Shown here one piece after another: positions 1 to 64,000 of a DNA stretch of 64,000 bases. Below the pieces are notes generated by a model, which did no database searches, had not been told where the DNA came from, and worked only from the letters and a program-made list of their open reading frames with translations. The number at the start of each line of letters is the position of its first letter. The first letter of the stretch is position 1. A program made the position numbers and the translations under genes. The stretch is from Aneurinibacillus soli (GTDB taxonomy: Bacteria > Bacillota > Bacilli > Aneurinibacillales > Aneurinibacillaceae), in assembly GCF_002355375.1 (NCBI RefSeq), contig NZ_AP017312.1, positions 2,497,001 through 2,561,000 of the forward strand, read 5' to 3'.

Positions 1-1
1 G

Positions 2-373
2 TATGTATCTTTTGAAAACGTGCGTAATTCTGCGAACGTTATGACGCTACTGCAAAATGGCATGCCGTCAGTCACGATCGAACTGAACGCCAAGTTTGAC
101 GTGACGGAAGTACAAAAAGAGATGCAGATCAGCCCCGAACAAATTGAAAAATGGGAGAATCAGTTAAACGCATTGTTAAGCAAGCAGATGGAAGCGTTTA
201 TTTCTTATACGAAAAAAAATAAGGTTGATCTAATCGGAATTAAGGAAATGGTTCATCGAAAGTATCCCAAGCAGTGGAAAGAACTCAAAAAGGATTGGTA
301 CAAAATTTATCCTGACATCCCATTTCAAATTGTGGTTAAAAGCAAAATTGAACATAATTTCTTACATTTGTAG
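2..373 (+). CDS. Ger(x)C family spore germination protein, C-terminal part
   Basis: The reading frame is open from base 2, so the gene starts left of the window and only its last ~123 codons are visible. The end has the pattern of the C-terminal domain of GerAC/GerBC-type germinant-receptor lipoproteins: a helix beginning IEKWENQLNALL, the KVDLIGIKEMVHRKYPKQW stretch, a W-x(2)-IYPDIPF turn, then a final beta strand. In the family this subunit is a lipoprotein of the spore inner membrane working with GerAA and GerAB types. The signal peptide and other subunits are outside the window, so the assignment rests on the tail only. Confidence 0.75.
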   Translation, partial: YVSFENVRNSANVMTLLQNGMPSVTIELNAKFDVTEVQKEMQISPEQIEKWENQLNALLSKQMEAFISYTKKNKVDLIGIKEMVHRKYPKQWKELKKDWYKIYPDIPFQIVVKSKIEHNFLHL

Positions 374-410
374 CTTGAAGACTCTCGAACCGTAAAAGAT
401 GTGCAAATTA

Positions 411-475
411 ATCAAGTCTGTACGGTCTTGTCATGAGACTGTACAGACTTGATCAGGAGAGGGAATTCCCTTTTT
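411..475 (+). terminator. Strong hairpin after the germination gene
   Basis: A 13-bp perfect stem (411-423 with 441-453), extended inward by a few pairs, is followed by a small palindrome AGGGAATTCCCT and a T-run ending near 476. It separates the germination gene from the converging MBL gene and may act in both directions. Confidence 0.6.
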
Positions 476-493
476 TAGTTAAGTGAGACGATC

Positions 494-1462
494 TTAGGTT
501 CTCCAATCTTTCGGCTTTATATTTTTATTCATCCATTCCTTTGGTGGTACTTGGTATGGGGTGGTTGCGATTAAATGATTATCGTGCCATCTTGCTGCTC
601 TGGAACGAACCATTTCATCGAGTAGGATATGAACAAATTCTTCCGGCTGAAGCTGGAAAGAGTAGCGGGCAAAATCTTGGAACCAACCACACTTTAATAA
701 GTAGTTATTGATTTCTTCTTTTGCCAAACCGTTTTTAATGATTAATGCGTATGCAAAAATCCTTTTACAGGCATGCCATGAAATTTTTTCTGGTGTTCTA
801 AGCCACTTTTCAAACCGTTCCCTTGCTGCATCAATCGCAGCCAGAGGATTCGCCATTTGAGGACCATGTCCTGCGTAAGCCTGTTTAATCGGGAGCGCTG
901 ATAGCCGATCTAAACTTTCTATCGATCGTTGAAGGGATGCAACGCCCTCCCGAAAGATATTGATCCATCCGATATCATTTTTGTAAAAGAGATCTCCGCA
1001 AATTAATATCTCCTCATCAGGTTCATATAAAGATATATGGCCTAACGTATGTCCCGGTGTGTGCAAGACCTTTAAGGTTCGGCTTCCTGTAATTATCTCA
1101 TCGTTATCTGAGAGACTCATATCGACTCGGTAAGGTTCTACAGGCTGATCTAACCACTCTGCACTACAAGCTTCGGGGTCACAAGCATTAATTAAATCGG
1201 CTTCCCATTTATGAGCAGCAATCATAACACCATAATTTTTTTGAAGATGAAAATTGCCTCCTACATGGTCACTATGATAATGCGTGTTCACAATAAGGTG
1301 TAATTCCTCTGGTGAAGTGCCTACTTCTTTAATTAATTGCTCTGTATCTTTCGCATCACTCCCAAAACCGGTATCAATCAGGATCGGGAGCTGATCCTGA
1401 ATAAGAATCATGTTTGCACTTGGAAATTTTCTCTCAAAGAAAATGATACGGGATTTTTGCAT
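494..1462 (-). CDS. MBL-fold metallo-hydrolase
   Basis: A 322-residue metallo-beta-lactamase-fold hydrolase. The dinuclear metal motif is H61-Y-H63-S-D65-H66, followed by the conserved TPGHTLGHIS histidine and an ICGDLF aspartate, then YAGHG. About 100 residues after the core form a helical C-terminal domain, as in glyoxalase-II-like and MBL hydrolases of the RNase Z/lactonase group. The start is supported by AGGAGG-like bases just upstream. Substrate is unknown. It is transcribed away from the GntR gene; a TetR-type palindrome lies in its promoter. Confidence 0.85.
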   Translation of the reverse strand: MQKSRIIFFERKFPSANMILIQDQLPILIDTGFGSDAKDTEQLIKEVGTSPEELHLIVNTHYHSDHVGGNFHLQKNYGVMIAAHKWEADLINACDPEACSAEWLDQPVEPYRVDMSLSDNDEIITGSRTLKVLHTPGHTLGHISLYEPDEEILICGDLFYKNDIGWINIFREGVASLQRSIESLDRLSALPIKQAYAGHGPQMANPLAAIDAARERFEKWLRTPEKISWHACKRIFAYALIIKNGLAKEEINNYLLKCGWFQDFARYSFQLQPEEFVHILLDEMVRSRAARWHDNHLIATTPYQVPPKEWMNKNIKPKDWRT

Positions 1463-1496
1463 AAATACCTCCTTAAAATCAATAAATAAACAATTA

Positions 1497-1514
1497 TGAG
1501 TGAACGGTCAGTCA
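1497..1514. promoter_or_regulatory. TetR/FadR-like palindrome upstream of the MBL gene
   Basis: TGAGTGAAC/GGTCAGTCA reads as an imperfect 9+9 inverted repeat similar in form to TGAnTGA-type operators of TetR/FadR regulators. It lies 35-52 bases before the MBL start codon, next to a TATAAT-like box on the minus strand. No TetR gene is visible nearby, so the regulator would act in trans. Confidence 0.4.
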
Positions 1515-1600
1515 ACTATATTATAAACAATTAACAGAATAGTGTAAATAAATCAGCTTTTTTGTAAAAAGTGTTAGTACGCTACCCGGTGCAGTTGAGT

Positions 1601-1631
1601 ATAAAACCAAAATGCGATATATTGGTTTTAT
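1601..1631. promoter_or_regulatory. Probable autoregulatory operator of the GntR gene
   Basis: A perfect 10-bp inverted repeat, ATAAAACCAA (1601-1610) and TTGGTTTTAT (1622-1631), spaced by 11 bases, overlaps the likely start codon of the GntR gene. Position and symmetry suit autorepression. Confidence 0.5.
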
Positions 1632-2289
1632 GAAAAATAACATAATAAAACCAATTAAACGATTATCCTTTCGAGATGAGGTATACCAAAACTTAAAACA
1701 AGCTATTATTACCTTACAATTACAGCCAGAACAACGTTTACATGACAAGGAGTTAGCTGAACAATTCGGCATTAGTCGTACTCCTGTTAGAGAAGCTCTG
1801 AAGCGATTAGAAGATGAAGGGCTTGTCGAATCCATTCCAGGATCAGCGACTCGGGTAGCGCCATTAAAATTAGAGGAGGCGAGACATGCCGTTACCGTTG
1901 TAGCCGTTCTGCACGCGCTAGCTACCCGCTTAGCCGTTCCGTTACTCGAGCATTCTGATATGGAAGAGTTGGAGTTTAGTACGAAAACGTTACAGCTTTC
2001 AATTGAAAAAAAGGACATTATAAAGGCAATTGAAGCAGATGAAGCTTTTCATAATGTTTTTTTAGATGTAGCGGGAAATCCTGAAATCATACATGCTTTA
2101 GAACGCGTTGTCCCTAAAATTCAACGTCTAGAAATCTCGCAATTTACTTCTATAAAAGGTTTGAAGTCAGTAGAACAACACCAACAGATTATAACCGCCT
2201 GTAAAAATAAGGATTGCGAATTAGCTGCCCGCCTTATCGAAAACAACTGGTTGAGTCTTGGAGAATTACTGACTCTACAAACGGATTGA
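1630..2289 (+). CDS. GntR family transcriptional regulator, FCD subfamily
   Basis: N-terminal winged helix-turn-helix (LRDEVYQNLKQAI-like helix, then ELAEQFGISRTPVREALKRL, the recognition helix) followed by an FCD ligand-binding domain. FCD features seen are an E-A-D-E-A-F-H segment and EQHQQI; the usual third histidine near the C-terminus is not obvious. An in-frame ATG also exists at 1612; 1630 is chosen because the protein aligns from MKNN. Neither start has a clear ribosome site, so translation could be leaderless. The next gene starts within about 11 bases of the stop, so the exporter is its likely target. Confidence 0.85.
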   Translation: MKNNIIKPIKRLSFRDEVYQNLKQAIITLQLQPEQRLHDKELAEQFGISRTPVREALKRLEDEGLVESIPGSATRVAPLKLEEARHAVTVVAVLHALATRLAVPLLEHSDMEELEFSTKTLQLSIEKKDIIKAIEADEAFHNVFLDVAGNPEIIHALERVVPKIQRLEISQFTSIKGLKSVEQHQQIITACKNKDCELAARLIENNWLSLGELLTLQTD

Positions 2290-2299
2290 GGTGAGGCTA

Positions 2300-3277
2300 T
2301 TGAAACCGATCTTTCTAGGGATTTGTGCTGCGTTCTTCTTTGCTTTTACATTCATTCTTAATCGGACAATGGAATTGTCAGGTGGAAGCTGGATATGGAG
2401 TGCTTCGTTACGTTATATCTTTATGGTTCCTTTTCTATTACTCATTGTGATAGCGAGAAAAAATCTTCAGCCCCTCTTAACAGCCATGAGAAAACAAATA
2501 GGAATGTGGATGGTATGGAGTTTTGTAGGCTTTGGATTATTTTATGCGCCTTTATGCTTTGCTGCTGCTTATTCGCCGGGCTGGCTCATTGCCGGAACGT
2601 GGCAGATTACGATTATTTCCGGCTCTTTACTTGCTCCACTTTTTTCAAGAACGATCGAGACAGCGACCGGATTGGTAAAAGTAAGAGGGAAAATACCTTT
2701 TATGAGTGTACTGATGTCACTGCCCATTCTAGTAGGCATTATTTTAATGCAGATGGAGCAGGCAACCGATATCCCTCTACAAGATTTACTAGTAGGTATA
2801 CTAGCTGTATTAATTGCTTCATTTGCGTATCCATTGGGGAATCGTAAAATGATGGACATATGCGGAGAGCGTTTAGATGCTTATCAACGTGTATTAGGGA
2901 TGACCTTGGCCAGTTTGCCATTCTGGTTTTTTCTTTCGCTGTATGGGATTTACACTGTCGGCATGCCAAGTCAAGAACAAGTGGTTCAATCAGCCCTGGT
3001 TGCTGTGTTTTCAGGAGTAATCGCCACCGTTTTGTTTTTTACGGCAACCGATATGGTGAGAGGAAACATGCAGAAGCTCGCTTCCGTGGAAGCAACTCAA
3101 TCCATGGAGGTAATTTTTGCATTATTAGGAGAATTGCTATTTTTATCAACTGCGATTCCATCTCCACTATCGTGGGGAGGGATCGGCATTGTAATTGTTG
3201 GAATGATTTTTCATAGTTACGTTTCGCATAAATACGTTCCTAGCTTACCAGCCACAAGCTCCAACATGAAAATGTAA
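2300..3277 (+). CDS. DMT-superfamily (EmrE-like) multidrug exporter
   Basis: About ten hydrophobic segments and the overall form of the multidrug resistance efflux transporter branch of the drug/metabolite transporter superfamily. Small-residue-rich first helix with FNR-like ILNRTME. The frame allows a GTG start at 2291, but TTG at 2300 sits eight bases after GAGG, so 2300 is preferred. It is translationally close to the GntR gene and probably co-transcribed. Substrate unknown. Confidence 0.8.
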   Translation: MKPIFLGICAAFFFAFTFILNRTMELSGGSWIWSASLRYIFMVPFLLLIVIARKNLQPLLTAMRKQIGMWMVWSFVGFGLFYAPLCFAAAYSPGWLIAGTWQITIISGSLLAPLFSRTIETATGLVKVRGKIPFMSVLMSLPILVGIILMQMEQATDIPLQDLLVGILAVLIASFAYPLGNRKMMDICGERLDAYQRVLGMTLASLPFWFFLSLYGIYTVGMPSQEQVVQSALVAVFSGVIATVLFFTATDMVRGNMQKLASVEATQSMEVIFALLGELLFLSTAIPSPLSWGGIGIVIVGMIFHSYVSHKYVPSLPATSSNMKM

Positions 3278-3286
3278 GTTGCAATT

Positions 3287-3326
3287 ATGTAGTTACGAAC
3301 CACGTTGACATTCAAGAGGTCACGTC
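3287..3326. repeat. Repeat similar to the sequence after the resolvase remnant at 36.28 kb
   Basis: ATGTAGTTACGAACC, then CGTTGACAT and GAGGTC, occur here and again at 36281-36321 with small differences and the same order and spacing. In the second copy the repeat starts with the stop codon of a serine-recombinase tail, so this copy may mark another transposon scar. Confidence 0.5.
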
Positions 3327-3377
3327 ACGAAAAGGAAAAATCGTACGCTAACGGGCAGGTACGGTAGTTGAACGAAC

Positions 3378-3417
3378 CAAGGAGCAGCTTACCAGTGGTA
3401 GCTGCTCCTTGATTTTA
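3378..3417 (+). terminator. Rho-independent terminator
   Basis: AAGGAGCAGCT pairs with AGCTGCTCCTT, followed by a T-rich tail. It closes the GntR-exporter unit. Confidence 0.8.
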
Positions 3418-3522
3418 TTAAAACAATGATAGGTTACTGAATACCCGTTCTACTTCTAATCAGCAAACTCCCTAAAACGGTCTTTTTGAGGAATCAAAAA
3501 ATGGAGAGTTTCTGTACATTAT

Positions 3523-3600
3523 AACAATCAAACGAACATTTGATTGTTAACAACACAAAGTATATAATAACATTCAAACAAACATTTTAGTGTTTGAGTG
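3523..3600 (+). promoter_or_regulatory. cadCA promoter with two CadC-type operators
   Basis: Two imperfect palindromes flank a promoter. The first, 3523-3548, is AACAATCAAA-n6-TTTGATTGTT; its TCAAACGAACATTTGA core resembles the known CadC operator of staphylococcal cad. The second is TTCAAACA...TGTTTGAG in 3573-3598. Between them are TTGATT at 3540-3545 and TATAAT at 3563-3568, spaced 17 bases. Repressor at either palindrome would block this promoter. Confidence 0.75.
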
Positions 3601-3610
3601 AGGTGGAAAA

Positions 3611-3982
3611 ATGGAGAAGGTAAGAAAAGAGGATAGCTGTGAAGTTTATTGTTTTGATGAAGAGAAAGTGAACCGCGTAAAACAACAGATAGAGGAACAT
3701 GAAACGTTAGATATCGTCAAAGTATTTAAGGCATTAGCTGATGATACAAGGCTAAAAGTCGCGTATGCATTATGCCAAGAAGAAGAGCTATGTGTTTGTG
3801 ACGTTTCCAACATTATCGGTTCTTCAACAGCCACAGCTTCCCATCATCTTCGGTTGCTTCGAAATATGGGATTAGCTACCTATCGTAAAGAAGGGAAGCT
3901 AGTGTTTTATTCATTGCATGATGAACATCTTAAACAATTAATTACGCTTGCTTTCGCTCAACGAAAGGAGATTACTTTGTAA
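3611..3982 (+). CDS. cadC: CadC-type ArsR/SmtB metal-sensing repressor
   Basis: 123 residues with the CadC layout: an N-terminal extension with cysteines (SCEVYC), the [12 protein letters not shown] motif carrying the C-x-C metal site, the winged-helix [16 protein letters not shown] and the wing [12 protein letters not shown]. In the family, Cd(II), Pb(II) or Zn(II) binding releases the operator. GAGGTGG precedes the ATG. Its stop overlaps the cadA start by one base, and the promoter has matching palindromes, so it represses its own operon. Confidence 0.93.
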
Positions 3983-6090
3983 TGGAAAAAAGTGTTTATC
4001 GGGTGCAGGGATTTACCTGCACGAACTGCGCGGCACTCTTTGAGCAAAATGTAAAAGCATTACCTGGCGTAAAAGATGCAAAAGTAAACTTTGGTGCTGC
4101 CAAGGTTTCTGTTGAAGGCGAAGCGACTCTTGAAGAGTTGGAAAAAGCCGGTGCATTCGAGAATCTGCGACTATTTCCTGAAAAACAACGGATCGTTGCT
4201 AAAAAAGAGTCTTTTTGGAAAAACCAAACGAATGTCCGCGCTGTAATTTCGGCTGTATTATTGGTAGTCGCCTGGCTTATCAGTAAGCAATACGGCGAGA
4301 ACCATGGACTCCCCGTTTCACTATATGCTGTTTCTATTCTCATTGGAGGATTCTCTCTTTTTGTAAAAGGATTTAAAAATCTTGTTGCTTTACGCTTTGA
4401 TATGAACACTCTTATGACCATAGCGATTCTTGGCGCAGCCATTATCGGTCAGTGGGAAGAAGGTGCGATGGTTGTATTCTTATTTGCGATTAGTGAAGCA
4501 CTAGAAAGATACTCCATGGAAAAGGCACGTCAATCGATTAGCTCTCTGATGGACATTGCACCAAAAGAAGCAACTGTTCGTAGGAATGGAGAGGAAATTC
4601 AGATTCCTGTTGATGACATTCAAATTGGAGATATCATGATTGTAAAGCCAGGACAAAAACTGGCCATGGACGGTGAAGTTATTAAAGGTACATCATCTCT
4701 TAATCAGGCCGCTATCACTGGAGAATCGATTCCTGTAACAAAATCGGTTGGAGACGAAGTATTCGCTGGTACCCTTAATGAAGAGGGATTACTTGAAGTT
4801 AAAGTAACAAAAACGGTTGAAGATACTACCATTGCAAAAATCATTCATCTTGTAGAAGAAGCGCAAGCAGAGCGTGCGCCATCTCAGGCGTTTGTAGAAC
4901 GATTTGCTAAATACTATACACCGGCTATTATGGCACTTGCTTTAGGTGTTGCTGTTATACCTCCCCTTTTCTTTGGGGGTGAATGGAGCAAATGGATATA
5001 TGAAGGATTGGCCACTCTAGTTGTCGGTTGCCCATGTGCGCTTGTCGTCTCTACGCCAGTTGCTATTGTTACAGCTATTGGGAATGCAGCTCGTAACGGT
5101 GTGTTAATTAAAGGAGGCATCCATTTAGAGGAAGCTGGCTCATTGTCTGTGATTGCTTTTGATAAAACAGGTACATTGACTCGTGGTATTCCTGTCGTAA
5201 CCGATCTGATTGCTTTGCAAAGTCAATCACCAAATGAAGGCTTAGCGATTGCAGCATCCTTGGAAAAAGGATCTCAGCATCCTCTAGCCTCTGCTATTGT
5301 ACGAAAAGCAGAAGAGGAAAAGCTTTCTTTACACGATGTAGATGGCTTTTCCTCTATTACAGGTAAAGGGGTAAAAGCAACCGTAATCGGCAACGAATAT
5401 TACATCGGTAGTCCTCGCTTATTCGAAGAACTTTTGTCAGTTGACCGAATGAAGGATATTCAATCACAAATTGAAAGACTTCAGCATGAAGGTAAAACAG
5501 TGATGGTTCTTGGTACAAATGAACAAGCGATGACCCTGATTGCTGTAGCTGATGAAGTTCGAGAAAGTAGCAAGAATGCCATTCAAAAACTTCATTCGAT
5601 GGGTATTAAGAAAACCATCATGTTAACCGGTGACAATAAAGCTACGGCTCATGCAATCGGAGAAAAATTAGGGATCACGGATGTAAAAGGTGAGCTGTTA
5701 CCGCAAGAAAAACTAGAAGCTATTAAGCAGCTCAAGTCATCCAATCAACATGTAGGGATGGTCGGTGATGGAGTCAATGACGCTCCTGCGCTTGCTACGG
5801 CGACTGTAGGGATTGCTATGGGAGGTGCCGGGACAGATACAGCTTTAGAAACGGCTGATATTGCTCTTATGGGTGATGATTTAGGGAAACTTCCTTTCAC
5901 GATTAAATTGAGCCGAAAAACGTTACAGATTATTAAACAAAACATTACATTCTCCTTAGCGATTAAGCTTGTTGCACTCCTTCTCGTGGTTCCAGGGTGG
6001 CTAACACTATGGATTGCCATCTTTGCAGACATGGGAGCTACACTTATTGTGACGTTAAATGGGTTGCGACTATTACGGGTTAGAGAATAG
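3982..6090 (+). CDS. cadA: Cd/Zn/Pb-exporting P1B-type ATPase
   Basis: 702 residues. An N-terminal HMA domain carries CTNC at residues 13-16; then transmembrane pairs, the actuator loop with ITGES, the CPC transport motif at 350-352, phosphorylation motif DKTGTLT from residue 394, an HP motif in GSQHPLA, and GDGVND before the last membrane segments. CPC plus adjacency to cadC indicates export of soft divalent ions rather than copper alone. Complete and apparently functional. Confidence 0.93.
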
Positions 6091-6134
6091 ATTTGCTTTC
6101 ATCGTAGTGGCAATGTAGACCCTGTAGAGTAGCA

Positions 6135-6179
6135 TAGAAAGCCGACTTTTCCTTAGTGTAGGGAAAGTCGGCTTTCTAA
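6135..6179 (+). terminator. Terminator after cadA
   Basis: AGAAAGCCGACTTT pairs with AAAGTCGGCTTTCT around a short loop. It lies between convergent cadA and the multicopper oxidase gene and may serve both. Confidence 0.75.
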
Positions 6180-6310
6180 TTCTAGAAATTATAGTAGTGT
6201 GTGTTTTCGTAGCTCAGGCATACCTGTTTTTCGGGTTTGGGGGTAACCATTCGCCTTAACTTGATAGGCATGTGACTGTATCCCATGATAGAAGTTTATT
6301 AGAAAATCTA

Positions 6311-8122
6311 TTACTTCACGTTAATGAACGTTGAGAGCCCACCCATATCAGCCATATGTTTGTCTGATCCATCACCGTTCGGACCAGGATTAATGGTGTG
6401 ATCCATGATGTGACAGTGGAACATCCATTGTCCCGGATTATCCGCAGTGAACGCAATATCGGCTGTTTGCGAAGGACCTAGCATCACCGTGTTTGCTGAT
6501 TCTGGTTGAGCCAACGCGTTTCCATCACGAGCAACAATTTGGAACGTATAACCATGGAGATGCATCACATGATTTTCTTCTGCGCTCGCGTTGACAAGTC
6601 GAATCAGGACTTTTTGTCCTTTTTTAACGTTTAACATAGGAGCTTCAGGAAACGCTTTTCCATTCAACGTAAACACGTTCTCTGATTCGCTACCCCCAAC
6701 TTTCCAACTCTCCATTTCATAAATCGCATCTACATCGTAGTGGGTCTTGGAAGGTTGATTGGAGTCTACAATCAGTAAACCATGCAATCCTTTGTCCATT
6801 TGGTAGTCATCATTCACATGCGAGTGATAAAAATGCGTTCCGATCATCTGCGGCGTGACTGTAAAGGTATAGACAAAGCTTCCGCCTTTCTCTACTGCTT
6901 CTTGCGTACCCATCTTCATATCCATGCCATCCATATTCATCTTCATCGTTGGAACACCATCCACAGAGTTGGGCACCGCTAAACCATGCAGATGAAGCGT
7001 AGTAGGTTGAGGAAGTTGATTTTTCAAGACAATCGAAACTTTGTCACCAACTTTCACCCGAATTAACGAGCCAGGGACTTGGTGGTTATACCCCCATGCG
7101 TTCACAACTGTTCCGGGATATAGTTCCCAAGGGAACTCGGAAGCCGTGAGTGTAAACTGTTTGGTCCCATCGGAAAGAATTTTAGGTTTCAACCCTTTTT
7201 CTAGTGTAGTGTTATTGGCCATTTGAACCTGCGATTGCGACTCTTGCTTCGATATTTTGATCGTTGGTGCTGCAGCCGAAGATATGATATCCCCATCTGC
7301 CTCACGAACGGAACCTGCTTGGGAATCGCTGCTTTGACCGCCACCTTGAGCAAGCGTCGTAGTGACTTCCGTGCCCCAACCAATCCCAAAACCTAATACT
7401 AGTGCCGTCATAATCAAGTTTTGAGCTGTCTCTCTTCGAACACTAGCGAATAGCTCTTTGAGAACATAGACTAGTGTCCCACCCGCAATGGAGAGGACAA
7501 AAATAGAAACTGCGGTAGATGTCCATAGGCTACCTAGCAGAGTTCCCACAAATGTAGGTCCGCCGCCGATTAAACCGAGAAGAAGAATAGATTTCCATGG
7601 TACCTGCTTGCCACTATTCATCGAAGGGCCAACAATACCAAACCCTTCTGTAGCGTTATGAAGAGCAAATCCCACGACTAATCCTATGGCTAATCCTATT
7701 TTACCTTGTGCAGCCGATTGTCCAATGGCTAATCCTTCACTAAGGTTATGAAATCCAATCCCCGTCGCAATCATGTAAGAAAGCTGCTTTTCATTGGTTC
7801 CTTGCGAATTTTTCATCCATTTCTGCTCAATCATGACAAGTCCGATAATCCCAATAAAAAAACCGGAAATCAGCAGAATCACGAATAAGGTAGCTGTATC
7901 TAGCGATCCAGAACCAGACACGGCACTTTGAATAGCGGCCGACGTCTGCCCCATCGCACTCCCCATGATCTCAATTAACAAATACAATAGCACACCAGCA
8001 GCCATCATACTTAGAGATGCACGCAGAGCCTGATTTGCGTTACGTAGTCGCCCAAAGGGCAATCCAATGTAAATCGTACCACCAGCAATGATGCCTAGGA
8101 TAAGTAAAGTCGAATGGTCCAT
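6311..8122 (-). CDS. ZIP-family permease fused to a multicopper oxidase
   Basis: 603 residues in one open frame. Residues 1-250 are a polytopic ZIP-like domain with two signature motifs, HNLSEG (125-130) and HNATEG (155-160). A low-complexity Ser/Gln linker (255-305) leads to a two-cupredoxin multicopper oxidase: HLHG (377-380), HSH (433-435), H518-x(2)-HLH (521-523) and HCH (569-571) with H575 give the trinuclear and type 1 copper ligands. A Met/Asp-rich insert (about 393-404) is typical of metallo-oxidases such as CueO. The oxidase should lie outside the membrane. Divergent from the FTR1 gene with Fur boxes between, so a role in iron oxidation and uptake is likely. AGGTGAAAT-type ribosome site precedes the ATG. 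Confidence 0.88.
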   Translation of the reverse strand: MDHSTLLILGIIAGGTIYIGLPFGRLRNANQALRASLSMMAAGVLLYLLIEIMGSAMGQTSAAIQSAVSGSGSLDTATLFVILLISGFFIGIIGLVMIEQKWMKNSQGTNEKQLSYMIATGIGFHNLSEGLAIGQSAAQGKIGLAIGLVVGFALHNATEGFGIVGPSMNSGKQVPWKSILLLGLIGGGPTFVGTLLGSLWTSTAVSIFVLSIAGGTLVYVLKELFASVRRETAQNLIMTALVLGFGIGWGTEVTTTLAQGGGQSSDSQAGSVREADGDIISSAAAPTIKISKQESQSQVQMANNTTLEKGLKPKILSDGTKQFTLTASEFPWELYPGTVVNAWGYNHQVPGSLIRVKVGDKVSIVLKNQLPQPTTLHLHGLAVPNSVDGVPTMKMNMDGMDMKMGTQEAVEKGGSFVYTFTVTPQMIGTHFYHSHVNDDYQMDKGLHGLLIVDSNQPSKTHYDVDAIYEMESWKVGGSESENVFTLNGKAFPEAPMLNVKKGQKVLIRLVNASAEENHVMHLHGYTFQIVARDGNALAQPESANTVMLGPSQTADIAFTADNPGQWMFHCHIMDHTINPGPNGDGSDKHMADMGGLSTFINVK

Positions 8123-8141
8123 ATTTCACCTCATAAGATAT

Positions 8142-8160
8142 TGAGAATCGTTATTATTAA
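8142..8160 (-). promoter_or_regulatory. Fur-box-like site before the ZIP-oxidase gene
   Basis: On the minus strand TTAATAATAACGATTCTCA matches a degenerate Fur box (TGATAAT-n-ATTATCA type). It lies 20-38 bases upstream of the oxidase start codon. Confidence 0.5.
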
Positions 8161-8384
8161 CATGGCTGATTCTAAATGCTTGCGCTCATTTTGTCAATGG
8201 TAAAATCACCAAGCAAAGGCATACAAAGAAATGACCCCACACAAGGGATATGAGGGATATATTTCTAACCCTAAGCTTATGGAATCCAAGATTTTAATAC
8301 ATTCGAAATAGGTGGACAAAGAGGTGGATCAGTTTTTCTTGAACAACAAGACTAAATACCTTCTGGAATAGGGAATAATCCTGC

Positions 8385-8412
8385 GGACTAGAAGCTACCC
8401 TGTCACTAGGCC
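8385..8412. repeat. Copy A of a dispersed ~25-bp repeat
   Basis: GGACTAGAAGCTACCCTGTC followed by ACTAGGCC. Related copies are at 38117-38143, 38176-38205 and 41824-41853, all in gene-free DNA. See the separate finding. Confidence 0.5.
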
Positions 8413-8433
8413 ATCTAAGTCAGATAAAGAAAA

Positions 8434-8455
8434 GATAATAATGAAAATTATTATT
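8434..8455. promoter_or_regulatory. Second Fur-like AT palindrome
   Basis: GATAATAATGAAAATTATTATT is a palindromic match to the 7-1-7 Fur pattern with a wider centre. It sits in the divergent region between the oxidase and FTR1 genes. Confidence 0.45.
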
Positions 8456-8499
8456 GACCGAATGATATGGGTCGTTTAAAATAACTACAGAAATAATCC

Positions 8500-8518
8500 G
8501 ATAATGATTATCAATTTC
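8500..8518 (+). promoter_or_regulatory. Fur box before the FTR1 operon
   Basis: CGATAATGATTATCA matches the Bacillus Fur 7-1-7 motif TGATAATnATTATCA in 14 of 15 positions. It lies about 65-83 bases upstream of the FTR1 start, so iron-repressed expression is expected. Confidence 0.8.
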
Positions 8519-8582
8519 CCAAGATTGTTAATTAGGTAAAAGTGCGAGGCTTAGAAAAATACATAGATGGTGAGGGAGAAGA

Positions 8583-10085
8583 ATGAAAAGAAGAATAGGA
8601 GCTGGCCTGGTTACTCTGCTGCTCGTAACGCTCATGTTGCCTTCTATTATTTTTGCTGACAGTGCAGTGGACGACATGAAGAAAGAAAATCAGCTTGTCG
8701 AACAGGCGATCCAATCTGTGCAGAGCGGAAATATAAAAGCAGCACAGGAGAAAATGGATAATTTCTCTTCTACATGGCTTTCTGTAGAAGATGGGATTAA
8801 AAAGCAGTCCATGCAGGCATATCGTGATATTGAAGATGCGATGGGGCAAGTACAATTTACGTTTGCTCAACAGCCTGTCGATAAAAATACTCTGCTAACA
8901 AACCTGAAACAGCTTGAGCAGGTAAATGAAAAGTTTATCACGGGTCAGTTTCCGAAAGAATCATCTACGGATAAAGCACCGAAAGCTGATCAAGGAAATA
9001 TAGCAGGACTTGTTTCCTTGATTGACCAGACCATTGGTAAGATTAAGCAGAATGACATTCAAGGCGCAAAAGGGGATGTCGAGAAAGTTCGCTCCATGTG
9101 GCTGGATGTGGAAGGAATTGTATTGACACAGTCCTCTAAAGTGTACGCAGATGCCGAGAAAGATATGGTGACATCCTATGCACTGTTGTCATCGAATCCT
9201 CCGAAAAAAGCAGAAGCTGAAAAAACACTTCAAAATATGCGAGATTATCTTGCACCACTTGGGGCGAAAACAAGCTATACCATGGTTGATGCCGTTACGA
9301 TCCTCCTACGCGAAGGATTGGAAGGTCTGCTTGTTGTAGTAGCCCTGCTTGGCTTCTTGAAAAAAGCAGGACATGAAGATAAGAAGAAGTGGATTTTTTA
9401 CGGAGTAGGTGCTGGCTTTGCTGTCAGTATCATCCTGGGTATTATCGTTCAAATGCTGTTTTCAGCCGGAACGTTTGGTAATAACAACTTCTTAATAGCA
9501 GGCTGGACCGGATTGTTTGCTGCTGTCATGCTCCTTTATATGAGCTACTGGCTTCACAGCAAATCAAGTACTGCTCAATGGCAGGAATACATCCGAGACC
9601 AAAGCACAAAAGCACTTGCTACAGGAAGCCTTGTGTCCCTTGCTGTTTTGTCCTTCCTGGCTGTATTTCGGGAAGGAACGGAAACTGTTCTCTTTTATAT
9701 TGGAATGGCTTCCTCCATTAGTTTAACAAGTTTGGTAACCGGGATTGGCATAGGATTACTCAGCCTTGTGATTCTTTCTTACTTAATTCTTAAGGTAGGC
9801 TTAAAAATTCCGATGCGCCCATTTTTTATCGTTTCAAGTATTCTGGTGTTCTATTTGTGCTTTAAGTTCCTGGGAATGGGCATTCACGGTCTACAGCTGG
9901 CAGGCTTATTGCCCGCCACGCAGGCTAGCGGACTTCCTTCGATTGAATCTTTTGCCATCTATCCTACGTGGGAGAGTGTCATTCCACAGGCGGTTCTGCT
10001 TACAGCAGCCATTGCCGTTGTCATTTGGAACAAGCGCAAGGATCGTAAGATAAATCAAAAATTACAAACAAACAAAGCATCATAG
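8583..10085 (+). CDS. FTR1-family high-affinity iron permease with duplicated ectodomain
   Basis: 500 residues. A signal peptide (MKRRIGAGLVTLLLV...IIFA) leads to an extracellular part of about 210 residues holding two similar helical units, each with a W-x-V-E motif (TWLSVEDGI and MWLDVEGIV). The membrane part carries two REGxE iron motifs, REGLEGL and REGTETV, in different helices, as in Ftr1 and EfeU. It therefore imports iron supplied after oxidation or from a binding protein. The lipoprotein gene follows after 12 bases. GGTGAGGGAGAAG precedes the ATG. A Fur box lies upstream. Confidence 0.9.
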   Translation: MKRRIGAGLVTLLLVTLMLPSIIFADSAVDDMKKENQLVEQAIQSVQSGNIKAAQEKMDNFSSTWLSVEDGIKKQSMQAYRDIEDAMGQVQFTFAQQPVDKNTLLTNLKQLEQVNEKFITGQFPKESSTDKAPKADQGNIAGLVSLIDQTIGKIKQNDIQGAKGDVEKVRSMWLDVEGIVLTQSSKVYADAEKDMVTSYALLSSNPPKKAEAEKTLQNMRDYLAPLGAKTSYTMVDAVTILLREGLEGLLVVVALLGFLKKAGHEDKKKWIFYGVGAGFAVSIILGIIVQMLFSAGTFGNNNFLIAGWTGLFAAVMLLYMSYWLHSKSSTAQWQEYIRDQSTKALATGSLVSLAVLSFLAVFREGTETVLFYIGMASSISLTSLVTGIGIGLLSLVILSYLILKVGLKIPMRPFFIVSSILVFYLCFKFLGMGIHGLQLAGLLPATQASGLPSIESFAIYPTWESVIPQAVLLTAAIAVVIWNKRKDRKINQKLQTNKAS

Positions 10086-10097
10086 GGGGAATTAAAC

Positions 10098-10547
10098 ATG
10101 AAAATGTTCAAAGTAATTGTACCAGCCGTATTCGCAGCATCTCTTACATTAACCGCTTGCGGTACACAAGAAGCAAAGAAAGCAGACACCCAACCGGCAA
10201 CTTCTTCTTCTCAAGCAGCCACTACCACAAGCTCTCATACTGAACCGGCAGCTTCCTCTCCTAGTGAAGGAGCAAAAGCAATGAAGCAAACACTTGCGGA
10301 TATGAAGACGCAGGTACATGCTGATCATGCAGCTAAAGTAAAAGAAGGCGCCGACAAGCTAGAAGAATCGTGGAGCAAATTCGAAGATGGAATAAAGGAA
10401 AAACATCCTGATCTTTACGAAAAAGTAGAAAAGCCACTCGGCATTATCCAGGGCGGGGCAAAAGCTCAAAAACTGGACAAAACAGTTCTTAGCAAGTCCA
10501 TTGATGAATTAGATGCTGTTCTAACTGATGTTGAAAAAACGAAATAA
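10098..10547 (+). CDS. Lipoprotein with an FTR1-ectodomain-like helical unit
   Basis: 149 residues. Signal peptide with lipobox LTAC (cysteine near residue 21), then a Ser/Thr/Ala-rich spacer, then one helical unit with ESWSKFEDGIKEKHPDLYEKVE. That pattern (W-x(2)-FED, later YEKVE) matches the duplicated units of the upstream permease. GGGGG precedes the start. It probably presents iron to, or stabilises, the FTR1 protein at the outer face of the membrane, taking the role EfeO plays in other systems; that role is inference. Confidence 0.8.
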   Translation: MKMFKVIVPAVFAASLTLTACGTQEAKKADTQPATSSSQAATTTSSHTEPAASSPSEGAKAMKQTLADMKTQVHADHAAKVKEGADKLEESWSKFEDGIKEKHPDLYEKVEKPLGIIQGGAKAQKLDKTVLSKSIDELDAVLTDVEKTK

Positions 10548-10579
10548 ACAGCGATAAATTTAATAAAAGTTAGTAGGTG

Positions 10580-10637
10580 CCTTTTTGGAGACAAAAAGGG
10601 TAACCGTTCCCCCTGCCAATTTGGTTAGGGGGTTTTT
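10580..10637 (+). terminator. Terminator of the iron operon
   Basis: Two hairpins in a row: CCTTTTTGGAGACAAAAAGG, then CCCCCT...AGGGGG (10609-10632) followed by TTTTT. The second has the full intrinsic-terminator form. Confidence 0.8.
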
Positions 10638-10715
10638 AGTACCTCGCAAAATATTGTCTGGGCTACAGGAGAAAGCATGGTTCCTGAGGAAATAATGTTG
10701 AGGGAGGGGAAAAAG

Positions 10716-13178
10716 GTGAAATACAAATTTTCAGATCTTGTCGATATTACGAAACTGCAAAAACTGATGAAACATTTTTATCACCTGACAAACATTTCAC
10801 ATGGCCTTATCGATCCAGAAGGGAACATTTTGTCTGCGATCGGATGGCAGGATATTTGTATCAAGTTTCACCGAGCCCATCCTCATTCTGGACAGAGATG
10901 CAAGGAAAGTGATCTGTCGATCCAAGAACGTCTTCATCTAAGCCAGGAATACGGTTCTTATATATGCCAGAACGGGTTGGTCGAATCTTTCATACCAATC
11001 ATAATTGAGGGAGAGCATCTGGCAACGTTAATACTTGGTCAGTTTTTCTATGAAGAACCGGATATCAATTACTTTCGTAGACAGGCTCGGGAATTCGGAT
11101 TTAGTGAAGAAAATTATTTGAATGCGCTTTCAGAAGTGCCGATCATTTCTCCGAAAGAAGTCGATGCTTGTATGAAATATTTTGTCCATCTGGCGGAGAT
11201 GCTTGCCGACATGGGTCTTACCCATTTGAAACAGCGACAAGCAGAAGAATCATTGAGAAAGACTAACCAGCATCTGGACTCATTGGTCAAGCAACGAACG
11301 AAAGAACTGGCGGAAGCGAACCAGGAGCTTCAGAAAGATATTCAAAAGCGGAAACAGACGGAAATAAAGTTACGGGACAGTGAAGAGCGACTGCGCCTGA
11401 TGCTGCAAAACATGCCTGTCATGATGAAGGCCTATGATGAACAAGGAAACATCGCTGTATGGAATCGGGAATGTGAACTGGTGACCGGATACAGCCAAGA
11501 AGAAATGATCGGAAATCCTAATGCTCTTACATGGCTATATCCGGATGAAACATATTTTCACCATGTGAATACAGAATGGATGGAGCAAGGGAACGATTTT
11601 CGAGATTGGGAGAAGACGTTAACGTGTAAAGATGGAACAGAGAAAACCATCTCATGGTTTAGTATCTCGGGACGCTTTCCGGTTCCTGGATGGGGCTTTT
11701 GGGCAATCGGTGTAGACATCACACAGCGGAAGCAAACAGAGAGACAGTTGCGGAAAACAGCTTCAGAACTGAAAGCTATTTTCCAGGCCCTGCCTGACCT
11801 GTACTTCCGGCTTGATAAAGATGGAACCATTATTCATTCGCAGGCTAGAGACCCAAATGATTTTTATGTATCCCCGGAAGAATTCATAGGAAAAAAATTC
11901 CGAGATATACTACCGTCCGAAACAGGATTTCAATTGCAGCAAGCAAGTGATTACGCGATTGAGACGAACTCACTCGCTTGTGTTGAATATTCATTGCCTA
12001 TGAAGCAGGAAATGCACTATTTTGAAGCCAGGTTTTTGCCGCTTCTCGAAAGTCAGCTTATGGTGATCGTCCGTACTATTACGGACCGCAAACGAGTAGA
12101 ACAAGCATTGTTAGAAGAGCGTAATTTTATCAACACGATTCTTGATACAGTTGATACTCTGGTGCTCGCGATGGATCGCCATGGAAGGATCGTTCACTTT
12201 AACTGTGCCTGCGAGAAATTATCGGGTTATTCATTTCATGAGGTGCAAGGGACCTTTGTGTGGGAACAGTTGCTGCTCCCGGAAGATGTACAGACAGTTC
12301 GGGAGCTCTTTCAAGACCTTAGCATTGAAAAAGTAGACCTACACAAAGAGAATATGTGGAGAACGAAAGATGGAAGACATCGCTTAATCAGCTGGTCAAA
12401 TTCCATTCTCTTAGACAGCGAGGGGCAAATCAAATATGTTATTGGGACAGGAATTGATAGTACGGACCGTAGAAGGACTGAAGAATTGCTGCGGAAATCA
12501 GACAGACTGGCGGCTGTAGGACAATTGGCTGCCGGAGTTGCACATGAGGTACGCAATCCACTGACTGTATTAAAAGGATTTACCCAGTTATTAAAAAATG
12601 GATTTACTGAGTATGAAAATTATTTAACACTGATGGAATCTGAGGTCGAGCGAATCGAACTGATTATTAGCGAATTTTTGACGCTGGCCAAACCTGAGGT
12701 GATGAATGTTCAAAAGAAGGATCTTGGAGCGTTCTTGCAGCAAGTTGTTGATCTGATGAATACGAAAGCAATCTTGAACAGTATTCAGATCACATTGAAG
12801 ATTGATCAGGAGCTTTCCCCAATCACATGTGATGAAAATCAATTAAAGCAGGTTTTTATTAATACGCTGCAAAATGCGATTGAAGCAATGCCTCACGGAG
12901 GGAACATTTTCATTTTTGTTGAAAAATATGATTATGAACAAGTCCAGATCCGTATCATAGATGAAGGGTGCGGCATTCCTCAAGAGCGAATTCCGAGACT
13001 CGGGGAACCTTTCTATAGCACAAAAGAAAAAGGAACAGGACTGGGTCTTATGGTGAGCTACAAAATTATCGAAAGACATGAAGGAAGCTTTTTCATTCAT
13101 AGTGAACTCAACAAGGGGACTACAGTAACCATCCTATTGCCCATTGAGTTAGTTGGGGCAAGGCAGTATATACAATAA
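10716..13178 (+). CDS. PocR-PAS hybrid sensor histidine kinase
   Basis: About 820 residues starting from a GTG preceded by GGGAGGGG; the frame extends 13 codons further upstream without a ribosome site. Order of domains: PocR-type ligand-binding domain (about 1-170, with C-x-C/H-rich ICIKFHRAHPHSGQRC), a coiled coil, three PAS units, a HisKA dimerisation helix with phospho-acceptor His in GVAHEVRNPL (about residue 610), and a HATPase domain with N box (NTLQNAIEAMP), DEGCGIP and TGLGL. No membrane segment, so a cytoplasmic sensor. The tail resembles sporulation kinases of the KinA type. No response regulator gene adjoins it. Confidence 0.88.
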   Translation: MKYKFSDLVDITKLQKLMKHFYHLTNISHGLIDPEGNILSAIGWQDICIKFHRAHPHSGQRCKESDLSIQERLHLSQEYGSYICQNGLVESFIPIIIEGEHLATLILGQFFYEEPDINYFRRQAREFGFSEENYLNALSEVPIISPKEVDACMKYFVHLAEMLADMGLTHLKQRQAEESLRKTNQHLDSLVKQRTKELAEANQELQKDIQKRKQTEIKLRDSEERLRLMLQNMPVMMKAYDEQGNIAVWNRECELVTGYSQEEMIGNPNALTWLYPDETYFHHVNTEWMEQGNDFRDWEKTLTCKDGTEKTISWFSISGRFPVPGWGFWAIGVDITQRKQTERQLRKTASELKAIFQALPDLYFRLDKDGTIIHSQARDPNDFYVSPEEFIGKKFRDILPSETGFQLQQASDYAIETNSLACVEYSLPMKQEMHYFEARFLPLLESQLMVIVRTITDRKRVEQALLEERNFINTILDTVDTLVLAMDRHGRIVHFNCACEKLSGYSFHEVQGTFVWEQLLLPEDVQTVRELFQDLSIEKVDLHKENMWRTKDGRHRLISWSNSILLDSEGQIKYVIGTGIDSTDRRRTEELLRKSDRLAAVGQLAAGVAHEVRNPLTVLKGFTQLLKNGFTEYENYLTLMESEVERIELIISEFLTLAKPEVMNVQKKDLGAFLQQVVDLMNTKAILNSIQITLKIDQELSPITCDENQLKQVFINTLQNAIEAMPHGGNIFIFVEKYDYEQVQIRIIDEGCGIPQERIPRLGEPFYSTKEKGTGLGLMVSYKIIERHEGSFFIHSELNKGTTVTILLPIELVGARQYIQ

Positions 13179-13274
13179 TCGTACATATCAAAAGTTAGGA
13201 AGCAATTCGTCCGCACCTCTAGCTGTCAAAAAAGAGGAATTTTGTTCAGCCTATCGAATAGTACCATAGTCGAC

Positions 13275-13288
13275 TGAGCGTTCGCTCA
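13275..13288. promoter_or_regulatory. Palindrome before the nitrilase-like gene
   Basis: TGAGCG-TT-CGCTCA, a 6-2-6 inverted repeat of TetR-operator type, about 34-47 bases upstream of the gene. Confidence 0.35.
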
Positions 13289-13321
13289 TAAATATAACTG
13301 TATGACAGAGGAGGATTATGT

Positions 13322-14212
13322 ATGTCTCACCCATGGCACATTTTATCGTATCCGCTTGCTAGCGAGAAAATCGCACTGGCTAATGTAGCCGAACAACTTT
13401 CTTCCGTAGAAGAAGGAGCTATTGTTGTACTTCCCGAGTATCTAGCTTACACCCGTGATAACTCCCTACTTGCACTTGAGTATCTAGTAGATGTATGCCG
13501 AACAAGAAAAATCAATGTAATGACAACGTTAAACCTTGTACCGGATAACCTTCCGCACGCTGAACCAGGGCGTAATTATAATGTGCTAACGATTGTAAAT
13601 CGACACGGGGACGTATATACACCACAGGCGAAGATTACACCGCAGTCGTTTGAGCGCGTTCAATTCGAAGAAAAATTTCCGGCGATGAATGTAGGCGATT
13701 ACACGCATTTGAACCGGGTGACGCTTGATATTAACGGACAGGAGCATACCGCTTTCTTTGTGATCTGCTCCGACATTTATTCACTTCTGCTTGGGGTTCA
13801 GCACATTGAACATCTCAAAGCAGATTACGCGATCGTGCCAGGAAACTTCGGAAACAAAGCGGAGCGGGCGGTAGACCGCATCTTGCGCCGCTTCCGGGAT
13901 GGAGGTGTATTCCGTACTACGATTTTCTCTAATCCATATCAAGTACTGAAAGACCCATCAAAAGCGCCACTTGTACAGCAGGCAACCGAGTATGTAGAAC
14001 GAAGTGAGGATGAGCAGGTTATACCGCTTACCGACTGGGACCGCATTCAGTTGTTCAAAGAAAATGTGGCGGTGTATCCGGATGAATTCGTCCCGAGTTT
14101 CGTCCATATGACCGGTCTCACCATAAAAGACGAGGGCCGTTTGACTGTTGGTCTAAAGCGTTTTGCCACAAATGTAACCATTGACACGTATTCTCCTATT
14201 ATATCGCTGTAG
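13322..14212 (+). CDS. Nitrilase-superfamily carbon-nitrogen hydrolase
   Basis: 296 residues with a plausible Glu-Lys-Cys triad in nitrilase order: E in VVLPEYL (about 39), K in PQAKITPQ (about 101) and C in FVICSDIYS (about 150). The alpha-beta-beta-alpha spacing fits the family, but sequence around the cysteine departs from the main branches (CSD rather than C-x-D-x-R), and the C-terminal third is not familiar. Substrate cannot be named. AGAGGAGG precedes the ATG. It ends about 100 bases before the ABC-F gene. Confidence 0.65.
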   Translation: MSHPWHILSYPLASEKIALANVAEQLSSVEEGAIVVLPEYLAYTRDNSLLALEYLVDVCRTRKINVMTTLNLVPDNLPHAEPGRNYNVLTIVNRHGDVYTPQAKITPQSFERVQFEEKFPAMNVGDYTHLNRVTLDINGQEHTAFFVICSDIYSLLLGVQHIEHLKADYAIVPGNFGNKAERAVDRILRRFRDGGVFRTTIFSNPYQVLKDPSKAPLVQQATEYVERSEDEQVIPLTDWDRIQLFKENVAVYPDEFVPSFVHMTGLTIKDEGRLTVGLKRFATNVTIDTYSPIISL

Positions 14213-14313
14213 CCAAAGTGCCCAGCGACAAACTGTGACATCGCCCATATCCCGCTGTTTTGTGCTACACTATTCGGTAGCAGACTTACAAAAGAAGGAG
14301 ACGGAATTGTCAC

Positions 14314-16227
14314 ATGAACTTGCTTTCTATTGAAAACATCTCAAAATCATACGGCATCAAAACATTATTTGAAAACGTATCGCTCGGCGTTCAGGAAGGG
14401 GAGCGCATCGGCCTGATCGGCGTAAACGGAACAGGAAAATCCACACTTCTCAAAGTCATCGCTGGACTTGTTCCGTCAGATACAGGCACGATCATGAAAG
14501 GACAGGACGTACGAATTGAATTCCTGCCGCAAAATCCGGACTTTAACGAGAGTGATACTGTACTCGACCATATCTTCGCAGCCGATACGCCCGTCATGCA
14601 GCTTATCAAACAGTACGAAGAAACGCTCCAGCAGATCGCTGCTCAACCGGACGATACGAAGCTGCAGGAGAAGCTCGCTGTTCTCAATGAGAAAATGGAT
14701 GCCAATGGCGCCTGGGATATCGAAACAAACGCCAAAACCATTCTCGGCAAGCTTGGCATTACCGATACAATTGCTTGTGTCAGTCATTTATCCGGTGGTC
14801 AACGTAAACGAGTCGCGATGGCGCGAGCTCTTATCAATCCAGCCGACCTGCTTATTCTTGATGAGCCGACAAACCACATTGATAACGAAACCGTGGAATG
14901 GCTGGAAGGCTACTTGTCACGCTTCAAAGGCGCGCTTCTGCTCATTACCCATGATCGTTACTTCCTTGATCGCGTCGTAAACCGGATCATCGAGCTCGAT
15001 CATGGTCGCCTGCATACATATGAAGGCAGCTATAGCTATTTCCTCGAGAAAAAAGCCGACCGCGAAGAACGGGAAGCCGCATCCGAAGCAACGCGCCAGA
15101 ACATTCTGCGCCGCGAGATTGCCTGGCTACGCCGGGGTGCAAAAGCGCGGACAACGAAACAGAAGGCACGCATTGATCGAATCGAAAAATTACAGGACGA
15201 CAAACCACTCGAAGCCGTACAAACACTCGACATTGCACTGAAAACGCAGCGGCTCGGCAAAAAAATCATCGAGCTTGACCATATCTCGATGAACTTTGAT
15301 AATCGAACTCTGATCCGCGATCTGAGCTACATCGCGGTTCCTGGGGATCGACTTGGCATTGTCGGCCCGAATGGAAGCGGGAAGTCTACCCTTCTGAAGC
15401 TCATTACAGGCGAGCTGATGCCAACGGAAGGAGAGATAGCGCTCGGCACAACGGTCCGCATCGGCTACTACGGCCAGGAAAACACCGAGATGAACGAATC
15501 GATGCGCATGATTGACTATGTAAAAGAAGCCGGGCATGTCGTTCACCTAACCGATGGGCATACGCTATCAGCCGGACAAATGCTTGAGCGCTTCCTATTT
15601 CCAATGAGCATGCATGGCACACCGCTTGGCCGCCTATCTGGTGGAGAGAAGCGGCGCCTGTATTTGCTGCGCGTACTGATGGGTGAACCAAATGTGCTTC
15701 TGCTTGATGAGCCGACGAATGATCTAGATATTCACACGCTGTCCATTCTGGAAGATTATCTTGAGACATTTCCGGGCGTCGTCGTTACCGTCTCTCACGA
15801 CCGCTACTTCCTCGACCGCGTCGTGGATCGCCTGTTTGCTTTTGAAGGGAGCGGTCGCATTCGTTCGTATGTCGGCAACTACACCGACTATCTCGCGATT
15901 CGCAAACAGGAAGAAGACGAGAGAACCCGTTCTGCTGCACAGGCAAAGGCAGCAGCAGAACCCGCACCGAAAAAAGACAAGCCGCGCCGCCTGTCTTATA
16001 CCGAACAGCGCGAACTCGAAACGATTGATGACGAGATCTCTCGCTTCGAAACCCGCAGTGCTGAGCTGGAGCAAGAAATCAACAAAACCGGCAGTGACTA
16101 CGGCCTTCTCCAGCAGCTGACGGAAGAGAAGCAGCAGGTGGATGCGGAACTCGAAGCCAAAGTCGAACGCTGGAGTGAACTGAATACCTTGCTCGAAGAA
16201 ATTGAAGCGGCGAAAAAAGGAAACTAA
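14314..16227 (+). CDS. uup: ABC-F family ATPase, Uup-like
   Basis: 637 residues without membrane segments. Two ABC domains: Walker A GVNGTGKST with signature LSGGQRKRV, and GPNGSGKST with LSGGEKRRL; both Walker B motifs end in DEPTN-x-(I/L)D. A charged linker separates them, and residues ~550-637 form a Lys/Glu-rich coiled coil, the feature that marks Uup rather than EttA. Such proteins act on the ribosome E-site region. The flanking DNA is GC-richer than the element that follows. Confidence 0.88.
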   Translation: MNLLSIENISKSYGIKTLFENVSLGVQEGERIGLIGVNGTGKSTLLKVIAGLVPSDTGTIMKGQDVRIEFLPQNPDFNESDTVLDHIFAADTPVMQLIKQYEETLQQIAAQPDDTKLQEKLAVLNEKMDANGAWDIETNAKTILGKLGITDTIACVSHLSGGQRKRVAMARALINPADLLILDEPTNHIDNETVEWLEGYLSRFKGALLLITHDRYFLDRVVNRIIELDHGRLHTYEGSYSYFLEKKADREEREAASEATRQNILRREIAWLRRGAKARTTKQKARIDRIEKLQDDKPLEAVQTLDIALKTQRLGKKIIELDHISMNFDNRTLIRDLSYIAVPGDRLGIVGPNGSGKSTLLKLITGELMPTEGEIALGTTVRIGYYGQENTEMNESMRMIDYVKEAGHVVHLTDGHTLSAGQMLERFLFPMSMHGTPLGRLSGGEKRRLYLLRVLMGEPNVLLLDEPTNDLDIHTLSILEDYLETFPGVVVTVSHDRYFLDRVVDRLFAFEGSGRIRSYVGNYTDYLAIRKQEEDERTRSAAQAKAAAEPAPKKDKPRRLSYTEQRELETIDDEISRFETRSAELEQEINKTGSDYGLLQQLTEEKQQVDAELEAKVERWSELNTLLEEIEAAKKGN

Positions 16228-16280
16228 TCATTTTTTGTCGAACGTTATAGGCATATAGAGTAGTAGCTACATAAAAAGAG

Positions 16281-16348
16281 GTAACGAACAGTTACAAATA
16301 GGTTATAAAAATATATAAATATGTATCACTATTTTATAACTTGTAACT
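16281..16348. promoter_or_regulatory. Inverted repeats in the upstream region of the hydratase gene
   Basis: GTAAC-n5-GTTAC (16281-16295), and AGTTACAA...GTTATAAAA (16290-16310) mirrored by TTTTATAACTTGTAACT (16332-16348). This lies on the 5' side of the IStron and probably belonged to the promoter-operator region of the downstream acyl-CoA gene before insertion. Confidence 0.4.
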
Positions 16349-16368
16349 CAATTGACAGCCTCCTACGT

Positions 16369-16745
16369 TCGTAAAGAGCGTAGAGTGATGGATACATTCC
16401 ATCCAAAATCCTTTGAATTGCTGGAAGTCCCTAAAGCCAATTCAACCACAACGTAATGATGAAACAAGCATAAGCGTGATGGTTACGAAAGTAGAAAAAA
16501 TGAATGGGATGGTGCATGGTTAAATCCTAAACACTGGTACAATGGGTAATCAGCAGCGAAGCCTCGAATAGAGGAATGTTCAACGACTAGGCGAAAGCCG
16601 TACACTACAAGCGATGGGTAGTGGAAGTGGAGGACACCGATTCGGTGATGATATAGTCTGCGCTGTATGGTGACATGCAGAAGTTCATAAGAGAACTGCA
16701 TCGGTCTAGCGAACGGATGTGAACACGCATAAAACTTATAAAAAG
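16369..16745 (+). ncRNA. Group I self-splicing intron, catalytic core
   Basis: Helices readable by eye: P1, CTACGT (16363-16368, 5' exon) with GCGTAG (16378-16383), giving the expected U-G wobble at the 5' splice site; P2, GATGGA/TCCATC (16387-16403); P4, GCTG (16420-16423) with CAGC (16551-16554) inside GGGTAATCAGCAGCGAAGCC; P6a, CCTC/GAGG; P7, GACTA (16585-16589) with TAGTC (16654-16658); an extra GGC-GAAA-GCC hairpin after the first P7 strand as in IA-type introns; P8, CACCGATTCGGTG; and a P9-type hairpin near 16675-16700. GATATAGTCTG is the diagnostic group I sequence. Confidence 0.88.
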
Positions 16746-16767
16746 TTGCATATGCACAAAAAAACAC

Positions 16768-16926
16768 TCATTTAGCATGAGTGCTGGATGCGAAGTCTTT
16801 GAGAATCGTAATAACTAAGTTGTTAAAACTTCTGTTTTGATCTTTCGCGATTTGTTCAAGTTGGACTTTTAATTCTTTTGGGATGGTAATGTTTGTTCTG
16901 GTGTTCAGATCAGATATTTTCCCCAT
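16768..16926 (-). CDS. Small ribbon-helix-helix (Arc-type) protein inside the IStron
   Basis: A 52-residue protein, MGKISDLNTRTNITIPKELK at its start, then a helix LEQIAKDQNRSFNNLVITIL. This is the beta-strand/two-helix layout of MetJ/Arc DNA-binding proteins (strand RTNITIPKEL, helix with NRSFNNLV). GAGGTGATACGA precedes the ATG on the minus strand. It is divergent from tnpB with 92 bases between the starts and lies antisense within the intron. It may control tnpB transcription; function not shown. Confidence 0.75.
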   Translation of the reverse strand: MGKISDLNTRTNITIPKELKVQLEQIAKDQNRSFNNLVITILKDFASSTHAK

Positions 16927-17018
16927 TCGTATCACCTCAAACTTATACTAACATCTAAATTCAACGCTCACAAGTTGGTATCAATTTGGTATGATTAGTG
17001 TGTAGGAGGTGAGATGTG

Positions 17019-18158
17019 ATGATAAAAGCCATAAAAATTAGATTGAAGCCAACTAAAGAACAGGAAGTTTTGATGTTTAAATCGGCAGGTATAGCAAGAT
17101 TCGCTTATAACTGGGGCTTAGCTAAACAAGAGGAGAATTATCGAAAAGGTATCAAGTCTTCTATAAAAGATAGTAGAAAAGAGTTTAACCAACTAAAGAA
17201 AACAGATGAATACAAATGGCTAAACGAAGTTTCTGCTCAAGTATCACAACAAGCATTTGAAGACTTGAAGGCGGCCTATAAAAAATTCTTTGATAAAAAT
17301 GGTGGCAAGCCAAAGTTTAAAAGCAAAAAGCGAGATCAGCCTAAATTCTACGCCAGATATGATGCGATTAAGTTTACAAAAAACAACGGTCTATTTTATG
17401 TTCAAATTGAAAAGATAGGTAAAATCCAGTACAAATCAAATTATGATATTCCACAACTAGCTAAGTATATAAATCCAAGAGTGTCATTTGACGGGAAGTA
17501 CTGGTATTTGAGTCTAGGGTTTGAACATGGAACAAACAAAAGCAAGCTCGATAACGTATCAGTCGGTATAGATTTGGGAATCAAGGACTTGGCAACTGTA
17601 TCTCATATAGACAAGCCGATTAAAAATATTAACAAAACAGCAAAAGTTAGAAAGATCAAAAAGAAGTTGAAACGATTACAAAGAAAAGTATCACGAAAAT
17701 ACGAGAAGAACAAAGATGGCAACAAGTACAATAAGACGAAGAATATCAGTAAGCTGGAGAGGGAAATTAAATTGGTTCATAGGAGACTAATCAATATCCG
17801 GCTTAACCATATTCACCAGGCGACGAACTTGATTGTGAAAACCAAACCGTCAAGAGTCGTTATGGAGTATTTAAACATACAGGGTATGATGAAGAATAAA
17901 CATGTATCTAAAGCGATACAAGAACAAAAACTATATGAATTCAAAAGACAAATGAAATACAAATGTGAGTTCAATGGGATTGATTTTGTAGAAGCGGATA
18001 AATGGTATCCATCATCTAAAATGTGTTCGTGTTGTGGAATTGTTAAGAAAGATTTAAAACTTTCAGATCGGACATATGTATGTGATAAATGCGGTCTTAT
18101 TGAAGATCGAGATAAAAATGCCTCGATTAACCTTGCCAACTATCAAGTGGCGAATTAA
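17019..18158 (+). CDS. tnpB: TnpB RNA-guided nuclease of the IStron
   Basis: 379 residues. N-terminal OrfB helix-turn-helix segment, then a RuvC-like nuclease with all three acidic sites: D in VGIDLGIKDLA, E in VVMEYLNIQGM and D in EDRDKNASINL. Between the last two sits a four-cysteine zinc finger, CSCCG and CDKCG. AGGAGGTG is eight bases before the ATG; a GTG lies one codon upstream. In the family TnpB cuts DNA next to a short target-adjacent motif using an RNA from the element's right end. It appears intact, with AT-rich codon use unlike the flanking genes. Confidence 0.92.
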   Translation: MIKAIKIRLKPTKEQEVLMFKSAGIARFAYNWGLAKQEENYRKGIKSSIKDSRKEFNQLKKTDEYKWLNEVSAQVSQQAFEDLKAAYKKFFDKNGGKPKFKSKKRDQPKFYARYDAIKFTKNNGLFYVQIEKIGKIQYKSNYDIPQLAKYINPRVSFDGKYWYLSLGFEHGTNKSKLDNVSVGIDLGIKDLATVSHIDKPIKNINKTAKVRKIKKKLKRLQRKVSRKYEKNKDGNKYNKTKNISKLEREIKLVHRRLINIRLNHIHQATNLIVKTKPSRVVMEYLNIQGMMKNKHVSKAIQEQKLYEFKRQMKYKCEFNGIDFVEADKWYPSSKMCSCCGIVKKDLKLSDRTYVCDKCGLIEDRDKNASINLANYQVAN

Positions 18159-18345
18159 CACGTAAACGTTACCGCTACTATGTACCATGCGTTGTATGGG
18201 AATTTACGCCCTCGGAGAGTCATATCAAACATGAGTAGTTCTAGCAATAGAACAAAAATGGATTCGATGAACAGGGAATTAAAATAAAACTTCTTGTATG
18301 TAAAAAGTTTGTGTGTTTATGGCTTTTTATAAGTTTTATGCAACG
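18159..18345 (+). ncRNA. Putative omega RNA (guide RNA scaffold) and right end
   Basis: About 185 structured bases between the tnpB stop and the intron 3' end. In TnpB systems the guide scaffold is taken from this place and its guide continues into flanking DNA, here starting near GGAGGGTTTTT. Hairpin potential is visible (for example AAACTT/AAGTTT around 18289-18310), but no scaffold consensus was tested. Confidence 0.5.
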
Positions 18346-18357
18346 GAGGGTTTTTGA

Positions 18358-19452
18358 GTGGAGAATACACAGCAACAAGACGTGTTATTCAATGTTGAGA
18401 ACGGGGTTGGCCGCATTGTGTTAAACCGTCCGAAAGCGCTGAACGCGCTATCGGTTACGATGGTTGATGAGATCGGCAAACAGCTGTCCGCATGGGAAAA
18501 TGACGCGCAGGTGACCGTTGTAACCGTAGAAGGCGCGGGAGAAAAAGGATTGTGTGCGGGCGGAGACATGCGCTCGTTTTATGATAAGAAAGACGACAAT
18601 GTAGAAGAGCATGCGGTAAACTTCTTCGGCATTGAATACCGCATGAACTTGCAGATGTACCGCTATCCAAAACCAATCGTAGCGTATATGAACGGCATCG
18701 TTATGGGCGGGGGCGTTGGCATTTCGATTTTTGCAGCAGAACGTATTGTGACTGAGCGCTCAAAATTATCCATGCCGGAAATGAACATCGGTTTCTTCCC
18801 GGATGTCGGCGGTAGCTACTTCATGAATCAAATGCCGGGCCATATGGGGCGTTATTTGGCTTTGACAGCTCACTTATTTAATGGAGCAGATGCGATCTAC
18901 CTCGGCGCAGCCGACCATTACATCGAAAGCACAAGCTGGGATGCACTGAAAGCAGATATTGTGGCACGCGATTGGACACAGAAAGCAGATGCAGCCGAAG
19001 AACTTCGCATGCTCCTGCAAAAATACGCAGTCACGGCTCCTGCATCTTCTCTAGCAGCTGTTCAGGAGAAAGTAGATGCACACTTTGCACATGAATCGGT
19101 CGTAGATATTCTTGCATCACTTGATCGCGCAGCACAGGAAGGCGACGAATGGGCGCAGCAGACAGCTACTACCTTGCGTACGAAGTCTCCCATCTCGATG
19201 GCCGTAGCACTTGAGCAGCTTATACGTGGCAAACAGATGAGTGCAGCGGATTGCTTCTGCATGGAGATGGATATGAGCATGCATTTCATGCACAGCCACG
19301 ATTTCTATGAAGGCGTGCGTTCTGTACTCGTCGATAAAGACCGCAATCCAAAATGGAATCCGGCAACAGTAGAAGAGGTAGGGCGAGAGGATGTAGAAGC
19401 GTTCTTCGTCAGCCCGTGGGCAAAAGAAGACCATCCGCTGGCAAACGAATAA
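18358..19452 (+). CDS. Enoyl-CoA hydratase/isomerase family, 3-hydroxyisobutyryl-CoA hydrolase-like
   Basis: 364 residues, longer than ordinary crotonases (about 260) and typical of 3-hydroxyisobutyryl-CoA hydrolases of valine breakdown. Motifs: GLCAGGDMRSFY (oxyanion loop), NGIVMGGGVGIS (second oxyanion glycine), MPEMNIGFFPDVGGSY with the conserved E and D. Start GTG with CGGAGGG seven bases upstream. The IStron is inserted directly upstream of this ribosome site, so transcripts from the normal promoter carry the intron. Confidence 0.85.
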   Translation: MENTQQQDVLFNVENGVGRIVLNRPKALNALSVTMVDEIGKQLSAWENDAQVTVVTVEGAGEKGLCAGGDMRSFYDKKDDNVEEHAVNFFGIEYRMNLQMYRYPKPIVAYMNGIVMGGGVGISIFAAERIVTERSKLSMPEMNIGFFPDVGGSYFMNQMPGHMGRYLALTAHLFNGADAIYLGAADHYIESTSWDALKADIVARDWTQKADAAEELRMLLQKYAVTAPASSLAAVQEKVDAHFAHESVVDILASLDRAAQEGDEWAQQTATTLRTKSPISMAVALEQLIRGKQMSAADCFCMEMDMSMHFMHSHDFYEGVRSVLVDKDRNPKWNPATVEEVGREDVEAFFVSPWAKEDHPLANE

Positions 19453-19473
19453 ACAGATGGCATACTTATAAAA

Positions 19474-19505
19474 ACAGGTCACATCCAGCGTGTGACCTGT
19501 TTTTT
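19474..19505 (+). terminator. Terminator after the hydratase gene
   Basis: ACAGGTCACA pairs with TGTGACCTGT and a TTTTTT run follows. Confidence 0.85.
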
Positions 19506-19548
19506 ATGCACATCTACTAATCATTGTACAAAAAGGAGTCACACTTGT

Positions 19549-20511
19549 ATGTCTAAAGCAGATCATATGCTTTCTATTTTGTGGATGCTCAAAACGAAGA
19601 AACGAATGACGGCGAAACAGATCGCTGAAGCGTTAGAGATTCACATTCGAACCGTTTACCGATATATAGACGCACTGTGTGCCAGTGGAGTCCCTATCAT
19701 ATCTGAATCAGGGCATAATGGCGGCTATTGTTTACTCGATCATTTTACAGAGACTCCATTATTCTTTGATATGAATGAACAAAAAGCACTTATTCACGCA
19801 GCAAGATTTGCACAGGAGGCGGGATATCCATTTAGTGATGTTCTGGATGGAGCCATTTCCAAATTAAAAAGGTATACGAATCAAGAGCAATTACATGAAA
19901 TCCATCGTCATTCTATCGGATTTGATGTTATTCATGCTCCATCTGATCCTGCTTTGGAAACGATCCTCAAAGAATTGGAAATATCCGTGGCAAACAACTA
20001 TACCCTTACTATCGAATACCAAACCGGATATGGAACATCGATCACGACACGAAACATCGACCCCTATGGGCTTATTTATTGGAGAGGCAAATGGTATATC
20101 GCTGCCTATTGTCATCTCCGCCTGGAAATACGAAGCTTTCGTGTGGACCGTATTCGAGCATTATCCCGCACAATTGAAGTGTTTAAGCGGCCTGCTGACT
20201 TCTCCGTCCGTCGTTTTTTTCTGGAAAATATTTCGTTCCAATCCGATCAGAAAGAATCTCTCATCTCTGTTCGAATACAAGGAAATCCTCAAGCGATTAA
20301 CGATCTATGCGAACACTGGTTTCTCGGACATGCGATAGTGGAGCGTTCGGTGAATCACATTCACGCGAAACTTACTGAGCAGGCTATTTTGTCCTATGTT
20401 CCTCACTTTCTCCTGCAATACGGAACATCCATTCGGGTACTGGAACCTCCCCTGTTGAAAGAAAAACTGGTGACTGTCACCTCAACATTGCTTCAGCATT
20501 ATCAAACATAA
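19549..20511 (+). CDS. YafY-type regulator with HTH and WYL domains
   Basis: About 320 residues. DeoR-like helix-turn-helix at the start (KRMTAKQIAEALEIHIRTVY), wing GYCLL, then a WYL domain (YGLIYWRGKWYIAAY) and a C-terminal WCX-like extension. AAGGAG lies before the ATG at 19549; the frame runs 19 codons further upstream through the preceding terminator, so that longer start is rejected. The SRPBCC gene follows closely, so it may be the target. Confidence 0.85.
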   Translation: MSKADHMLSILWMLKTKKRMTAKQIAEALEIHIRTVYRYIDALCASGVPIISESGHNGGYCLLDHFTETPLFFDMNEQKALIHAARFAQEAGYPFSDVLDGAISKLKRYTNQEQLHEIHRHSIGFDVIHAPSDPALETILKELEISVANNYTLTIEYQTGYGTSITTRNIDPYGLIYWRGKWYIAAYCHLRLEIRSFRVDRIRALSRTIEVFKRPADFSVRRFFLENISFQSDQKESLISVRIQGNPQAINDLCEHWFLGHAIVERSVNHIHAKLTEQAILSYVPHFLLQYGTSIRVLEPPLLKEKLVTVTSTLLQHYQT

Positions 20512-20514
20512 ATT

Positions 20515-20539
20515 TTCACTGACCATAACTGTCAGTGAA
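20515..20539. promoter_or_regulatory. Inverted repeat between WYL and SRPBCC genes
   Basis: TTCACTGAC (20515-20523) and GTCAGTGAA (20531-20539), 9-bp perfect arms with a seven-base spacer and no T-run. It is more likely an operator than a terminator. Confidence 0.45.
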
Positions 20540-20595
20540 GGGGTGCTATGATTCTTATATGGGTAACCAAAATCAGGATAGGAGGAATGAATACG

Positions 20596-21081
20596 ATGGA
20601 TCTTAGATACGAGTTTTACATCGGCGGAACACCGGAGCAAGTCTGGAAGGTGCTTATCTCGCCTGAGGAAACAAAAAAAATTTATGCTGGCTGCGTAATC
20701 CGATCAACTTTTAAGCACGGGGACCCGCTGCAATATGTAGGCCCCGGTTTAGAAGGCAATGAAACCGTTCATGTTTACGGTACAATTTTGGAGTTTGAAC
20801 GGAACAAGGTGTTCAGCTATACCCAGAATACGGGTAAGGCGTATATCTCTAACGATAAAAATTATGAATCGCGCATTTCTTTTCGGCTTGAACCAGCTGG
20901 TGCATGCACAAAACTAACGCTTATTCATGACCAATGGTCCGAGAAAGACCCCTCATATGAAAACAGTAAAAAAGCTTGGTGGCTTATCCTCTGTAACTCA
21001 AAATCGCTAGTAGAAACGGGAAAGACTCTGGACCTCGGTGTAGACAATTGGCATGATGAACTAGTAGTGCAACCAGAGTAG
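20596..21081 (+). CDS. SRPBCC (AHSA1-like) domain protein
   Basis: About 161 residues of START/Bet v1 fold: the opening strand LRYEFYIGGTPEQVWKVLIS and later DPSYENSKKAWWLILCNSK helix are typical of activator-of-Hsp90-like SRPBCC proteins. These bind hydrophobic small molecules; the ligand here is unknown. Start 20596 has GGAGG ten bases upstream; ATG 20587 overlaps that site too closely. Confidence 0.8.
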   Translation: MDLRYEFYIGGTPEQVWKVLISPEETKKIYAGCVIRSTFKHGDPLQYVGPGLEGNETVHVYGTILEFERNKVFSYTQNTGKAYISNDKNYESRISFRLEPAGACTKLTLIHDQWSEKDPSYENSKKAWWLILCNSKSLVETGKTLDLGVDNWHDELVVQPE

Positions 21082-21133
21082 AAAAATAGTACAGCGAAAG
21101 AACCGACTCATATGATTCTTTCGCTGTAGTGCG

Positions 21134-22156
21134 TTACTTCCACACATGTACTAGCGTATAGCCGACAATAGATAGCAAAATAGAACCAAGCAGACCTGCT
21201 ACAAACGGTTTGGCACCAAGACGGCGGAACGTGCCGATATGAATGGTCAACCCGAGTCCAGCCATTGCCATTGCCATTAGCAGATAGGCAAGCGATGTAA
21301 GTTGTCCTGCCACCATTTCCGGCACAAGCCCAGTTGAATTCACACCCGCCACTGCAAGAAATCCGAAAATAAACCACGGAATCGGTACACCAGACTTCTT
21401 TTCATCTCCTGCTGCCCCACGCGTAAACCACCAACCGACAAATAACGCAACCGGGACCAGAAGCGCTACCCGTGCCAGCTTCACCAGCACTGCCTGTTGG
21501 ACCGCTTCCGCACCGCCTGGCCCCGCCGCTGCAATTACATGGGCAATTTCATGAAGGGTGGCACCTGCAAACTGTCCGTACTGCCCACCTGTCATTCCTA
21601 ATACCGGATACAGCACCGTATACGCAATCGTAAATAACGTACCGAGCACCGCAATCACTGCCGTACTGACCGCTGTTTCTTCCTCATTCGCCTTCACCTG
21701 CGGAGAAATCGCCGCCACCGCCGCCGCTCCGCAAATCCCTGTCCCACATGCCGTTAACATGCCAAGCTTTCGGTCTACCCCCATCCAGCGTGCAATCATA
21801 TATACAGCGAAGATCCCGAACGCTACATCAATCGCGGCAATCCCTAGTACACGCGGTCCTCCCGCCAAAATATCAGCAAAATTCAAGCGCATCCCAAGCA
21901 GAATAATTCCTGCACGAAGCAGTTTCTTACTAGCAAACTGAACCCCGTTCATCGTCCGAACTGGTGCACCGAAGATAGCACTCCAGCCCATCCCCAGCAA
22001 AATCGCCCACACAAGTGGACCAAGCATTTGTACACCAGGAAAGCCCGCTATATATTTCGCCGCTAGTGCCAGCCCGAGTGTAAGTACCAGTCCGCCGATG
22101 AAATACGGAGCTGGATTCGGTCGAGCTGTCGGCATTGTAGTAGACTGTGTTGCCAT
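21134..22156 (-). CDS. yeiH: YeiH-family putative sulfate/sulfite exporter
   Basis: 340 residues with about ten hydrophobic helices and UPF0324/YeiH features: LGMRLNFADILAGG, ACGTGICGAAAVAAISPQVKA-type segment, and ATLHEIAHVIAA. Divergent from a LysR gene, the usual arrangement in Bacillaceae, where the regulator is CysL-like. Function in sulfur anion export is proposed for the family but not settled. Confidence 0.85.
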   Translation of the reverse strand: MATQSTTMPTARPNPAPYFIGGLVLTLGLALAAKYIAGFPGVQMLGPLVWAILLGMGWSAIFGAPVRTMNGVQFASKKLLRAGIILLGMRLNFADILAGGPRVLGIAAIDVAFGIFAVYMIARWMGVDRKLGMLTACGTGICGAAAVAAISPQVKANEEETAVSTAVIAVLGTLFTIAYTVLYPVLGMTGGQYGQFAGATLHEIAHVIAAAGPGGAEAVQQAVLVKLARVALLVPVALFVGWWFTRGAAGDEKKSGVPIPWFIFGFLAVAGVNSTGLVPEMVAGQLTSLAYLLMAMAMAGLGLTIHIGTFRRLGAKPFVAGLLGSILLSIVGYTLVHVWK

Positions 22157-22265
22157 TGTTTGTCACTCCTGTTTTTCTTTTAACGATACTGCATGTTGTA
22201 TCATAAGGGAAATTGACATATGTTATAGTAAAGATTAGTTTTTATAATGATTGGACGGAGATACG

Positions 22266-23138
22266 ATGGAATATCAAGCATTGCGAACCTTTATTGCGGT
22301 TGTAGAAGAGAAAAATTTTACGCGGGCAGGAGAGCGACTGAATTTATCACAGCCAGCCGTTAGCCTGCATATTAAGCAGCTCGAAACAGAATTTCAGGCG
22401 CAGCTGCTTGACCGCTCGCCGAAGCATTTGTATGTGACAGCAGCTGGTGAGATTTTGTATAAGCGAGCTGTGCAAATGCTTAACATGTATCAAAAAACAC
22501 AGGAAGAATTATTTGCTCATCTGCATACCGTTACAGGTACGCTTCGCATCGGGGCAAGCTTTACCATCGGAGAATATATCTTACCCGGTATGATCGCCCA
22601 ATTTTCAACAAGCTATCCAGACGTAGATATCCAGGTTATGATTGGCAATACCGATCAAGTCGTTAAAGGAGTAAAACTTTTGCAATATGATATCGGTTTA
22701 ATCGAAGGACAAGTCCAGGATCAGGAACTCGTCATGCACCCGTTTATGAATGATGAGATGGTACTTGCTGTGCCGATCAAACACCGTTTAGCAGGGAAAA
22801 AAACGATACAGATCGATGAGCTACATGACGAAACATGGATTGTACGGGAAGAAGGCTCAGGAACACGCGTATACACCAATCATGTGATTCGTTCGCTCGG
22901 TCTGCGTACGGATAAACTGATCACGCTCGGAAGTAATCAAGCCGTTACCGAAGCCGTCATCATCGGACTTGGTATAACCGTCATTTCGCGGTGGGTCATA
23001 CAGCGTCCACTTCAGTACGGCGAACTAGCCTGCCCAACCATTCAAGGGCACACGTTCCCCCGTATGCTTTCGTACATTGTACCTCCTCATATCGAACGGA
23101 CACGTCTCCTGGATGCTTTTATAAGTAAAATTTTGTAA
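22266..23138 (+). CDS. LysR family regulator, CysL-like
   Basis: 290 residues. N-terminal wHTH (MEYQALRTFIAVVEEKNFTR then LNLSQPAVSLHIKQLE) and a LysR substrate-binding domain. ATG 22266 follows GGACGGAGATACG; the frame continues to a TTG at 22251. The divergent partner yeiH is its probable target. Confidence 0.85.
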   Translation: MEYQALRTFIAVVEEKNFTRAGERLNLSQPAVSLHIKQLETEFQAQLLDRSPKHLYVTAAGEILYKRAVQMLNMYQKTQEELFAHLHTVTGTLRIGASFTIGEYILPGMIAQFSTSYPDVDIQVMIGNTDQVVKGVKLLQYDIGLIEGQVQDQELVMHPFMNDEMVLAVPIKHRLAGKKTIQIDELHDETWIVREEGSGTRVYTNHVIRSLGLRTDKLITLGSNQAVTEAVIIGLGITVISRWVIQRPLQYGELACPTIQGHTFPRMLSYIVPPHIERTRLLDAFISKIL

Positions 23139-23201
23139 AATCATATACAGCACCTTTCAGACACGGTACAATAAGAAAAAGACGAAGAGAGGGCGAGCGG
23201 A

Positions 23202-23744
23202 ATGAGCGACAAGCTGGATTTAATTTTACAGCAGCTTGAACAGCTAACAAGAGGACAGACAGAAGCGAATGAAAGACTGTCCCGGGTAGAAGATAGGCAG
23301 ATACGTACCGACGACACACTAGTTGAATTAAAAGACGGACTGAAAAAAGCAGACGAGCGGCTCTCACGGCTAGAAGATGGACAGACAAAAACAAACGAAC
23401 GTCTCGGACGGCTAGAAGACGGACAGACAAAAGCGAATGAACGTCTCGTACGACTAGAAGAGGGGCAGGTAAAAGCGAACGAACGTCTCGTACGACTAGA
23501 AGAGGGGCAGGTAAAAGCGAACGAACAGCTCATACAACTAGAAAATGGACAGAAGCTTTTGCAGGCAGATGTATCTAGCATTAAAGAAGATGTAAAACAT
23601 ACTCTCACTGAAATGCGAAGCCATTTTAAACGAGTAGAAGACATTACTGACCGACAACAGCGAGTCATCGAAATACTAGCAGCTCGCTCTGTCCAACACG
23701 AAGCAGATATTGAGGATATAAAGCGGACAATCTCTCATCAATAA
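23202..23744 (+). CDS. Coiled-coil protein with 14-residue tandem repeats
   Basis: 180 residues, hydrophilic and helical throughout. From about residue 45 to 110 a 14-residue unit of the form ERLxRLEDGQTKAN is repeated five to six times, with near-identical 42-base DNA copies. A heptad pattern (L at regular steps) indicates a long coiled coil. No signal peptide or membrane span. GAAGAGAGGG-type bases precede the ATG. Function unknown; related short proteins occur in bacilli. Confidence 0.7.
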   Translation: MSDKLDLILQQLEQLTRGQTEANERLSRVEDRQIRTDDTLVELKDGLKKADERLSRLEDGQTKTNERLGRLEDGQTKANERLVRLEEGQVKANERLVRLEEGQVKANEQLIQLENGQKLLQADVSSIKEDVKHTLTEMRSHFKRVEDITDRQQRVIEILAARSVQHEADIEDIKRTISHQ

Positions 23745-23782
23745 AAACTCCGGTATCCCTGCATAAGGAGACCGGAGTTTTC
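23744..23782. terminator. Terminator between convergent genes
   Basis: AAAACTCCGGT pairs with ACCGGAGTTTT. It lies between the coiled-coil gene and the YczE gene, which converge. Confidence 0.8.
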
Positions 23783-23792
23783 TCGTTAGTAG

Positions 23793-24434
23793 CTAGACCG
23801 ATATTCGCTGCTCGTGTGGTTTCTGTATGCCAATTTCCCGCAAAAGCGGAGTAAAAAAACGGAGCGACTTCTGAAACACAGGGCTTTGAATAAAGGTGTA
23901 AATAAACGTCATCACGAATACGGGTCCGCCCAGAACCCAACCCAGGATAAGCACCAGACTCTCTACGATTATACGGGCCCGACTTACCGAAATGCCAGTC
24001 TTATCCGAAATCGACAGCATAAAGCCATCACGTGGACCCGCGCCAATTCCTGCCGCGACATACATCCCGCCGCCAATTCCTGTAACGATAATGCCACACA
24101 GTAGAATCAAATAATCCGGCCAGCTATTCGTCGCCGTAGGCAAAATGTCTAACCAGAGGAATACATCCATAATGGGTCCGATGAGAAGCGCATTCAAAAA
24201 CGTCCCAATATTCACATATCGACGCGCAGTAACAAGCGAGACCCCAACGAGAAGCAGACCACAGATCACACCCCACGTCCCAATTGTCAGCCCGTACCGC
24301 TCATACAGCGCCACATTTAGCACTTCCCATGGATGAAGCCCAAGGTATTTAACCTTTACAGCGAGCGCATTTCCGAGCGCATACAGTGTCAATCCGAGGA
24401 AAAAGAACGCATATCGCCACAATCGATTTACCAC
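23793..24434 (-). CDS. YczE/YyaS/YitT family membrane protein
   Basis: 213 residues with five or six hydrophobic helices. LGLHPWEVLNVAL, TGIGGGMYVAAGIGAGPRDG and the following LS-x-KTGISVSRAR stretch are typical of YczE. In B. subtilis YczE affects surfactin production, but the biochemical role is not known. Confidence 0.8.
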   Translation of the reverse strand: MVNRLWRYAFFFLGLTLYALGNALAVKVKYLGLHPWEVLNVALYERYGLTIGTWGVICGLLLVGVSLVTARRYVNIGTFLNALLIGPIMDVFLWLDILPTATNSWPDYLILLCGIIVTGIGGGMYVAAGIGAGPRDGFMLSISDKTGISVSRARIIVESLVLILGWVLGGPVFVMTFIYTFIQSPVFQKSLRFFTPLLREIGIQKPHEQRISV

Positions 24435-24586
24435 ATGTACGCCTCCTTTTTTCTAGATGTTTTCCTTCATAAATTATACACGCCCAGGATATCCTAACAA
24501 AGTAAATCTTTCTCTTGCTCGTTTTGTTATGATAGAAATGATAGATACCCTAGGTGGTGTTAGTTATACAGAGAGGTGGAAAAATC

Positions 24587-25195
24587 ATGAAAACATACAA
24601 AAATCCATGGGATGAGCGATTTGCGGCATTAGACTACGTGTATGGAACAGAACCGAATATCTTCATCCGTGAGCAGACACATCGAATCGAAGCAGGTAGC
24701 CAGGTGCTTGCCATTGCAGAAGGAGAAGGGCGCAACGCTGTCTACCTTGCGCGGCAAGGACTCGATGTCACAGCATGGGATTATGCACCATCCGGACTTG
24801 CCAAAGCAAACCAGCTCGCCGCCGCCCATCAGGTACAAATCCAGACGGAGCAAGTAGATGTAAGCGAAGCAGACTGGTCAGAACAATGGGATGCGGCAGT
24901 ATGTGTATTCGGCCATTTTCCGACACCGCTGCGCCGAACCGTACTAGAAGGCGTACGGCAAACAGTGAAGCCGGGTGGATTATATATGACAGAAGTATAT
25001 TCAATCCATCAGCTTCCATACAAAAGCGGCGGCCCAAAAGATGTTGAACTATTGTATCATCCTGAAGAATTCCTTGATACATTCCGCGACTGGCATATTC
25101 TGCACTTCTATATGGGAGAGGCTGTCCGGAATGAAGGGGCGCTTCACAACGGGCTGTGCCATGTAATTCAATTCATTGGCCGCAAACCAGACTAA
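24587..25195 (+). CDS. Class I SAM-dependent methyltransferase
   Basis: 202 residues, TehB/UbiE-like Rossmann methyltransferase. AIAEGEGRNAVYLARQG is motif I (E-G-E-G-R), TAWDYAPSGLAKA motif II, and QWDAAVCVFGHFP motif IV. GAGAGGTGG precedes ATG 24587. ThpR starts 17 bases after its stop, with a short run of co-directed genes following. Confidence 0.85.
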   Translation: MKTYKNPWDERFAALDYVYGTEPNIFIREQTHRIEAGSQVLAIAEGEGRNAVYLARQGLDVTAWDYAPSGLAKANQLAAAHQVQIQTEQVDVSEADWSEQWDAAVCVFGHFPTPLRRTVLEGVRQTVKPGGLYMTEVYSIHQLPYKSGGPKDVELLYHPEEFLDTFRDWHILHFYMGEAVRNEGALHNGLCHVIQFIGRKPD

Positions 25196-25212
25196 CACCA
25201 GGAGGGAAGCAC

Positions 25213-25767
25213 ATGCGTCTGTTCACCGCAATCGAACCATCACCAGCTGCCAGACAAGCAATCGAACATATCGAGCGACGGCTGAAAACCGTCATCCGCT
25301 GCAAGCGCTGGCAACCAGTCGAGACCATTCATCTTACTATGCAATTTCTCGGAGAAAAACAGGAGGCAGATTTGCCGCAGATCGATCAGGCGCTACAGAC
25401 AGCAGTCAAGGGAATCCCGCCGATCTCATTGCACATCGGACCTCCTGGGGTTTTTGGCCATACCCAGCGTGCAAGGGTGTTATGGCTGTCCTTGAACGGA
25501 GAGACTGACGCGTTAAAAACATTGCAAAAGCAGACAGCTGAGGCATTAACAGAAGCCGGACTATATAAGGAAGACAAACCGTTTCGGCCACATATTACAC
25601 TCGGACGTAATCTGGAAACTCCTTTTGAACTTGAAGAAGTCATGGCGCTATTTCGTCACACTCCCCTTACAGAATGGACGGTGGAAGCGTTGCATTTATA
25701 TCGCTCTACGCTCACGCCAGCTGGTGCCATTCATCATAAACTAAAAACATATCCGCTTATTCCTTGA
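25213..25767 (+). CDS. thpR: RNA 2',3'-cyclic phosphodiesterase
   Basis: 184 residues of the 2H phosphoesterase family with the two diagnostic motifs HLTMQF (about 43) and HITLGR (about 129). AGGAGG is close upstream. Family members hydrolyse cyclic phosphates at tRNA ends. Second gene of a four-gene run (methyltransferase, thpR, CDF transporter, aldo-keto reductase). Confidence 0.88.
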   Translation: MRLFTAIEPSPAARQAIEHIERRLKTVIRCKRWQPVETIHLTMQFLGEKQEADLPQIDQALQTAVKGIPPISLHIGPPGVFGHTQRARVLWLSLNGETDALKTLQKQTAEALTEAGLYKEDKPFRPHITLGRNLETPFELEEVMALFRHTPLTEWTVEALHLYRSTLTPAGAIHHKLKTYPLIP

Positions 25768-25783
25768 GAAGGGAGAGATGCTC

Positions 25784-26722
25784 ATGACTGCCACAGCCAG
25801 TACTCAACATTCAAGCTCCATACGTGCTGCCTGGATCAGCCTCATCAGCAACATTATCCTGACCCTTATGAAAATCATGGTCGGCGTTCTGTTCCACAGT
25901 CCGGTGCTGCTTGCAGACGGCATTCATAACGCGGCCGATGTCGCCGCCTCCGCTGCCTCACTCGGCTCGATGCAGATTTCTAATCGACCGGCGGATGCGG
26001 ATCATCCGTACGGGCACGGCAAAGCTGAAGTAGTCGCAGCTGGTATCGTAGCCATTATCCTCGGGTTCGCAGCTGCATTTATTGGGTACGAAGCCATTCA
26101 AGCACTGTTTAAACCGGCGGAATCTGTCAGCGTTTTTGCGCTCATTGTTGCGTTTATTTCCCTTGTCTGGAAGCAATGGCTGTATGTGTATACGATGCGG
26201 CTTGGTCGTGCGGCGAATAGCAAAGGGCTAATCGCCACCGCCTACGACCATCTCGCGGACGTATATGCGTCCATCGCTGCCGTAGTCGGGATCGGATTAG
26301 CCCTTGCTGGAGAATATTTTCCGATTCCATTTTCCCAATACGGTGACCCTGTGGCCGGTATTCTCGTATCGCTTCTCGTACTCAAGCTCGCCTTCGGGAT
26401 GGGCAAGGAAGCGGTTGATATTCTAATGGAGAAAAGCGTACCGGAAGAAAAACTCAGCACCTATACCGATCTTGTCCATACCGTATCAGAAGTGAAACGC
26501 ATCGACCGCCTGCGTGCCCGGGAGCACGGTCACTACATTCTCGTAGATATTCGCATCGGTGTGCCGGGCACCCTTACGATTCAGCAAGGACATGATATCG
26601 GACGACATCTTAAACAAATCATTATGGAACACGACGATCAGGTCAAAGAAGTGCTTGTACATTTGAATCCGTGGTATGAAGAGGATAACACATCCGCGCC
26701 TCCACAAACTGCCAATCGCTGA
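25784..26722 (+). CDS. Cation diffusion facilitator (CDF) transporter
   Basis: 312 residues, six membrane helices. Metal-site motifs LLADGIHNAADV (helix 2), DHPYGHGKAE and YDHLADVYAS (helix 5) are present, followed by the cytoplasmic domain with REHGHYILVDIRI. D-x(3)-D in both helices 2 and 5 marks a divalent-cation/proton exchanger. ATG 25784 is eight bases after AAGGGAG; ATG 25778 is too close. Likely Mn, Zn or Fe efflux. Confidence 0.87.
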   Translation: MTATASTQHSSSIRAAWISLISNIILTLMKIMVGVLFHSPVLLADGIHNAADVAASAASLGSMQISNRPADADHPYGHGKAEVVAAGIVAIILGFAAAFIGYEAIQALFKPAESVSVFALIVAFISLVWKQWLYVYTMRLGRAANSKGLIATAYDHLADVYASIAAVVGIGLALAGEYFPIPFSQYGDPVAGILVSLLVLKLAFGMGKEAVDILMEKSVPEEKLSTYTDLVHTVSEVKRIDRLRAREHGHYILVDIRIGVPGTLTIQQGHDIGRHLKQIIMEHDDQVKEVLVHLNPWYEEDNTSAPPQTANR

Positions 26723-26776
26723 ATCGGATATGGTATACTGGAAAAGTAAACCTATCAGGAAACATGAGGAATAGCG

Positions 26777-27607
26777 ATGACAGCAACTTCCCTTACAGAA
26801 GGCGTAACGTTACAAAACGGTGTAAAAATGCCGCAGCTCGGACTTGGCGTATGGCGAGCAAAAGATGGAGAAGAAGTGGAGCGTGCCGTCCAATCCGCCA
26901 TTGAGAACGGCTACCGAAGCATTGATACTGCCGCTGTCTATAAGAACGAAGAAGGTGTAGGGCGGGCACTGGCTCGCTCTGGCGTTCCGCGGGAGGACTT
27001 GTTCATTACAACGAAAGTATGGAACTCCGATCAAGGTTATGATTCTACACTGGCCGCGTTTGAAGAAAGCCGTACGAAACTTGGCCTCGACTACATCGAT
27101 CTGTATCTCATTCACTGGCCAGTCGCAGGCAAATATAAAGAAACATGGAGAGCGCTTGAGACACTGTACCGTGACGGTAAAGTGCGTGCAATTGGTGTAA
27201 GTAACTTCCAGGTTCATCACTTGAAAGACTTGATCGCAGACAGTACCATCATCCCGATGGTTAACCAGGTAGAATTCCATCCGCTGCTTACCCAGGAAGA
27301 CATGCGGGCATACTGCCGCGAACACAGCATTCAGCTCGAAGCATGGAGCCCGCTCATGCAGGGCAACCTTGATCACCCTGTACTGACTGAACTCGCAGCT
27401 GCATATGGTAAATCGCCCGCTCAAATCATCTTACGCTGGGATCTTCAGCACGGCATTGTGACCATTCCAAAATCCGTGACGCCGTCACGCATTGCCGAAA
27501 ATGCAAATGTGTTTGACTTTGAGCTGAAAGCAGACGACATGGCGAAGCTGGATGCACTGAACGAAAACCGCCGCTTCGGCCCAGACCCGGATAACTTTGC
27601 GTTTTAA
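26777..27607 (+). CDS. Aldo/keto reductase
   Basis: 276 residues, TIM-barrel NADPH-dependent reductase. [21 protein letters not shown] contains catalytic D and Y; K in [11 protein letters not shown] in YLIHWPV; NADPH site [13 protein letters not shown]. Closest in form to the YtbE/YvgN methylglyoxal and diketogluconate reductases. Confidence 0.9.
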
Positions 27608-27637
27608 CACGGTTTGATTTTTGTATATACAAATAAC

Positions 27638-27676
27638 AACTCCGCCTTTATCATTAGGAAAAAGGCGGAGTTTTTT
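27638..27676 (+). terminator. Terminator after the reductase gene
   Basis: AACTCCGCCTTT pairs with AAAGGCGGAGTT, followed by T6. Confidence 0.85.
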
Positions 27677-27705
27677 CATTTTTCTAAAGAGAGAGGAAGA
27701 TCAGT

Positions 27706-28995
27706 TTGAAAACAAAGGGAATTCATTACGCCTGGATCATCATGGCGACGGCCTTCGTCACCATGCTAGTGGCAGCGGGTATCCGCTCCGTACCCGGGGT
27801 AGTCATGGTACCACTCGAGCAGGAGTTCGGCTGGGAGCGCTCTTCCATCTCGCTCGCCGTCGCCATTAATCTCGTTATATACGGCATATCGGGTCCGTTC
27901 GTAGCTGCTCTTATGGAACGATTCGGTGTGAAAAAAATGATGCTCGGAGCGCTCGTTCTGCTGGCAGGGGGAACCGGACTGACAACCTTCGTCACATCCG
28001 TCTGGCAGCTGCAGCTTCTATGGGGCATCATCATCGGGCTCGGTTCCGGTGTCATTCTTACCGTGCTTGGTGCTACGATCGCCAATCGCTGGTTCGTCAA
28101 ACACAAAGGGCTTGTAATTGGCCTGCTCATGGCGAGCACCGCGACCGGACAGCTTGCGTTCCTGCCGCTGCTCGCCTATCTTGTCAGTTCATCAACCTGG
28201 CGCACGGCGATGTGGACGGTAGCAGGTGCGGGCATTGTCATGATTCCCATCGTGGCACTTCTCATGAAAGATTCACCAGCGGATAAAGGACTTACCGCAT
28301 ACGGAGCGGAAGAAGATGACGTTGTGCAGACCAGCTCCAAAGTCAATCCGATTCGGGCCGCCTTTGAAGGTCTTGCACTTGGAGTACGCTCCTCAGACTT
28401 CTGGCTCTTATCCGGCAGCTTCTTCATCTGTGGCTTATCAACAGCTGGGCTAGTTGCCACACATTTAATCCCGGCCTGTATTAGCTATGGCATTCCCGAA
28501 GTGCAGGCGGCCAGCCTGCTTGCGTTCATGGGACTGTTCGATATTATCGGCACGACCTTATCCGGCTGGCTGTCAGACCGATATAACAACCGCTGGCTTC
28601 TATTCTGGTACTACGGTCTGCGCGGTTTGTCACTCCTGATTTTGCCCTATGCGCTTGCATCTGGCTCGTATTCGCTTCTGCTTGTATTCGCTATTTTCTA
28701 TGGCCTGGACTGGATTGCAACCGTTCCACCGACCGTGCGGCTTACAGCGGACATTTTCGGGAAACAAAACAGCGGGATTGTATACGGCTGGATTTTTGCT
28801 GCCCATCAGTTAGGATCGGGGGCGGCAGCTTACGGCGGTGGGGTAATGTTTACACGAATGCAAAGCTATGAAGTGACATTTTTGCTCGCGGGATTTTTCT
28901 GTTTGGCAGGGGCACTGCTTGTGCTGCGCATCGGGAAAAACCGAACTCTTCCAGCCGACACATCCGCACATGTAAACCTACATCAGGACGTATAA
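27706..28995 (+). CDS. Major facilitator superfamily transporter
   Basis: 429 residues, twelve hydrophobic helices, MFS loop 2-3 motif FGVKKMMLGALV and a second-half LSDRYNNRW. The pattern suits the oxalate/formate and monocarboxylate branch. Start is TTG with GAGAGGAAG upstream. Substrate unknown. Confidence 0.82.
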   Translation: MKTKGIHYAWIIMATAFVTMLVAAGIRSVPGVVMVPLEQEFGWERSSISLAVAINLVIYGISGPFVAALMERFGVKKMMLGALVLLAGGTGLTTFVTSVWQLQLLWGIIIGLGSGVILTVLGATIANRWFVKHKGLVIGLLMASTATGQLAFLPLLAYLVSSSTWRTAMWTVAGAGIVMIPIVALLMKDSPADKGLTAYGAEEDDVVQTSSKVNPIRAAFEGLALGVRSSDFWLLSGSFFICGLSTAGLVATHLIPACISYGIPEVQAASLLAFMGLFDIIGTTLSGWLSDRYNNRWLLFWYYGLRGLSLLILPYALASGSYSLLLVFAIFYGLDWIATVPPTVRLTADIFGKQNSGIVYGWIFAAHQLGSGAAAYGGGVMFTRMQSYEVTFLLAGFFCLAGALLVLRIGKNRTLPADTSAHVNLHQDV

Positions 28996-29102
28996 ATAGA
29001 AGTCCCATATTATTTGATGGAAAACCAGGCAACGTTAGTGAGTGAACTTAGGAATGAGCTGGTTCGTTTTACGTTTTAGATTTCCAAAAAAATACGCTAT
29101 AA

Positions 29103-29137
29103 TAAAAAGGAGCGAATCAAAAATGTCGCTCCTTTTT
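29103..29137 (+). terminator. Terminator between the MFS and HIT genes
   Basis: AAAAAGGAGCGA pairs with TCGCTCCTTTTT. Confidence 0.75.
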
Positions 29138-29171
29138 CCTATGACTTTATATACTGAAAGAGAGCGATACT

Positions 29172-29576
29172 ATGACAATATCCTGTGTATTCTGCCAGCT
29201 TGCTAAAGAAGCAATTGTACTGGAAAACGAGCTCGCATTTGCGTTTTATGATAAATTCCCGGTGCAAAAAGGGCATCTACTCATTGTACCGAAACGGCAC
29301 GTTGAAACGTATTTCGATGCGACTGATGAAGAAATCGCCGCCATTCACCGACTCGTCCGACAAGGAAAAGAACGACTTGACCGCGAGCATCAGCCGGACG
29401 GGTATAATATCGGGGTGAACATCGGCCACTATGGAGGGCAGACGGTCATGCATCTTCATTTTCACTTAATTCCACGTTACAACGGAGACATTGAAGACCC
29501 ACGCGGCGGTATTCGCAAAGCTGTACCAAACCTTGTGCCCTATCCGCCGGAGAAGGGAGAAGATACCCATACATGA
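29172..29576 (+). CDS. HIT-family nucleotide hydrolase
   Basis: 134 residues with the histidine triad HLHFHLIPR and the N-terminal C-x(2)-C (CVFCQLA) zinc pair of Hit-like proteins. It is shorter and more divergent than the usual bacterial Hit. Its stop overlaps the next start (ATGA), so the helicase is translationally coupled to it. Confidence 0.88.
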   Translation: MTISCVFCQLAKEAIVLENELAFAFYDKFPVQKGHLLIVPKRHVETYFDATDEEIAAIHRLVRQGKERLDREHQPDGYNIGVNIGHYGGQTVMHLHFHLIPRYNGDIEDPRGGIRKAVPNLVPYPPEKGEDTHT

Positions 29577-32026
29577 CGAGTGTCCGACTTGTAACACAAA
29601 GACTGTATGATGAACTGCTGGCGGCGATGGAATCAGCTGCTTCGATTTATATATTGACCTCATTTGTAATGAAATCAGGAGTAGAAATGCTCGTTCCCGC
29701 ATTAACCAAAGCAGCAGAACGCGGGGCAGATATTAAAATATTGACCGGAGATTATTTATATGTCACCCAGCCTGATGCGCTGCGTCTGCTACATGAAGCG
29801 GATGAGCGCATCGAAGTCAGGCTGTGGCGCAGTGATGGCGTTTCCTTTCATCCGAAAGCATTTTTATTCCAGCAGCCCGTATCACAATCTACTGAAAATG
29901 AGAGCGGGCTTTTCATCGTTGGTTCTTCCAACTTGTCGCGCTCCGCACTGACAACGGGAGTAGAGTGGAGTCTCGCGATGGAAAAAAGGGCAGCTCCAGA
30001 CACCTTTTATGATGGGGTAGACCGTTTTCTTCGTCTGTTCCAGCATGAGAAAACAGCTCCGGTTAATCCAGTCACATGGGAGCAGTACCGATCTGCCTAC
30101 GACGACTATCATCGTCAACATCCACAGTTCGTTCGCACCTGGACCCAGACCGAAGAAATCAGCATGACGCTTCCAGATGTATACACAGCTGCGGACGAAT
30201 CTGTACGTGTAAGCGATCCTTCGGTGGACTACGTGCCACAGCACGAAATCACCCCGCGTTTTGCACAACCGGAAGCGCTTGCGGCATTGGATGAGACGCT
30301 TGCCAATGGATACAATCGAGCGATGGTCGTCATGGCAACCGGACTTGGAAAAACGTATCTGGCCGCCTTTTTCGCCCGAACGTTCCGACGCGTCTTATTT
30401 GTCGCTCACCGAGAAGAAATTCTGCATCAGGCAATGAAATCATTCCAGCATGTTTCTCCTGACCGCTCAGTCGGTCTGTATAACGGGCGGGAAAAAGTAA
30501 GTACTACAAGTTGTGTGTTTGCATCTATTCATACACTATCTGCCCGTCAGCATCTGGAATCATTTACACCGGATGCGTTTGATTTGATTGTGATCGATGA
30601 ATTCCATCATGCCGCAGCCGCGACGTACCAGCGGGTTCTTACCTATTTTACGCCATTATTCCTGCTCGGTATTACCGCAACACCTGACCGTTTAGACGGA
30701 AAAGACGTATTTGCGATCTGCAATGGAAACGTCGCGTATGAAATGGACTTTATCGAAGCGGTCCGTCGTTCGTGGCTGGCTCCATTTCAATACTACGGCG
30801 TATATGATGACATCGATTACTCGCGAATCCGCTGGACCGGCATGGGGTATGATGAAGACGAGCTGCTTCAGGCACAGCGGAACGGTGAAAGTGCAGACAC
30901 CGTCTTTACGGCATGGAAGCAGCGAAAACAGACACGAACACTTGCCTTCTGTTCATCTATTGGACAGGCTGACTATCTGGCTGACTATTTCCGTCGGCAA
31001 GGAGTCACCGCTATCAGCCTTCACTCCCGCACAGTAGAAATGACAAGATCAGAAGCAATTCAACGACTTACAAATGGAACACTTGCGATTATTTTTACGG
31101 TTGATCTGTTCAATGAAGGAGTCGATATACCTGCTGTCGATACGCTTCTATTTGTCAGGCCGACTGAATCACTGGCTATTTTTGTTCAGCAGATCGGGCG
31201 TGGCCTGCGGCTATTTGACGGGAAATCGCATTGTGTCATTATTGATTTGATTGGAAATTACCGCAATGCGGATATAAAAATGAGCGTATTTTCAACAGAG
31301 AATCGGGGCAGAGAAGTAGGGGGCATCCCGGCTGTACCTGCTTCTTGCACGATTCATCTCGATACAAAAGTTATTGATCTAATTAAGGAAATGGCTGGGA
31401 AGAAGCAGACACATAAAGCACGTATGCAAGAGCGGATGAAAGACGCGTACGTGCGTGTGAAAGAGGAACTCGGCAGGCGTCCTACATATCTGGAATACTA
31501 CCTGCACAGCGGGATTCAACCGCACGATCTTAAACGGTTGTTTAACGGATATTTTCCGTTTTTGAACTGGCTGGGCGAACTAAACGCCCATGAGCAAGCC
31601 GTGCTACATCGCTATCAGGCATGGTGGTCTCAGGTAAATGAGACGAGTATGACGAGAAGCTACAAAATGGTGCTCCTGCATGCGATGCTGCTGCGTGGAG
31701 AAATCGCCTGGTATGAGCCAATTACATCGATCGAAGCGGCTCCTGCTTTTTATCGCTATCTGATGGAAAAGGAATATCGCAAACAGAAAGACCTTTCAGA
31801 CAAAGACAAAAAGAACTGGAGCGAAATGTTTGATGAGAAAGAAGTAAGTCGCAAAATCGCTGGGATGCCGATGACAAAATGGGCAGGCAGCTCGAATGGT
31901 CTAATTTCGTTCAATGACGGTGTGTTTACTGTACATCTATCTGTTTTGCGAGAGGATCAGAAATGTATATTTGAATGGACAAAACAAATTTGTGAATTCA
32001 GACTCCACACGTATTTTGCACGTTAA
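29573..32026 (+). CDS. Phospholipase D-like nuclease fused to SF2 helicase
   Basis: 817 residues. The first ~175 residues form a PLD-type domain with one HxK motif (SFHPKAFLF) and GSSNLSRSAL. Next is an SF2 helicase: Walker A MATGLGKTYLA, VIDEFHHA (DEAH-like box), ITATPDRLDG, and in the second RecA lobe FTVDLFNEGVDIPAVDT and QQIGRGLRL. The last ~200 residues are a helical region I do not recognise. Such HKD nuclease-helicase proteins are widespread and some belong to defence systems, but no companion defence gene is visible except HIT. Confidence 0.85.
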   Translation: MTSVRLVTQRLYDELLAAMESAASIYILTSFVMKSGVEMLVPALTKAAERGADIKILTGDYLYVTQPDALRLLHEADERIEVRLWRSDGVSFHPKAFLFQQPVSQSTENESGLFIVGSSNLSRSALTTGVEWSLAMEKRAAPDTFYDGVDRFLRLFQHEKTAPVNPVTWEQYRSAYDDYHRQHPQFVRTWTQTEEISMTLPDVYTAADESVRVSDPSVDYVPQHEITPRFAQPEALAALDETLANGYNRAMVVMATGLGKTYLAAFFARTFRRVLFVAHREEILHQAMKSFQHVSPDRSVGLYNGREKVSTTSCVFASIHTLSARQHLESFTPDAFDLIVIDEFHHAAAATYQRVLTYFTPLFLLGITATPDRLDGKDVFAICNGNVAYEMDFIEAVRRSWLAPFQYYGVYDDIDYSRIRWTGMGYDEDELLQAQRNGESADTVFTAWKQRKQTRTLAFCSSIGQADYLADYFRRQGVTAISLHSRTVEMTRSEAIQRLTNGTLAIIFTVDLFNEGVDIPAVDTLLFVRPTESLAIFVQQIGRGLRLFDGKSHCVIIDLIGNYRNADIKMSVFSTENRGREVGGIPAVPASCTIHLDTKVIDLIKEMAGKKQTHKARMQERMKDAYVRVKEELGRRPTYLEYYLHSGIQPHDLKRLFNGYFPFLNWLGELNAHEQAVLHRYQAWWSQVNETSMTRSYKMVLLHAMLLRGEIAWYEPITSIEAAPAFYRYLMEKEYRKQKDLSDKDKKNWSEMFDEKEVSRKIAGMPMTKWAGSSNGLISFNDGVFTVHLSVLREDQKCIFEWTKQICEFRLHTYFAR

Positions 32027-32036
32027 GAAACAAAGT

Positions 32037-32075
32037 GAAGAAGCCGCCCTGCTGAAAAGCAAAGGCGGCTTCTTC
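32037..32075. terminator. Bidirectional terminator
   Basis: GAAGAAGCCGCC pairs with GGCGGCTTCTTC between convergent helicase and CDF genes. Confidence 0.75.
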
Positions 32076-32091
32076 ATTCGCTATATGGACA

Positions 32092-33003
32092 CTAATGAAC
32101 TTGTAAAGCGCCCGTGTTTTTCGATTTGTTATGATAGTTCTCATTCGTCTGTAATTGAATCGTGGTATGGGCAATTTTAAATTCATCCAGTAGAACTTTT
32201 TCGATTTTCCGTAGAATACGATCGGTGTCTTTAACAGGCATATCATGAATCTGGATATGAGCACTTAACGAAATATGTTCATTCGATAAACTCCAAATAT
32301 GCAGGTCGAGTACGTTCAGGATATCTTCTTCTTGTAATAGACGTTCTTTTACCTTTTCCACTGATACATCACCCGGAACCGACTCTAATAAAATTTCAGC
32401 TGCTTCTTTCGTAATAAGCCAAGCATTTTTTAGAATGATCAACGCAAACAATCCACTTAAAATCGGATCAACTAGCATCCAGCCCGTCAGCTTAATTACA
32501 AGACCCCCGATTAGAATCCCCAGATACGATAGTACATCCCCTAAAAAGTGAATCAGTGCACTTCTTACATTGATATTTTGCCCGCCCTGTCGTAACACAA
32601 TCACAATCAGGAACGTACCCACAAAGCCAACCAGAGCCAACCACATCATCCCAGTCGAATGAACCGGGCTTGGATGAATGATTCTTACGATAGCATTATA
32701 CGAAATAAAAACGGAAATACAAATCAAGGTTAGCCCATTAATCAGTGCAGCAAGACTGCCAAATCTATGATATCCATATGTGTGTTTAACATCGGCAGGT
32801 TTCAAGGTTTGCCTGATGGCATACCAGCTCAAGAAAAGCGCTAAAAGATCACTCAACAAATGCCAGGCATCTGACATAATCGCTAAGCTATTCGTAATAA
32901 ATCCGCCAATGAGCTGGCTGCTAAACATCAAAAATGTAACTAAGATCGAGAAACGAATCAGCTTTTCGTTTTGTTTATGAGTCCCAACCGCATCTTCGGT
33001 CAT
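32092..33003 (-). CDS. CDF family efflux transporter, CzcD-like
   Basis: 303 residues from ATG 33003, which has GGAAGGAG nine bases upstream; ATG 33027 is also possible with GGAG. Helix 2 SDAWHLLSDLLALFLS and helix 5 SALIHFLGDVLSYLG supply H-x(3)-D and H-x(3)-D, the zinc/cadmium-type site of CzcD and ZitB. A near-perfect Fur box lies upstream, which is unexpected for a zinc exporter and raises iron export as an alternative. Confidence 0.87.
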   Translation of the reverse strand: MTEDAVGTHKQNEKLIRFSILVTFLMFSSQLIGGFITNSLAIMSDAWHLLSDLLALFLSWYAIRQTLKPADVKHTYGYHRFGSLAALINGLTLICISVFISYNAIVRIIHPSPVHSTGMMWLALVGFVGTFLIVIVLRQGGQNINVRSALIHFLGDVLSYLGILIGGLVIKLTGWMLVDPILSGLFALIILKNAWLITKEAAEILLESVPGDVSVEKVKERLLQEEDILNVLDLHIWSLSNEHISLSAHIQIHDMPVKDTDRILRKIEKVLLDEFKIAHTTIQLQTNENYHNKSKNTGALQVH

Positions 33004-33109
33004 TTTAATGATCTCCTTCCTATTCATATTGTCTCCGCCATTTTACTCCTCATAAGAAAATAAAACAACAGAAAAATGGAGATAAATAAAGATAATGAGA
33101 GATAAAAAG

Positions 33110-33124
33110 AGATAATCATTATCA
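33110..33124 (-). promoter_or_regulatory. Fur box upstream of the CDF gene
   Basis: AGATAATCATTATCA matches the 7-1-7 Fur consensus at 14 of 15 positions. It is about 85-110 bases upstream of the start. PerR or Zur would need different flanks (TTATAAT or TCGTAAT), so Fur is preferred. Confidence 0.65.
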
Positions 33125-33239
33125 AACTCTGTAATTCAGCTTATTTAACTGAAAATGAGAGATATTATTAATTGATTTTGTAAATCATTCTCCCAAAAAA
33201 AATTGTATTGAAAATTTCGCAACCCAGGAGTACTATATA

Positions 33240-33261
33240 CATATTCAAACATTTGAATATG
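33240..33261 (+). promoter_or_regulatory. ArsR-type operator
   Basis: CATATTCAAA-CA-TTTGAATATG, a perfect 10-bp-arm palindrome, 75 bases before the ArsR start. The form is that of ArsR/SmtB operators (TCAAA/TTTGA core). Confidence 0.75.
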
Positions 33262-33335
33262 TGAAATTAATATAGGCGCTATGTGCCGCTACAAATAGAA
33301 TGTCCACTAAACCAGAAGCGAATGGGTGAATTCGA

Positions 33336-33662
33336 ATGAACACGAGTGATATGCAGCAATTTAAAGCAGACTTTTTTAAAGCCTTATCCCATCCTTTACG
33401 AATCCGTATTCTCGAATTACTAGCAGAAGGGGATAAAAGCGTAAACGAAATTCAAAGCAGCCTCAATAGTGAAGGTTCTGCGGTTTCTCAACAACTCAGC
33501 CTCCTGCGTGCCAAAAATATCGTGGTCGGAACGAAAGATGGAAAACGAGTGGTGTATTCCCTTCGCGATCCAGTGATTATCAATTTACTCTCTGTCGCGA
33601 AGGAAATTTTCAACAACCATTTAATCGATACGATCTCTATGTTGGAAGAACTAGATGAATAG
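33336..33662 (+). CDS. ArsR family regulator of the SulP operon
   Basis: 108 residues, winged helix with ALSHPLRIRILELL, GSAVSQQLSLLRAKNIV (recognition helix) and wing GKRVVYSLRDP. It has no cysteine, so the sensed signal is not the usual thiolate-bound metal; a persulfide or small-molecule sensor can also be excluded as cysteine-based. It overlaps the next gene by eight bases and an operator lies upstream. Confidence 0.85.
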   Translation: MNTSDMQQFKADFFKALSHPLRIRILELLAEGDKSVNEIQSSLNSEGSAVSQQLSLLRAKNIVVGTKDGKRVVYSLRDPVIINLLSVAKEIFNNHLIDTISMLEELDE

Positions 33663-34119
33663 CAAAGTCTCAAGAGAAGAGCTTATCGAGTATGGAATAA
33701 ACGTTCTTCGAACAGTAGGAGCCCATTATGTTTGCGATGCTTGCATTAAAGGGGGAAATTCGTGTTGCTCAAAATGCGAGCATTTAGAGGATGGCATTGG
33801 ATGCACAAAGAGAAATACTGCTTGTACGGCATGGTTATGTGGAATCCAAAAATTTTTCCTGCAAAATATCGGGCTGATGAGTCAGTGGGAAAGATTTTGG
33901 AGTCAAGTACCAGGTCGGTATTTTCGCGAGGATGAGACGCCTGATTATGTGACAATTGAGCACTTTATCAACACGGAAGGCATCGATGAGAAGAAAGGGA
34001 GACTTTTGGCCGAAAAGATAAGCGTATATGTCCAAAAGGGAGGCGATCTGGGAAGGTTAGAAATACATTTGAACAACCGGTATATCTTTAAAAAATTTGA
34101 AAGTGAAAAACTAAAGTAG
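33655..34119 (+). CDS. Cysteine-rich protein of unknown function
   Basis: 154 residues. The first 65 hold nine cysteines: C-x(2)-C (CDAC), CC and C (CCSKC), then CTK, TAC and WLCG. This suggests a zinc or iron-sulfur site. The rest, with WERFWSQVPGRYFRED, is soluble and not familiar. Translation is coupled to the ArsR gene, and SulP follows 29 bases later, so it probably serves that transporter, whose own tail is also cysteine-rich. Confidence 0.7.
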   Translation: MNSKVSREELIEYGINVLRTVGAHYVCDACIKGGNSCCSKCEHLEDGIGCTKRNTACTAWLCGIQKFFLQNIGLMSQWERFWSQVPGRYFREDETPDYVTIEHFINTEGIDEKKGRLLAEKISVYVQKGGDLGRLEIHLNNRYIFKKFESEKLK

Positions 34120-34148
34120 TTCATTACACAATAAAGAAGGGTTCTATA

Positions 34149-35915
34149 ATGAGGGGTTTATTTACCGGTAGATTTCAGGGATATTCGCTCAAGCATTTTC
34201 AAAAAGATCTGCTGGCCGGTGTGATTGTAGGTGTGATTGCCATTCCGCTTGCGATGGCTTTTGCGATTGCCTCGGGGGTAAAACCGGAATATGGCATTTA
34301 TACAACGTGTATTGCAGGGGCTTTGATTTCATTATTTGGTGGTTCGAAGTATCAAATCGGGGGTCCTACAGGTGCGTTTATCCCGATCTTGTTCGGAATT
34401 ATGATTACGTATGGCTACGAAAATTTACTCGTTGCCGGTTTGCTGGCCGGGATCATGCTCTGCCTTATGGGGATGTTTCGGCTTGGCTCTCTGATTGCCT
34501 TTATTCCACGCCCCGTAATCATCGGGTTCACTTCGGGTATCGCCGTCATTATTTTTGCCGGACAAATCGCTAATTTCCTTGGCCTGACGGGTGTTACCAA
34601 ACACGAGGGGTTTATTGACAATCTTAAGGAAATTGTGATCCATATCGATACAATCAATCTGTATAGTATTACGATTGCCTTGATTTGTTTTGCGATTATG
34701 ATCGCTACACCTAAATTTTTGCCTAAAGTACCGGGTTCTTTACTTGGATTGATTATCTCGAGTGCGATAGCATCCTTATTTTTTTCCGAGCATGTGCCTA
34801 CCATTGGTACCGCATTCGGGACCATTTCGAGTACGCCGCCTCATTTTCATCTGCTGGCTATGACATGGGAGAAGATTAAACATTTGCTCGCTCCTGCGTT
34901 TGTGATTGCCATACTGGGAGCAATTGAGTCTCTTTTGTCCGCTGTAGTTGCAGATGGGATGACGAACAGTAAGCATAACAGCAACCGGGAGCTGATTGGA
35001 CAAGGGATTGCGAACATCATCACACCTTTATTCGGAGGAATTCCAGCAACCGGGGCGATTGCACGAACAGCAACGAACATTAAGAGTGGAGCGGTTTCAC
35101 CAATTTCCGGGGTGATCCACGGTGTATTTGTTTTCGTAACGCTACTGCTTTTAGCTCCGTATGCTTCTGCGATTCCGCTGGCCAGTATGGCTCCGATTTT
35201 AATGCTGGTAGCCTGGAACATGAGTGAGCGGAAACATTTTGTTCATATTCTTACGCTAAAAACAGGGGACTCCCTTGTCTTGCTTGTGACGTTCCTGCTT
35301 ACTGTGTTCACGAGCTTAACGACAGCGGTGGAAGTAGGGCTTGTATTAGCTGTTATTTTATTCGCTAAACGCATGAGTGAAATGCTTGTTATTGCCAAGG
35401 TGCTCCCGGATCACAGCCAAAAGCACGAAAAGGTTTTGCCTCATGTCGTGAACAAAGCGCATGATTGTCCACAAATCAGCATGTTCACGATAGAAGGACC
35501 GCTTTTCTTTGGAGCTGCGCAGACGTTTGAACAGAGCATTATGACCACGATTCACTCCCAACCTAAAATTTTGATTTTACGTCTGGGAAAAGTTCCGTTT
35601 ATGGATACAACGGGAGAATCGTATTTTAGAAGCATTGTTCAGCATTTTACGAAACAGGGAGGGGTACTTCTCGTTTCGGGAGCTGCTCCTGAATTGAAGG
35701 AAACGGTCAAAAAGACAAATCTGTATGATGAAATCGGCGAAGAACACTTCTTCGATCATACAGGGGACGCTCTTAATTATTCGCTTGCTCACATTGAAAC
35801 CACTCAATGTACAGGCTGTAAACATTTTGCTTTTCATGAATGCACACACCTTTCCCATCAAGTAGAAGAAAAGCAGGGGGCGAAAACGAATAAAACTAGC
35901 AACAAACGTATCTAA
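34149..35915 (+). CDS. SulP-family anion transporter with STAS domain
   Basis: 588 residues, 10-12 membrane helices starting LLAGVIVGVIAIPLAMAFAIASG, the SulP signature region, then a STAS domain (about 440-550, with LRLGKVPFMDTTG). After STAS there is a tail with C-x(2)-C-K-H and HECTH, an H/C cluster not part of the normal SulP/STAS fold. Sulfate or bicarbonate uptake is the family role. AAGAAGG precedes the ATG. Confidence 0.88.
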   Translation: MRGLFTGRFQGYSLKHFQKDLLAGVIVGVIAIPLAMAFAIASGVKPEYGIYTTCIAGALISLFGGSKYQIGGPTGAFIPILFGIMITYGYENLLVAGLLAGIMLCLMGMFRLGSLIAFIPRPVIIGFTSGIAVIIFAGQIANFLGLTGVTKHEGFIDNLKEIVIHIDTINLYSITIALICFAIMIATPKFLPKVPGSLLGLIISSAIASLFFSEHVPTIGTAFGTISSTPPHFHLLAMTWEKIKHLLAPAFVIAILGAIESLLSAVVADGMTNSKHNSNRELIGQGIANIITPLFGGIPATGAIARTATNIKSGAVSPISGVIHGVFVFVTLLLLAPYASAIPLASMAPILMLVAWNMSERKHFVHILTLKTGDSLVLLVTFLLTVFTSLTTAVEVGLVLAVILFAKRMSEMLVIAKVLPDHSQKHEKVLPHVVNKAHDCPQISMFTIEGPLFFGAAQTFEQSIMTTIHSQPKILILRLGKVPFMDTTGESYFRSIVQHFTKQGGVLLVSGAAPELKETVKKTNLYDEIGEEHFFDHTGDALNYSLAHIETTQCTGCKHFAFHECTHLSHQVEEKQGAKTNKTSNKRI

Positions 35916-35995
35916 ATACATGGCACACATTCAGAAACCTTTATCGTGATTAACTTCGCTAAAAAGCTTGTGTTAGTAAATGGATAATAGTCTCG

Positions 35996-36036
35996 CAAAA
36001 GAGTTTACGTAATTTATATTATGTAAACTCTTTTTG
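35996..36036 (+). terminator. Terminator after SulP
   Basis: AAAAGAGTTTAC pairs with GTAAACTCTTTTT around an AT-rich loop. Confidence 0.8.
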
Positions 36037-36184
36037 TTTTTATCATCGTATGACCCGTAGTCTAATCGCTGACTGATCTCTTCTTTTTACCTCATTTGCT
36101 TATGTTATACTTCTATTTGCCAAAGATTTTTGGAGTATCTTCTTTGTAGGTAAAAATTATAGCCGTTATTGTAAGGGTTTGACC

Positions 36185-36286
36185 ATGTTATACCTAATCA
36201 ATCAAGGCTCTACAATCTCGGAGGCTGCTGAAAAAGCAGGAGTATCTCGAATGACTTTGTATCGAAAAGCAAACTTAAATATGTAA
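36185..36286 (+). pseudogene. C-terminal remnant of a serine recombinase (resolvase)
   Basis: The last ~33 codons of a resolvase/invertase: LYLINQGSTISEAAEKAGVS then RMTLYRKA is the C-terminal helix-turn-helix of Tn3-type resolvases. The catalytic domain is absent; the 140 bases upstream do not continue the frame. It is followed by the ACGAACC...GAGGTC repeat. Confidence 0.75.
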
Positions 36287-36321
36287 ATTACGAACCTCGT
36301 TGACATCTAATGAGGTCTTAC
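36281..36321. repeat. Second copy of the ACGAACC...GAGGTC repeat
   Basis: ATGTAAATTACGAACC, CGTTGACAT and GAGGTC match 3287-3326 in order and spacing. The rest of 36287-36390 shows no gene. Confidence 0.5.
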
Positions 36322-36395
36322 TTTTATTACCATATACTTTGTGGGCTGTGTCAGCTTCGCTGGTACTACCCCAATTCAAAAAAATTTATCTTCCC

Positions 36396-36426
36396 TTGAC
36401 TCTTACGTGACGTAACGGTTTATAGT
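36396..36426 (+). promoter_or_regulatory. MerR-type promoter of the MerR-SRPBCC unit
   Basis: TTGACT (36396-36401) and TATAGT (36421-36426) are separated by 19 bases, the long spacer of MerR-activated promoters, and the spacer contains the dyad TTACG-TGA-CGTAA. Confidence 0.75.
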
Positions 36427-36462
36427 AAAGATACCGGTAAAAATTCGCGCGAAAATAAGGGG

Positions 36463-36978
36463 ATGGTTATTTTAGTTTCAGGTAAGAAGAAATGGAAGAC
36501 AGGAGAACTTGCAAAGTTAACAGGTTTAACGATTCGGACCTTGCGCTATTATGACCAAATTGAACTGTTCTCACCATCAGACTATTCAGAAGCAGGATAT
36601 CGCCTATATAACGCCACAGATCTTTCGCGGTTACAGCAAATTCTTAGTCTAAAAGATTTAGGGTTAACGCTCGAGGAAATTAAATCGATCCTGGCCGACG
36701 ATACGTATAACCCTATTGAAGTGGTGAATCTTCAAATAGAACGTTTAAGAGAAAATATTAGAGTTCAACAGAAGCTGTTAAAAGATTTGCAAAATGTATC
36801 TGAAATTTTGCAAACGAAAGAGACATTGACGGTTCAAGATTTTACAAATTCAATTGGAATGATGAAAAAAAGTCATGAAAATTATTTTTACGGGCGCCAA
36901 AAGAATATGGAGCGCCAATTTGATCGACTTGGCGAATTCCTTTCTAATCATCCGTCTCACCAAAAAAGGAGGAAGTGA
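36463..36978 (+). CDS. MerR family regulator
   Basis: 171 residues. KWKTGELAKLTGLTIRTLRY then YDQIELFSPS and RLY are the MerR helix-turn-helix and wing, followed by the coiled-coil dimer helix. No metal cysteines, so it belongs with drug or organic-ligand sensors. GGGG lies immediately before the ATG; the exact start is uncertain. The SRPBCC gene overlaps or abuts it and should be co-transcribed from the 19-bp-spacer promoter. Confidence 0.87.
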   Translation: MVILVSGKKKWKTGELAKLTGLTIRTLRYYDQIELFSPSDYSEAGYRLYNATDLSRLQQILSLKDLGLTLEEIKSILADDTYNPIEVVNLQIERLRENIRVQQKLLKDLQNVSEILQTKETLTVQDFTNSIGMMKKSHENYFYGRQKNMERQFDRLGEFLSNHPSHQKRRK

Positions 36979-36980
36979 GA

Positions 36981-37922
36981 ATGAAAAAACACTTTGCAAC
37001 ACACGATACCTTTGTTATTGAAAAGGTGTATAATTTCACACCTGAAATGGTATTCGCTGCATGGGCGGACCCAGAGCTTAAAGCAAAATGGTTCACTGAG
37101 GCGGAAGAGTTTGATTTTCGAGAGGGTGGACAAGAGATAAATCATGGCGGCCCTCCAGGAGGTCCTGTTTACACATTTAAGGCTCACTATCAGGAGATCA
37201 TTCCTGACCACCGTATTGTCTATTCTTACACCATGGATCTCGATGAAACGCGGATTTCCGTTTCTGTAGCAACGGTCGAGTTTAAACAAATTGATGAAGG
37301 AACACACCTGATTTTTACCGAGCAAGGCGTATTCCTAGACGGCCATGATACAGCTACAGTTCGTGAGCACGGGACAAGTATTTTGCTGGATCAGCTTGGT
37401 GAACAGTTGAAAAATAATCAAGAGTTAAGGGTATCCTCTGAGGTATCGAAGATTATTAACTCTCCTGAGCCAATCTCTGATCGTGAGATTGTCAACACAC
37501 GTATCTTCAATGTGCCACGTGAAATCATGTTCAAAGCATTCAGTGACCCGAATCATTTGGAAAAATGGTGGGGACCCGAGGGCTTTACTAATACGTTTCA
37601 TGAGTTCGATATGCGACCAAACGGTATTTGGTGTTTCATTATGCATGGACCCAATGGTGTAGATTATGAGAATAAATCTATCTTTTCCGAAATAATTGAA
37701 CCTGAAAAGATTGTTATCCACCATCTGGGGCCAATACATGAATTTTTACTAACCATTACATTTGCTGAGAAAGAAGGTAAAACCGAACTTATATGGCAAA
37801 TGCTCCACAAATCAGTTAAAGAATGTGAAAAAGTGAGAAGTTTCTGTTACAAAGCCAATGAACAGAACTTTGATCGACTCGAGGCGGAACTGACTAAAAT
37901 GGTTAGCCGCCGGAAACACTAA
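36981..37922 (+). CDS. Tandem SRPBCC (AHSA1-like) double-domain protein
   Basis: 313 residues made of two consecutive SRPBCC domains: FVIEKVYNFTPEMVFAAWAD begins the first and REIVNTRIFNVPREIMFKAF the second, each with a following KW(F/W) motif. Most relatives have one domain, so this is a fusion or duplication. AGGAGG precedes ATG 36981. Paired with a MerR regulator, it may bind the same ligand. Confidence 0.83.
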   Translation: MKKHFATHDTFVIEKVYNFTPEMVFAAWADPELKAKWFTEAEEFDFREGGQEINHGGPPGGPVYTFKAHYQEIIPDHRIVYSYTMDLDETRISVSVATVEFKQIDEGTHLIFTEQGVFLDGHDTATVREHGTSILLDQLGEQLKNNQELRVSSEVSKIINSPEPISDREIVNTRIFNVPREIMFKAFSDPNHLEKWWGPEGFTNTFHEFDMRPNGIWCFIMHGPNGVDYENKSIFSEIIEPEKIVIHHLGPIHEFLLTITFAEKEGKTELIWQMLHKSVKECEKVRSFCYKANEQNFDRLEAELTKMVSRRKH

Positions 37923-37998
37923 TTTAATTTTATTAAAATATAGGCGCTAACATAGAAATTTTACTTATTCAGCTAAAGGGCGCTTTAATGAAGTAACT

Positions 37999-38044
37999 AA
38001 AGCCTAATTTCTCACTTATAATACCGAGAAATTAGGCTTTTTTA
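37999..38044 (+). terminator. Terminator after the double SRPBCC gene
   Basis: AAAGCCTAATTTCTC pairs with GAGAAATTAGGCTTT, then Ts. Confidence 0.85.
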
Positions 38045-38059
38045 TAGTTGGATTTCCTT

Positions 38060-38094
38060 AACGTTGTAAATCCGCATTTTCCTGACGCTACCCC
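38060..38094 (-). repeat. Tn3-family terminal inverted repeat (single end)
   Basis: Read on the minus strand from 38094 inward: GGGGTAGCGTCAGG, AAAATGCGGATTTAC, then AACGTT. As I recall them, Tn1546-type Tn3 transposon ends look like this. The body would lie to the left. I see no partner end in the window. Confidence 0.8.
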
Positions 38095-38116
38095 TTCTAT
38101 CGGAAATTATGTGATT

Positions 38117-38205
38117 GATTATAGCAGGAACCCTGTCATCAAGTGTTTTTTAGGGAAGATCGTGAGCTACTTTGCGGTCTATGACAGTAACCCTGTCACT
38201 AGGCC
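38117..38205. repeat. Copies B and C of the dispersed ACCCTGTCA repeat
   Basis: GATTATAGCAGGAACCCTGT (from 38117) and GGTCTATGACAGTAACCCTG (from 38176) are two related units 60 bases apart just outside the Tn3 end. Copy C contains its own dyad TGACAG...CTGTCA. Confidence 0.5.
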
Positions 38206-38236
38206 TTTTGGTCAAGCTCTTTTTTATGTATGAAAA

Positions 38237-38797
38237 TTAAACTAACGCTGGAGTTAGTACAAATAAGATATGAATCGGTTCATCGCTTTTGTTCAAAAAT
38301 CGATGTCTAACATTTGGCGGAATGCGTACGACATCACCTTCATCTAAAAAATATTCAGTGCCTTCCAGTTCAACATACGCTGGGCCTTTCATAATGACAG
38401 CAATTTCTTCTTGATCATCGTGTGAATAGTAACTTTCCGTAGTGCTTGCGTTTGCATGTAAATCCATCAGTAAGAGTTTAATATGTGCTTTCATAAAGTC
38501 TGGCGTTAACACATCATAGACAACATGGTGACGATCTTCGCGATATACTTTCTTTCGATCATGCTTCCTCGATATAAGCGAATCCGTATTAATTTCATTA
38601 ATGAAAAGGGTAAAGAGAGGCACATTTAATGCTTTTGCAATGAGCTCTAGCACACTTAACGAAGGATTTGCTTGTCCTCTTTCTATTTGGCTAATAAGTG
38701 AAGTGCTGATTCCTGCATAATCAGCGAACTCACGAATTGTCATCCCATTCTTTTTACGATAATGTAATACCGTTTGCCCAAGGCGAAGATTGTTCAT
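38237..38797 (-). CDS. XRE-cupin transcriptional regulator
   Basis: 186 residues: lambda-repressor-type helix-turn-helix (REFADYAGISTSLISQIERG) and a C-terminal cupin domain (ESYYSHDDQEEIAVIMKG, DVVRIPPNVRH). GGAAGGGATC precedes ATG 38797; a TTG 18 bases upstream is less likely. Divergent from a DMT exporter gene, which is its expected target. Confidence 0.87.
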   Translation of the reverse strand: MNNLRLGQTVLHYRKKNGMTIREFADYAGISTSLISQIERGQANPSLSVLELIAKALNVPLFTLFINEINTDSLISRKHDRKKVYREDRHHVVYDVLTPDFMKAHIKLLLMDLHANASTTESYYSHDDQEEIAVIMKGPAYVELEGTEYFLDEGDVVRIPPNVRHRFLNKSDEPIHILFVLTPALV

Positions 38798-38967
38798 AGA
38801 AAAGATCCCTTCCAAAATAATATATGTTTAACTCGTTTTGTGCTGACATACTAAACATGGAGAATTAGTGCTTTTTTCGGTTACATAAATAATTTATACT
38901 GACATTTGTATATTATAATATATCTTTTTTATTATTATAAACACACATCTAGAAAAGGGGAACAGAC

Positions 38968-39870
38968 TTGAAATTACCACTTATTTCTTACGTGTCTTTG
39001 TTTTTCGGCGTATTTGCGTTATCTACTTCAGCCATTTTTGTAAAATTAGCAGATGCCCCTGTGACTATTACAGCATTCTATCGGATGTTTTTTGCAACAG
39101 TAATGCTTTTACCCTTTTTATTAGTAAATAGAAAGAATCGAAAGGAATTATGTTCGCTGTCAAAAAAACACTGGGGACTCGGGTTATTATCAGGTGTATT
39201 TTTAGCAGTCCATTATGTATTGTGGTTTGAATCGTTACAGTACACATCTGTGGCAAGTTCGACGGTAATTGTGACATTACAACCGCTGTTTTCAATGGCT
39301 GGAGGCTATTTTCTATTTAAAGAGCGCTTCAGTAAAGGGGCTATAATCGGATGTTTCTTGGCGATTTCCGGAAGTATTGTGATTGGATGTAAAGATTTTC
39401 AGATTAGTGGACAGGCGTTATTTGGTGATATACTTGCTTTTATTTCGGCGGGCGTCATTACAGCTTACTTCTTTATTGGCCAGCATGTTCGCAAAATGCT
39501 ATCTCTTATCCCATATTCCATCATCGGTTATGCCAGCAGTGCATTATTTTTAAGTATTTTAGCTTTCAGCCAGCAAACATCTTTCGTTGATTATTCCACC
39601 CAAACATGGTTGGTCTTTATTGGATTAGCGTTTGTTGCAACGATATTAGGGCAAACGATTTTTAATTGGCTATTGAAATGGCTAAGTACCTCAGTTATTT
39701 CAATGAGCATATTAGGAGAGACGATTGGAACTTGTATACTCGCTTATTTCATTTTGGATGAGGTCGTTTCTTTCCAACAAGGTATTGGTATCGCACTCAT
39801 CTTAATCGGTCTAGTGGTATTTTTACTACAACAAAGAAATAACAAATCCATGAAGACTACCTCCGATTAA
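38968..39870 (+). CDS. EamA/DMT family transporter
   Basis: 300 residues, ten helices, two EamA repeats (residues ~8-140 and ~155-290). Start TTG with AAAAGGGG upstream. AT-rich like its neighbours. Amino-acid or metabolite export is likely from the family and the XRE-cupin partner. Confidence 0.85.
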   Translation: MKLPLISYVSLFFGVFALSTSAIFVKLADAPVTITAFYRMFFATVMLLPFLLVNRKNRKELCSLSKKHWGLGLLSGVFLAVHYVLWFESLQYTSVASSTVIVTLQPLFSMAGGYFLFKERFSKGAIIGCFLAISGSIVIGCKDFQISGQALFGDILAFISAGVITAYFFIGQHVRKMLSLIPYSIIGYASSALFLSILAFSQQTSFVDYSTQTWLVFIGLAFVATILGQTIFNWLLKWLSTSVISMSILGETIGTCILAYFILDEVVSFQQGIGIALILIGLVVFLLQQRNNKSMKTTSD

Positions 39871-39921
39871 AAATAGAGGATCTGCTTGCGAGAAAGACTT
39901 ATTTCAAATATGGTAATTGAA

Positions 39922-39941
39922 ATATCTATATAAATAGATAT
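39922..39941 (+). promoter_or_regulatory. Operator copy 1 of the ArsR-MFS module
   Basis: ATATCTATATAAATAGATAT, an inverted repeat ending ten bases before the regulator's ATG. Nearly the same sequence occurs before the transporter gene at 40307. Confidence 0.75.
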
Positions 39942-39951
39942 AATAAGACAT

Positions 39952-40263
39952 ATGGATACCATGATAATCTTTAAAGCGTTGTCTAATGATACTCGAGTGC
40001 AAATTTTGAAGTGGTTAAAAAATCCGGATGAAAATTTCGGTCCACAATTGTATTTACCACCGGATGCTGACTTTAAAGGAGGGATATGTGTAGGAAGCAT
40101 TCAAGAAAAAACAGGATTAGCACAATCCGTGATTTCCAGCTATTTGATGCTTATGAAGAAAGCTGGACTTTTGGAATCCAAGCGATACGGGCAATGGACC
40201 TATTACCGGAGAAATGAAGAAACGATTCGTAAATTGGCCGACTATATCGAAAATGAAGTGTAG
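39952..40263 (+). CDS. ArsR-like regulator of an MFS exporter
   Basis: 103 residues. IFKALSNDTRVQILKWLKN and TGLAQSVISSYLMLMKKAGL are the ArsR winged helix, with wing RYGQWTYYRR. A 25-residue insertion with GPQLYLPPDADFKGGICVGS between the first helices is unusual for ArsR. No ribosome site is clear at ATG 39952, so it may be leaderless or start at the ATG three codons on. It shares an operator with the MFS gene. Confidence 0.82.
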   Translation: MDTMIIFKALSNDTRVQILKWLKNPDENFGPQLYLPPDADFKGGICVGSIQEKTGLAQSVISSYLMLMKKAGLLESKRYGQWTYYRRNEETIRKLADYIENEV

Positions 40264-40297
40264 GTAGCTTCAATAAATTAAAGCTACCTGTTTTTTA
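40262..40297 (+). terminator. Terminator after the ArsR-like gene
   Basis: AGGTAGCTT pairs with AAGCTACCT, followed by TTTTTT. Confidence 0.8.
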
Positions 40298-40306
40298 TAA
40301 ATACGT

Positions 40307-40326
40307 ATATCTGTTTATATAGATAT
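40307..40326 (+). promoter_or_regulatory. Operator copy 2 of the ArsR-MFS module
   Basis: ATATCTGTTTATATAGATAT, 18 of 20 identical to copy 1, 40 bases before the MFS start. Confidence 0.75.
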
Positions 40327-40366
40327 GTATATTTATAAAAAATTATATTACAAGGAGAAGAGAAGC

Positions 40367-41554
40367 ATGGAAAAAAACAGCCCCCTATTTTTTATTGCTC
40401 TAGGTATATTTGGCATTATCAATACTGAGCTTGGTGTAGTTGGAATTTTGCCGATGATCATGGAGAAGTATAACGTTACCGCAGCACTGGCTGGAATGCT
40501 TGTTAGTTCATTTGCTCTTATTATTGCCCTGTTTGGTCCCTGGATGACGTTATTAATGTCAAGGTTGAACCGTAAGACAGTATTAATAGGTATTCTGCTC
40601 CTATTTGCTGTCTCTAATGTGATTTCGGCTTTTGCTCCGAGCTTTTATGTACTTATGGTTTTCCGAATGATTCCCGCTTTCTTTCATCCGGTTTATTTCT
40701 CCATTGCCTTTGTATTAGCCGCTGCATTATCGGTAAAGGAAGAGGTCGCGAATGCAAGCGCAAAGGTATTTCTTGGGGTCAGTATGGGCATGGTATTGGG
40801 AATTCCGCTTACTTCCTATATTGCAAATCAATTTTCACTAAGCACTTCGTTTTTATTTTCTGCCATTGTGAATGGGATCGCGTGCGTTGGAATAGGAGTA
40901 ATGGTTCCATTCATACCTGGAAAGGAAAAAATCTCATTTGGAAGACAGCTTAAGATATTGTATAAACCCGCTTTGTGGTTAAATATCGCTGTCACATGCT
41001 TCATACTTGCTGCTATGTTCTCCGTATATAGTTATTTTGCTGAATATTTAGGACAGAGATTCGACATGAGCGGAAAGCTTATTAGCGTGATGCTTGTGAT
41101 TTTCGGTGTTTGCGGTGTGGCGGGTAACTGGTATGCAGGAAGGCTGTTAAGTTATCGCATGTTGAGAACCGTACTGCTTTACCCTGTAGCTTTAGGAATT
41201 TGCTATTTACTTCTTTTTTATATAAAAACATCGCTACTTCTACTATGTGGGATTATCATTGTATGGGGAGCAATTCATACAAGTGGACTTATTGTAAGTC
41301 AAATTTGGCTGACATCAGAAGCTCCAGAGGCTCCGGAATTTGCTAACAGTTTATTTGTGTCTTTTTCAAATTTGGGTGTGACGATTGGTACAGCAATCGG
41401 AGGCTGGTTTATATCTCGGCTCGGAATAACAGAAGTCGTTTGGAGCGGGTTACTTTTTGCAATCCTGTCGTTTTTATGTATTGTCGTAAAAACCATATAT
41501 TTCGACTTAAATATAAAGTCATCTGAAAAAGCTATGGTTACGGAAGAAGATTGA
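40367..41554 (+). CDS. MFS exporter, AraJ/YdhP (DHA1) type
   Basis: 395 residues, twelve helices. ELGVVGILPMIMEKYNVT and the RLNRKTVLIG loop are DHA1 features shared with arabinose/sugar-efflux-like exporters. AAGGAGAAGAGAAGC precedes ATG 40367; the frame runs 14 codons further up into the operator, so that start is rejected. Confidence 0.85.
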   Translation: MEKNSPLFFIALGIFGIINTELGVVGILPMIMEKYNVTAALAGMLVSSFALIIALFGPWMTLLMSRLNRKTVLIGILLLFAVSNVISAFAPSFYVLMVFRMIPAFFHPVYFSIAFVLAAALSVKEEVANASAKVFLGVSMGMVLGIPLTSYIANQFSLSTSFLFSAIVNGIACVGIGVMVPFIPGKEKISFGRQLKILYKPALWLNIAVTCFILAAMFSVYSYFAEYLGQRFDMSGKLISVMLVIFGVCGVAGNWYAGRLLSYRMLRTVLLYPVALGICYLLLFYIKTSLLLLCGIIIVWGAIHTSGLIVSQIWLTSEAPEAPEFANSLFVSFSNLGVTIGTAIGGWFISRLGITEVVWSGLLFAILSFLCIVVKTIYFDLNIKSSEKAMVTEED

Positions 41555-41690
41555 CGGAAATCATTCTTAAACGCCATTTAATTCTAAAAATAATACGTCA
41601 TTTAAAAAGAAAGTGACAACAAATGATAAGGATAGATCCTGCAAGGAGAAGGGGACAGATCATAAAATAAAGAAGCAAGATCAAACGACG

Positions 41691-41735
41691 AAAGCCTAAC
41701 ATATTCCCTTATAGGGAGTGTATGTCAGGCTTTTT
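41691..41735 (+). terminator. Terminator in the gap after the MFS gene
   Basis: AAAGCCTAACATA pairs with TATGTCAGGCTTT with an inner CCCT/AGGG stem. The rest of 41555-41823 has no gene. Confidence 0.7.
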
Positions 41736-41823
41736 GATCGTATAAGAAAGTTTAAGTTTGATAAAGTGATAAAGGACCGGGCGCACGCCTGATTTTTCTT
41801 ACATTTATAGGAAATAATCATAT

Positions 41824-41853
41824 GGACTAGAGCAGCTACCCTATCATTACCCC
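41824..41853. repeat. Copy D of the dispersed repeat
   Basis: GGACTAGAGCAGCTACCCTA then TCATTACCCC. It directly precedes the broken 5' end of sdaAA. Confidence 0.5.
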
Positions 41854-42446
41854 TAATAGTGATGTGGTGGTATCTCCAACTAGGAATCTAAAGATCGAAA
41901 CATGACCATCGGTAAAGTAATGATGGAAATGGAAAAAGAGCAAACTGGACGTTCGGACCGCGAGATTTTCAATCAAATGGAGCGACAGTTTTAGGTCATG
42001 GAAGAGTCTGTACGTAAAGGGATTCAAGAACCAGTTATGTCTCGTAGTGGGATCACCGGTGGGGATGCCTTTCGCGTTTATGAATATATCAATCAGGGAC
42101 GTACATTTATCCATCCACAAACGCTACAAACGATGGCCTATGCTCTCTCTGTTTCGGAAGTCAATGCAGGAATGGGACGCATTGTAGCAACACCCACAGC
42201 TGGATCAGCCGGTATATTACCTGGTGTATTGGTATATGCACTAGATACTGGACGATACTCTCGAGATACCATTATTTCATCGTTGATGACAGCGGCTGCA
42301 CTTGGTCTTGTTATCGCTAATTCCGCATCCATTTCTGGAGCTGCAGGCGGATGTCAAGCTGAGGTCGGTTCCGCAACCGCAATGGCAGCGGGTACATTAG
42401 TAGAAATTGGCGGAGGTACAGTAGGTCATGCCGTTGGATTAGCTAT

Positions 42447-42636
42447 GAACCTCTCCCACCTACGCTAACGCGTAGAGGAGGGAGTTTCTTACCACTCCTA
42501 TCGATGAGGCTTCTACGCATAAGGAGATTGGCCCCTTATGCTCGATACCGTGTCGGAAGCCCTCTCGCTATGTAGGTAAGCAACATCTATACGTTTCCGT
42601 ATAGATGGGTCGGAACAGACCTTCTACTACTTCTGC
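42447..42636 (-). ncRNA. Putative omega RNA region of the second TnpB element
   Basis: Downstream of tnpB on the minus strand lie three clear hairpins: GCGTAGA.../...TCTACGC, GCATAAGG/CCTTATGC, and CATCTATACG/CGTATAGATG. The guide would continue into sdaAA from 42446 downward. Confidence 0.55.
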
Positions 42637-43815
42637 TTACGCAATCCGTAGATACTTTTGTTTGGTTGGCACATCGAAATGCCGAATGTCTCCATGTACC
42701 GCTTTGCTTAGGATATTCCGTGCTCCATGGACATCCCGGTGTTCTTGATAGCCACATGCACACGCATAGTTTCTAGAAGATACTTTCTTTTTCTTCTTGC
42801 AGACAGGACATGTCTGACTTGTATACGCTTCGTTCACTTCATGCATGTTGATTCCTTCTTGCGCTACTTTATATTTGAGATACTCTTTCACTTGTCCAAA
42901 AGACCAGTTGGATAATTTTTGTGCTTGTTTTCGATTGGTTTTCTTTTTCTTACGAGTGTTTCGTTGAACCCCTTCAGGATTTCCTATATACACATCCGAT
43001 ACTGATTGCTTGATGCACCATTCCACAAAGTTGTGGGTTGCTTTATGTAGTGCATCCTGAAGCTGCTTCCCGGATTTTGACAACACATATTGTTTGGCAC
43101 GCCCGTATTTTTTCCATTGGCGAGACCCTTTTTTACACTTTGATTGCAGACGCTGGATTTCTGCAAGTTTCTTGTTGCGCAAACGGTGAAGGGAGCGGAT
43201 TTTTCTTCCTGTCACGATTAAGGCTTGCCCCTTTTCACAAAAAGCAGCCAGCGTGTGAATTTCGCCCAGATCCACGCCAACGGCTTGTCCGGATTGATAC
43301 TCTTTATTCTTTTGTCCATCTTCAAATGAAACGGCCAGATACAATCCGTTGTCATAACACAATTCGATTTCCTTGATGGTTCCTTGGGGAAGATTTGAGG
43401 CATACACAACAATTGGCTTTTCACGTTTGCCATTGTGGTTGCCCATCGAAAGTTCAATTTTTCCGGTGGGATCAATCTTGAAGCCGTCTTTGGCCCATTT
43501 CGTGTTATAGTGGTTCTTTTTCTTGTAGGGATAACGTGTCGTTGTGTGTCCTTTTTTGATGGTTTGATGAGCGGAATCTCTGGCGAAAAGATATTTGTGG
43601 CAAACGGCTTGGATGGATTGGCTATGTAGGTGGAATTTTCCTTTGGTTTGTTTTTGCAGTTCAGATTTGGAGATCCATTTCTGATATTTGAGGTAGCAGT
43701 TTTTGGCTAACTGCAAACACTCATTCCAAACACGTGCAGATTCACGGTTGCAGGCAAATAACCGATCTTCATCGGCCTTCGAGGTGCGAACATACACTTT
43801 CTTGGCACGAATCAT
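42637..43815 (-). CDS. tnpB: TnpB-family protein with altered RuvC site
   Basis: 392 residues from ATG 43815, which has AAAGGAG upstream; the frame runs 21 codons further. RuvC I aspartate is in AVGVDLGEIH, the zinc finger is CPVCKK and CACGYQ, and RuvC III aspartate is in HRDVHGARNI. At RuvC II the expected (V/I)E(D/N)L is DVYIGNPEGVQ: the acidic residue is three places away. It may be inactive or use a shifted glutamate. Highly basic, as is normal for TnpB. Confidence 0.85.
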   Translation of the reverse strand: MIRAKKVYVRTSKADEDRLFACNRESARVWNECLQLAKNCYLKYQKWISKSELQKQTKGKFHLHSQSIQAVCHKYLFARDSAHQTIKKGHTTTRYPYKKKNHYNTKWAKDGFKIDPTGKIELSMGNHNGKREKPIVVYASNLPQGTIKEIELCYDNGLYLAVSFEDGQKNKEYQSGQAVGVDLGEIHTLAAFCEKGQALIVTGRKIRSLHRLRNKKLAEIQRLQSKCKKGSRQWKKYGRAKQYVLSKSGKQLQDALHKATHNFVEWCIKQSVSDVYIGNPEGVQRNTRKKKKTNRKQAQKLSNWSFGQVKEYLKYKVAQEGINMHEVNEAYTSQTCPVCKKKKKVSSRNYACACGYQEHRDVHGARNILSKAVHGDIRHFDVPTKQKYLRIA

Positions 43816-44278
43816 ATGCACTCTCCTTTCCCACACTCCTGATTTGAAGGTACTATCCAAAGTATAACAGGCGATCAAACGTTCTGCAAGGACCAGGGTA
43901 GGCTGTGCCTACCCGAAATTCATCTCCCATTTTCACTGGTACTACAAGCACCTGCACGTTTAGAAGTGGGAGACTTCTTTCGGAAGAATGTTAAAAAACT
44001 CGTTGGGTCTTGTATGTGATCCCGTTGGTGGCCTGGTAGAGGTTCCGTGTATCGTTCGCAACGGACTCCATGCAATCACCGCTTTGGCAGCTGCTGATAT
44101 GGCGTTAGCGGGAGTAAAAAGCATGATCCCTCCAGATGAGGTGATCCAGGTTATGCATGAAGTAGGTACAGAAATGCCAGCGTCTCTTCGTGAAACGGGG
44201 ATCGGAGGGTTAGCTGGAACACCTACGGGAAAAGCATTGCGGGAAAAAATTTTCAACAAGAGCAAAGGGTGAATCCCA

Positions 44279-44947
44279 TTGAAATACACAAGTGTGTTTG
44301 AAATTATTGGTCCAATCATGGTGGGGCCGTCTAGCTCCCATACAGCAGGAGCGGTTCGCATTGGAAACATCGCCCGACAGATACTGGATGAACATCCGAC
44401 AAAGGTGACATTTCAACTTATGGGCTCGTTTGCTGAAACGTATCAAGGCCATGGTACTGACTTGGCTTTGTTAGCGGGGATTTTAGGTATGACTACAGCT
44501 AGCAACGACGTTCCGATATCCGATCAGATTGCGTCCAAAATGGGCGTTGAATATAGCTTTACGAAAGCAAATGCTGGGATGCACCATCCTAATACTGTGC
44601 GAATTGAAGCAACCGGGCCTACCCGGTCCGTAAAATTACTTGCTAGCTCCTTAGGTGGTGGAAAAGCCGAGGTGCAGGAACTCGATGATCTGCCCGTAAA
44701 ATTTACAGGAGAAAAGCCGACATTGATTCTGTACCATACAGATCAAAAAGGTTTTCTGGCGAAAATCTCCCACATTCTCAACATACAAGGATATAATATT
44801 GCACGATTGACGTTGGAAAGGTGGAAAAAAGGGGAATTGGCGATTACGGTTTGTGAAGTCGACGAAATACTACATGATGAGATCATACAAATGATAAAAG
44901 CATCTATCCCTTTTTTAAAGGATATTAAATTGGTGCAAACCATTTAG
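44279..44947 (+). CDS. sdaAB: L-serine dehydratase beta chain with ACT domain
   Basis: 222 residues: serine dehydratase beta domain (SVFEIIGPIMVGPSSSHTAG is the signature) and a C-terminal ACT domain (about 145-222). Start TTG. It is intact but follows the broken sdaAA by six bases, so the heterodimer cannot be formed from this locus. Confidence 0.9.
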   Translation: MKYTSVFEIIGPIMVGPSSSHTAGAVRIGNIARQILDEHPTKVTFQLMGSFAETYQGHGTDLALLAGILGMTTASNDVPISDQIASKMGVEYSFTKANAGMHHPNTVRIEATGPTRSVKLLASSLGGGKAEVQELDDLPVKFTGEKPTLILYHTDQKGFLAKISHILNIQGYNIARLTLERWKKGELAITVCEVDEILHDEIIQMIKASIPFLKDIKLVQTI

Positions 44948-45024
44948 AAAATGAGAACTTTAGTTTAGAATGATTAAGGCGTGTTGATCATACGTACTGA
45001 ATCAATAGGAGTGAGCACGATAAC

Positions 45025-45858
45025 ATGGGCATGGCAGATAGGATATATAAAGATTTAGTCAATGATGTGTTGGAAAATGGAGACTGGGATAAAGACCAGA
45101 AAGTAAGAACGGTTTGGGCAGACGGCTCACCTGCTTATACAAAAAGTGTAATCTGTAAACAAGTTACATTTGATAATCTCGAAGTACCGATTTTGACCAC
45201 TAAGAAAGTAGCTTGGAAATCTTCCATTCATGAGCTGCTTTGGTTTTATGTAAAACGAACAAGTGACGCTACGTACCTCGATGAAAACAATGTGAAGATA
45301 TGGAAAGAGTGGACAAACCAGCATAATAACATCGGAAAAGCGTATGGTTATCAATTAGGAAAACCAATTATGCTTAAAGGAAAATTGACGAATCAGGTAC
45401 AAAATTTGATTGATGAACTAAAAAATAACCCGGCTTCAAGAAGGCATATTATTTCACTATGGAATATAGATGATTTAGATCAGATGGGGTTGTATCCTTG
45501 CGTTTGGAATAACCAATGGATGATTAAAAAAGGCAAGTTACATCTGATTGTGCAAATTCGTTCTAACGATCTAGCTTTAGGGCACCCATTCAATATATTT
45601 CAGTATTATGTACTGCAAAGAATGGTATCGCAAGTTACAGGGTACGAGCTAGGGACGTTAACATTTAATATTAACGATCTTCATATATACGAGCGACATA
45701 TTGAGCCACTAAAAGAACAGATGAAATGCGAGCCATTCCCTGCACCAGAACTATGGATAAATCCTGACGTCAAAAACTTTGACGATTTTACAATCGATGA
45801 TTTTCAACTAATCGGCTATGAACATCATCCAACAATTAAGATGGAGGTGGCTATTTAA
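45025..45858 (+). CDS. thyA: Thymidylate synthase, B. subtilis ThyA type
   Basis: 277 residues. Catalytic cysteine near residue 159 in MGLYPCVWNNQW, dUMP-binding RRHIISLWN and QIRSNDLALGHPFNIFQY. Sequence follows the long ThyA of B. subtilis and its SPbeta/phi3T phages rather than the E. coli branch. GGAGTGAG precedes ATG 45025. One-base overlap with folA: they form an operon making dTMP and recycling folate. Confidence 0.92.
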   Translation: MGMADRIYKDLVNDVLENGDWDKDQKVRTVWADGSPAYTKSVICKQVTFDNLEVPILTTKKVAWKSSIHELLWFYVKRTSDATYLDENNVKIWKEWTNQHNNIGKAYGYQLGKPIMLKGKLTNQVQNLIDELKNNPASRRHIISLWNIDDLDQMGLYPCVWNNQWMIKKGKLHLIVQIRSNDLALGHPFNIFQYYVLQRMVSQVTGYELGTLTFNINDLHIYERHIEPLKEQMKCEPFPAPELWINPDVKNFDDFTIDDFQLIGYEHHPTIKMEVAI

Positions 45859-46358
45859 TGCTTTCCATGATTGTAGCGATGGATGTAGATAGAGGCATAG
45901 GTAAAGATAATCAGCTATTATGGCATATTCCAGAGGACTTGCAATATTTCAAGAGTATAACGAGTCATAAAGTGGTGGTAATGGGGAGGAAAACCTTTGA
46001 ATCAATTGGCAGGCCACTTCCTAATAGGACGAATATAATCTTGACCAGGGATCCTTCCTACAAGGCTCCTGGCTGTCTTGTCTATAATTCCATCGAAGAT
46101 ATTCTTTCAGAAAATATGATGGGTGACGATCGTGCAGAAGTAGTCATTATAGGTGGGGCAGAGATTTACCATTTGTTTTTGCCTTACGCAGATCGATTGT
46201 ATATCACACAGGTGAGCGGGACTTTTAATGCTGATACTTTTTTTCCGGTATTATCAAATGAACAATGGAAAATGATTTCTCGAAAAAAAGGAACGCAGGA
46301 TGCCCCATACGAATATTACTTTGAGATTTATGAGAGAGAGATAGAGCAATCAATCTAA
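45858..46358 (+). CDS. folA: Dihydrofolate reductase
   Basis: 166 residues. LSMIVAMDVDRGIGKDNQLL opening, GRKTFESIGRPLP (NADPH site) and IIGGAEIYHLFLP. Regenerates tetrahydrofolate after ThyA. Overlaps thyA by one base. Confidence 0.93.
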   Translation: MLSMIVAMDVDRGIGKDNQLLWHIPEDLQYFKSITSHKVVVMGRKTFESIGRPLPNRTNIILTRDPSYKAPGCLVYNSIEDILSENMMGDDRAEVVIIGGAEIYHLFLPYADRLYITQVSGTFNADTFFPVLSNEQWKMISRKKGTQDAPYEYYFEIYEREIEQSI

Positions 46359-46390
46359 AGTCATTCTTCGGAGTGGCTTTTTCTTTTTAG
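46359..46390 (+). terminator. Weak terminator after folA
   Basis: AAAGTCAT...AGTGGCTTT stem with G-U pairs, then a T-rich tail. Confidence 0.5.
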
Positions 46391-46400
46391 GAAAAAGTGG

Positions 46401-46517
46401 ATGAACAACATGAGTCAATGGATAATCAGTTTAGCAGCCGGAACGATATATGTATGGGTAGCATCAGCATCGTTAACACTACCCATACATCCTATGCAAT
46501 CTTTTCTCAAAAACTAG
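46401..46517 (+). CDS. Possible 38-residue hydrophobic peptide
   Basis: MNNMSQWIISLAAGTIYVWV continues as ASASLTLPIHPMQSF and ends LKN. One hydrophobic span, weak AGG upstream, and it overlaps the end of the convergent SDR gene. It contains a 12-bp inverted repeat, so the DNA may have another use. Low confidence. Confidence 0.25.
   Translation: MNNMSQWIISLAAGTIYVWVASASLTLPIHPMQSFLKN
46450..46490. repeat. 12-bp inverted repeat at the end of the SDR gene
   Basis: ATGTATGGGTAG (46450-46461) and CTACCCATACAT (46479-46490), loop of 17 bases, no T-run. May stabilise or end the SDR transcript. Confidence 0.6.
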
Positions 46518-47275
46518 TTTCTTATCCTCGTCACATACGGATAAATCGGATCTCTCAATTCGAAGTCATACGTTTCTCCATTCACAATTCCTACCACCTT
46601 CTCGCTGTCATATAAATCGAGCAAGAAACCGGCCATTTGTTGAGCCGTATGGAACTTAGGAATAACACCATCATATTCAAAATTATCAACATCAAGGGAC
46701 CGTTTCGCAAATTCGGTCTCTGTTGCAGCAGGGGCCAAGACTTTTGCTTGCATGGCTGCTCCTTTTTCTTTCAATTCTTGTGCTAGACCTTCTGTAAAGG
46801 CACTTACATAGAACTTTGTCGCGCAATAGCTCACAGCATCGGCAACAATTCTGTATCCTCCGCCTGAAGAAATATTGATGATTTGTGTTCCTTCAACATC
46901 TGCATAGTCACGTACATAACGAGAGGACAGAACGGTTAATGCTTCAATATTCAAGTGAATCATCGTCTCAATTTTATTTAAATTTTGTTCCCCAACGGAA
47001 GCAAAGTTTCCAAACCCAGCATTGTTGATCCAGGTCTCGATCTGATAATCCTGAAGACTTTCGTAAAATTCATGAACATTTGCAGTAACGGATAAGTCAA
47101 CGGTTCGAATGACAACATCCAGGTCTGCGTTAATGTCAGCCACTTTTGATTTCAACTTTTCCAACTCCTCCGTTCTGCGGGCTGCTATGATTAAGTTTTT
47201 TCCGCGAGCCGCAAAAGCAAGAGCTGTTTCATACCCAATTCCTGAACTGGCACCCGTAATAACTGTATATTTCAT
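46514..47275 (-). CDS. Short-chain dehydrogenase/reductase
   Basis: 253 residues. Cofactor motif TGASSGIGYETALAF, NNAGFGNFASVG, catalytic S (INISSGGGY), Y-x(3)-K (YCATKF). Divergent from a MerR gene whose promoter-type site lies in front of this gene. Substrate unknown. Confidence 0.9.
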   Translation of the reverse strand: MKYTVITGASSGIGYETALAFAARGKNLIIAARRTEELEKLKSKVADINADLDVVIRTVDLSVTANVHEFYESLQDYQIETWINNAGFGNFASVGEQNLNKIETMIHLNIEALTVLSSRYVRDYADVEGTQIINISSGGGYRIVADAVSYCATKFYVSAFTEGLAQELKEKGAAMQAKVLAPAATETEFAKRSLDVDNFEYDGVIPKFHTAQQMAGFLLDLYDSEKVVGIVNGETYDFELRDPIYPYVTRIRN

Positions 47276-47331
47276 GTAAATTCCTCCTGAATTTTATTCA
47301 ATTTCTTTTATTGTGAATGAACTATGAGTTG

Positions 47332-47362
47332 ATTATACTGATTAGAGTAAACTCTAAGTCAA
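47332..47362 (-). promoter_or_regulatory. MerR-activated promoter of the SDR gene
   Basis: On the minus strand TTGACT (47362-47357) and TATAAT (47337-47332) are 19 bases apart; the spacer holds the dyad AGAGT-TT-ACTCT. This is the layout of MerR-controlled promoters and points to the adjacent regulator. Confidence 0.8.
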
Positions 47363-47389
47363 GAAAAAAGGTCAATATGGAGGTTTCTT

Positions 47390-47776
47390 ATGCACACCAT
47401 TGGTGAAGTGGCTAAAATTTTAGGGATAAGCACACATACATTGCGGTATTACGAAAAGGAAAAAATTATAGCTCCCGATCGTGATGCAAGCGGAGACAGA
47501 CGATATAACGATTCACATATTAAATGGCTGCAATTTGTTATCAAGTTAAAAGAAACGCAAATGCCCATCGCGAAAATAAAGAAGTATGCTTCATTGTTTT
47601 TAGAAGGAAACCATACCACACTAGCTCGATTAAGCCTTTTAGAAGAACATAAACACTCTATAAAAAAACAAATCAGAACGCTAAAAGCTGTGGATGAGAT
47701 GCTTGAACGTAAAATTGCCGCTTACAAAGATTTCATCAGTAAGCAAGATGAGACGCAAAATATAAAAACGACTTGA
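47390..47776 (+). CDS. MerR family regulator
   Basis: 128 residues, HTIGEVAKILGISTHTLRYY then EKEKIIAPDR and DRRYN; AdhR-like short MerR with no metal cysteine cluster. TATGGAGG upstream. Should activate the divergent SDR gene. Confidence 0.87.
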   Translation: MHTIGEVAKILGISTHTLRYYEKEKIIAPDRDASGDRRYNDSHIKWLQFVIKLKETQMPIAKIKKYASLFLEGNHTTLARLSLLEEHKHSIKKQIRTLKAVDEMLERKIAAYKDFISKQDETQNIKTT

Positions 47777-47904
47777 GATACCACCATGCATCCAACTTCC
47801 TTCTAATCTACACAAATTACCAATGCAAAATATGGATTTCTCCTTAATTTATAGTATAATTTTATTTAATATTCAGAAATATATACAAGGAGGGACTATA
47901 TGTA

Positions 47905-49872
47905 GTGAAAAGTTTAAAAACTAGATTGATTACGTTTATCTCATTTCTTCTATTTGGTGGGCTTGTTCTCTTAGCTGTAATTAGCTACTCAAGTGCGTCT
48001 TCCATTTTAAAACAAAGCCTTGAAAAAGAGGCAGAAACAGAAGCCCTTCGCTTAACAGAACAACTCGATGTATTTATCCAGCAGCAGAAAGCAATCATCG
48101 CTTCTCTTGCAAAAGTAGCTGCCGAAAACTACGGTGATGAAAAAAAACAGCTGGCATTTGTCCAAAAAGCCAAAAAAGATTGGCCAGAATTTGAAACGGT
48201 TGTCTTTTCTCATGAGTTAAGCGGTAAAAGAGCGATAACGGATACAGGTCAGGTCATCGATGTATCGAACAGATCGTACGTAAAATCTGTTTCAGAAGGG
48301 AAAACCGTCATTATGGACCCGGTGTATTCCAAAGTAACCGGGAAAGTCATTACCATTGTAGCTTCTCCGCTGATAAAAGATGGACAAGTGGTCGGTTTTA
48401 TTGCCGCAGGTATCCCTGTAGAGGCAGCAACAGCAAAAGTAGCACAGGCTAAATTTGGAGAAACAGGATACGCAGGATTATTTGGGGTAACTGGCCAGAT
48501 TATTTGGCATCCCAAAAAAGAAATGATTGTAAAAGGAAATGTAACCGATTTCAAAATACCTGAGCTTGTCACCATTCATCAGGAGATACAAAAAGGGAAA
48601 CACGGGATCTCGTTCTATACCATATCCGGGAAAGAAAAACTTGCGGCCTATGCTGGTACACAAGATAAATGGGGAATTATTATCGGTGCCCCGCTCGATG
48701 AATTATACGCTCCGATTGATAAACTACGAAATGAATTGCTGATCATCACACTGGTCGTTATCGTGATTGGCGCACTTATTATGTATAGCATTACCGGCAC
48801 GATTACAAGGCCGATTGAAAAGCTGAATGAAGCCTTCTCCGTTCTCTCATCTGGCGATTTAACACATGAAGTGCATGTAAAAGGAAAAGATGAGCTCTCC
48901 CAACTATCCGCACATTTTAACAAAACAAATCATACCTTAAAACAACTCATTCAAAGCATCTCTACGAATTCCAGACAAGTGGGGTCCTCAGCTCATACCT
49001 TTTTAACAAACGTATCACAGGCCATACGAAGTGCAGAACAAGTTGAACAAACGATAAACCAGGTAGCCTGTGGTGCACAATCCCAAGCGATTAGCATTGA
49101 AGAAAGCGCGCGTGCTATGCAAGAGATGAGCATTGGCATTCAACGTATCTCTGAAAGCGCATCGAATGTTGCTGATTCTTCCCAGGAAGCTGTAAAAAAT
49201 GCAGAAGAAGGACAGCATACGATAAAAAAAGCAACTCTGCAAATGGATAAAATCAGCATGGTAGCGCAAGAATCAGCTACTCTTGTAAAGGTATTAGGCG
49301 AGCGTTCGAATGAGATCAGCAGCATTACAACAGCGATTACTTCGATCTCCGCGCAGACAAACTTGCTGGCATTGAATGCAGCGATCGAAGCCGCACGTGC
49401 TGGTGAGCAAGGGAGAGGGTTTGCTGTTGTAGCGGATGAAGTAAGAAAATTGGCGGAGCAGTCTGGCGAGTCTGCCAACCAGATTAGTACACTGATCCAG
49501 GAAATACAAAACGAGACCGAAAATGTAGTGGCTACGATGAATAAAGCAGTTGAAGAGGTTCAGGTCGGCATTGATGTAGTAAACCATGTAGGAGAAGCCT
49601 TCAATACGATTGTGAACTCTTCACAAAGAGTCGCCGTTGAAATTCAGGATGTGTCCGCTGCAACGGAGCAGATCTCCGCTGCCTCTCAAGAGGTGCTAGC
49701 TTCTGTGGAAGAATTAAACCGGATTTCTCATGAAGCCACTCATTACTCCAAAGAGGTAGAAGATGTAACCGAAAAGCAGGTCCGCATTATTAAGGAAATT
49801 GAAAACTCGGCGTTACAGTTACAACAAACGTCCGTTTCATTAGAACAATCCATTAATGAGTTTAAAGTGTAA
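47905..49872 (+). CDS. Methyl-accepting chemotaxis protein
   Basis: 655 residues. Helix 1 (about 8-30), dCache-type extracellular sensor (about 35-275), helix 2 (about 277-297), HAMP, and a long MCP signalling hairpin with [21 protein letters not shown]. Start GTG with AAGGAGGGA upstream. The tail lacks an NWETF-like pentapeptide. Ligand not predictable. Confidence 0.9.
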
Positions 49873-49951
49873 TACTGTAATTTTTTGTCCCTTTCTCTAT
49901 GGAAAAATGATAGGATGAGAAGAGAGAAAACTAGAGAAAGAAGGACCGCAC

Positions 49952-50878
49952 GTGCAGGGGAAAAAACGTAAAGCAGCATGGGGGATCTGGGTTGCGATTA
50001 TAGGTCTACTCCTTATCGCTCTTACAAATGTATGGGTGAATGGAGGGAAAGAAACGTTCGCGAAAATGACAGAGAATATAACGGCGACAAAGTCTGAGCC
50101 TGTATCACAGCCAGAAACAGTAAAACCGGAGACGACTACGGTACAGCCAAAACAAGCAGAGGCAGATTCAGCACCAAGTACATCCGATTCAGTTAAACCA
50201 CAGCCAGCAAAGCAGGCAGAACCCACAGCGACACAACCGGCTGTAGCACATCCACCAGCTGTAAAGCAGGCAGTAGGTATGGAACTGGGTAAGAAAATTA
50301 CTGAACTGCCGATTCCAGGTGAAAAAGTAGTCTATTTAACATTTGATGACGGTCCTGGTCCATATACCAAGCAGATGGTTGATATCTTGAATGCAAACAA
50401 AGTACAAGGTACGTTCTTCTGGATTGGTCAAAACTTCAAGCCGGAATGGGCACCATATGCGAAGCAAATGCTCGCACAGGGCCACCAGATTGGCGCACAT
50501 TCCATGCGTCATGAGGCGATGGGCAAGAGAAGTAAAGAGTATCAAAAGCATGATTTGCTTATGACGGCCGCTCATATCGAAAAACTGACTGGCCAAAAGA
50601 TTATCTACTTCCGCCCGCCCTACGGCTCGATAAATGCTTCGAGCGTACCTGTAACAAAAGAAGTTGGGCAATATATGATTCTCTGGCAAGCTGACAGTCG
50701 TGACTGGGCATTAGCACACAACCCGCAGCAAATTCTCACCAATATCAAAAAAGAGATAAAACCAGGCGCCATTATTTTGATGCACGAACGTGCACAAAGT
50801 TTACAAGTATTGCCGCAAGTGCTAGCCTATTTAAAACAAAATGGCTACACGATTCACACACTACCAACAGGAAAATAA
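49952..50878 (+). CDS. Membrane-anchored polysaccharide deacetylase
   Basis: 308 residues. N-terminal anchor (IWVAIIGLLLIALTNVWV), a Pro/Thr/Lys-rich linker to residue ~108, then a NodB domain: TFDDGPGP (D-D), HSMRHEAM (H-x(3)-H), RPPYGS, WQADSRDW and ILMHE. The metal site is complete. Acts on cell-wall glycan outside the membrane, comparable to PdaC. GTG start. Confidence 0.9.
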   Translation: MQGKKRKAAWGIWVAIIGLLLIALTNVWVNGGKETFAKMTENITATKSEPVSQPETVKPETTTVQPKQAEADSAPSTSDSVKPQPAKQAEPTATQPAVAHPPAVKQAVGMELGKKITELPIPGEKVVYLTFDDGPGPYTKQMVDILNANKVQGTFFWIGQNFKPEWAPYAKQMLAQGHQIGAHSMRHEAMGKRSKEYQKHDLLMTAAHIEKLTGQKIIYFRPPYGSINASSVPVTKEVGQYMILWQADSRDWALAHNPQQILTNIKKEIKPGAIILMHERAQSLQVLPQVLAYLKQNGYTIHTLPTGK

Positions 50879-50894
50879 TGCGATACAGAATCAC

Positions 50895-50933
50895 AAAAAG
50901 CTGAGATGAATGCATTCATCTCAGCTTTTTTTT
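50895..50933 (+). terminator. Terminator after the deacetylase gene
   Basis: AAAAAGCTGAGATGAA pairs with TTCATCTCAGCTTTTT. Confidence 0.9.
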
Positions 50934-50983
50934 GCTAGAATAGAGGAGACAAAAAATATAGATAATTACAACAGAGGTGTAAG

Positions 50984-51415
50984 ATGACAACCATTACAAT
51001 CCAGGAACTGTGTACCGAAGAGGAAGTTGTACAGATTTTTCCGCTAATGAAAGATTTGCGTCCGTATCTTGACGAGGAACGCTTCCGTGAAATCTGGCGT
51101 GCCATGCAGCCAGATGGCTACCGTATCTATGCAATGTACGACGGAGGGGAGATTGTCGCATTTACCGGTATTCAAATCCGAACAAATATGTACTATTTCC
51201 GCCATGTATTCGTGCACGAACTCGTAACACGAGCAGATATTCGCTCGAAGGGATATGGCGAGAAGTTGCTTACGTTTGTACATGAGTGGGGACGCGAGCA
51301 TGACTGTGTAACAGTGGCGCTTGAATCCGCTCTCACACGAGTAGACGCACATCGATTCTATGAAACAAAGATGGACTATGATAAGTTCTGTTACTCGTTT
51401 AAAAAATCATTATAA
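50984..51415 (+). CDS. GNAT acetyltransferase
   Basis: 143 residues. RSKGYGEKLL is the acetyl-CoA motif and HRFYETKMDYDKFCYSF the closing part. AGAGGTG precedes the ATG. Substrate unknown. Confidence 0.88.
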   Translation: MTTITIQELCTEEEVVQIFPLMKDLRPYLDEERFREIWRAMQPDGYRIYAMYDGGEIVAFTGIQIRTNMYYFRHVFVHELVTRADIRSKGYGEKLLTFVHEWGREHDCVTVALESALTRVDAHRFYETKMDYDKFCYSFKKSL

Positions 51416-51424
51416 AGCTTAGAA

Positions 51425-51464
51425 ACACAAGGCTCGCATGAAATTTGACATGCGAGCCTTGTGT
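51425..51464. terminator. Bidirectional terminator
   Basis: ACACAAGGCTCGCATG pairs with CATGCGAGCCTTGTGT between the convergent GNAT and MarR genes. Confidence 0.85.
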
Positions 51465-51473
51465 TTGTTTCCA

Positions 51474-51911
51474 TTAGTAAAACACTTTTGCGTGAAGCAC
51501 ATCCAGAGCATGGTTGATTTCTTCCAGCTCTTCTTCAGAAGCATCCTTTATCCGTTGCAAGAAACGGGCTTCTATGCGTTTAAAAGCTTCGTCCATTATG
51601 GCTTCCCCCTTTCTGGAAAGGTGGACATATTGCTTTCGTCGATCTTCGACAACGGTACGTTTTTCGCATAAATTTTTTTCGCTTAGTTTTTTCAGTTCAC
51701 GACTCGTGTTCGGCATAGACATATGCTGACAATCACTAATTTGACTAAGGGTAACGGGCTGACTAACTGCTATATATTCAAGGATACTATATTGAAGGGG
51801 GGTAATGTCATCAGGTTTAACATCTTTTGTGATTTCATGCGTCACTTGATGAACAGCGGTAGTAAAGGCCACAAATTTCTGAAAAAAAGCTTTTTTGTCC
51901 ACAGGGATCAC
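51474..51911 (-). CDS. MarR family regulator
   Basis: 145 residues. Winged helix with VTLSQISDCQHMSMPNTSRE and wing DRRKQYVHLS. Divergent from the quinone-reductase gene; several GATAA-type palindromes lie between them. Confidence 0.88.
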   Translation of the reverse strand: MIPVDKKAFFQKFVAFTTAVHQVTHEITKDVKPDDITPLQYSILEYIAVSQPVTLSQISDCQHMSMPNTSRELKKLSEKNLCEKRTVVEDRRKQYVHLSRKGEAIMDEAFKRIEARFLQRIKDASEEELEEINHALDVLHAKVFY

Positions 51912-51921
51912 CTCTTATTGA

Positions 51922-52010
51922 CACGATAACAAAACGATTATCATAAAACAATTATCATTTGACAATTAAAAACGCAACGTGGTACGATTTTGTTATCAAA
52001 TGATAAGCAA
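51922..52010. promoter_or_regulatory. Operators between MarR and quinone-reductase genes
   Basis: GATAACAAAA (about 51925) is mirrored by TTTTGTTATC (about 51988), with ATTATCAT and ATTATCATTTGACAATT between, and TTATCA-AA-TGATAA at about 51992-52005. Dyad-rich promoter overlap expected for a MarR-controlled divergent pair. Confidence 0.6.
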
Positions 52011-52023
52011 AGAGAGTGATACA

Positions 52024-52611
52024 ATGAAAACGCTGGTTATTTATACGCATCCTAATCATCAGAGCCTAAGTTATGCATTTTTGCAAAAAGTCATCCAAGG
52101 AGGCAGGGAGAACCCTACTATCTCAGAGATTAAGGTGCTGGATTTGTATGAGGAGAAGTTTAATCCCGTCTTGGTTTTCAATGAGAAAAAACGCAGACGG
52201 GATATGCACGCTGATCCTCAACTTGAAAAATATCGAGAACAAATTATTTGGGCCGATAAAATCGTTTTTGTGTATCCGATCTGGTGGGGGCGACCTCCAG
52301 CTATGCTCATGGGGTATATAGACCAAATGTTTGCTTCAGACTTTGCCTACAAAGATAAGGGTGGACTTATGCCTGAAGGACTGTTGAAAGGAAAGTCAGT
52401 TGTTTGTATTTCAACGATGAAAGGTCCGACATATTATCCTTTGTTCTGGCTGAATAACGCACACAAAGTATTAATGAAGAAAGCCTTATTTCGTTATGTT
52501 GGCATAAAAAAAGTGAAGTTTTTTGAATTTGGGAACATGGAAAGTCCAAAAGGAAGACACGACAAAAAGCTCAATAAAATATATCGTTATTTCAAAATAA
52601 TAGATTGTTAA
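52024..52611 (+). CDS. NAD(P)H-quinone oxidoreductase-like flavoprotein
   Basis: 195 residues of flavodoxin fold: VIYTHPNHQSL FMN loop and FVYPIWWGRPPAMLMGYIDQ, the KefF/MdaB motif. Start ATG 52024, 15 codons inside the longest frame, has GAGAGTG upstream. Under the divergent MarR. Confidence 0.87.
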   Translation: MKTLVIYTHPNHQSLSYAFLQKVIQGGRENPTISEIKVLDLYEEKFNPVLVFNEKKRRRDMHADPQLEKYREQIIWADKIVFVYPIWWGRPPAMLMGYIDQMFASDFAYKDKGGLMPEGLLKGKSVVCISTMKGPTYYPLFWLNNAHKVLMKKALFRYVGIKKVKFFEFGNMESPKGRHDKKLNKIYRYFKIIDC

Positions 52612-52685
52612 AGAATTACTAAGGCGTAATAGGCAGCAGCCTATACCAATCAAACCTTCCTTACATATGCTAATTCGGCAACTTA

Positions 52686-52870
52686 ATGAGAGACCATCTG
52701 ACGATTGCTGCACAGCTTGTCAAAGCAGCTAAGGCGGGCGATAGTCAGGCTGCGGCAGACGCAGAGAAAAGATGGGCCAATGCGGATGAAATCGCCACCT
52801 TCCTCAACCACATCAATCCAAACTGGTCTAAGGAAGACCTGACAAGCATGCTATACGAGCATATTTCCCT
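52686..52870 (+). pseudogene. Fragment of a conserved helical protein gene
   Basis: [20 protein letters not shown] followed by [20 protein letters not shown] matches the middle of a widespread unnamed bacterial family (LLKEHI[14 protein letters not shown] type). The N-terminal part and the C-terminal third are missing, and the frame runs on into the M-box riboswitch. Degenerate remnant. Confidence 0.6.
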
Positions 52871-52939
52871 ATGTATTTACAAAGTAGGGTATTCTTTTTC
52901 TTTACAGAATTCTGTTTCAGGAGTATATTTGTATTTGGA

Positions 52940-53110
52940 TATAATGTCCTCGTTAGGTGAGGTTCCTATACAAACACAGGCCACTGCCGAGAAACATCGA
53001 AAGATGCCAATCGGTAGAGCAGGGATCGTCGGATTAAGGCGTTCTTTAAGGTGGCTGAGAACCAATTTTCTCTACGTTGTATAGTGCCAAAGCTTTACTA
53101 GGGGGAGCAA
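52940..53110 (+). ncRNA. M-box (ykoK) magnesium riboswitch
   Basis: After a TATAAT at 52940-52945 come the conserved M-box stretches: CTCGTTAGGTGAGG, TCCTATACAAACACAGGCCA, CTGCCGAGAAACATCGAAAG, ATGCCAATCGG, then a TTAAGGC near 53036. High Mg2+ favours termination. The hairpins at 53114-53129 and 53138-53168 form the expression platform. Confidence 0.9.
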
Positions 53111-53137
53111 CAATACCTATATGTATTGTTATTCGTG

Positions 53138-53168
53138 CTGCCCTCTCACACTGAGAAGGGTTTTTTAT
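53138..53168 (+). terminator. Riboswitch terminator
   Basis: CCCTCTCA...TGAGAAGGG with one bulge, then TTTTTTATTTTT. Preceded by the alternative hairpin AACAATAC/GTATTGTT. Confidence 0.8.
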
Positions 53169-53189
53169 TTTTAAAGGGGGATACTGGAA

Positions 53190-53345
53190 ATGGATAGTAG
53201 TAGTCGACTTATGTTTGAACAACTAAAGCGTAGTATACGTATCTTATGTAATGGGAAAGCAAGATTTCTCTTTTCTTTTCACATTCCCTTTTTTGCTATT
53301 ATTTCCGTATCCACCCACAAAACTGGATATGATATTAGCTAAATT
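53190..53345 (+). CDS. 51-residue ORF after the M-box
   Basis: ATG with AAAGGGGG upstream; begins MDSSSRLMFEQLKRSIRIL and ends GYDIS. The well-placed ribosome site suggests the start of a former Mg transporter gene cut short, or a small protein. I cannot identify it. Confidence 0.4.
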
Positions 53346-53380
53346 CATGTGAAAGGTAAAAATTAGAAATCTGTTTCATT

Positions 53381-53412
53381 CAAGCTCTCCTAACATAAGG
53401 AGAGCTTTTTTA
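53381..53412 (+). terminator. Second terminator 30 bases before the ABC operon
   Basis: AAGCTCTCCT pairs with AGGAGAGCTT, followed by TTTTT. Only 29 bases lie between it and the next start codon, too few for a full promoter, so the operon must be transcribed through it. Confidence 0.8.
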
Positions 53413-53440
53413 TGCTGTTTATCGACAGGAGGGAGTTACT

Positions 53441-55168
53441 ATGAAAATAAATTTATTCTCTTCACTTGAAGAAAATAAAAAGTTCGGTTGGGCAGATTTA
53501 CTCGTTATTACTGCCATTTTTTCCGTTCTGTTTTCTGTTTTAAAATTGGGGGCCGGAATGCGTGTCCCTTTCTCAACCATACAACATCCTAAAATTAATT
53601 TGGACCCGAGTTATCTGCCCTATTATGCAGGCAGATCATTGCTTCGAATGTTTATCGCCTTTGCAGCTTCTTTATTGTTTACTTTCATTTATGGACGGAT
53701 TGCAGCATTCAACCGGACGGCTGAAAAAATTATGATTCCTGCGATTGATATTTTGCAGTCCGTACCGGTACTTGGTTTCTTATCTGTGACCGTGATTGGG
53801 TTTATGTCACTCTTTCCAGGCAGTTTATTAGGTGTAGAGTGTGCTTCTATCTTTGCAATATTTACTGGGCAAGTTTGGAATATGACGTTTAGCTTTTATC
53901 ATTCATTATCTACGATCCCTCACGATCTTCAAGAAGCAGCAAAAATAAATAAATTAGGTAGTTGGGCACGCTTCACCAAGCTGGAAGTTCCTTATTCGAT
54001 GATTGGACTTGTTTGGAACAGCATGATGTCATTTGGAGGAGGATGGTTTTTCCTCGCTGCTAGCGAATCGATCACCGTCCTGAATCAAGATATTCACCTC
54101 CCTGGAATAGGATCATATATGGCAACTGCGGTCGATCAGGGGAATATTCTTGCAATTTTTTATGCCATCCTCACCATGATCATCATGATTCTCGTAGTCG
54201 ATCAATTATTCTGGCGTCCACTCGTAGCTTGGTCACAAAAATTTAAAAACGAACAAACAGAGGCGAATGACATTACAACTTCCTGGTTATATAACATCAT
54301 CCGCCGTGCGAGATTTTTACAATATATCATGCGTACGTGTAAATCGTATATTCATAACTGGATTGTCAGGATTACAGCAAAAACAAAAAAAGTAAAGCGG
54401 CAGCAAAAACAACTTTCAAAGCTTACACCAATGATCAAATGGCTAATTGGCATAGTGGTAGGCATTTTTATTGCAAAGTACGTGTACGAAGGAATCTTGG
54501 AAATCAGTAAGCTATCTGTATCGGAGCTTCTAAAAATCATATGGTTCGGACTATTAACAGCAGGCCGTGTGTTCGTTGCAACTCTGTTAGGAATCTTATG
54601 GACCTTGCCTGTAGGCGTCATGATTGGCTTTCATCCGAAGCTCGCACGGATCGCCCAACCCATTGTGCAGATCTTAGCTTCTTTCCCGGCCAATATGACA
54701 TTTCCATTTTTGACGATTCTCTATATCAAATATGGAATCAATATGGAAATAGGCGCGATTCCACTAATGATGCTCGGAACCCAATGGTACATTTTGTTTA
54801 ATGTTATTGCAGGAGCGATGGCAATTCCATCTGATTTACGTGAGGCTTCTAAAATTTTACGACTAACGCAACTGCAAACATGGAAAAGACTGATTCTTCC
54901 TGGCGTATTCCCTTATGTAATTACAGGGGGAATTACAGCAAGCGGTGGAGCTTGGAATGCAAGTATTGTTTCAGAAATGGTTTCATGGAAAGATCATACT
55001 TTACAAGCAACCGGTTTAGGCTCCTTTATCACTCAGGCTACAACCAACGGAAATTGGCCACAAATCATCTGGGGAATTATGGTGATGGCCGTTTTGGTTG
55101 TGGTTATAAACCGTCTTTTCTGGAGAAAACTTTATACGCTAGCCGAAAAGAAATATCACATTGGATAG
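53441..55168 (+). CDS. ABC importer permease, two fused domains
   Basis: 575 residues. Two BPD-type permease halves in one chain, each with an EAA loop: DLQEAAKINKLGSWARFTKL and DLREASKILRLTQLQTWKRL. Similar to SsuC/TauC and the fused permeases of the NitT/TauT class. AGGAGGGAG precedes the ATG. No binding protein gene adjoins. Upstream M-box and terminators suggest metal-linked control. Confidence 0.85.
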   Translation: MKINLFSSLEENKKFGWADLLVITAIFSVLFSVLKLGAGMRVPFSTIQHPKINLDPSYLPYYAGRSLLRMFIAFAASLLFTFIYGRIAAFNRTAEKIMIPAIDILQSVPVLGFLSVTVIGFMSLFPGSLLGVECASIFAIFTGQVWNMTFSFYHSLSTIPHDLQEAAKINKLGSWARFTKLEVPYSMIGLVWNSMMSFGGGWFFLAASESITVLNQDIHLPGIGSYMATAVDQGNILAIFYAILTMIIMILVVDQLFWRPLVAWSQKFKNEQTEANDITTSWLYNIIRRARFLQYIMRTCKSYIHNWIVRITAKTKKVKRQQKQLSKLTPMIKWLIGIVVGIFIAKYVYEGILEISKLSVSELLKIIWFGLLTAGRVFVATLLGILWTLPVGVMIGFHPKLARIAQPIVQILASFPANMTFPFLTILYIKYGINMEIGAIPLMMLGTQWYILFNVIAGAMAIPSDLREASKILRLTQLQTWKRLILPGVFPYVITGGITASGGAWNASIVSEMVSWKDHTLQATGLGSFITQATTNGNWPQIIWGIMVMAVLVVVINRLFWRKLYTLAEKKYHIG

Positions 55169-55178
55169 GGTGAGGCAC

Positions 55179-56474
55179 ATGAAAAATATATTGGTTGATG
55201 TAAATCAAGTGACAAAAAAATATGATGTATCTAACAAAGCAAATGTAACGATCTTAGAAAATATCAACCTTAAGATTGCTGAAGGTGAATTTGTATCCAT
55301 TCTTGGACCATCTGGTTCAGGGAAATCAACATTACTTCGAATCATTGCCGGATTGATTGCTCCTACACAAGGTTCTGTTTCGTATAACGGTGTACCAATC
55401 CAAGGAACAAACCCAGGTGTTAGCATGGTATTTCAGTCGTTTGCCCTTTTTCCGTGGTTGACTGTATTAGAGAATGTAAAGGTAGGGCTCGAAAATAAGT
55501 CTCTACTTGACGAAGAAAAGGAACGAAAGGCCCTAGAGATCATTGATATGGTGGGATTGGATGGCTTTAAAGGTGCTTATCCGAAGGAACTGTCCGGTGG
55601 GATGAGGCAGAGGGTTGGGATCGGTCGTGCTTTGGCGATGGAACCAGATATTTTACTCATGGATGAACCTTTCTCAGCTTTGGATGTATTGACTGCGGAA
55701 AATTTGAAACGGGATTTGCTCGAACTTTGGATGGAGAAAAAAATTCCAACCAAATCCATTATCATGGTGACTCATAGTATTGAGGAAGCTGTATATATGT
55801 CCGATCGAGCTGTCGTACTATCTCGTGATCCTGCACGAATCATTGTGGATATCCCAATCACATTACGTCATTGGAGAGAAAAGCAAGATCCACGCTTTAC
55901 CGAATTAGTTGATAAAATTTATTCGATCTTAACACACAGAGAGACTAAGTCCGTCATTGTTTCTGACACGCAGAAAAAGAAACTACAACCGATCCCTGAA
56001 GCTCCCTCTGGTGCGCTTACCGGATTTATCGAGTTATTGGATGATTTGGGAAACAAAGCTGACCTGTATAAATTAGCCGATCAATTCAGTTTAAACCTAG
56101 AAGATTTTTTACATATTGTTGAAGCGACAAGGTTACTGGGGTTGGCAAATGTTCAACAGGGGGATATTGATTTGACTCCTACTGGTCATCAATTTGCAGA
56201 GGCAAACGTATTAGAACGTAAAGATATTTTTAAACAGCAGGTACTTGAACATGTACCTATGATGGAAAAGATTTTATGGACTCTCCAATCAAAGTCTAAC
56301 AATAAAATGCCGAGAGAATTTTTCAATGAGATTTATAAACAGCACTTTGGTGCAGAAGAAGCCGAACATCAATTGGATATCACCATTGATTGGGGACGTT
56401 ATGCAGAGTTATTTGCTTATGAAGAAGCGACAAAACAATTGTTCCTTGAACCAGAGGAATCACAAGAAGAATAA
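55179..56474 (+). CDS. ABC importer ATPase with C-terminal AAA-associated domain
   Basis: 431 residues. Walker A GPSGSGKST, signature LSGGMRQRVGIGRAL, Walker B LLMDEPFSALD; then about 150 extra residues (AAA_assoc_C-like, with GALTGFIELLDDLGNKADLY) after the ATPase, instead of a normal regulatory domain. GGGTGAGG precedes ATG 55179. Overlaps or abuts the permease gene; both form one operon. Confidence 0.87.
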   Translation: MKNILVDVNQVTKKYDVSNKANVTILENINLKIAEGEFVSILGPSGSGKSTLLRIIAGLIAPTQGSVSYNGVPIQGTNPGVSMVFQSFALFPWLTVLENVKVGLENKSLLDEEKERKALEIIDMVGLDGFKGAYPKELSGGMRQRVGIGRALAMEPDILLMDEPFSALDVLTAENLKRDLLELWMEKKIPTKSIIMVTHSIEEAVYMSDRAVVLSRDPARIIVDIPITLRHWREKQDPRFTELVDKIYSILTHRETKSVIVSDTQKKKLQPIPEAPSGALTGFIELLDDLGNKADLYKLADQFSLNLEDFLHIVEATRLLGLANVQQGDIDLTPTGHQFAEANVLERKDIFKQQVLEHVPMMEKILWTLQSKSNNKMPREFFNEIYKQHFGAEEAEHQLDITIDWGRYAELFAYEEATKQLFLEPEESQEE

Positions 56475-56609
56475 GAAATATCCATCATGCCCACTCCTAT
56501 CTGTACTGGTTCATTTGTAGAGAATTATATCTTTTATAGTTGTCAGTTTATTCTTTATAATAAAGCATAGTCTTTATGACTTACAACTTTAATACAGGGG
56601 GAACTACAC

Positions 56610-57053
56610 ATGTCCGTTATCGTACGACCAGTTGAGCAAAGCGATAAACAAGAAGTAATCACCTTAATGTACGAATACATTGTAGACTTTTATCAAAGAC
56701 CGCGACCATCCACTGACAAAGTCCAGCGCTTATTTGACACACTGCTCGAAAAAAATCTCGGTATTCAGTTTGTCGCCGAACAAGAGGGAAAACCTGTCGG
56801 ATTTGCTACTTTATATTTTACGTTTAGTACAACTAGGGCTGATAAAATAACGGTAATGAATGATCTTTATGTTGTCGAAGAAGCAAGAGGGAGTGGTGTC
56901 GCACAAGAGTTATTTCAAGCGTGCGAAACTTTCACGAAAGATCATGGATATGCCTATATGTCATGGATAACCGCTACAGATAATTATCGTGCGCAGCGTT
57001 TTTATGAGAAGATGGGTGGAACCCGTGGAGATTGGCTGAATTATTCCATTTAA
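56610..57053 (+). CDS. GNAT acetyltransferase
   Basis: 147 residues. Acetyl-CoA loop VEEARGSGVAQELF and closing NYRAQRFYEKMGG. CAGGGGGAAC precedes the ATG. Substrate unknown. Confidence 0.87.
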   Translation: MSVIVRPVEQSDKQEVITLMYEYIVDFYQRPRPSTDKVQRLFDTLLEKNLGIQFVAEQEGKPVGFATLYFTFSTTRADKITVMNDLYVVEEARGSGVAQELFQACETFTKDHGYAYMSWITATDNYRAQRFYEKMGGTRGDWLNYSI

Positions 57054-57068
57054 GCAGTAGTGCATCAG

Positions 57069-57111
57069 AAAAGTCAAAGAACCGATTTTGTTGGTTCTTT
57101 GACTTTTTTTA
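57069..57111 (+). terminator. Terminator after the GNAT gene
   Basis: AAAAGTCAAAGAACC pairs with GGTTCTTTGACTTTT. Confidence 0.88.
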
Positions 57112-57589
57112 GTTGTCGAATCAAAGTTATATCCACCAAGGAAGTGGTTACTCTTTAGGAATTAAGAAAAATTTAATAAAAAATATCGGTTTATTTAAGA
57201 ATTATACTATATGATCAATTTGCTATTTGATTACTTTGAACAAACAGGTTCAAGAAAGAAAAGAGGAAGCAGAAAAAACACAACGGGAGGGGATTTGCTT
57301 ATTGATGCTAATGATACCTATGTACAGCATAAACAATAACAAAGATTGAAATTGCGACATACGCGAGTAACTGTTTCGTTGACTTATCCAATTTATCGTC
57401 CTTCAGAAGATTTATACATATTATCAGTAATCACTCCAAATCACTCTGTAGTCTCTTTATAACGTTACCTTAAACACAAAAACATTTAAAATTTATCCAA
57501 TTATCAATCTATTGTGTTAATCTTTTATTTTTATCTCATAAAATTATGATACTAGTCTTAAATATACTATATAAATGAGGTTAAGGAAA
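57112..57589. other. Gene-poor AT-rich stretch before the RND operon
   Basis: About 480 bases without a convincing gene. A 42-codon frame at 57211-57339 (MINLLFDYFEQTGSRKKRG...) has no clear ribosome site. TATA-rich sequence near 57540-57575 may hold the RND promoter. I see no recognisable operator. Confidence 0.4.
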
Positions 57590-58975
57590 ATGAGGATGAA
57601 TAACAAAGTTGTATTAACAGCCATCCCCTTATTGGCGAGCGTTGCTTTATTTTCCGGTTGTTCAAACGCAACAGCCCCAAATAGTTCAGGAGGTCATAAG
57701 TCCCGAACTGTTCCCATAGTTGCTTCTATAGTAAAAATGAGTCCTGTTGGTGGCGATCTAGTGCTGACTGGACAATTAACAGCAAGCTTACAGACGAAAG
57801 TAGTCTCTAAACTCAGCGGAAAAGTGTCAAAGGTGTACGTGCAAACGGGTGATATTGTTTCTGCTGGTGAAAAACTCGTTGTAATTGATACAACGGATTT
57901 ACAATCTCAGCTTGCCCAACAAAAAGCAGCTGTAAAAACGGCGCAAGATCAGGTAGCAAAAGCTCGATCAGATGCTAGAAACAGCTCCATTACAGCTAAT
58001 TCTTCTGTAGATACGGCTAAATCCAATGTAGACCAAGCAACAGCAACCTTACAGCAAGCGCAAGTAAAACTACACCAGCAGCAAACCTTATTTGCTTCTG
58101 GTGCGATCCCTAAGCAAAACGTAAACGATGCACAGGATGCAGTTACGAATGCACAATTAAAGGTTGCTTCCGCACAGCAAGCCTTACAAGCGGCACAAGC
58201 AACTTATCAGATCGCCGCACCAGGCGGAAATTCTGATGCTCAGAAGTCTATTAGAATCGCTGAAGATCAACTGGCACAAGCGGAAGCTAGCGTTTCCTCT
58301 ATTCAAACACAAATCAGTGAAGCAGCGGTGACATCACCTATTTCGGGTATTGTGGCTTCTCGTGATGTTGAAGTGGGTGGCTTTGCGAGTGGCTCACAAT
58401 CCGTGGTTACGCTTGTGCAGAACAATCCCATTAAAGTGGTGGTGAATGTTCCTGAAACTGTAATTAATGAAATTAAGGTAGGTTCCCCTGTAAAGGTTAG
58501 CGTTTCTGCCGCAGGAAATAAAACCTTTGATGCAAAAATATCTAGAATCAGTCCTGTAGAAGATACAAATTCTAAATCCTATCCGGTAGAAGTAAACGTG
58601 AATAATTCAACGGGTGTGTTAAAGCCAGGCATGGTTGCTCAAGCCACAATCGGAGGTTTATCTAAGCACGATGCGATCCAAGTTCCTGCTGATTCTATTG
58701 TACAAACTCCAGATGGTCCCGAGATCTTTACAATTGAGAACGGCATTGCTCATCAGCATCTAGTTAAAGAAGGCACCATTAGCTCCAATACCATTGAAAT
58801 TGTTAGTGGTTTAAAATCGGGTGATAAGATTGCTATTTTAGGTCAGGAACTCTTGAACGAAGGTTCTAAAGTGAAAGAGGTATCAAAAGATCAACTTAAC
58901 GCTGAATTCACGAAACCAAGTAAAAAATCAGGATCTCATTCTAAACATCAACAGTCTTCAGGTGGAAGCCAATGA
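57590..58975 (+). CDS. RND efflux periplasmic-adaptor-type lipoprotein (HlyD/AcrA family)
   Basis: About 461 residues. Lipobox LFSGCSNA after a short signal peptide. Biotinyl-lipoyl halves flank a long coiled-coil hairpin rich in Gln/Ala, followed by the beta-barrel. TAAGG precedes ATG 57590; 57575 and 57596 are alternatives. Overlaps the pump gene (ATGA). Confidence 0.87.
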   Translation: MRMNNKVVLTAIPLLASVALFSGCSNATAPNSSGGHKSRTVPIVASIVKMSPVGGDLVLTGQLTASLQTKVVSKLSGKVSKVYVQTGDIVSAGEKLVVIDTTDLQSQLAQQKAAVKTAQDQVAKARSDARNSSITANSSVDTAKSNVDQATATLQQAQVKLHQQQTLFASGAIPKQNVNDAQDAVTNAQLKVASAQQALQAAQATYQIAAPGGNSDAQKSIRIAEDQLAQAEASVSSIQTQISEAAVTSPISGIVASRDVEVGGFASGSQSVVTLVQNNPIKVVVNVPETVINEIKVGSPVKVSVSAAGNKTFDAKISRISPVEDTNSKSYPVEVNVNNSTGVLKPGMVAQATIGGLSKHDAIQVPADSIVQTPDGPEIFTIENGIAHQHLVKEGTISSNTIEIVSGLKSGDKIAILGQELLNEGSKVKEVSKDQLNAEFTKPSKKSGSHSKHQQSSGGSQ

Positions 58976-61900
58976 AAATAGCAAATTTCTCTGTCGACCG
59001 TCCGGTTACCATTTCAATGATTATGGTTGTACTTGTTTTGTTAGGTGTTATTGCGATGCCTATGCTAAAGGTAGACTTGTATCCGAACTTGAGCATTCCA
59101 GTGGCAGTGGTGTCAACTACCTGGAACGGCTCTTCACCTGACGAGGTCGAGCAACAGATCTCCAAACCGATTGAATCGGCAATGGCGACCGTTCCCGGTG
59201 TTTCGGAGGTAGACTCTACCTCTAGCCAAAACTCATCTCGGGTAACAGTACGATTTAACTTCGGTGAAAATCTAGACCAAGCAACTCTATCTATGCGCGA
59301 TAAACTAGATAAAGTACGCAAGCAACTTCCTGCGGATGCCGATCAACCTACCGTTACGAAAGTTGATCCTAACAGCTCACCTATTATGACGATTGCGTTA
59401 TCAGGTTCCATGAGTGCTGTTGAGTTAAAACGTTTAGCTTCTGACGTAGTACAACAGCGTTTATCAACCGTTGATGGAGTTGCTTCTGTGTCCGTCACAG
59501 GTGGGCAAAATCGGGAGATAGATGTTCTCCTGGATCCCGAGAAGATGCAAGCCTATGGTTTATCGACAAACCAAGTGAGTCAAGCCCTGCAAGGGGATAA
59601 CATCAATGCTGACGGTGGTTTAATCAGCCAGGGGAAAAAGCAAGTTACCCTGCACATGAATGGTCAATTTATAAACCCTCAGGATATTGGAAATGTTCCG
59701 ATCAAATTAAGTAACGGCAGTAGTATTTTTATTCGTGATATCGCTACGATAAATGATACATTTGCGGATGTTACTCAGCTATCACGCACAAATGGAATGC
59801 CGAGTGTAAGCTTAGATATTTTGAAATCTCCTGACGGTAATACTGTGCAAGTTTCTAAGAATGTTCAAAGTATGATAACGACCATTGAAAAATCGTTGCC
59901 TAAATCCGTGAAGTTAACGGTTGTTTCGGATCAAGCTAAGTATATTCAAACTTCGATTAATACCGTTATCGATCATACCCTTGCAGGTGCAGGATTATCT
60001 GTTATTATCTTGTATCTATTCTTGCAGAGGCTGAGAACGACCCTGATCATCGGTATTGTTATTCCGATTTCAATTATAAGTACCTTTAGTTTAATGTACT
60101 TTACAGGTCAAACCATTAATACCGTTACTCTTGGTGGTTTGGCGTTAGGTATGGGTTCATTGGTAGACTTTGCGGTCGTTGTGATCGAAAGTATTTTCCG
60201 TTATAGTAGTAAAGGTCTCTCGCCTATAGAATCGGCAAAATTAGGTACCTCTGAAGTGGGTACCGCCGTAATGGCTTCTGCCCTTTCCCAGATTTGCGTA
60301 TTTGCTCCAGTTGCATTTACACAAGGTATGGCGACGCAATTGTTCGGGCCTTTAGCACTAACGGTTGTTTTCTCTCATATTGCTGCATTATTTGGCGCTG
60401 TTACCCTTGTTCCGATGCTTTCATCTAAGTGGTTAAAAGGGGTTGGAGAACATGACCGTAGTAAGTTAAAACCCGTGGCTCTATTCCAGGATTTTATGAA
60501 GGCTTTAACACGTGGTTATAGCCGATTATTAAAATGGTCATTAGGTCACCGTAAAACGGTCATTATCTTTACCTTGATTATGTTCGGTGCATCCACCTCT
60601 CTTGTACCGTTGATCGGCTTTGAATTAACTCCAAATTCTGACCAAGGTCAATTTAAGGCAAACATTAGGGTGGCAACCAATACGAAGCTCGAAGAAACGA
60701 ACAAAGTAGCAGCTGCTGTCGAAAGAGTTATTGAATCAGAACCTGAAGTCACAACAGTCTTTACACAAGTAGGTACAGGAGGGGGAGGATCCTTTGCGAA
60801 TGTGTCGACGGATCGCGCCTCAATACAAGCCAATTTAAAACCACTAGCGCAAAGAACGAGATCGACGGATCAGGTAGTTGAAGACGTTCGGAATAAGGTA
60901 GCCAATATTCCAGGTGCTAAAATTACGATTTCCGCTGCTTCTAATTCTCTATCCTTCGGTCATGGTGGTTCGGGCGTAGATATCGATATTTCCGGTGATA
61001 ATACGAAGGTGCTGCAAAAGTTAGCTACGTTGGTTGAAAATACGGTTTCAACGATTCCAGGCATCAGAAATCTTCAAAACTCTTTAGATCAGCAAGTTCC
61101 ACAGTTCCAAATTACTATGGATCGGCAAAAAGCAGCCCAGTATGGATTATCGATTTCACAGATCGTATCTCAAATGCGCGACGCATACAAAGGTAATATC
61201 GCTACACAATTCCATACGTTAGATAGTTCTGTTAATGTTATTGTCAAATATCCAAAGGAGTTTACTTCTAATATTACCAACCTGTCTCGTGTAATGATTT
61301 CTACATCATCAGGTGCTCAAATTGCTCTTTCTGATGTTGCTAATGTTAGTCCAACTGTTGGACCGTCACAAATAAGTAGGACCAATCAAGTTAGAACGAT
61401 TACGGTCTCTGGAGATTTATTTAATGCGAATGCAGGTGTCACACAACAGCAAATTGCCGCAAAGATTGCTCAACTGCCTGTTCCTGATGGGTATACGATT
61501 TCTCAGGGTGGGCAGGCTAAAGATTTGAACCAATCGTTCTCTAGTTTAGGGTTGGTATTGCCATTAGCGATTATTTTGGTTTATATCGTAATGGCAAGTC
61601 AGTTTGAATCTTTGTTCAGTCCGTTTATCATTATGTTCTCTTTACCACCTACGTTTATCGGCGCTGCCATTGGATTGGTTGTAACCGGTCGCTCCCTTAG
61701 TATTAACGCGATTATCGGGATTATTATGCTAGTCGGTATCGTAGTGAACAATGCAATTGTATTGGTTGACTATACGAACCAGTTAAGAAAAGGAGGCTTA
61801 AACCTTAGAGAAGCTCTCCTAGAAGCGGGTCCAGTACGTTTGCGGCCAATCTTAATGACAACTGCAACAACCGTACTAGCTATGTTTCCACTTGTACTTG

Positions 61901-62085
61901 GGTTTGGAGAGGGCGCTGAGGCACAAGCACCGATGGCTACTGTCGTTGCGTTTGGACTAACTTTCTCAACTTTAGTTACGTTGATTCTTATCCCCGTGGT
62001 CTATACAATCTTTGATGATTTGGGAAATAGAATCAACAGAAAAGCAAGCAGAGAGCCAGAGGTTCAAGAAGTCAGTTCCATGTAA
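58972..62085 (+). CDS. RND efflux pump, SwrC/AcrB-like
   Basis: 1037 residues, twelve helices with two large outer loops. Helix 4 GGLALGMGSLVDFAVVVIES carries the proton-relay acid; FERV-type start VDRPVTISMIMVVLVLLG. Same layout as B. subtilis SwrC, which exports surfactin and drugs. Coupled to the adaptor gene. Confidence 0.92.
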   Translation: MKIANFSVDRPVTISMIMVVLVLLGVIAMPMLKVDLYPNLSIPVAVVSTTWNGSSPDEVEQQISKPIESAMATVPGVSEVDSTSSQNSSRVTVRFNFGENLDQATLSMRDKLDKVRKQLPADADQPTVTKVDPNSSPIMTIALSGSMSAVELKRLASDVVQQRLSTVDGVASVSVTGGQNREIDVLLDPEKMQAYGLSTNQVSQALQGDNINADGGLISQGKKQVTLHMNGQFINPQDIGNVPIKLSNGSSIFIRDIATINDTFADVTQLSRTNGMPSVSLDILKSPDGNTVQVSKNVQSMITTIEKSLPKSVKLTVVSDQAKYIQTSINTVIDHTLAGAGLSVIILYLFLQRLRTTLIIGIVIPISIISTFSLMYFTGQTINTVTLGGLALGMGSLVDFAVVVIESIFRYSSKGLSPIESAKLGTSEVGTAVMASALSQICVFAPVAFTQGMATQLFGPLALTVVFSHIAALFGAVTLVPMLSSKWLKGVGEHDRSKLKPVALFQDFMKALTRGYSRLLKWSLGHRKTVIIFTLIMFGASTSLVPLIGFELTPNSDQGQFKANIRVATNTKLEETNKVAAAVERVIESEPEVTTVFTQVGTGGGGSFANVSTDRASIQANLKPLAQRTRSTDQVVEDVRNKVANIPGAKITISAASNSLSFGHGGSGVDIDISGDNTKVLQKLATLVENTVSTIPGIRNLQNSLDQQVPQFQITMDRQKAAQYGLSISQIVSQMRDAYKGNIATQFHTLDSSVNVIVKYPKEFTSNITNLSRVMISTSSGAQIALSDVANVSPTVGPSQISRTNQVRTITVSGDLFNANAGVTQQQIAAKIAQLPVPDGYTISQGGQAKDLNQSFSSLGLVLPLAIILVYIVMASQFESLFSPFIIMFSLPPTFIGAAIGLVVTGRSLSINAIIGIIMLVGIVVNNAIVLVDYTNQLRKGGLNLREALLEAGPVRLRPILMTTATTVLAMFPLVLGFGEGAEAQAPMATVVAFGLTFSTLVTLILIPVVYTIFDDLGNRINRKASREPEVQEVSSM

Positions 62086-62099
62086 TAATCCATTTAGTA

Positions 62100-62128
62100 A
62101 AAACCGTCACCGAATGGTGTCGGTTTTT
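62100..62128 (+). terminator. Terminator after the RND operon
   Basis: AAACCGTCACC pairs with GGTGTCGGTTT (one G-U/mismatch), then Ts. Confidence 0.75.
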
Positions 62129-62184
62129 CTCTGTGGTTGTTTAGGTTTATATTGTTTATAGAAGAAAAAAAGGAGGGGATGATG

Positions 62185-62835
62185 ATGTCAAACAAGTTAG
62201 ATCAATCACCACCTGCTAGATATTTATCTATTGCCGGTTTGATTTTATTTTTACTCCTCACTGGAATCTACATGTATTTGCTTCATATTGGTGCCGCAAA
62301 AGAATGGCTTGCTTCCATCCGTCATCTAGGTGTTTCGGGTATCGTGTTAGGTATTTTCATTCAAACTATTGTCAACGCCTTACCGGTTCCTGGTGAGTTT
62401 GTCTCTCTTTTTCTGATCGAAGTGTACGGAGCAGTTGCAGGTGGCTTTTATTCCTGGGTAGGAGGGATAACAGGTGCGGTCCTTGCCTACTACCTAAGCA
62501 ACTGGATCGCTCGTCCGCTTATTGAACCATTGGCAAAACCTTACCTGGAGAAAGTAAATCAATGGCTCCAAAGACAAGGGGCTATCGGACTTTTATTTAT
62601 GCGTTTTGTACCGCTTGTTCCGTATCACTTCATCAATTATGCGGCAGGTTTATTGCAAGTGAATAGAGCAGCGTTTATCTGGACGACGGTAGTAGGAATT
62701 CTCCCTTATACGATCATGATGAGCAGCCTGTTTGCAGGGTTACGTTATGGAAAGTCCATTCCTTTTATTGTTGGCGCCGTACTCTTTATTTTGTCATCCA
62801 TTGTAAGCATCGTCCTTCGTAAGAAAACGAAGTAA
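62185..62835 (+). CDS. DedA/TVP38 (VTT domain) membrane protein
   Basis: 216 residues. Helix 1 then VTT domain with NALPVPGEFVSLFLIEVYGA and FMRFVPLVPYHFINYAAGL, the GxxxG-type motifs of TVP38/TMEM64 proteins; lipid scramblase-like role is suggested for the family. GGAGGGG is about eight bases before ATG 62185. Confidence 0.87.
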   Translation: MSNKLDQSPPARYLSIAGLILFLLLTGIYMYLLHIGAAKEWLASIRHLGVSGIVLGIFIQTIVNALPVPGEFVSLFLIEVYGAVAGGFYSWVGGITGAVLAYYLSNWIARPLIEPLAKPYLEKVNQWLQRQGAIGLLFMRFVPLVPYHFINYAAGLLQVNRAAFIWTTVVGILPYTIMMSSLFAGLRYGKSIPFIVGAVLFILSSIVSIVLRKKTK

Positions 62836-62874
62836 TCTTGTAACAACATAATAAAGGGGAACAAGTTAAACAAT

Positions 62875-62915
62875 AAAAGCCGGTTTTTTCTTATCCTAGG
62901 AAAAATCGGCTTTTT
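62875..62915 (+). terminator. Terminator after the VTT gene
   Basis: AAAAGCCGGTTTTTTC pairs with GAAAAATCGGCTTTTT. Confidence 0.8.
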
Positions 62916-63002
62916 GTTTCAATGAAATGTATTAACGTATGTTTCCGCAAAAATATCTTAGTAACTCCCCCTACATGAAGCCTTTTTCTATGATAGAATT
63001 CT

Positions 63003-63033
63003 AAGTATCGATAATTTATTATTATCGATACTT
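63003..63033. repeat. Perfect 13-bp-arm palindrome before the recombinase gene
   Basis: AAGTATCGATAAT (63003-63015) and ATTATCGATACTT (63021-63033), spaced by TTATT. It lies 29 bases before the start codon. It may be the recombinase's own crossover site or an operator. Confidence 0.7.
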
Positions 63034-63061
63034 ATCTAAAAAGCACGAAAGAAGGGGAATC

Positions 63062-64000
63062 ATGACTCATTCATCGCCCAGCGTGCGGCCTTCTACTACT
63101 CTTGTAGATACAAAACTACAGCAACTCATTCAGGACGCTCGCTCACATATCGATCACGCTCGGTCCGATAATACACGACGTGCGTATGATTCCGACTGGC
63201 GCAGCTTCGAAAACTGGTGTGCAGCCTACGAACTCGATTCACTTCCGGCAGAGGCAGCCACTGTCATTTTGTACATAACAGACCTGGCGAACGATGGGTA
63301 CAAGTTCAGTACAATTCGGCGCCACGTGTCTTCGATTTCGATTCGGCATAAACTCATGCAGCATCCATCTCCTGCCCGTGATATTCATGTCATCGCTGCT
63401 CTTGACGGCATCGCTCGCAAAATCGGAAAAATGAGCACACCAAAGAGAGCGGCTGAACTTGACTACATCGCGATGATGGTAGATGCCATTGATACAAGTC
63501 GCTTACTTGGCTTGCGAGATAAAGCGATGATCCTACTTGGATTCGCTACAGCATCACGCCGCTCCGAACTAGTCAGGTTAACTACGAAAGATATTGAACG
63601 AAAAGCAAGGGGGATTGTCGTCACGATTCACGCGCACAAAACAAACGAAATTTTGCGCAAGGGGATTGTTGCGGTTCATAGTGACTACTGCCCGATTCGA
63701 GCGCTTGATGAGTGGATAGAGGCATCGGGGATTACATCTGGTCCATTATTCCGGGCTGTAAATCGGTATGGGCATATAGCGGACACGGCTCTTACGCCAC
63801 AAGTCGTCGCTAAAGTTGTGAAGCGTGCAGCAGAGGCAGCAGGTCTGAATCCAGATGAGTTTGCCGGGCATAGTCTGCGTTCCGGTATCGTCACGACATC
63901 CGGACAAAAAGGCTTCAACATTCAGGCTGGCATGAAACAGACCGGGCATAAAACGCCTGGGATGGTAATGCGCTATCAGCAGGAAGGGCAAATTTTTGAC
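63062..64000 (+). CDS. Tyrosine recombinase (XerD/phage integrase family), cut by the window end
   Basis: 313 codons visible, no stop before 64000. N-terminal SAM-like core-binding domain, then the catalytic domain: Arg I in TASRRSELVRL, Lys in HKTNEIL, H-x(2)-R in GHSLRSGIV, the second His in TGHKTPGM and the candidate Tyr in VMRYQQEG. GAAGGGGAATC precedes the ATG. No phage genes are visible in the window. Confidence 0.88.
   Translation, partial: MTHSSPSVRPSTTLVDTKLQQLIQDARSHIDHARSDNTRRAYDSDWRSFENWCAAYELDSLPAEAATVILYITDLANDGYKFSTIRRHVSSISIRHKLMQHPSPARDIHVIAALDGIARKIGKMSTPKRAAELDYIAMMVDAIDTSRLLGLRDKAMILLGFATASRRSELVRLTTKDIERKARGIVVTIHAHKTNEILRKGIVAVHSDYCPIRALDEWIEASGITSGPLFRAVNRYGHIADTALTPQVVAKVVKRAAEAAGLNPDEFAGHSLRSGIVTTSGQKGFNIQAGMKQTGHKTPGMVMRYQQEGQIFD

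Follow-up and report, generated by a model that had tools for sequence, protein, structure and literature searches.

The window, a stretch of 64,000 nucleotides from contig NZ_AP017312.1 of Aneurinibacillus soli, contains a 2065-bp element at 16282..18346 (TAACGAACAG...TTTTATGCAACGG), which lies, like all features below unless stated otherwise, on the forward strand. The element resides in the leader of a gene of the 3-hydroxyisobutyryl-CoA hydrolase family (18358..19452; profile NF004127, 454 bits against a cut-off of 274) and, judged from its sequence, is a group B (IS607-type) IStron, that is, a group I intron combined with an intact TnpB gene and an omega (guide) RNA. A preliminary description of this DNA had already proposed an IStron that is inserted in the leader of an acyl-CoA gene and ends on the right near 18346, and these assignments stand. 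The RHH (Arc/CopG-like) gene within the element, the operator-like repeat of that gene and the assignment of the omega RNA to the RAGATH-18 family are new relative to that description.

The insertion point follows GAGG, inside the Shine-Dalgarno sequence of the hydrolase gene. The flanks read AAAGAGG|TAAC...CAACGG|AGGG, with a GG-ending target, a CGG terminus and, by comparison with an element-free leader, no target duplication. The nine relatives used for comparison are six clostridial elements (L020-L023, L066 and L099), L019 from Caryophanon tenue, a species of Bacilli, and the viral contigs L136 and L138. The left end GG|TAAC is common to all 10 elements, including that of the window, and the right end CAACGG to all 9 whose sequence reaches it; the 5' target is GAGG in 8 of the 10 and GGGG in the other two. 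Owing to divergence between the leaders, comparison with the first related genome alone did not resolve the left end, and the position was settled once the relatives revealed the common GG|TAAC. The preliminary description had the element start at 16369, with the 5' splice site at 16368|16369, where the first helix of the Rfam model indeed falls. This start now appears extremely improbable: GG|TAAC lies about 88 bp further left in 10/10 elements, the exon is paired in the predicted fold, and the joined flanks align with the element-free leader in genome G006 (locus L004) with a score of 126 for the ends 16282/18346 against 45 for a start at 16369, a gap owed largely to the 87 extra bases that the latter retains. 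The empty leader and the shared terminus place the true start at T16282. The own genome holds one full copy of the element. When the flanks are joined, the reading frame is open over the junction in 5/9 elements; a Shine-Dalgarno-like site precedes the gene in three of nine (the window, L020 with csrA, and L023 with an ABC-transporter gene), and one of nine, L019, is located at the prfB frameshift site. An intron-less sibling, L153, has ends that match those of this IStron and bears on the gain or loss of the intron by IStrons.

The catalytic core of the intron (16359..16680) matches RF00028 over the full model length (86.6 bits against a gathering score of 50, E 1.1e-20), the outcome of the covariance search that had been suggested as a check of the IStron assignment. 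The hairpin at 16363..16383, previously taken for P1 with the 5' splice site, is P2 according to both the model match and the RNA fold. P1 is formed in the predicted minimum free energy fold by 16278-16282 and 16358-16362, where the exon sequence GAGG|U pairs with the internal guide sequence GCCUC 77 nt downstream; in this predicted helix, the U-G pair takes its U from the element, and the last base of the 5' exon is G. The AT-rich hairpin in between (16283..16357, z-score -4.81) is an extension of P1 and also the left end of the element at the DNA level. A palindrome upstream of 16369 was considered as a separate MITE and rejected; it occurs once in the genome and is this P1 extension. An exon-containing P1 is present in the minimum free energy fold of 9 of the 10 elements, missing from L022 and weak in L023 (probability 0.36-0.43). 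The gathering score of RF00028 was attained in just one of 20 related loci scanned (L066), the introns of the other relatives being assigned by nucleotide similarity and that of L019 by motifs and ends. L002, the other intron-like match of the genome, was not accepted as an IStron: by eye, a ribonucleotide-reductase-like gene is interrupted there by an intron that carries a GIY-YIG-like frame. The ribozyme of the element would cut after G16281 and join this residue to A18347, yielding the predicted junction AAAAAGAGG^AGGGTTTTTG, and splicing would restore the Shine-Dalgarno sequence of the hydrolase mRNA in the form found at the empty site.

The tnpB gene (17016..18158) encodes 380 aa from GTG 17016 or 379 aa from ATG 17019. 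The protein matches three Pfam domains above cut-off and aligns with 8iaz, the nearest solved chain (E 2.2e-71), which we take to be the TnpB of ISFba1; the D/E/D residues are found in GIDLG, VMEYLN and DRDKNA, and the zinc finger in CSCC/CDKC. Downstream of tnpB lies the RAGATH-18 core of the omega RNA (18209..18278; RF03064, 68.3 bits against 44.9), and the same arrangement holds in 20/20 related TnpB loci scanned, drawn from a set of 81. By the anatomy and the 20-nt guide described for IS607 TnpBs in the relevant part of PMC11061315, the start of the 3' exon at 18347..18366 is the predicted guide, of about 16-20 nt (20 given here). The 5' exon end GAGG (16278..16281), which is also the insertion target and the exon side of P1, is the predicted TAM by analogy with the IS607 TnpBs treated there. 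TnpB with its guide RNA would cut empty copies of the site beside GAGG. It is plausible, as the preliminary description had it, that the host RNA is repaired by splicing while the DNA copy is guarded by TnpB.

The exact 19-bp inverted repeat noted previously (16727-16745/18323-18341) is confirmed and is part of longer, 34-nt arms (16727..16760 and 18308..18341) that are 79% complementary and form a predicted duplex of 33 pairs (-35.4 kcal/mol). AU pairs account for 15 of the 19 exact pairs (79%), slightly below the >80% given for group B in the survey PMC4227781. A direct repeat of the 5' arm at 18284..18295 is the local partner of the 3' arm, which is common to both the splicing and the guide RNA structures. 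The long-range helix is paired in 95.2% of 126 cells, with 3 pairs altered on both sides, and the local helix in 93.5% of 108 cells, with 2 such pairs, compared with 24-62% for slid registers of both helices; these pair counts lean towards the two helices because the registers were set by hand from folds, the automatic alignment of the direct repeat being poor. The both-side changes were equalled in 67/500 shuffles for the long-range helix and 13/500 for the local one, and in 236/2000 and 241/2000 whole-arm swaps, respectively. Compensatory changes support both pairings, and the two may compete for the 3' arm: the long-range stem would bring the 3' splice site to the ribozyme, and the local stem would form at the end of the guide RNA. 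Because the two pairings are mutually exclusive, a given transcript is expected to be either spliced or used as guide RNA; a conflict of these two roles was reportedly published by Zedaveinyte in 2024.

The RHH gene (16768..16926, reverse strand) encodes 52 aa and is antisense within the element and divergent from tnpB. Its product matches Pfam RHH_5 (27.1 bits against a cut-off of 26) and PHROG 582, an Arc-like repressor family. The comparison with L153 yields pS 0.85 and pN 0.07; on these values, the gene is under purifying selection. The monomer model (pLDDT 89.3) contains helices at 17-29 and 34-51, with the strand not formed; the leading Foldseek matches of the model include AmrZ, CopG, Arc and CdbA at E 0.036 or weaker, with no match at E <= 0.001, and the sole match in a PDB sequence search is the antitoxin EndoAI (E 0.073, not significant). 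A terminator-like hairpin at the gene end (16763..16785, reverse strand; one found in the region against 1.4 expected by chance) has a similar counterpart, by eye, in the same place in L136 and L153. The promoter-like site of tnpB, CTCACA-17-TATGAT (16967..16995), is a 9/12 match that is weak alone, given 5 such sites in the region against 7.6 expected. Its spacer holds the operator-like direct repeat TGGTATCAATTTGGTA (16976..16991). The pattern TGRTATCANYWWGRTA has one match in the whole window, against 0.02 expected, and this match is not at the element ends. Under a relaxed pattern picked after the loci had been inspected, the repeat is present in 7/7 TnpB loci with the RHH gene against 1/87 without it (94 loci), and in 24 of 31 RHH loci (absent from 7), compared with 0.87 in shuffles; in one locus, L192, the pattern was first met in a shifted register. 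The RHH protein would bind TGGTATCAATTTGGTA, which lies between the two promoter boxes (-35 and -10), and thereby repress tnpB. Taken together, the gene, the repeat, the predicted fold and the co-occurrence indicate that the predicted RHH repressor most likely turns tnpB off.

Of 24 viral loci with a relative of the RHH gene, several of them near-duplicates, 20 have TnpB or a homing-endonuclease-like gene next to this relative. The neighbouring nucleases include HNH and GIY-YIG genes, with the repeat mostly in their promoter region, and the divergent RHH-nuclease arrangement recurs in many loci. In annotated records, two of four RHH matches have no nuclease alongside, and the three RHH matches in other genomes of the 398-genome sample lie in loci with no TnpB match. 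Of two control queries for RHH neighbourhoods, one found no relatives; the other, taken from a locus that lacks a TnpB match, found six, near-identical to each other, all beside IS605-like TnpB genes and the repeat, so that it provides support instead of a control. Our literature search found no report of the RHH gene or its association with nucleases. The chances are somewhat better than even that this widespread RHH family is a dedicated repressor of selfish nucleases and that the repressor-operator cassette is swapped as a module among intron-less TnpB elements, IStron TnpB, and phage HNH and GIY-YIG homing endonucleases. If so, the cassette gives this IStron a transcriptional layer over the choice between splicing and guide RNA. 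To our knowledge, little is settled about how hosts are protected from selfish nucleases such as TnpB and homing endonucleases. A direct, testable answer would be a repressor that is portable and has an operator that can be recognised; it might also serve to switch compact TnpB systems.

We favour, with a probability of roughly 0.8, a combined model of a tnpA-less group B IStron in which splicing, guided cutting, RHH repression of tnpB and exclusive 3' pairings operate together. An unlikely alternative is that the element is an ordinary group B IStron and its RHH gene a phage-derived passenger without any part in tnpB regulation. It agrees with the presence of the RHH gene in just 2 of 77 testable TnpB loci from genomes, with the mere remnants of it among the clostridial IStron relatives (in L099 and, weakly, L023, E 0.0064) and with two further TnpB loci of the own genome, where no more than RHH relics are left; the passenger reading is, however, at odds with the 7/7 versus 1/87 distribution of the repeat, with the low pN against the high pS and with the recurrence of the divergent layout. 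A little less likely still is a dead copy, whose ribozyme has ceased to splice and which is on its way out of the genome. The single full copy and the lack of a tnpA match above cut-off in the genome fit such decay, as does the right junction, which recreates CGGAGGG, so that the host gene may not need splicing; yet the core match is full-length, the TnpB frame and motifs are intact, and so is the RHH gene, with its low pN.

RHH proteins may serve as antitoxins or as accessory factors that bind DNA. A further alternative gives this one no role in transcription and has it bind TnpB or the transposon ends, for example as an antitoxin-like partner or in transposition. The missing tnpA and the nonsignificant EndoAI match lean that way, but members of the family also neighbour HNH and GIY-YIG genes, which have neither the protein fold of TnpB nor its transposon ends, and the repeat is found mostly in nuclease promoter regions, with the strict form occurring once in the window, away from the element ends. 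We accordingly regard a partner role as quite improbable and retain repression of tnpB as the most likely function of the RHH protein.

The group B sections of the IStron survey (Tourasse 2014, PMC4227781) list BcISt1 from the Bacillus cereus group, LsISt1 from Lysinibacillus, SrISt1, CbISt1-4 and CsISt1. They describe a 5' group I intron of class IA2 and an IS component downstream of P9.2 that follows GAACGA, GAACAA, GAACAC, GAAUAA or GAAUAU; a GG-ending target, a CGG end and no target duplication, with G as the last base of the 5' exon and the U of the U-G pair in the element; an inverted repeat of 15-34 bp, >80% AU, that flanks the ORF region and has a direct repeat next to its 3' arm; and ORF A, an IS607 serine recombinase that is frameshifted, truncated or missing in many copies. 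The present element resembles these in its intron with an IS607-type IS component, GG target, CGG end and GAAC motif after P9.2 (GAACAC at 16721..16726, from the survey's motif list), as well as in the long AU-rich inverted repeat, the direct repeat beside the 3' arm and the absence of ORF A. The earlier statement that IStrons are known mainly from clostridia is weakened by BcISt1 and LsISt1 in these sections and by L019 in Caryophanon tenue. The absence of tnpA from the element, also claimed earlier, holds, as none is found among its ORFs; its supposed notability does not, given the many copies without ORF A, and this lack is compatible with group B membership because the survey includes members without ORF A. 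In the own genome, there are 9 NF033518 matches, none above cut-off; the one singled out for inspection by eye, L142, was rejected as tnpA (68.5 bits against a cut-off of 110; a 218-aa resolvase-like frame near a LexA-like gene).

IStrons are a known kind of element, and the antisense RHH gene with its operator-like repeat is the addition in this one. Neither feature appears in the group B text of the survey (PMC4227781), from which this element also differs in that a long hairpin sets its internal guide 77 nt away from the splice site. The RHH protein is similar to Arc/CopG-type repressors (PHROG 582, RHH_5) in size, predicted fold and the two half-sites 11 bp apart in a promoter, and unlike them in that its family travels with selfish nucleases (TnpB, HNH and GIY-YIG). 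CvkR of a CRISPR-associated transposon offers a parallel as a repressor encoded by a transposon with an RNA-guided system, although it is, as characterized in PMC9938897, of the MerR type, an unrelated protein in an unrelated element. With ISFba1, in the account given of it in PMC11061315, the element shares the RAGATH-18 RNA downstream of tnpB and an AG-rich motif at the left end, GAGG here versus AGGAG or GAGGG there; unlike ISFba1, it has its TnpB within a predicted self-splicing intron, beside an RHH gene. The GAGG tetranucleotide of the element is expected to serve three activities, namely, insertion, splicing and guided cutting.

The window contains an IStron, in which a group I intron is combined with a TnpB element. 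The covariance search proposed in the preliminary description, applied to the entire window, bore out the group I intron, with a full-length match of 86.6 bits to RF00028 (Group I catalytic intron), located at 16359-16680; RAGATH-18 matched at 18209-18278 with 68.3 bits. Between the two matches lies the gene for a TnpB of 380 amino acids, in which the HTH, OrfB and Cas12f1-like TNB domains all score over cut-off. This protein, with 8iaz as its closest solved relative by sequence (E 2.2e-71), keeps the acidic and zinc-finger motifs and presumably cuts DNA. The guide RNAs of IS607 TnpBs are, according to PMC11061315, RAGATH-18-derived RNAs.

The element spans 16282-18346 (2065 bp), is the single full copy in its own genome, and is inserted inside the Shine-Dalgarno-like GAGGAGGG of a hydrolase gene. 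These ends follow from the boundaries common to related elements and from the leader of the same gene (91% identical) in a congeneric genome that lacks the element. The left boundary, GG/TAAC, is common to 10/10 elements, the window counted, placing the start at 16282 rather than at the previously proposed 16369; the right boundary, CAACGG, is found in 9/9 elements that have a right end (the contig of L138, a viral locus, ends earlier), and the 5' flank is GAGG in 8/10 elements and GGGG in 2/10. When 16281 is joined to 18347, the flanks align with the congeneric leader with a score of 126, compared to 45 under the earlier start, a gap that owes much to the 87 extra bases which that start leaves in the flank. 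The exact end base is set mainly by the common ends because the two leaders have diverged.

The revised start also changes the assignment of P1. When 16270-16400 is folded alone (z-score -4.81; 0/200 shuffles equally good), the exon GAGG/U (16278-16282) pairs with GCCUC (16358-16362), closing over a long AT-rich hairpin. Because this pairing lies immediately ahead of the helix at 16363-16383, the latter, originally read as P1, is P2. Nine of the 10 elements show the exon pairing of P1 in their minimum free energy fold; it is missing from that of L022, and in L023 it has only low probability. The window IStron fits group B IStrons (IS607-type, with a GG-ending target), whose peculiarity, as stated in the survey PMC4227781, is that the exon ends in G and the U belongs to the element.

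In each of the 9 elements for which the 3' end is available, the 3' arm has two possible partners, namely, the distant 5' arm and a direct repeat of that arm just upstream; both pairings are already recorded for group B IStrons in PMC4227781. The long-range pairing comprises 28-41 pairs (-23.7 to -41.7 kcal/mol). With helix registers set by hand for both pairings, 95.2% of 126 cells are paired in the long-range helix, with 3 pairs altered on both sides, and 93.5% of 108 cells in the local helix, with 2 such pairs (9 sequences each); slid registers yield 24-62%. The paired percentage was matched by 0/500 shuffles for the long-range and 13/500 for the local helix, and the count of both-side changes by 67/500 and 13/500, respectively. 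Whole-arm swaps between elements matched the paired cells in 7/2000 and 59/2000 cases, and the columns with both-side changes in 236/2000 and 241/2000, respectively. The two exclusive pairings might choose between splicing and guide RNA, in agreement with the conflict between introns and guide RNAs that has reportedly been published.

The first relatives found are six elements from clostridia whose intron is similar (L020, L021, L022, L023, L066 and L099), followed by L019 from Caryophanon tenue and the viral contigs L136 and L138. Among 20 related loci scanned with Rfam, L066 alone reaches the RF00028 gathering score, which counts against the intron assignments; the other related introns were assigned by nucleotide similarity, and L019 by motifs and ends. 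Intron DNA was matched in 39/398 sampled genomes of the class at E <= 0.001, many of these being short core-segment matches, and in 2/398 of the phylum at E <= 1e-12 (own genome counted in both). The reading frame is open over the joined flanks in 5/9 two-flank elements (L021, L022, L066, L099 and L136). Read by eye, the insertion sites in the window, in L020 (before csrA) and in L023 (before an ABC-transporter gene) are Shine-Dalgarno-like. The L019 IStron (2250-4341) directly follows AGGGGG in prfB, which we take to be the Shine-Dalgarno-like part of the programmed frameshift site, and therefore, splicing should be required for release factor 2.

The viral contig L155 (IMGVR_UViG_3300017917_002918, reverse complement), left out of the element comparisons, has an intron match of 72% over 339 nt, an RHH (ribbon-helix-helix) protein match of 72% and a TnpB match of 51%, and is perhaps a further IStron with different ends. 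In L108 and L140/L141, group I intron matches adjoin TnpB genes just 32% identical to that of the window, possibly IStrons of a different type. By eye, a ribonucleotide-reductase-like gene of the own genome contains another, separate group I intron (C1:1927291-1927389 plus flanks), which carries a GIY-YIG-like frame.

Divergently from tnpB, the element encodes a 52-aa RHH protein (16768-16926, minus strand; Pfam RHH_5, 27.1 bits vs cut-off 26), with a terminator-like hairpin after its stop codon. The protein matches PHROG 582 (Arc-like repressor) and has no NCBIfam match; the top Foldseek matches of its structure model (pLDDT 89.3) include AmrZ, CopG, Arc and CdbA, none with E <= 0.001. Over the first 49 codons, pN is low compared to pS, 0.07 vs 0.85 against L153 and 0.15 vs 0.85 against L136. 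The promoter-like site of tnpB, CTCACA-17-TATGAT, contains the operator-like repeat TGGTATCAATTTGGTA within its spacer, and by eye, a similar repeat in L136 takes up the 17 bp between the TTGACA and TATAAT boxes of a promoter, suggesting that the RHH protein may repress tnpB; consensus promoters and terminators in the element region show no excess over chance. Two more RAGATH-18 TnpB loci of the own genome (C1:3841785-3843146 and C1:728553-729914) carry RHH relics, scoring under the Pfam cut-off, that overlap the tnpB start, and remnants persist in L099 and, weakly, in L023.

The viral element L153 (IMGVR_UViG_2872351278_000001, 2944-4575 of the reverse complement; 1632 bp) lacks the intron, and its ends, GGAGG/TAATTAACTG...ATGTAACGG, match those of the IStron; its RHH protein is 92% and its TnpB 50% identical to those of the window. 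By eye, L136 carries a AAGTTATAA-type repeat before and after the intron, and L153 carries a single copy; the difference would be explained either by gain of the intron together with duplication of an end or by its loss through recombination between the repeats.

The RHH gene and the repeat co-occur. Among 77 tested TnpB loci from genomes, the gene is found in 2 (L019 and L047) and the repeat in exactly the same 2; among 17 viral TnpB loci, the gene is found in 5, all 5 with the repeat, which also matches in 1 of the 12 others (L200). Combined, the repeat is present in 7/7 loci with the gene vs 1/87 without it; L197 and L198 are near-duplicates, and L192 is the L136 contig, with the register of the pattern shifted where it was first encountered there. 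Under a stricter pattern, matches occur near tnpB in 3/87 loci (L019, L047 and L136), every one with the gene, and at a distance in L093.

The association could extend to other nucleases. The RHH family was found at 24 loci in the scanned viral contigs, of which 9 adjoin tnpB, 11 adjoin homing-endonuclease-like genes, and 4 (L161, L166, L173 and L174) neither; the pairs L157/L158, L168/L169 and L173/L174 are each duplicates or near-duplicates. In 8/11 cases (L156, L157, L158, L159, L162, L164, L170 and L171), the neighbour has an endonuclease or NUMOD domain over the Pfam cut-off, L158 being counted through the tested neighbour of L157, which it also carries, and the neighbour frame in L162 appearing broken; the neighbours of L172, L175 and L176 were assigned by our own reading. 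A first motif occurs in 18/31 RHH loci (1.3 in shuffles) and a relaxed one, picked afterwards, in 24/31 (0.87 in shuffles). In annotated records, 2/4 RHH matches adjoin an HNH gene and 2/4 do not, the latter speaking against the association. The RHH protein is matched in 4/398 sampled phylum genomes, the own one counted, and a TnpB match is absent from the RHH loci of the other 3, which also counts against it; with a query from one of these 3, 6/6 viral loci, near-identical to each other, adjoin an IS605-like TnpB, each with the repeat. In the viral contigs L184-L189, distant RHH relatives adjoin IS605-like TnpB genes, with the repeat TGATATCACTATGATA, one base off in L187.

Group B IStrons, Bacilli hosts and the missing ORF A (tnpA, the IS607 serine recombinase) are already known from PMC4227781. 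Among the literature matches listed, with subscription papers mostly outside, no report connects TnpB, IStrons or homing endonucleases with an RHH repressor, which is not proof of absence. Elsewhere in the window, an M-box (magnesium) riboswitch is located at 52942-53112 (150.9 bits).
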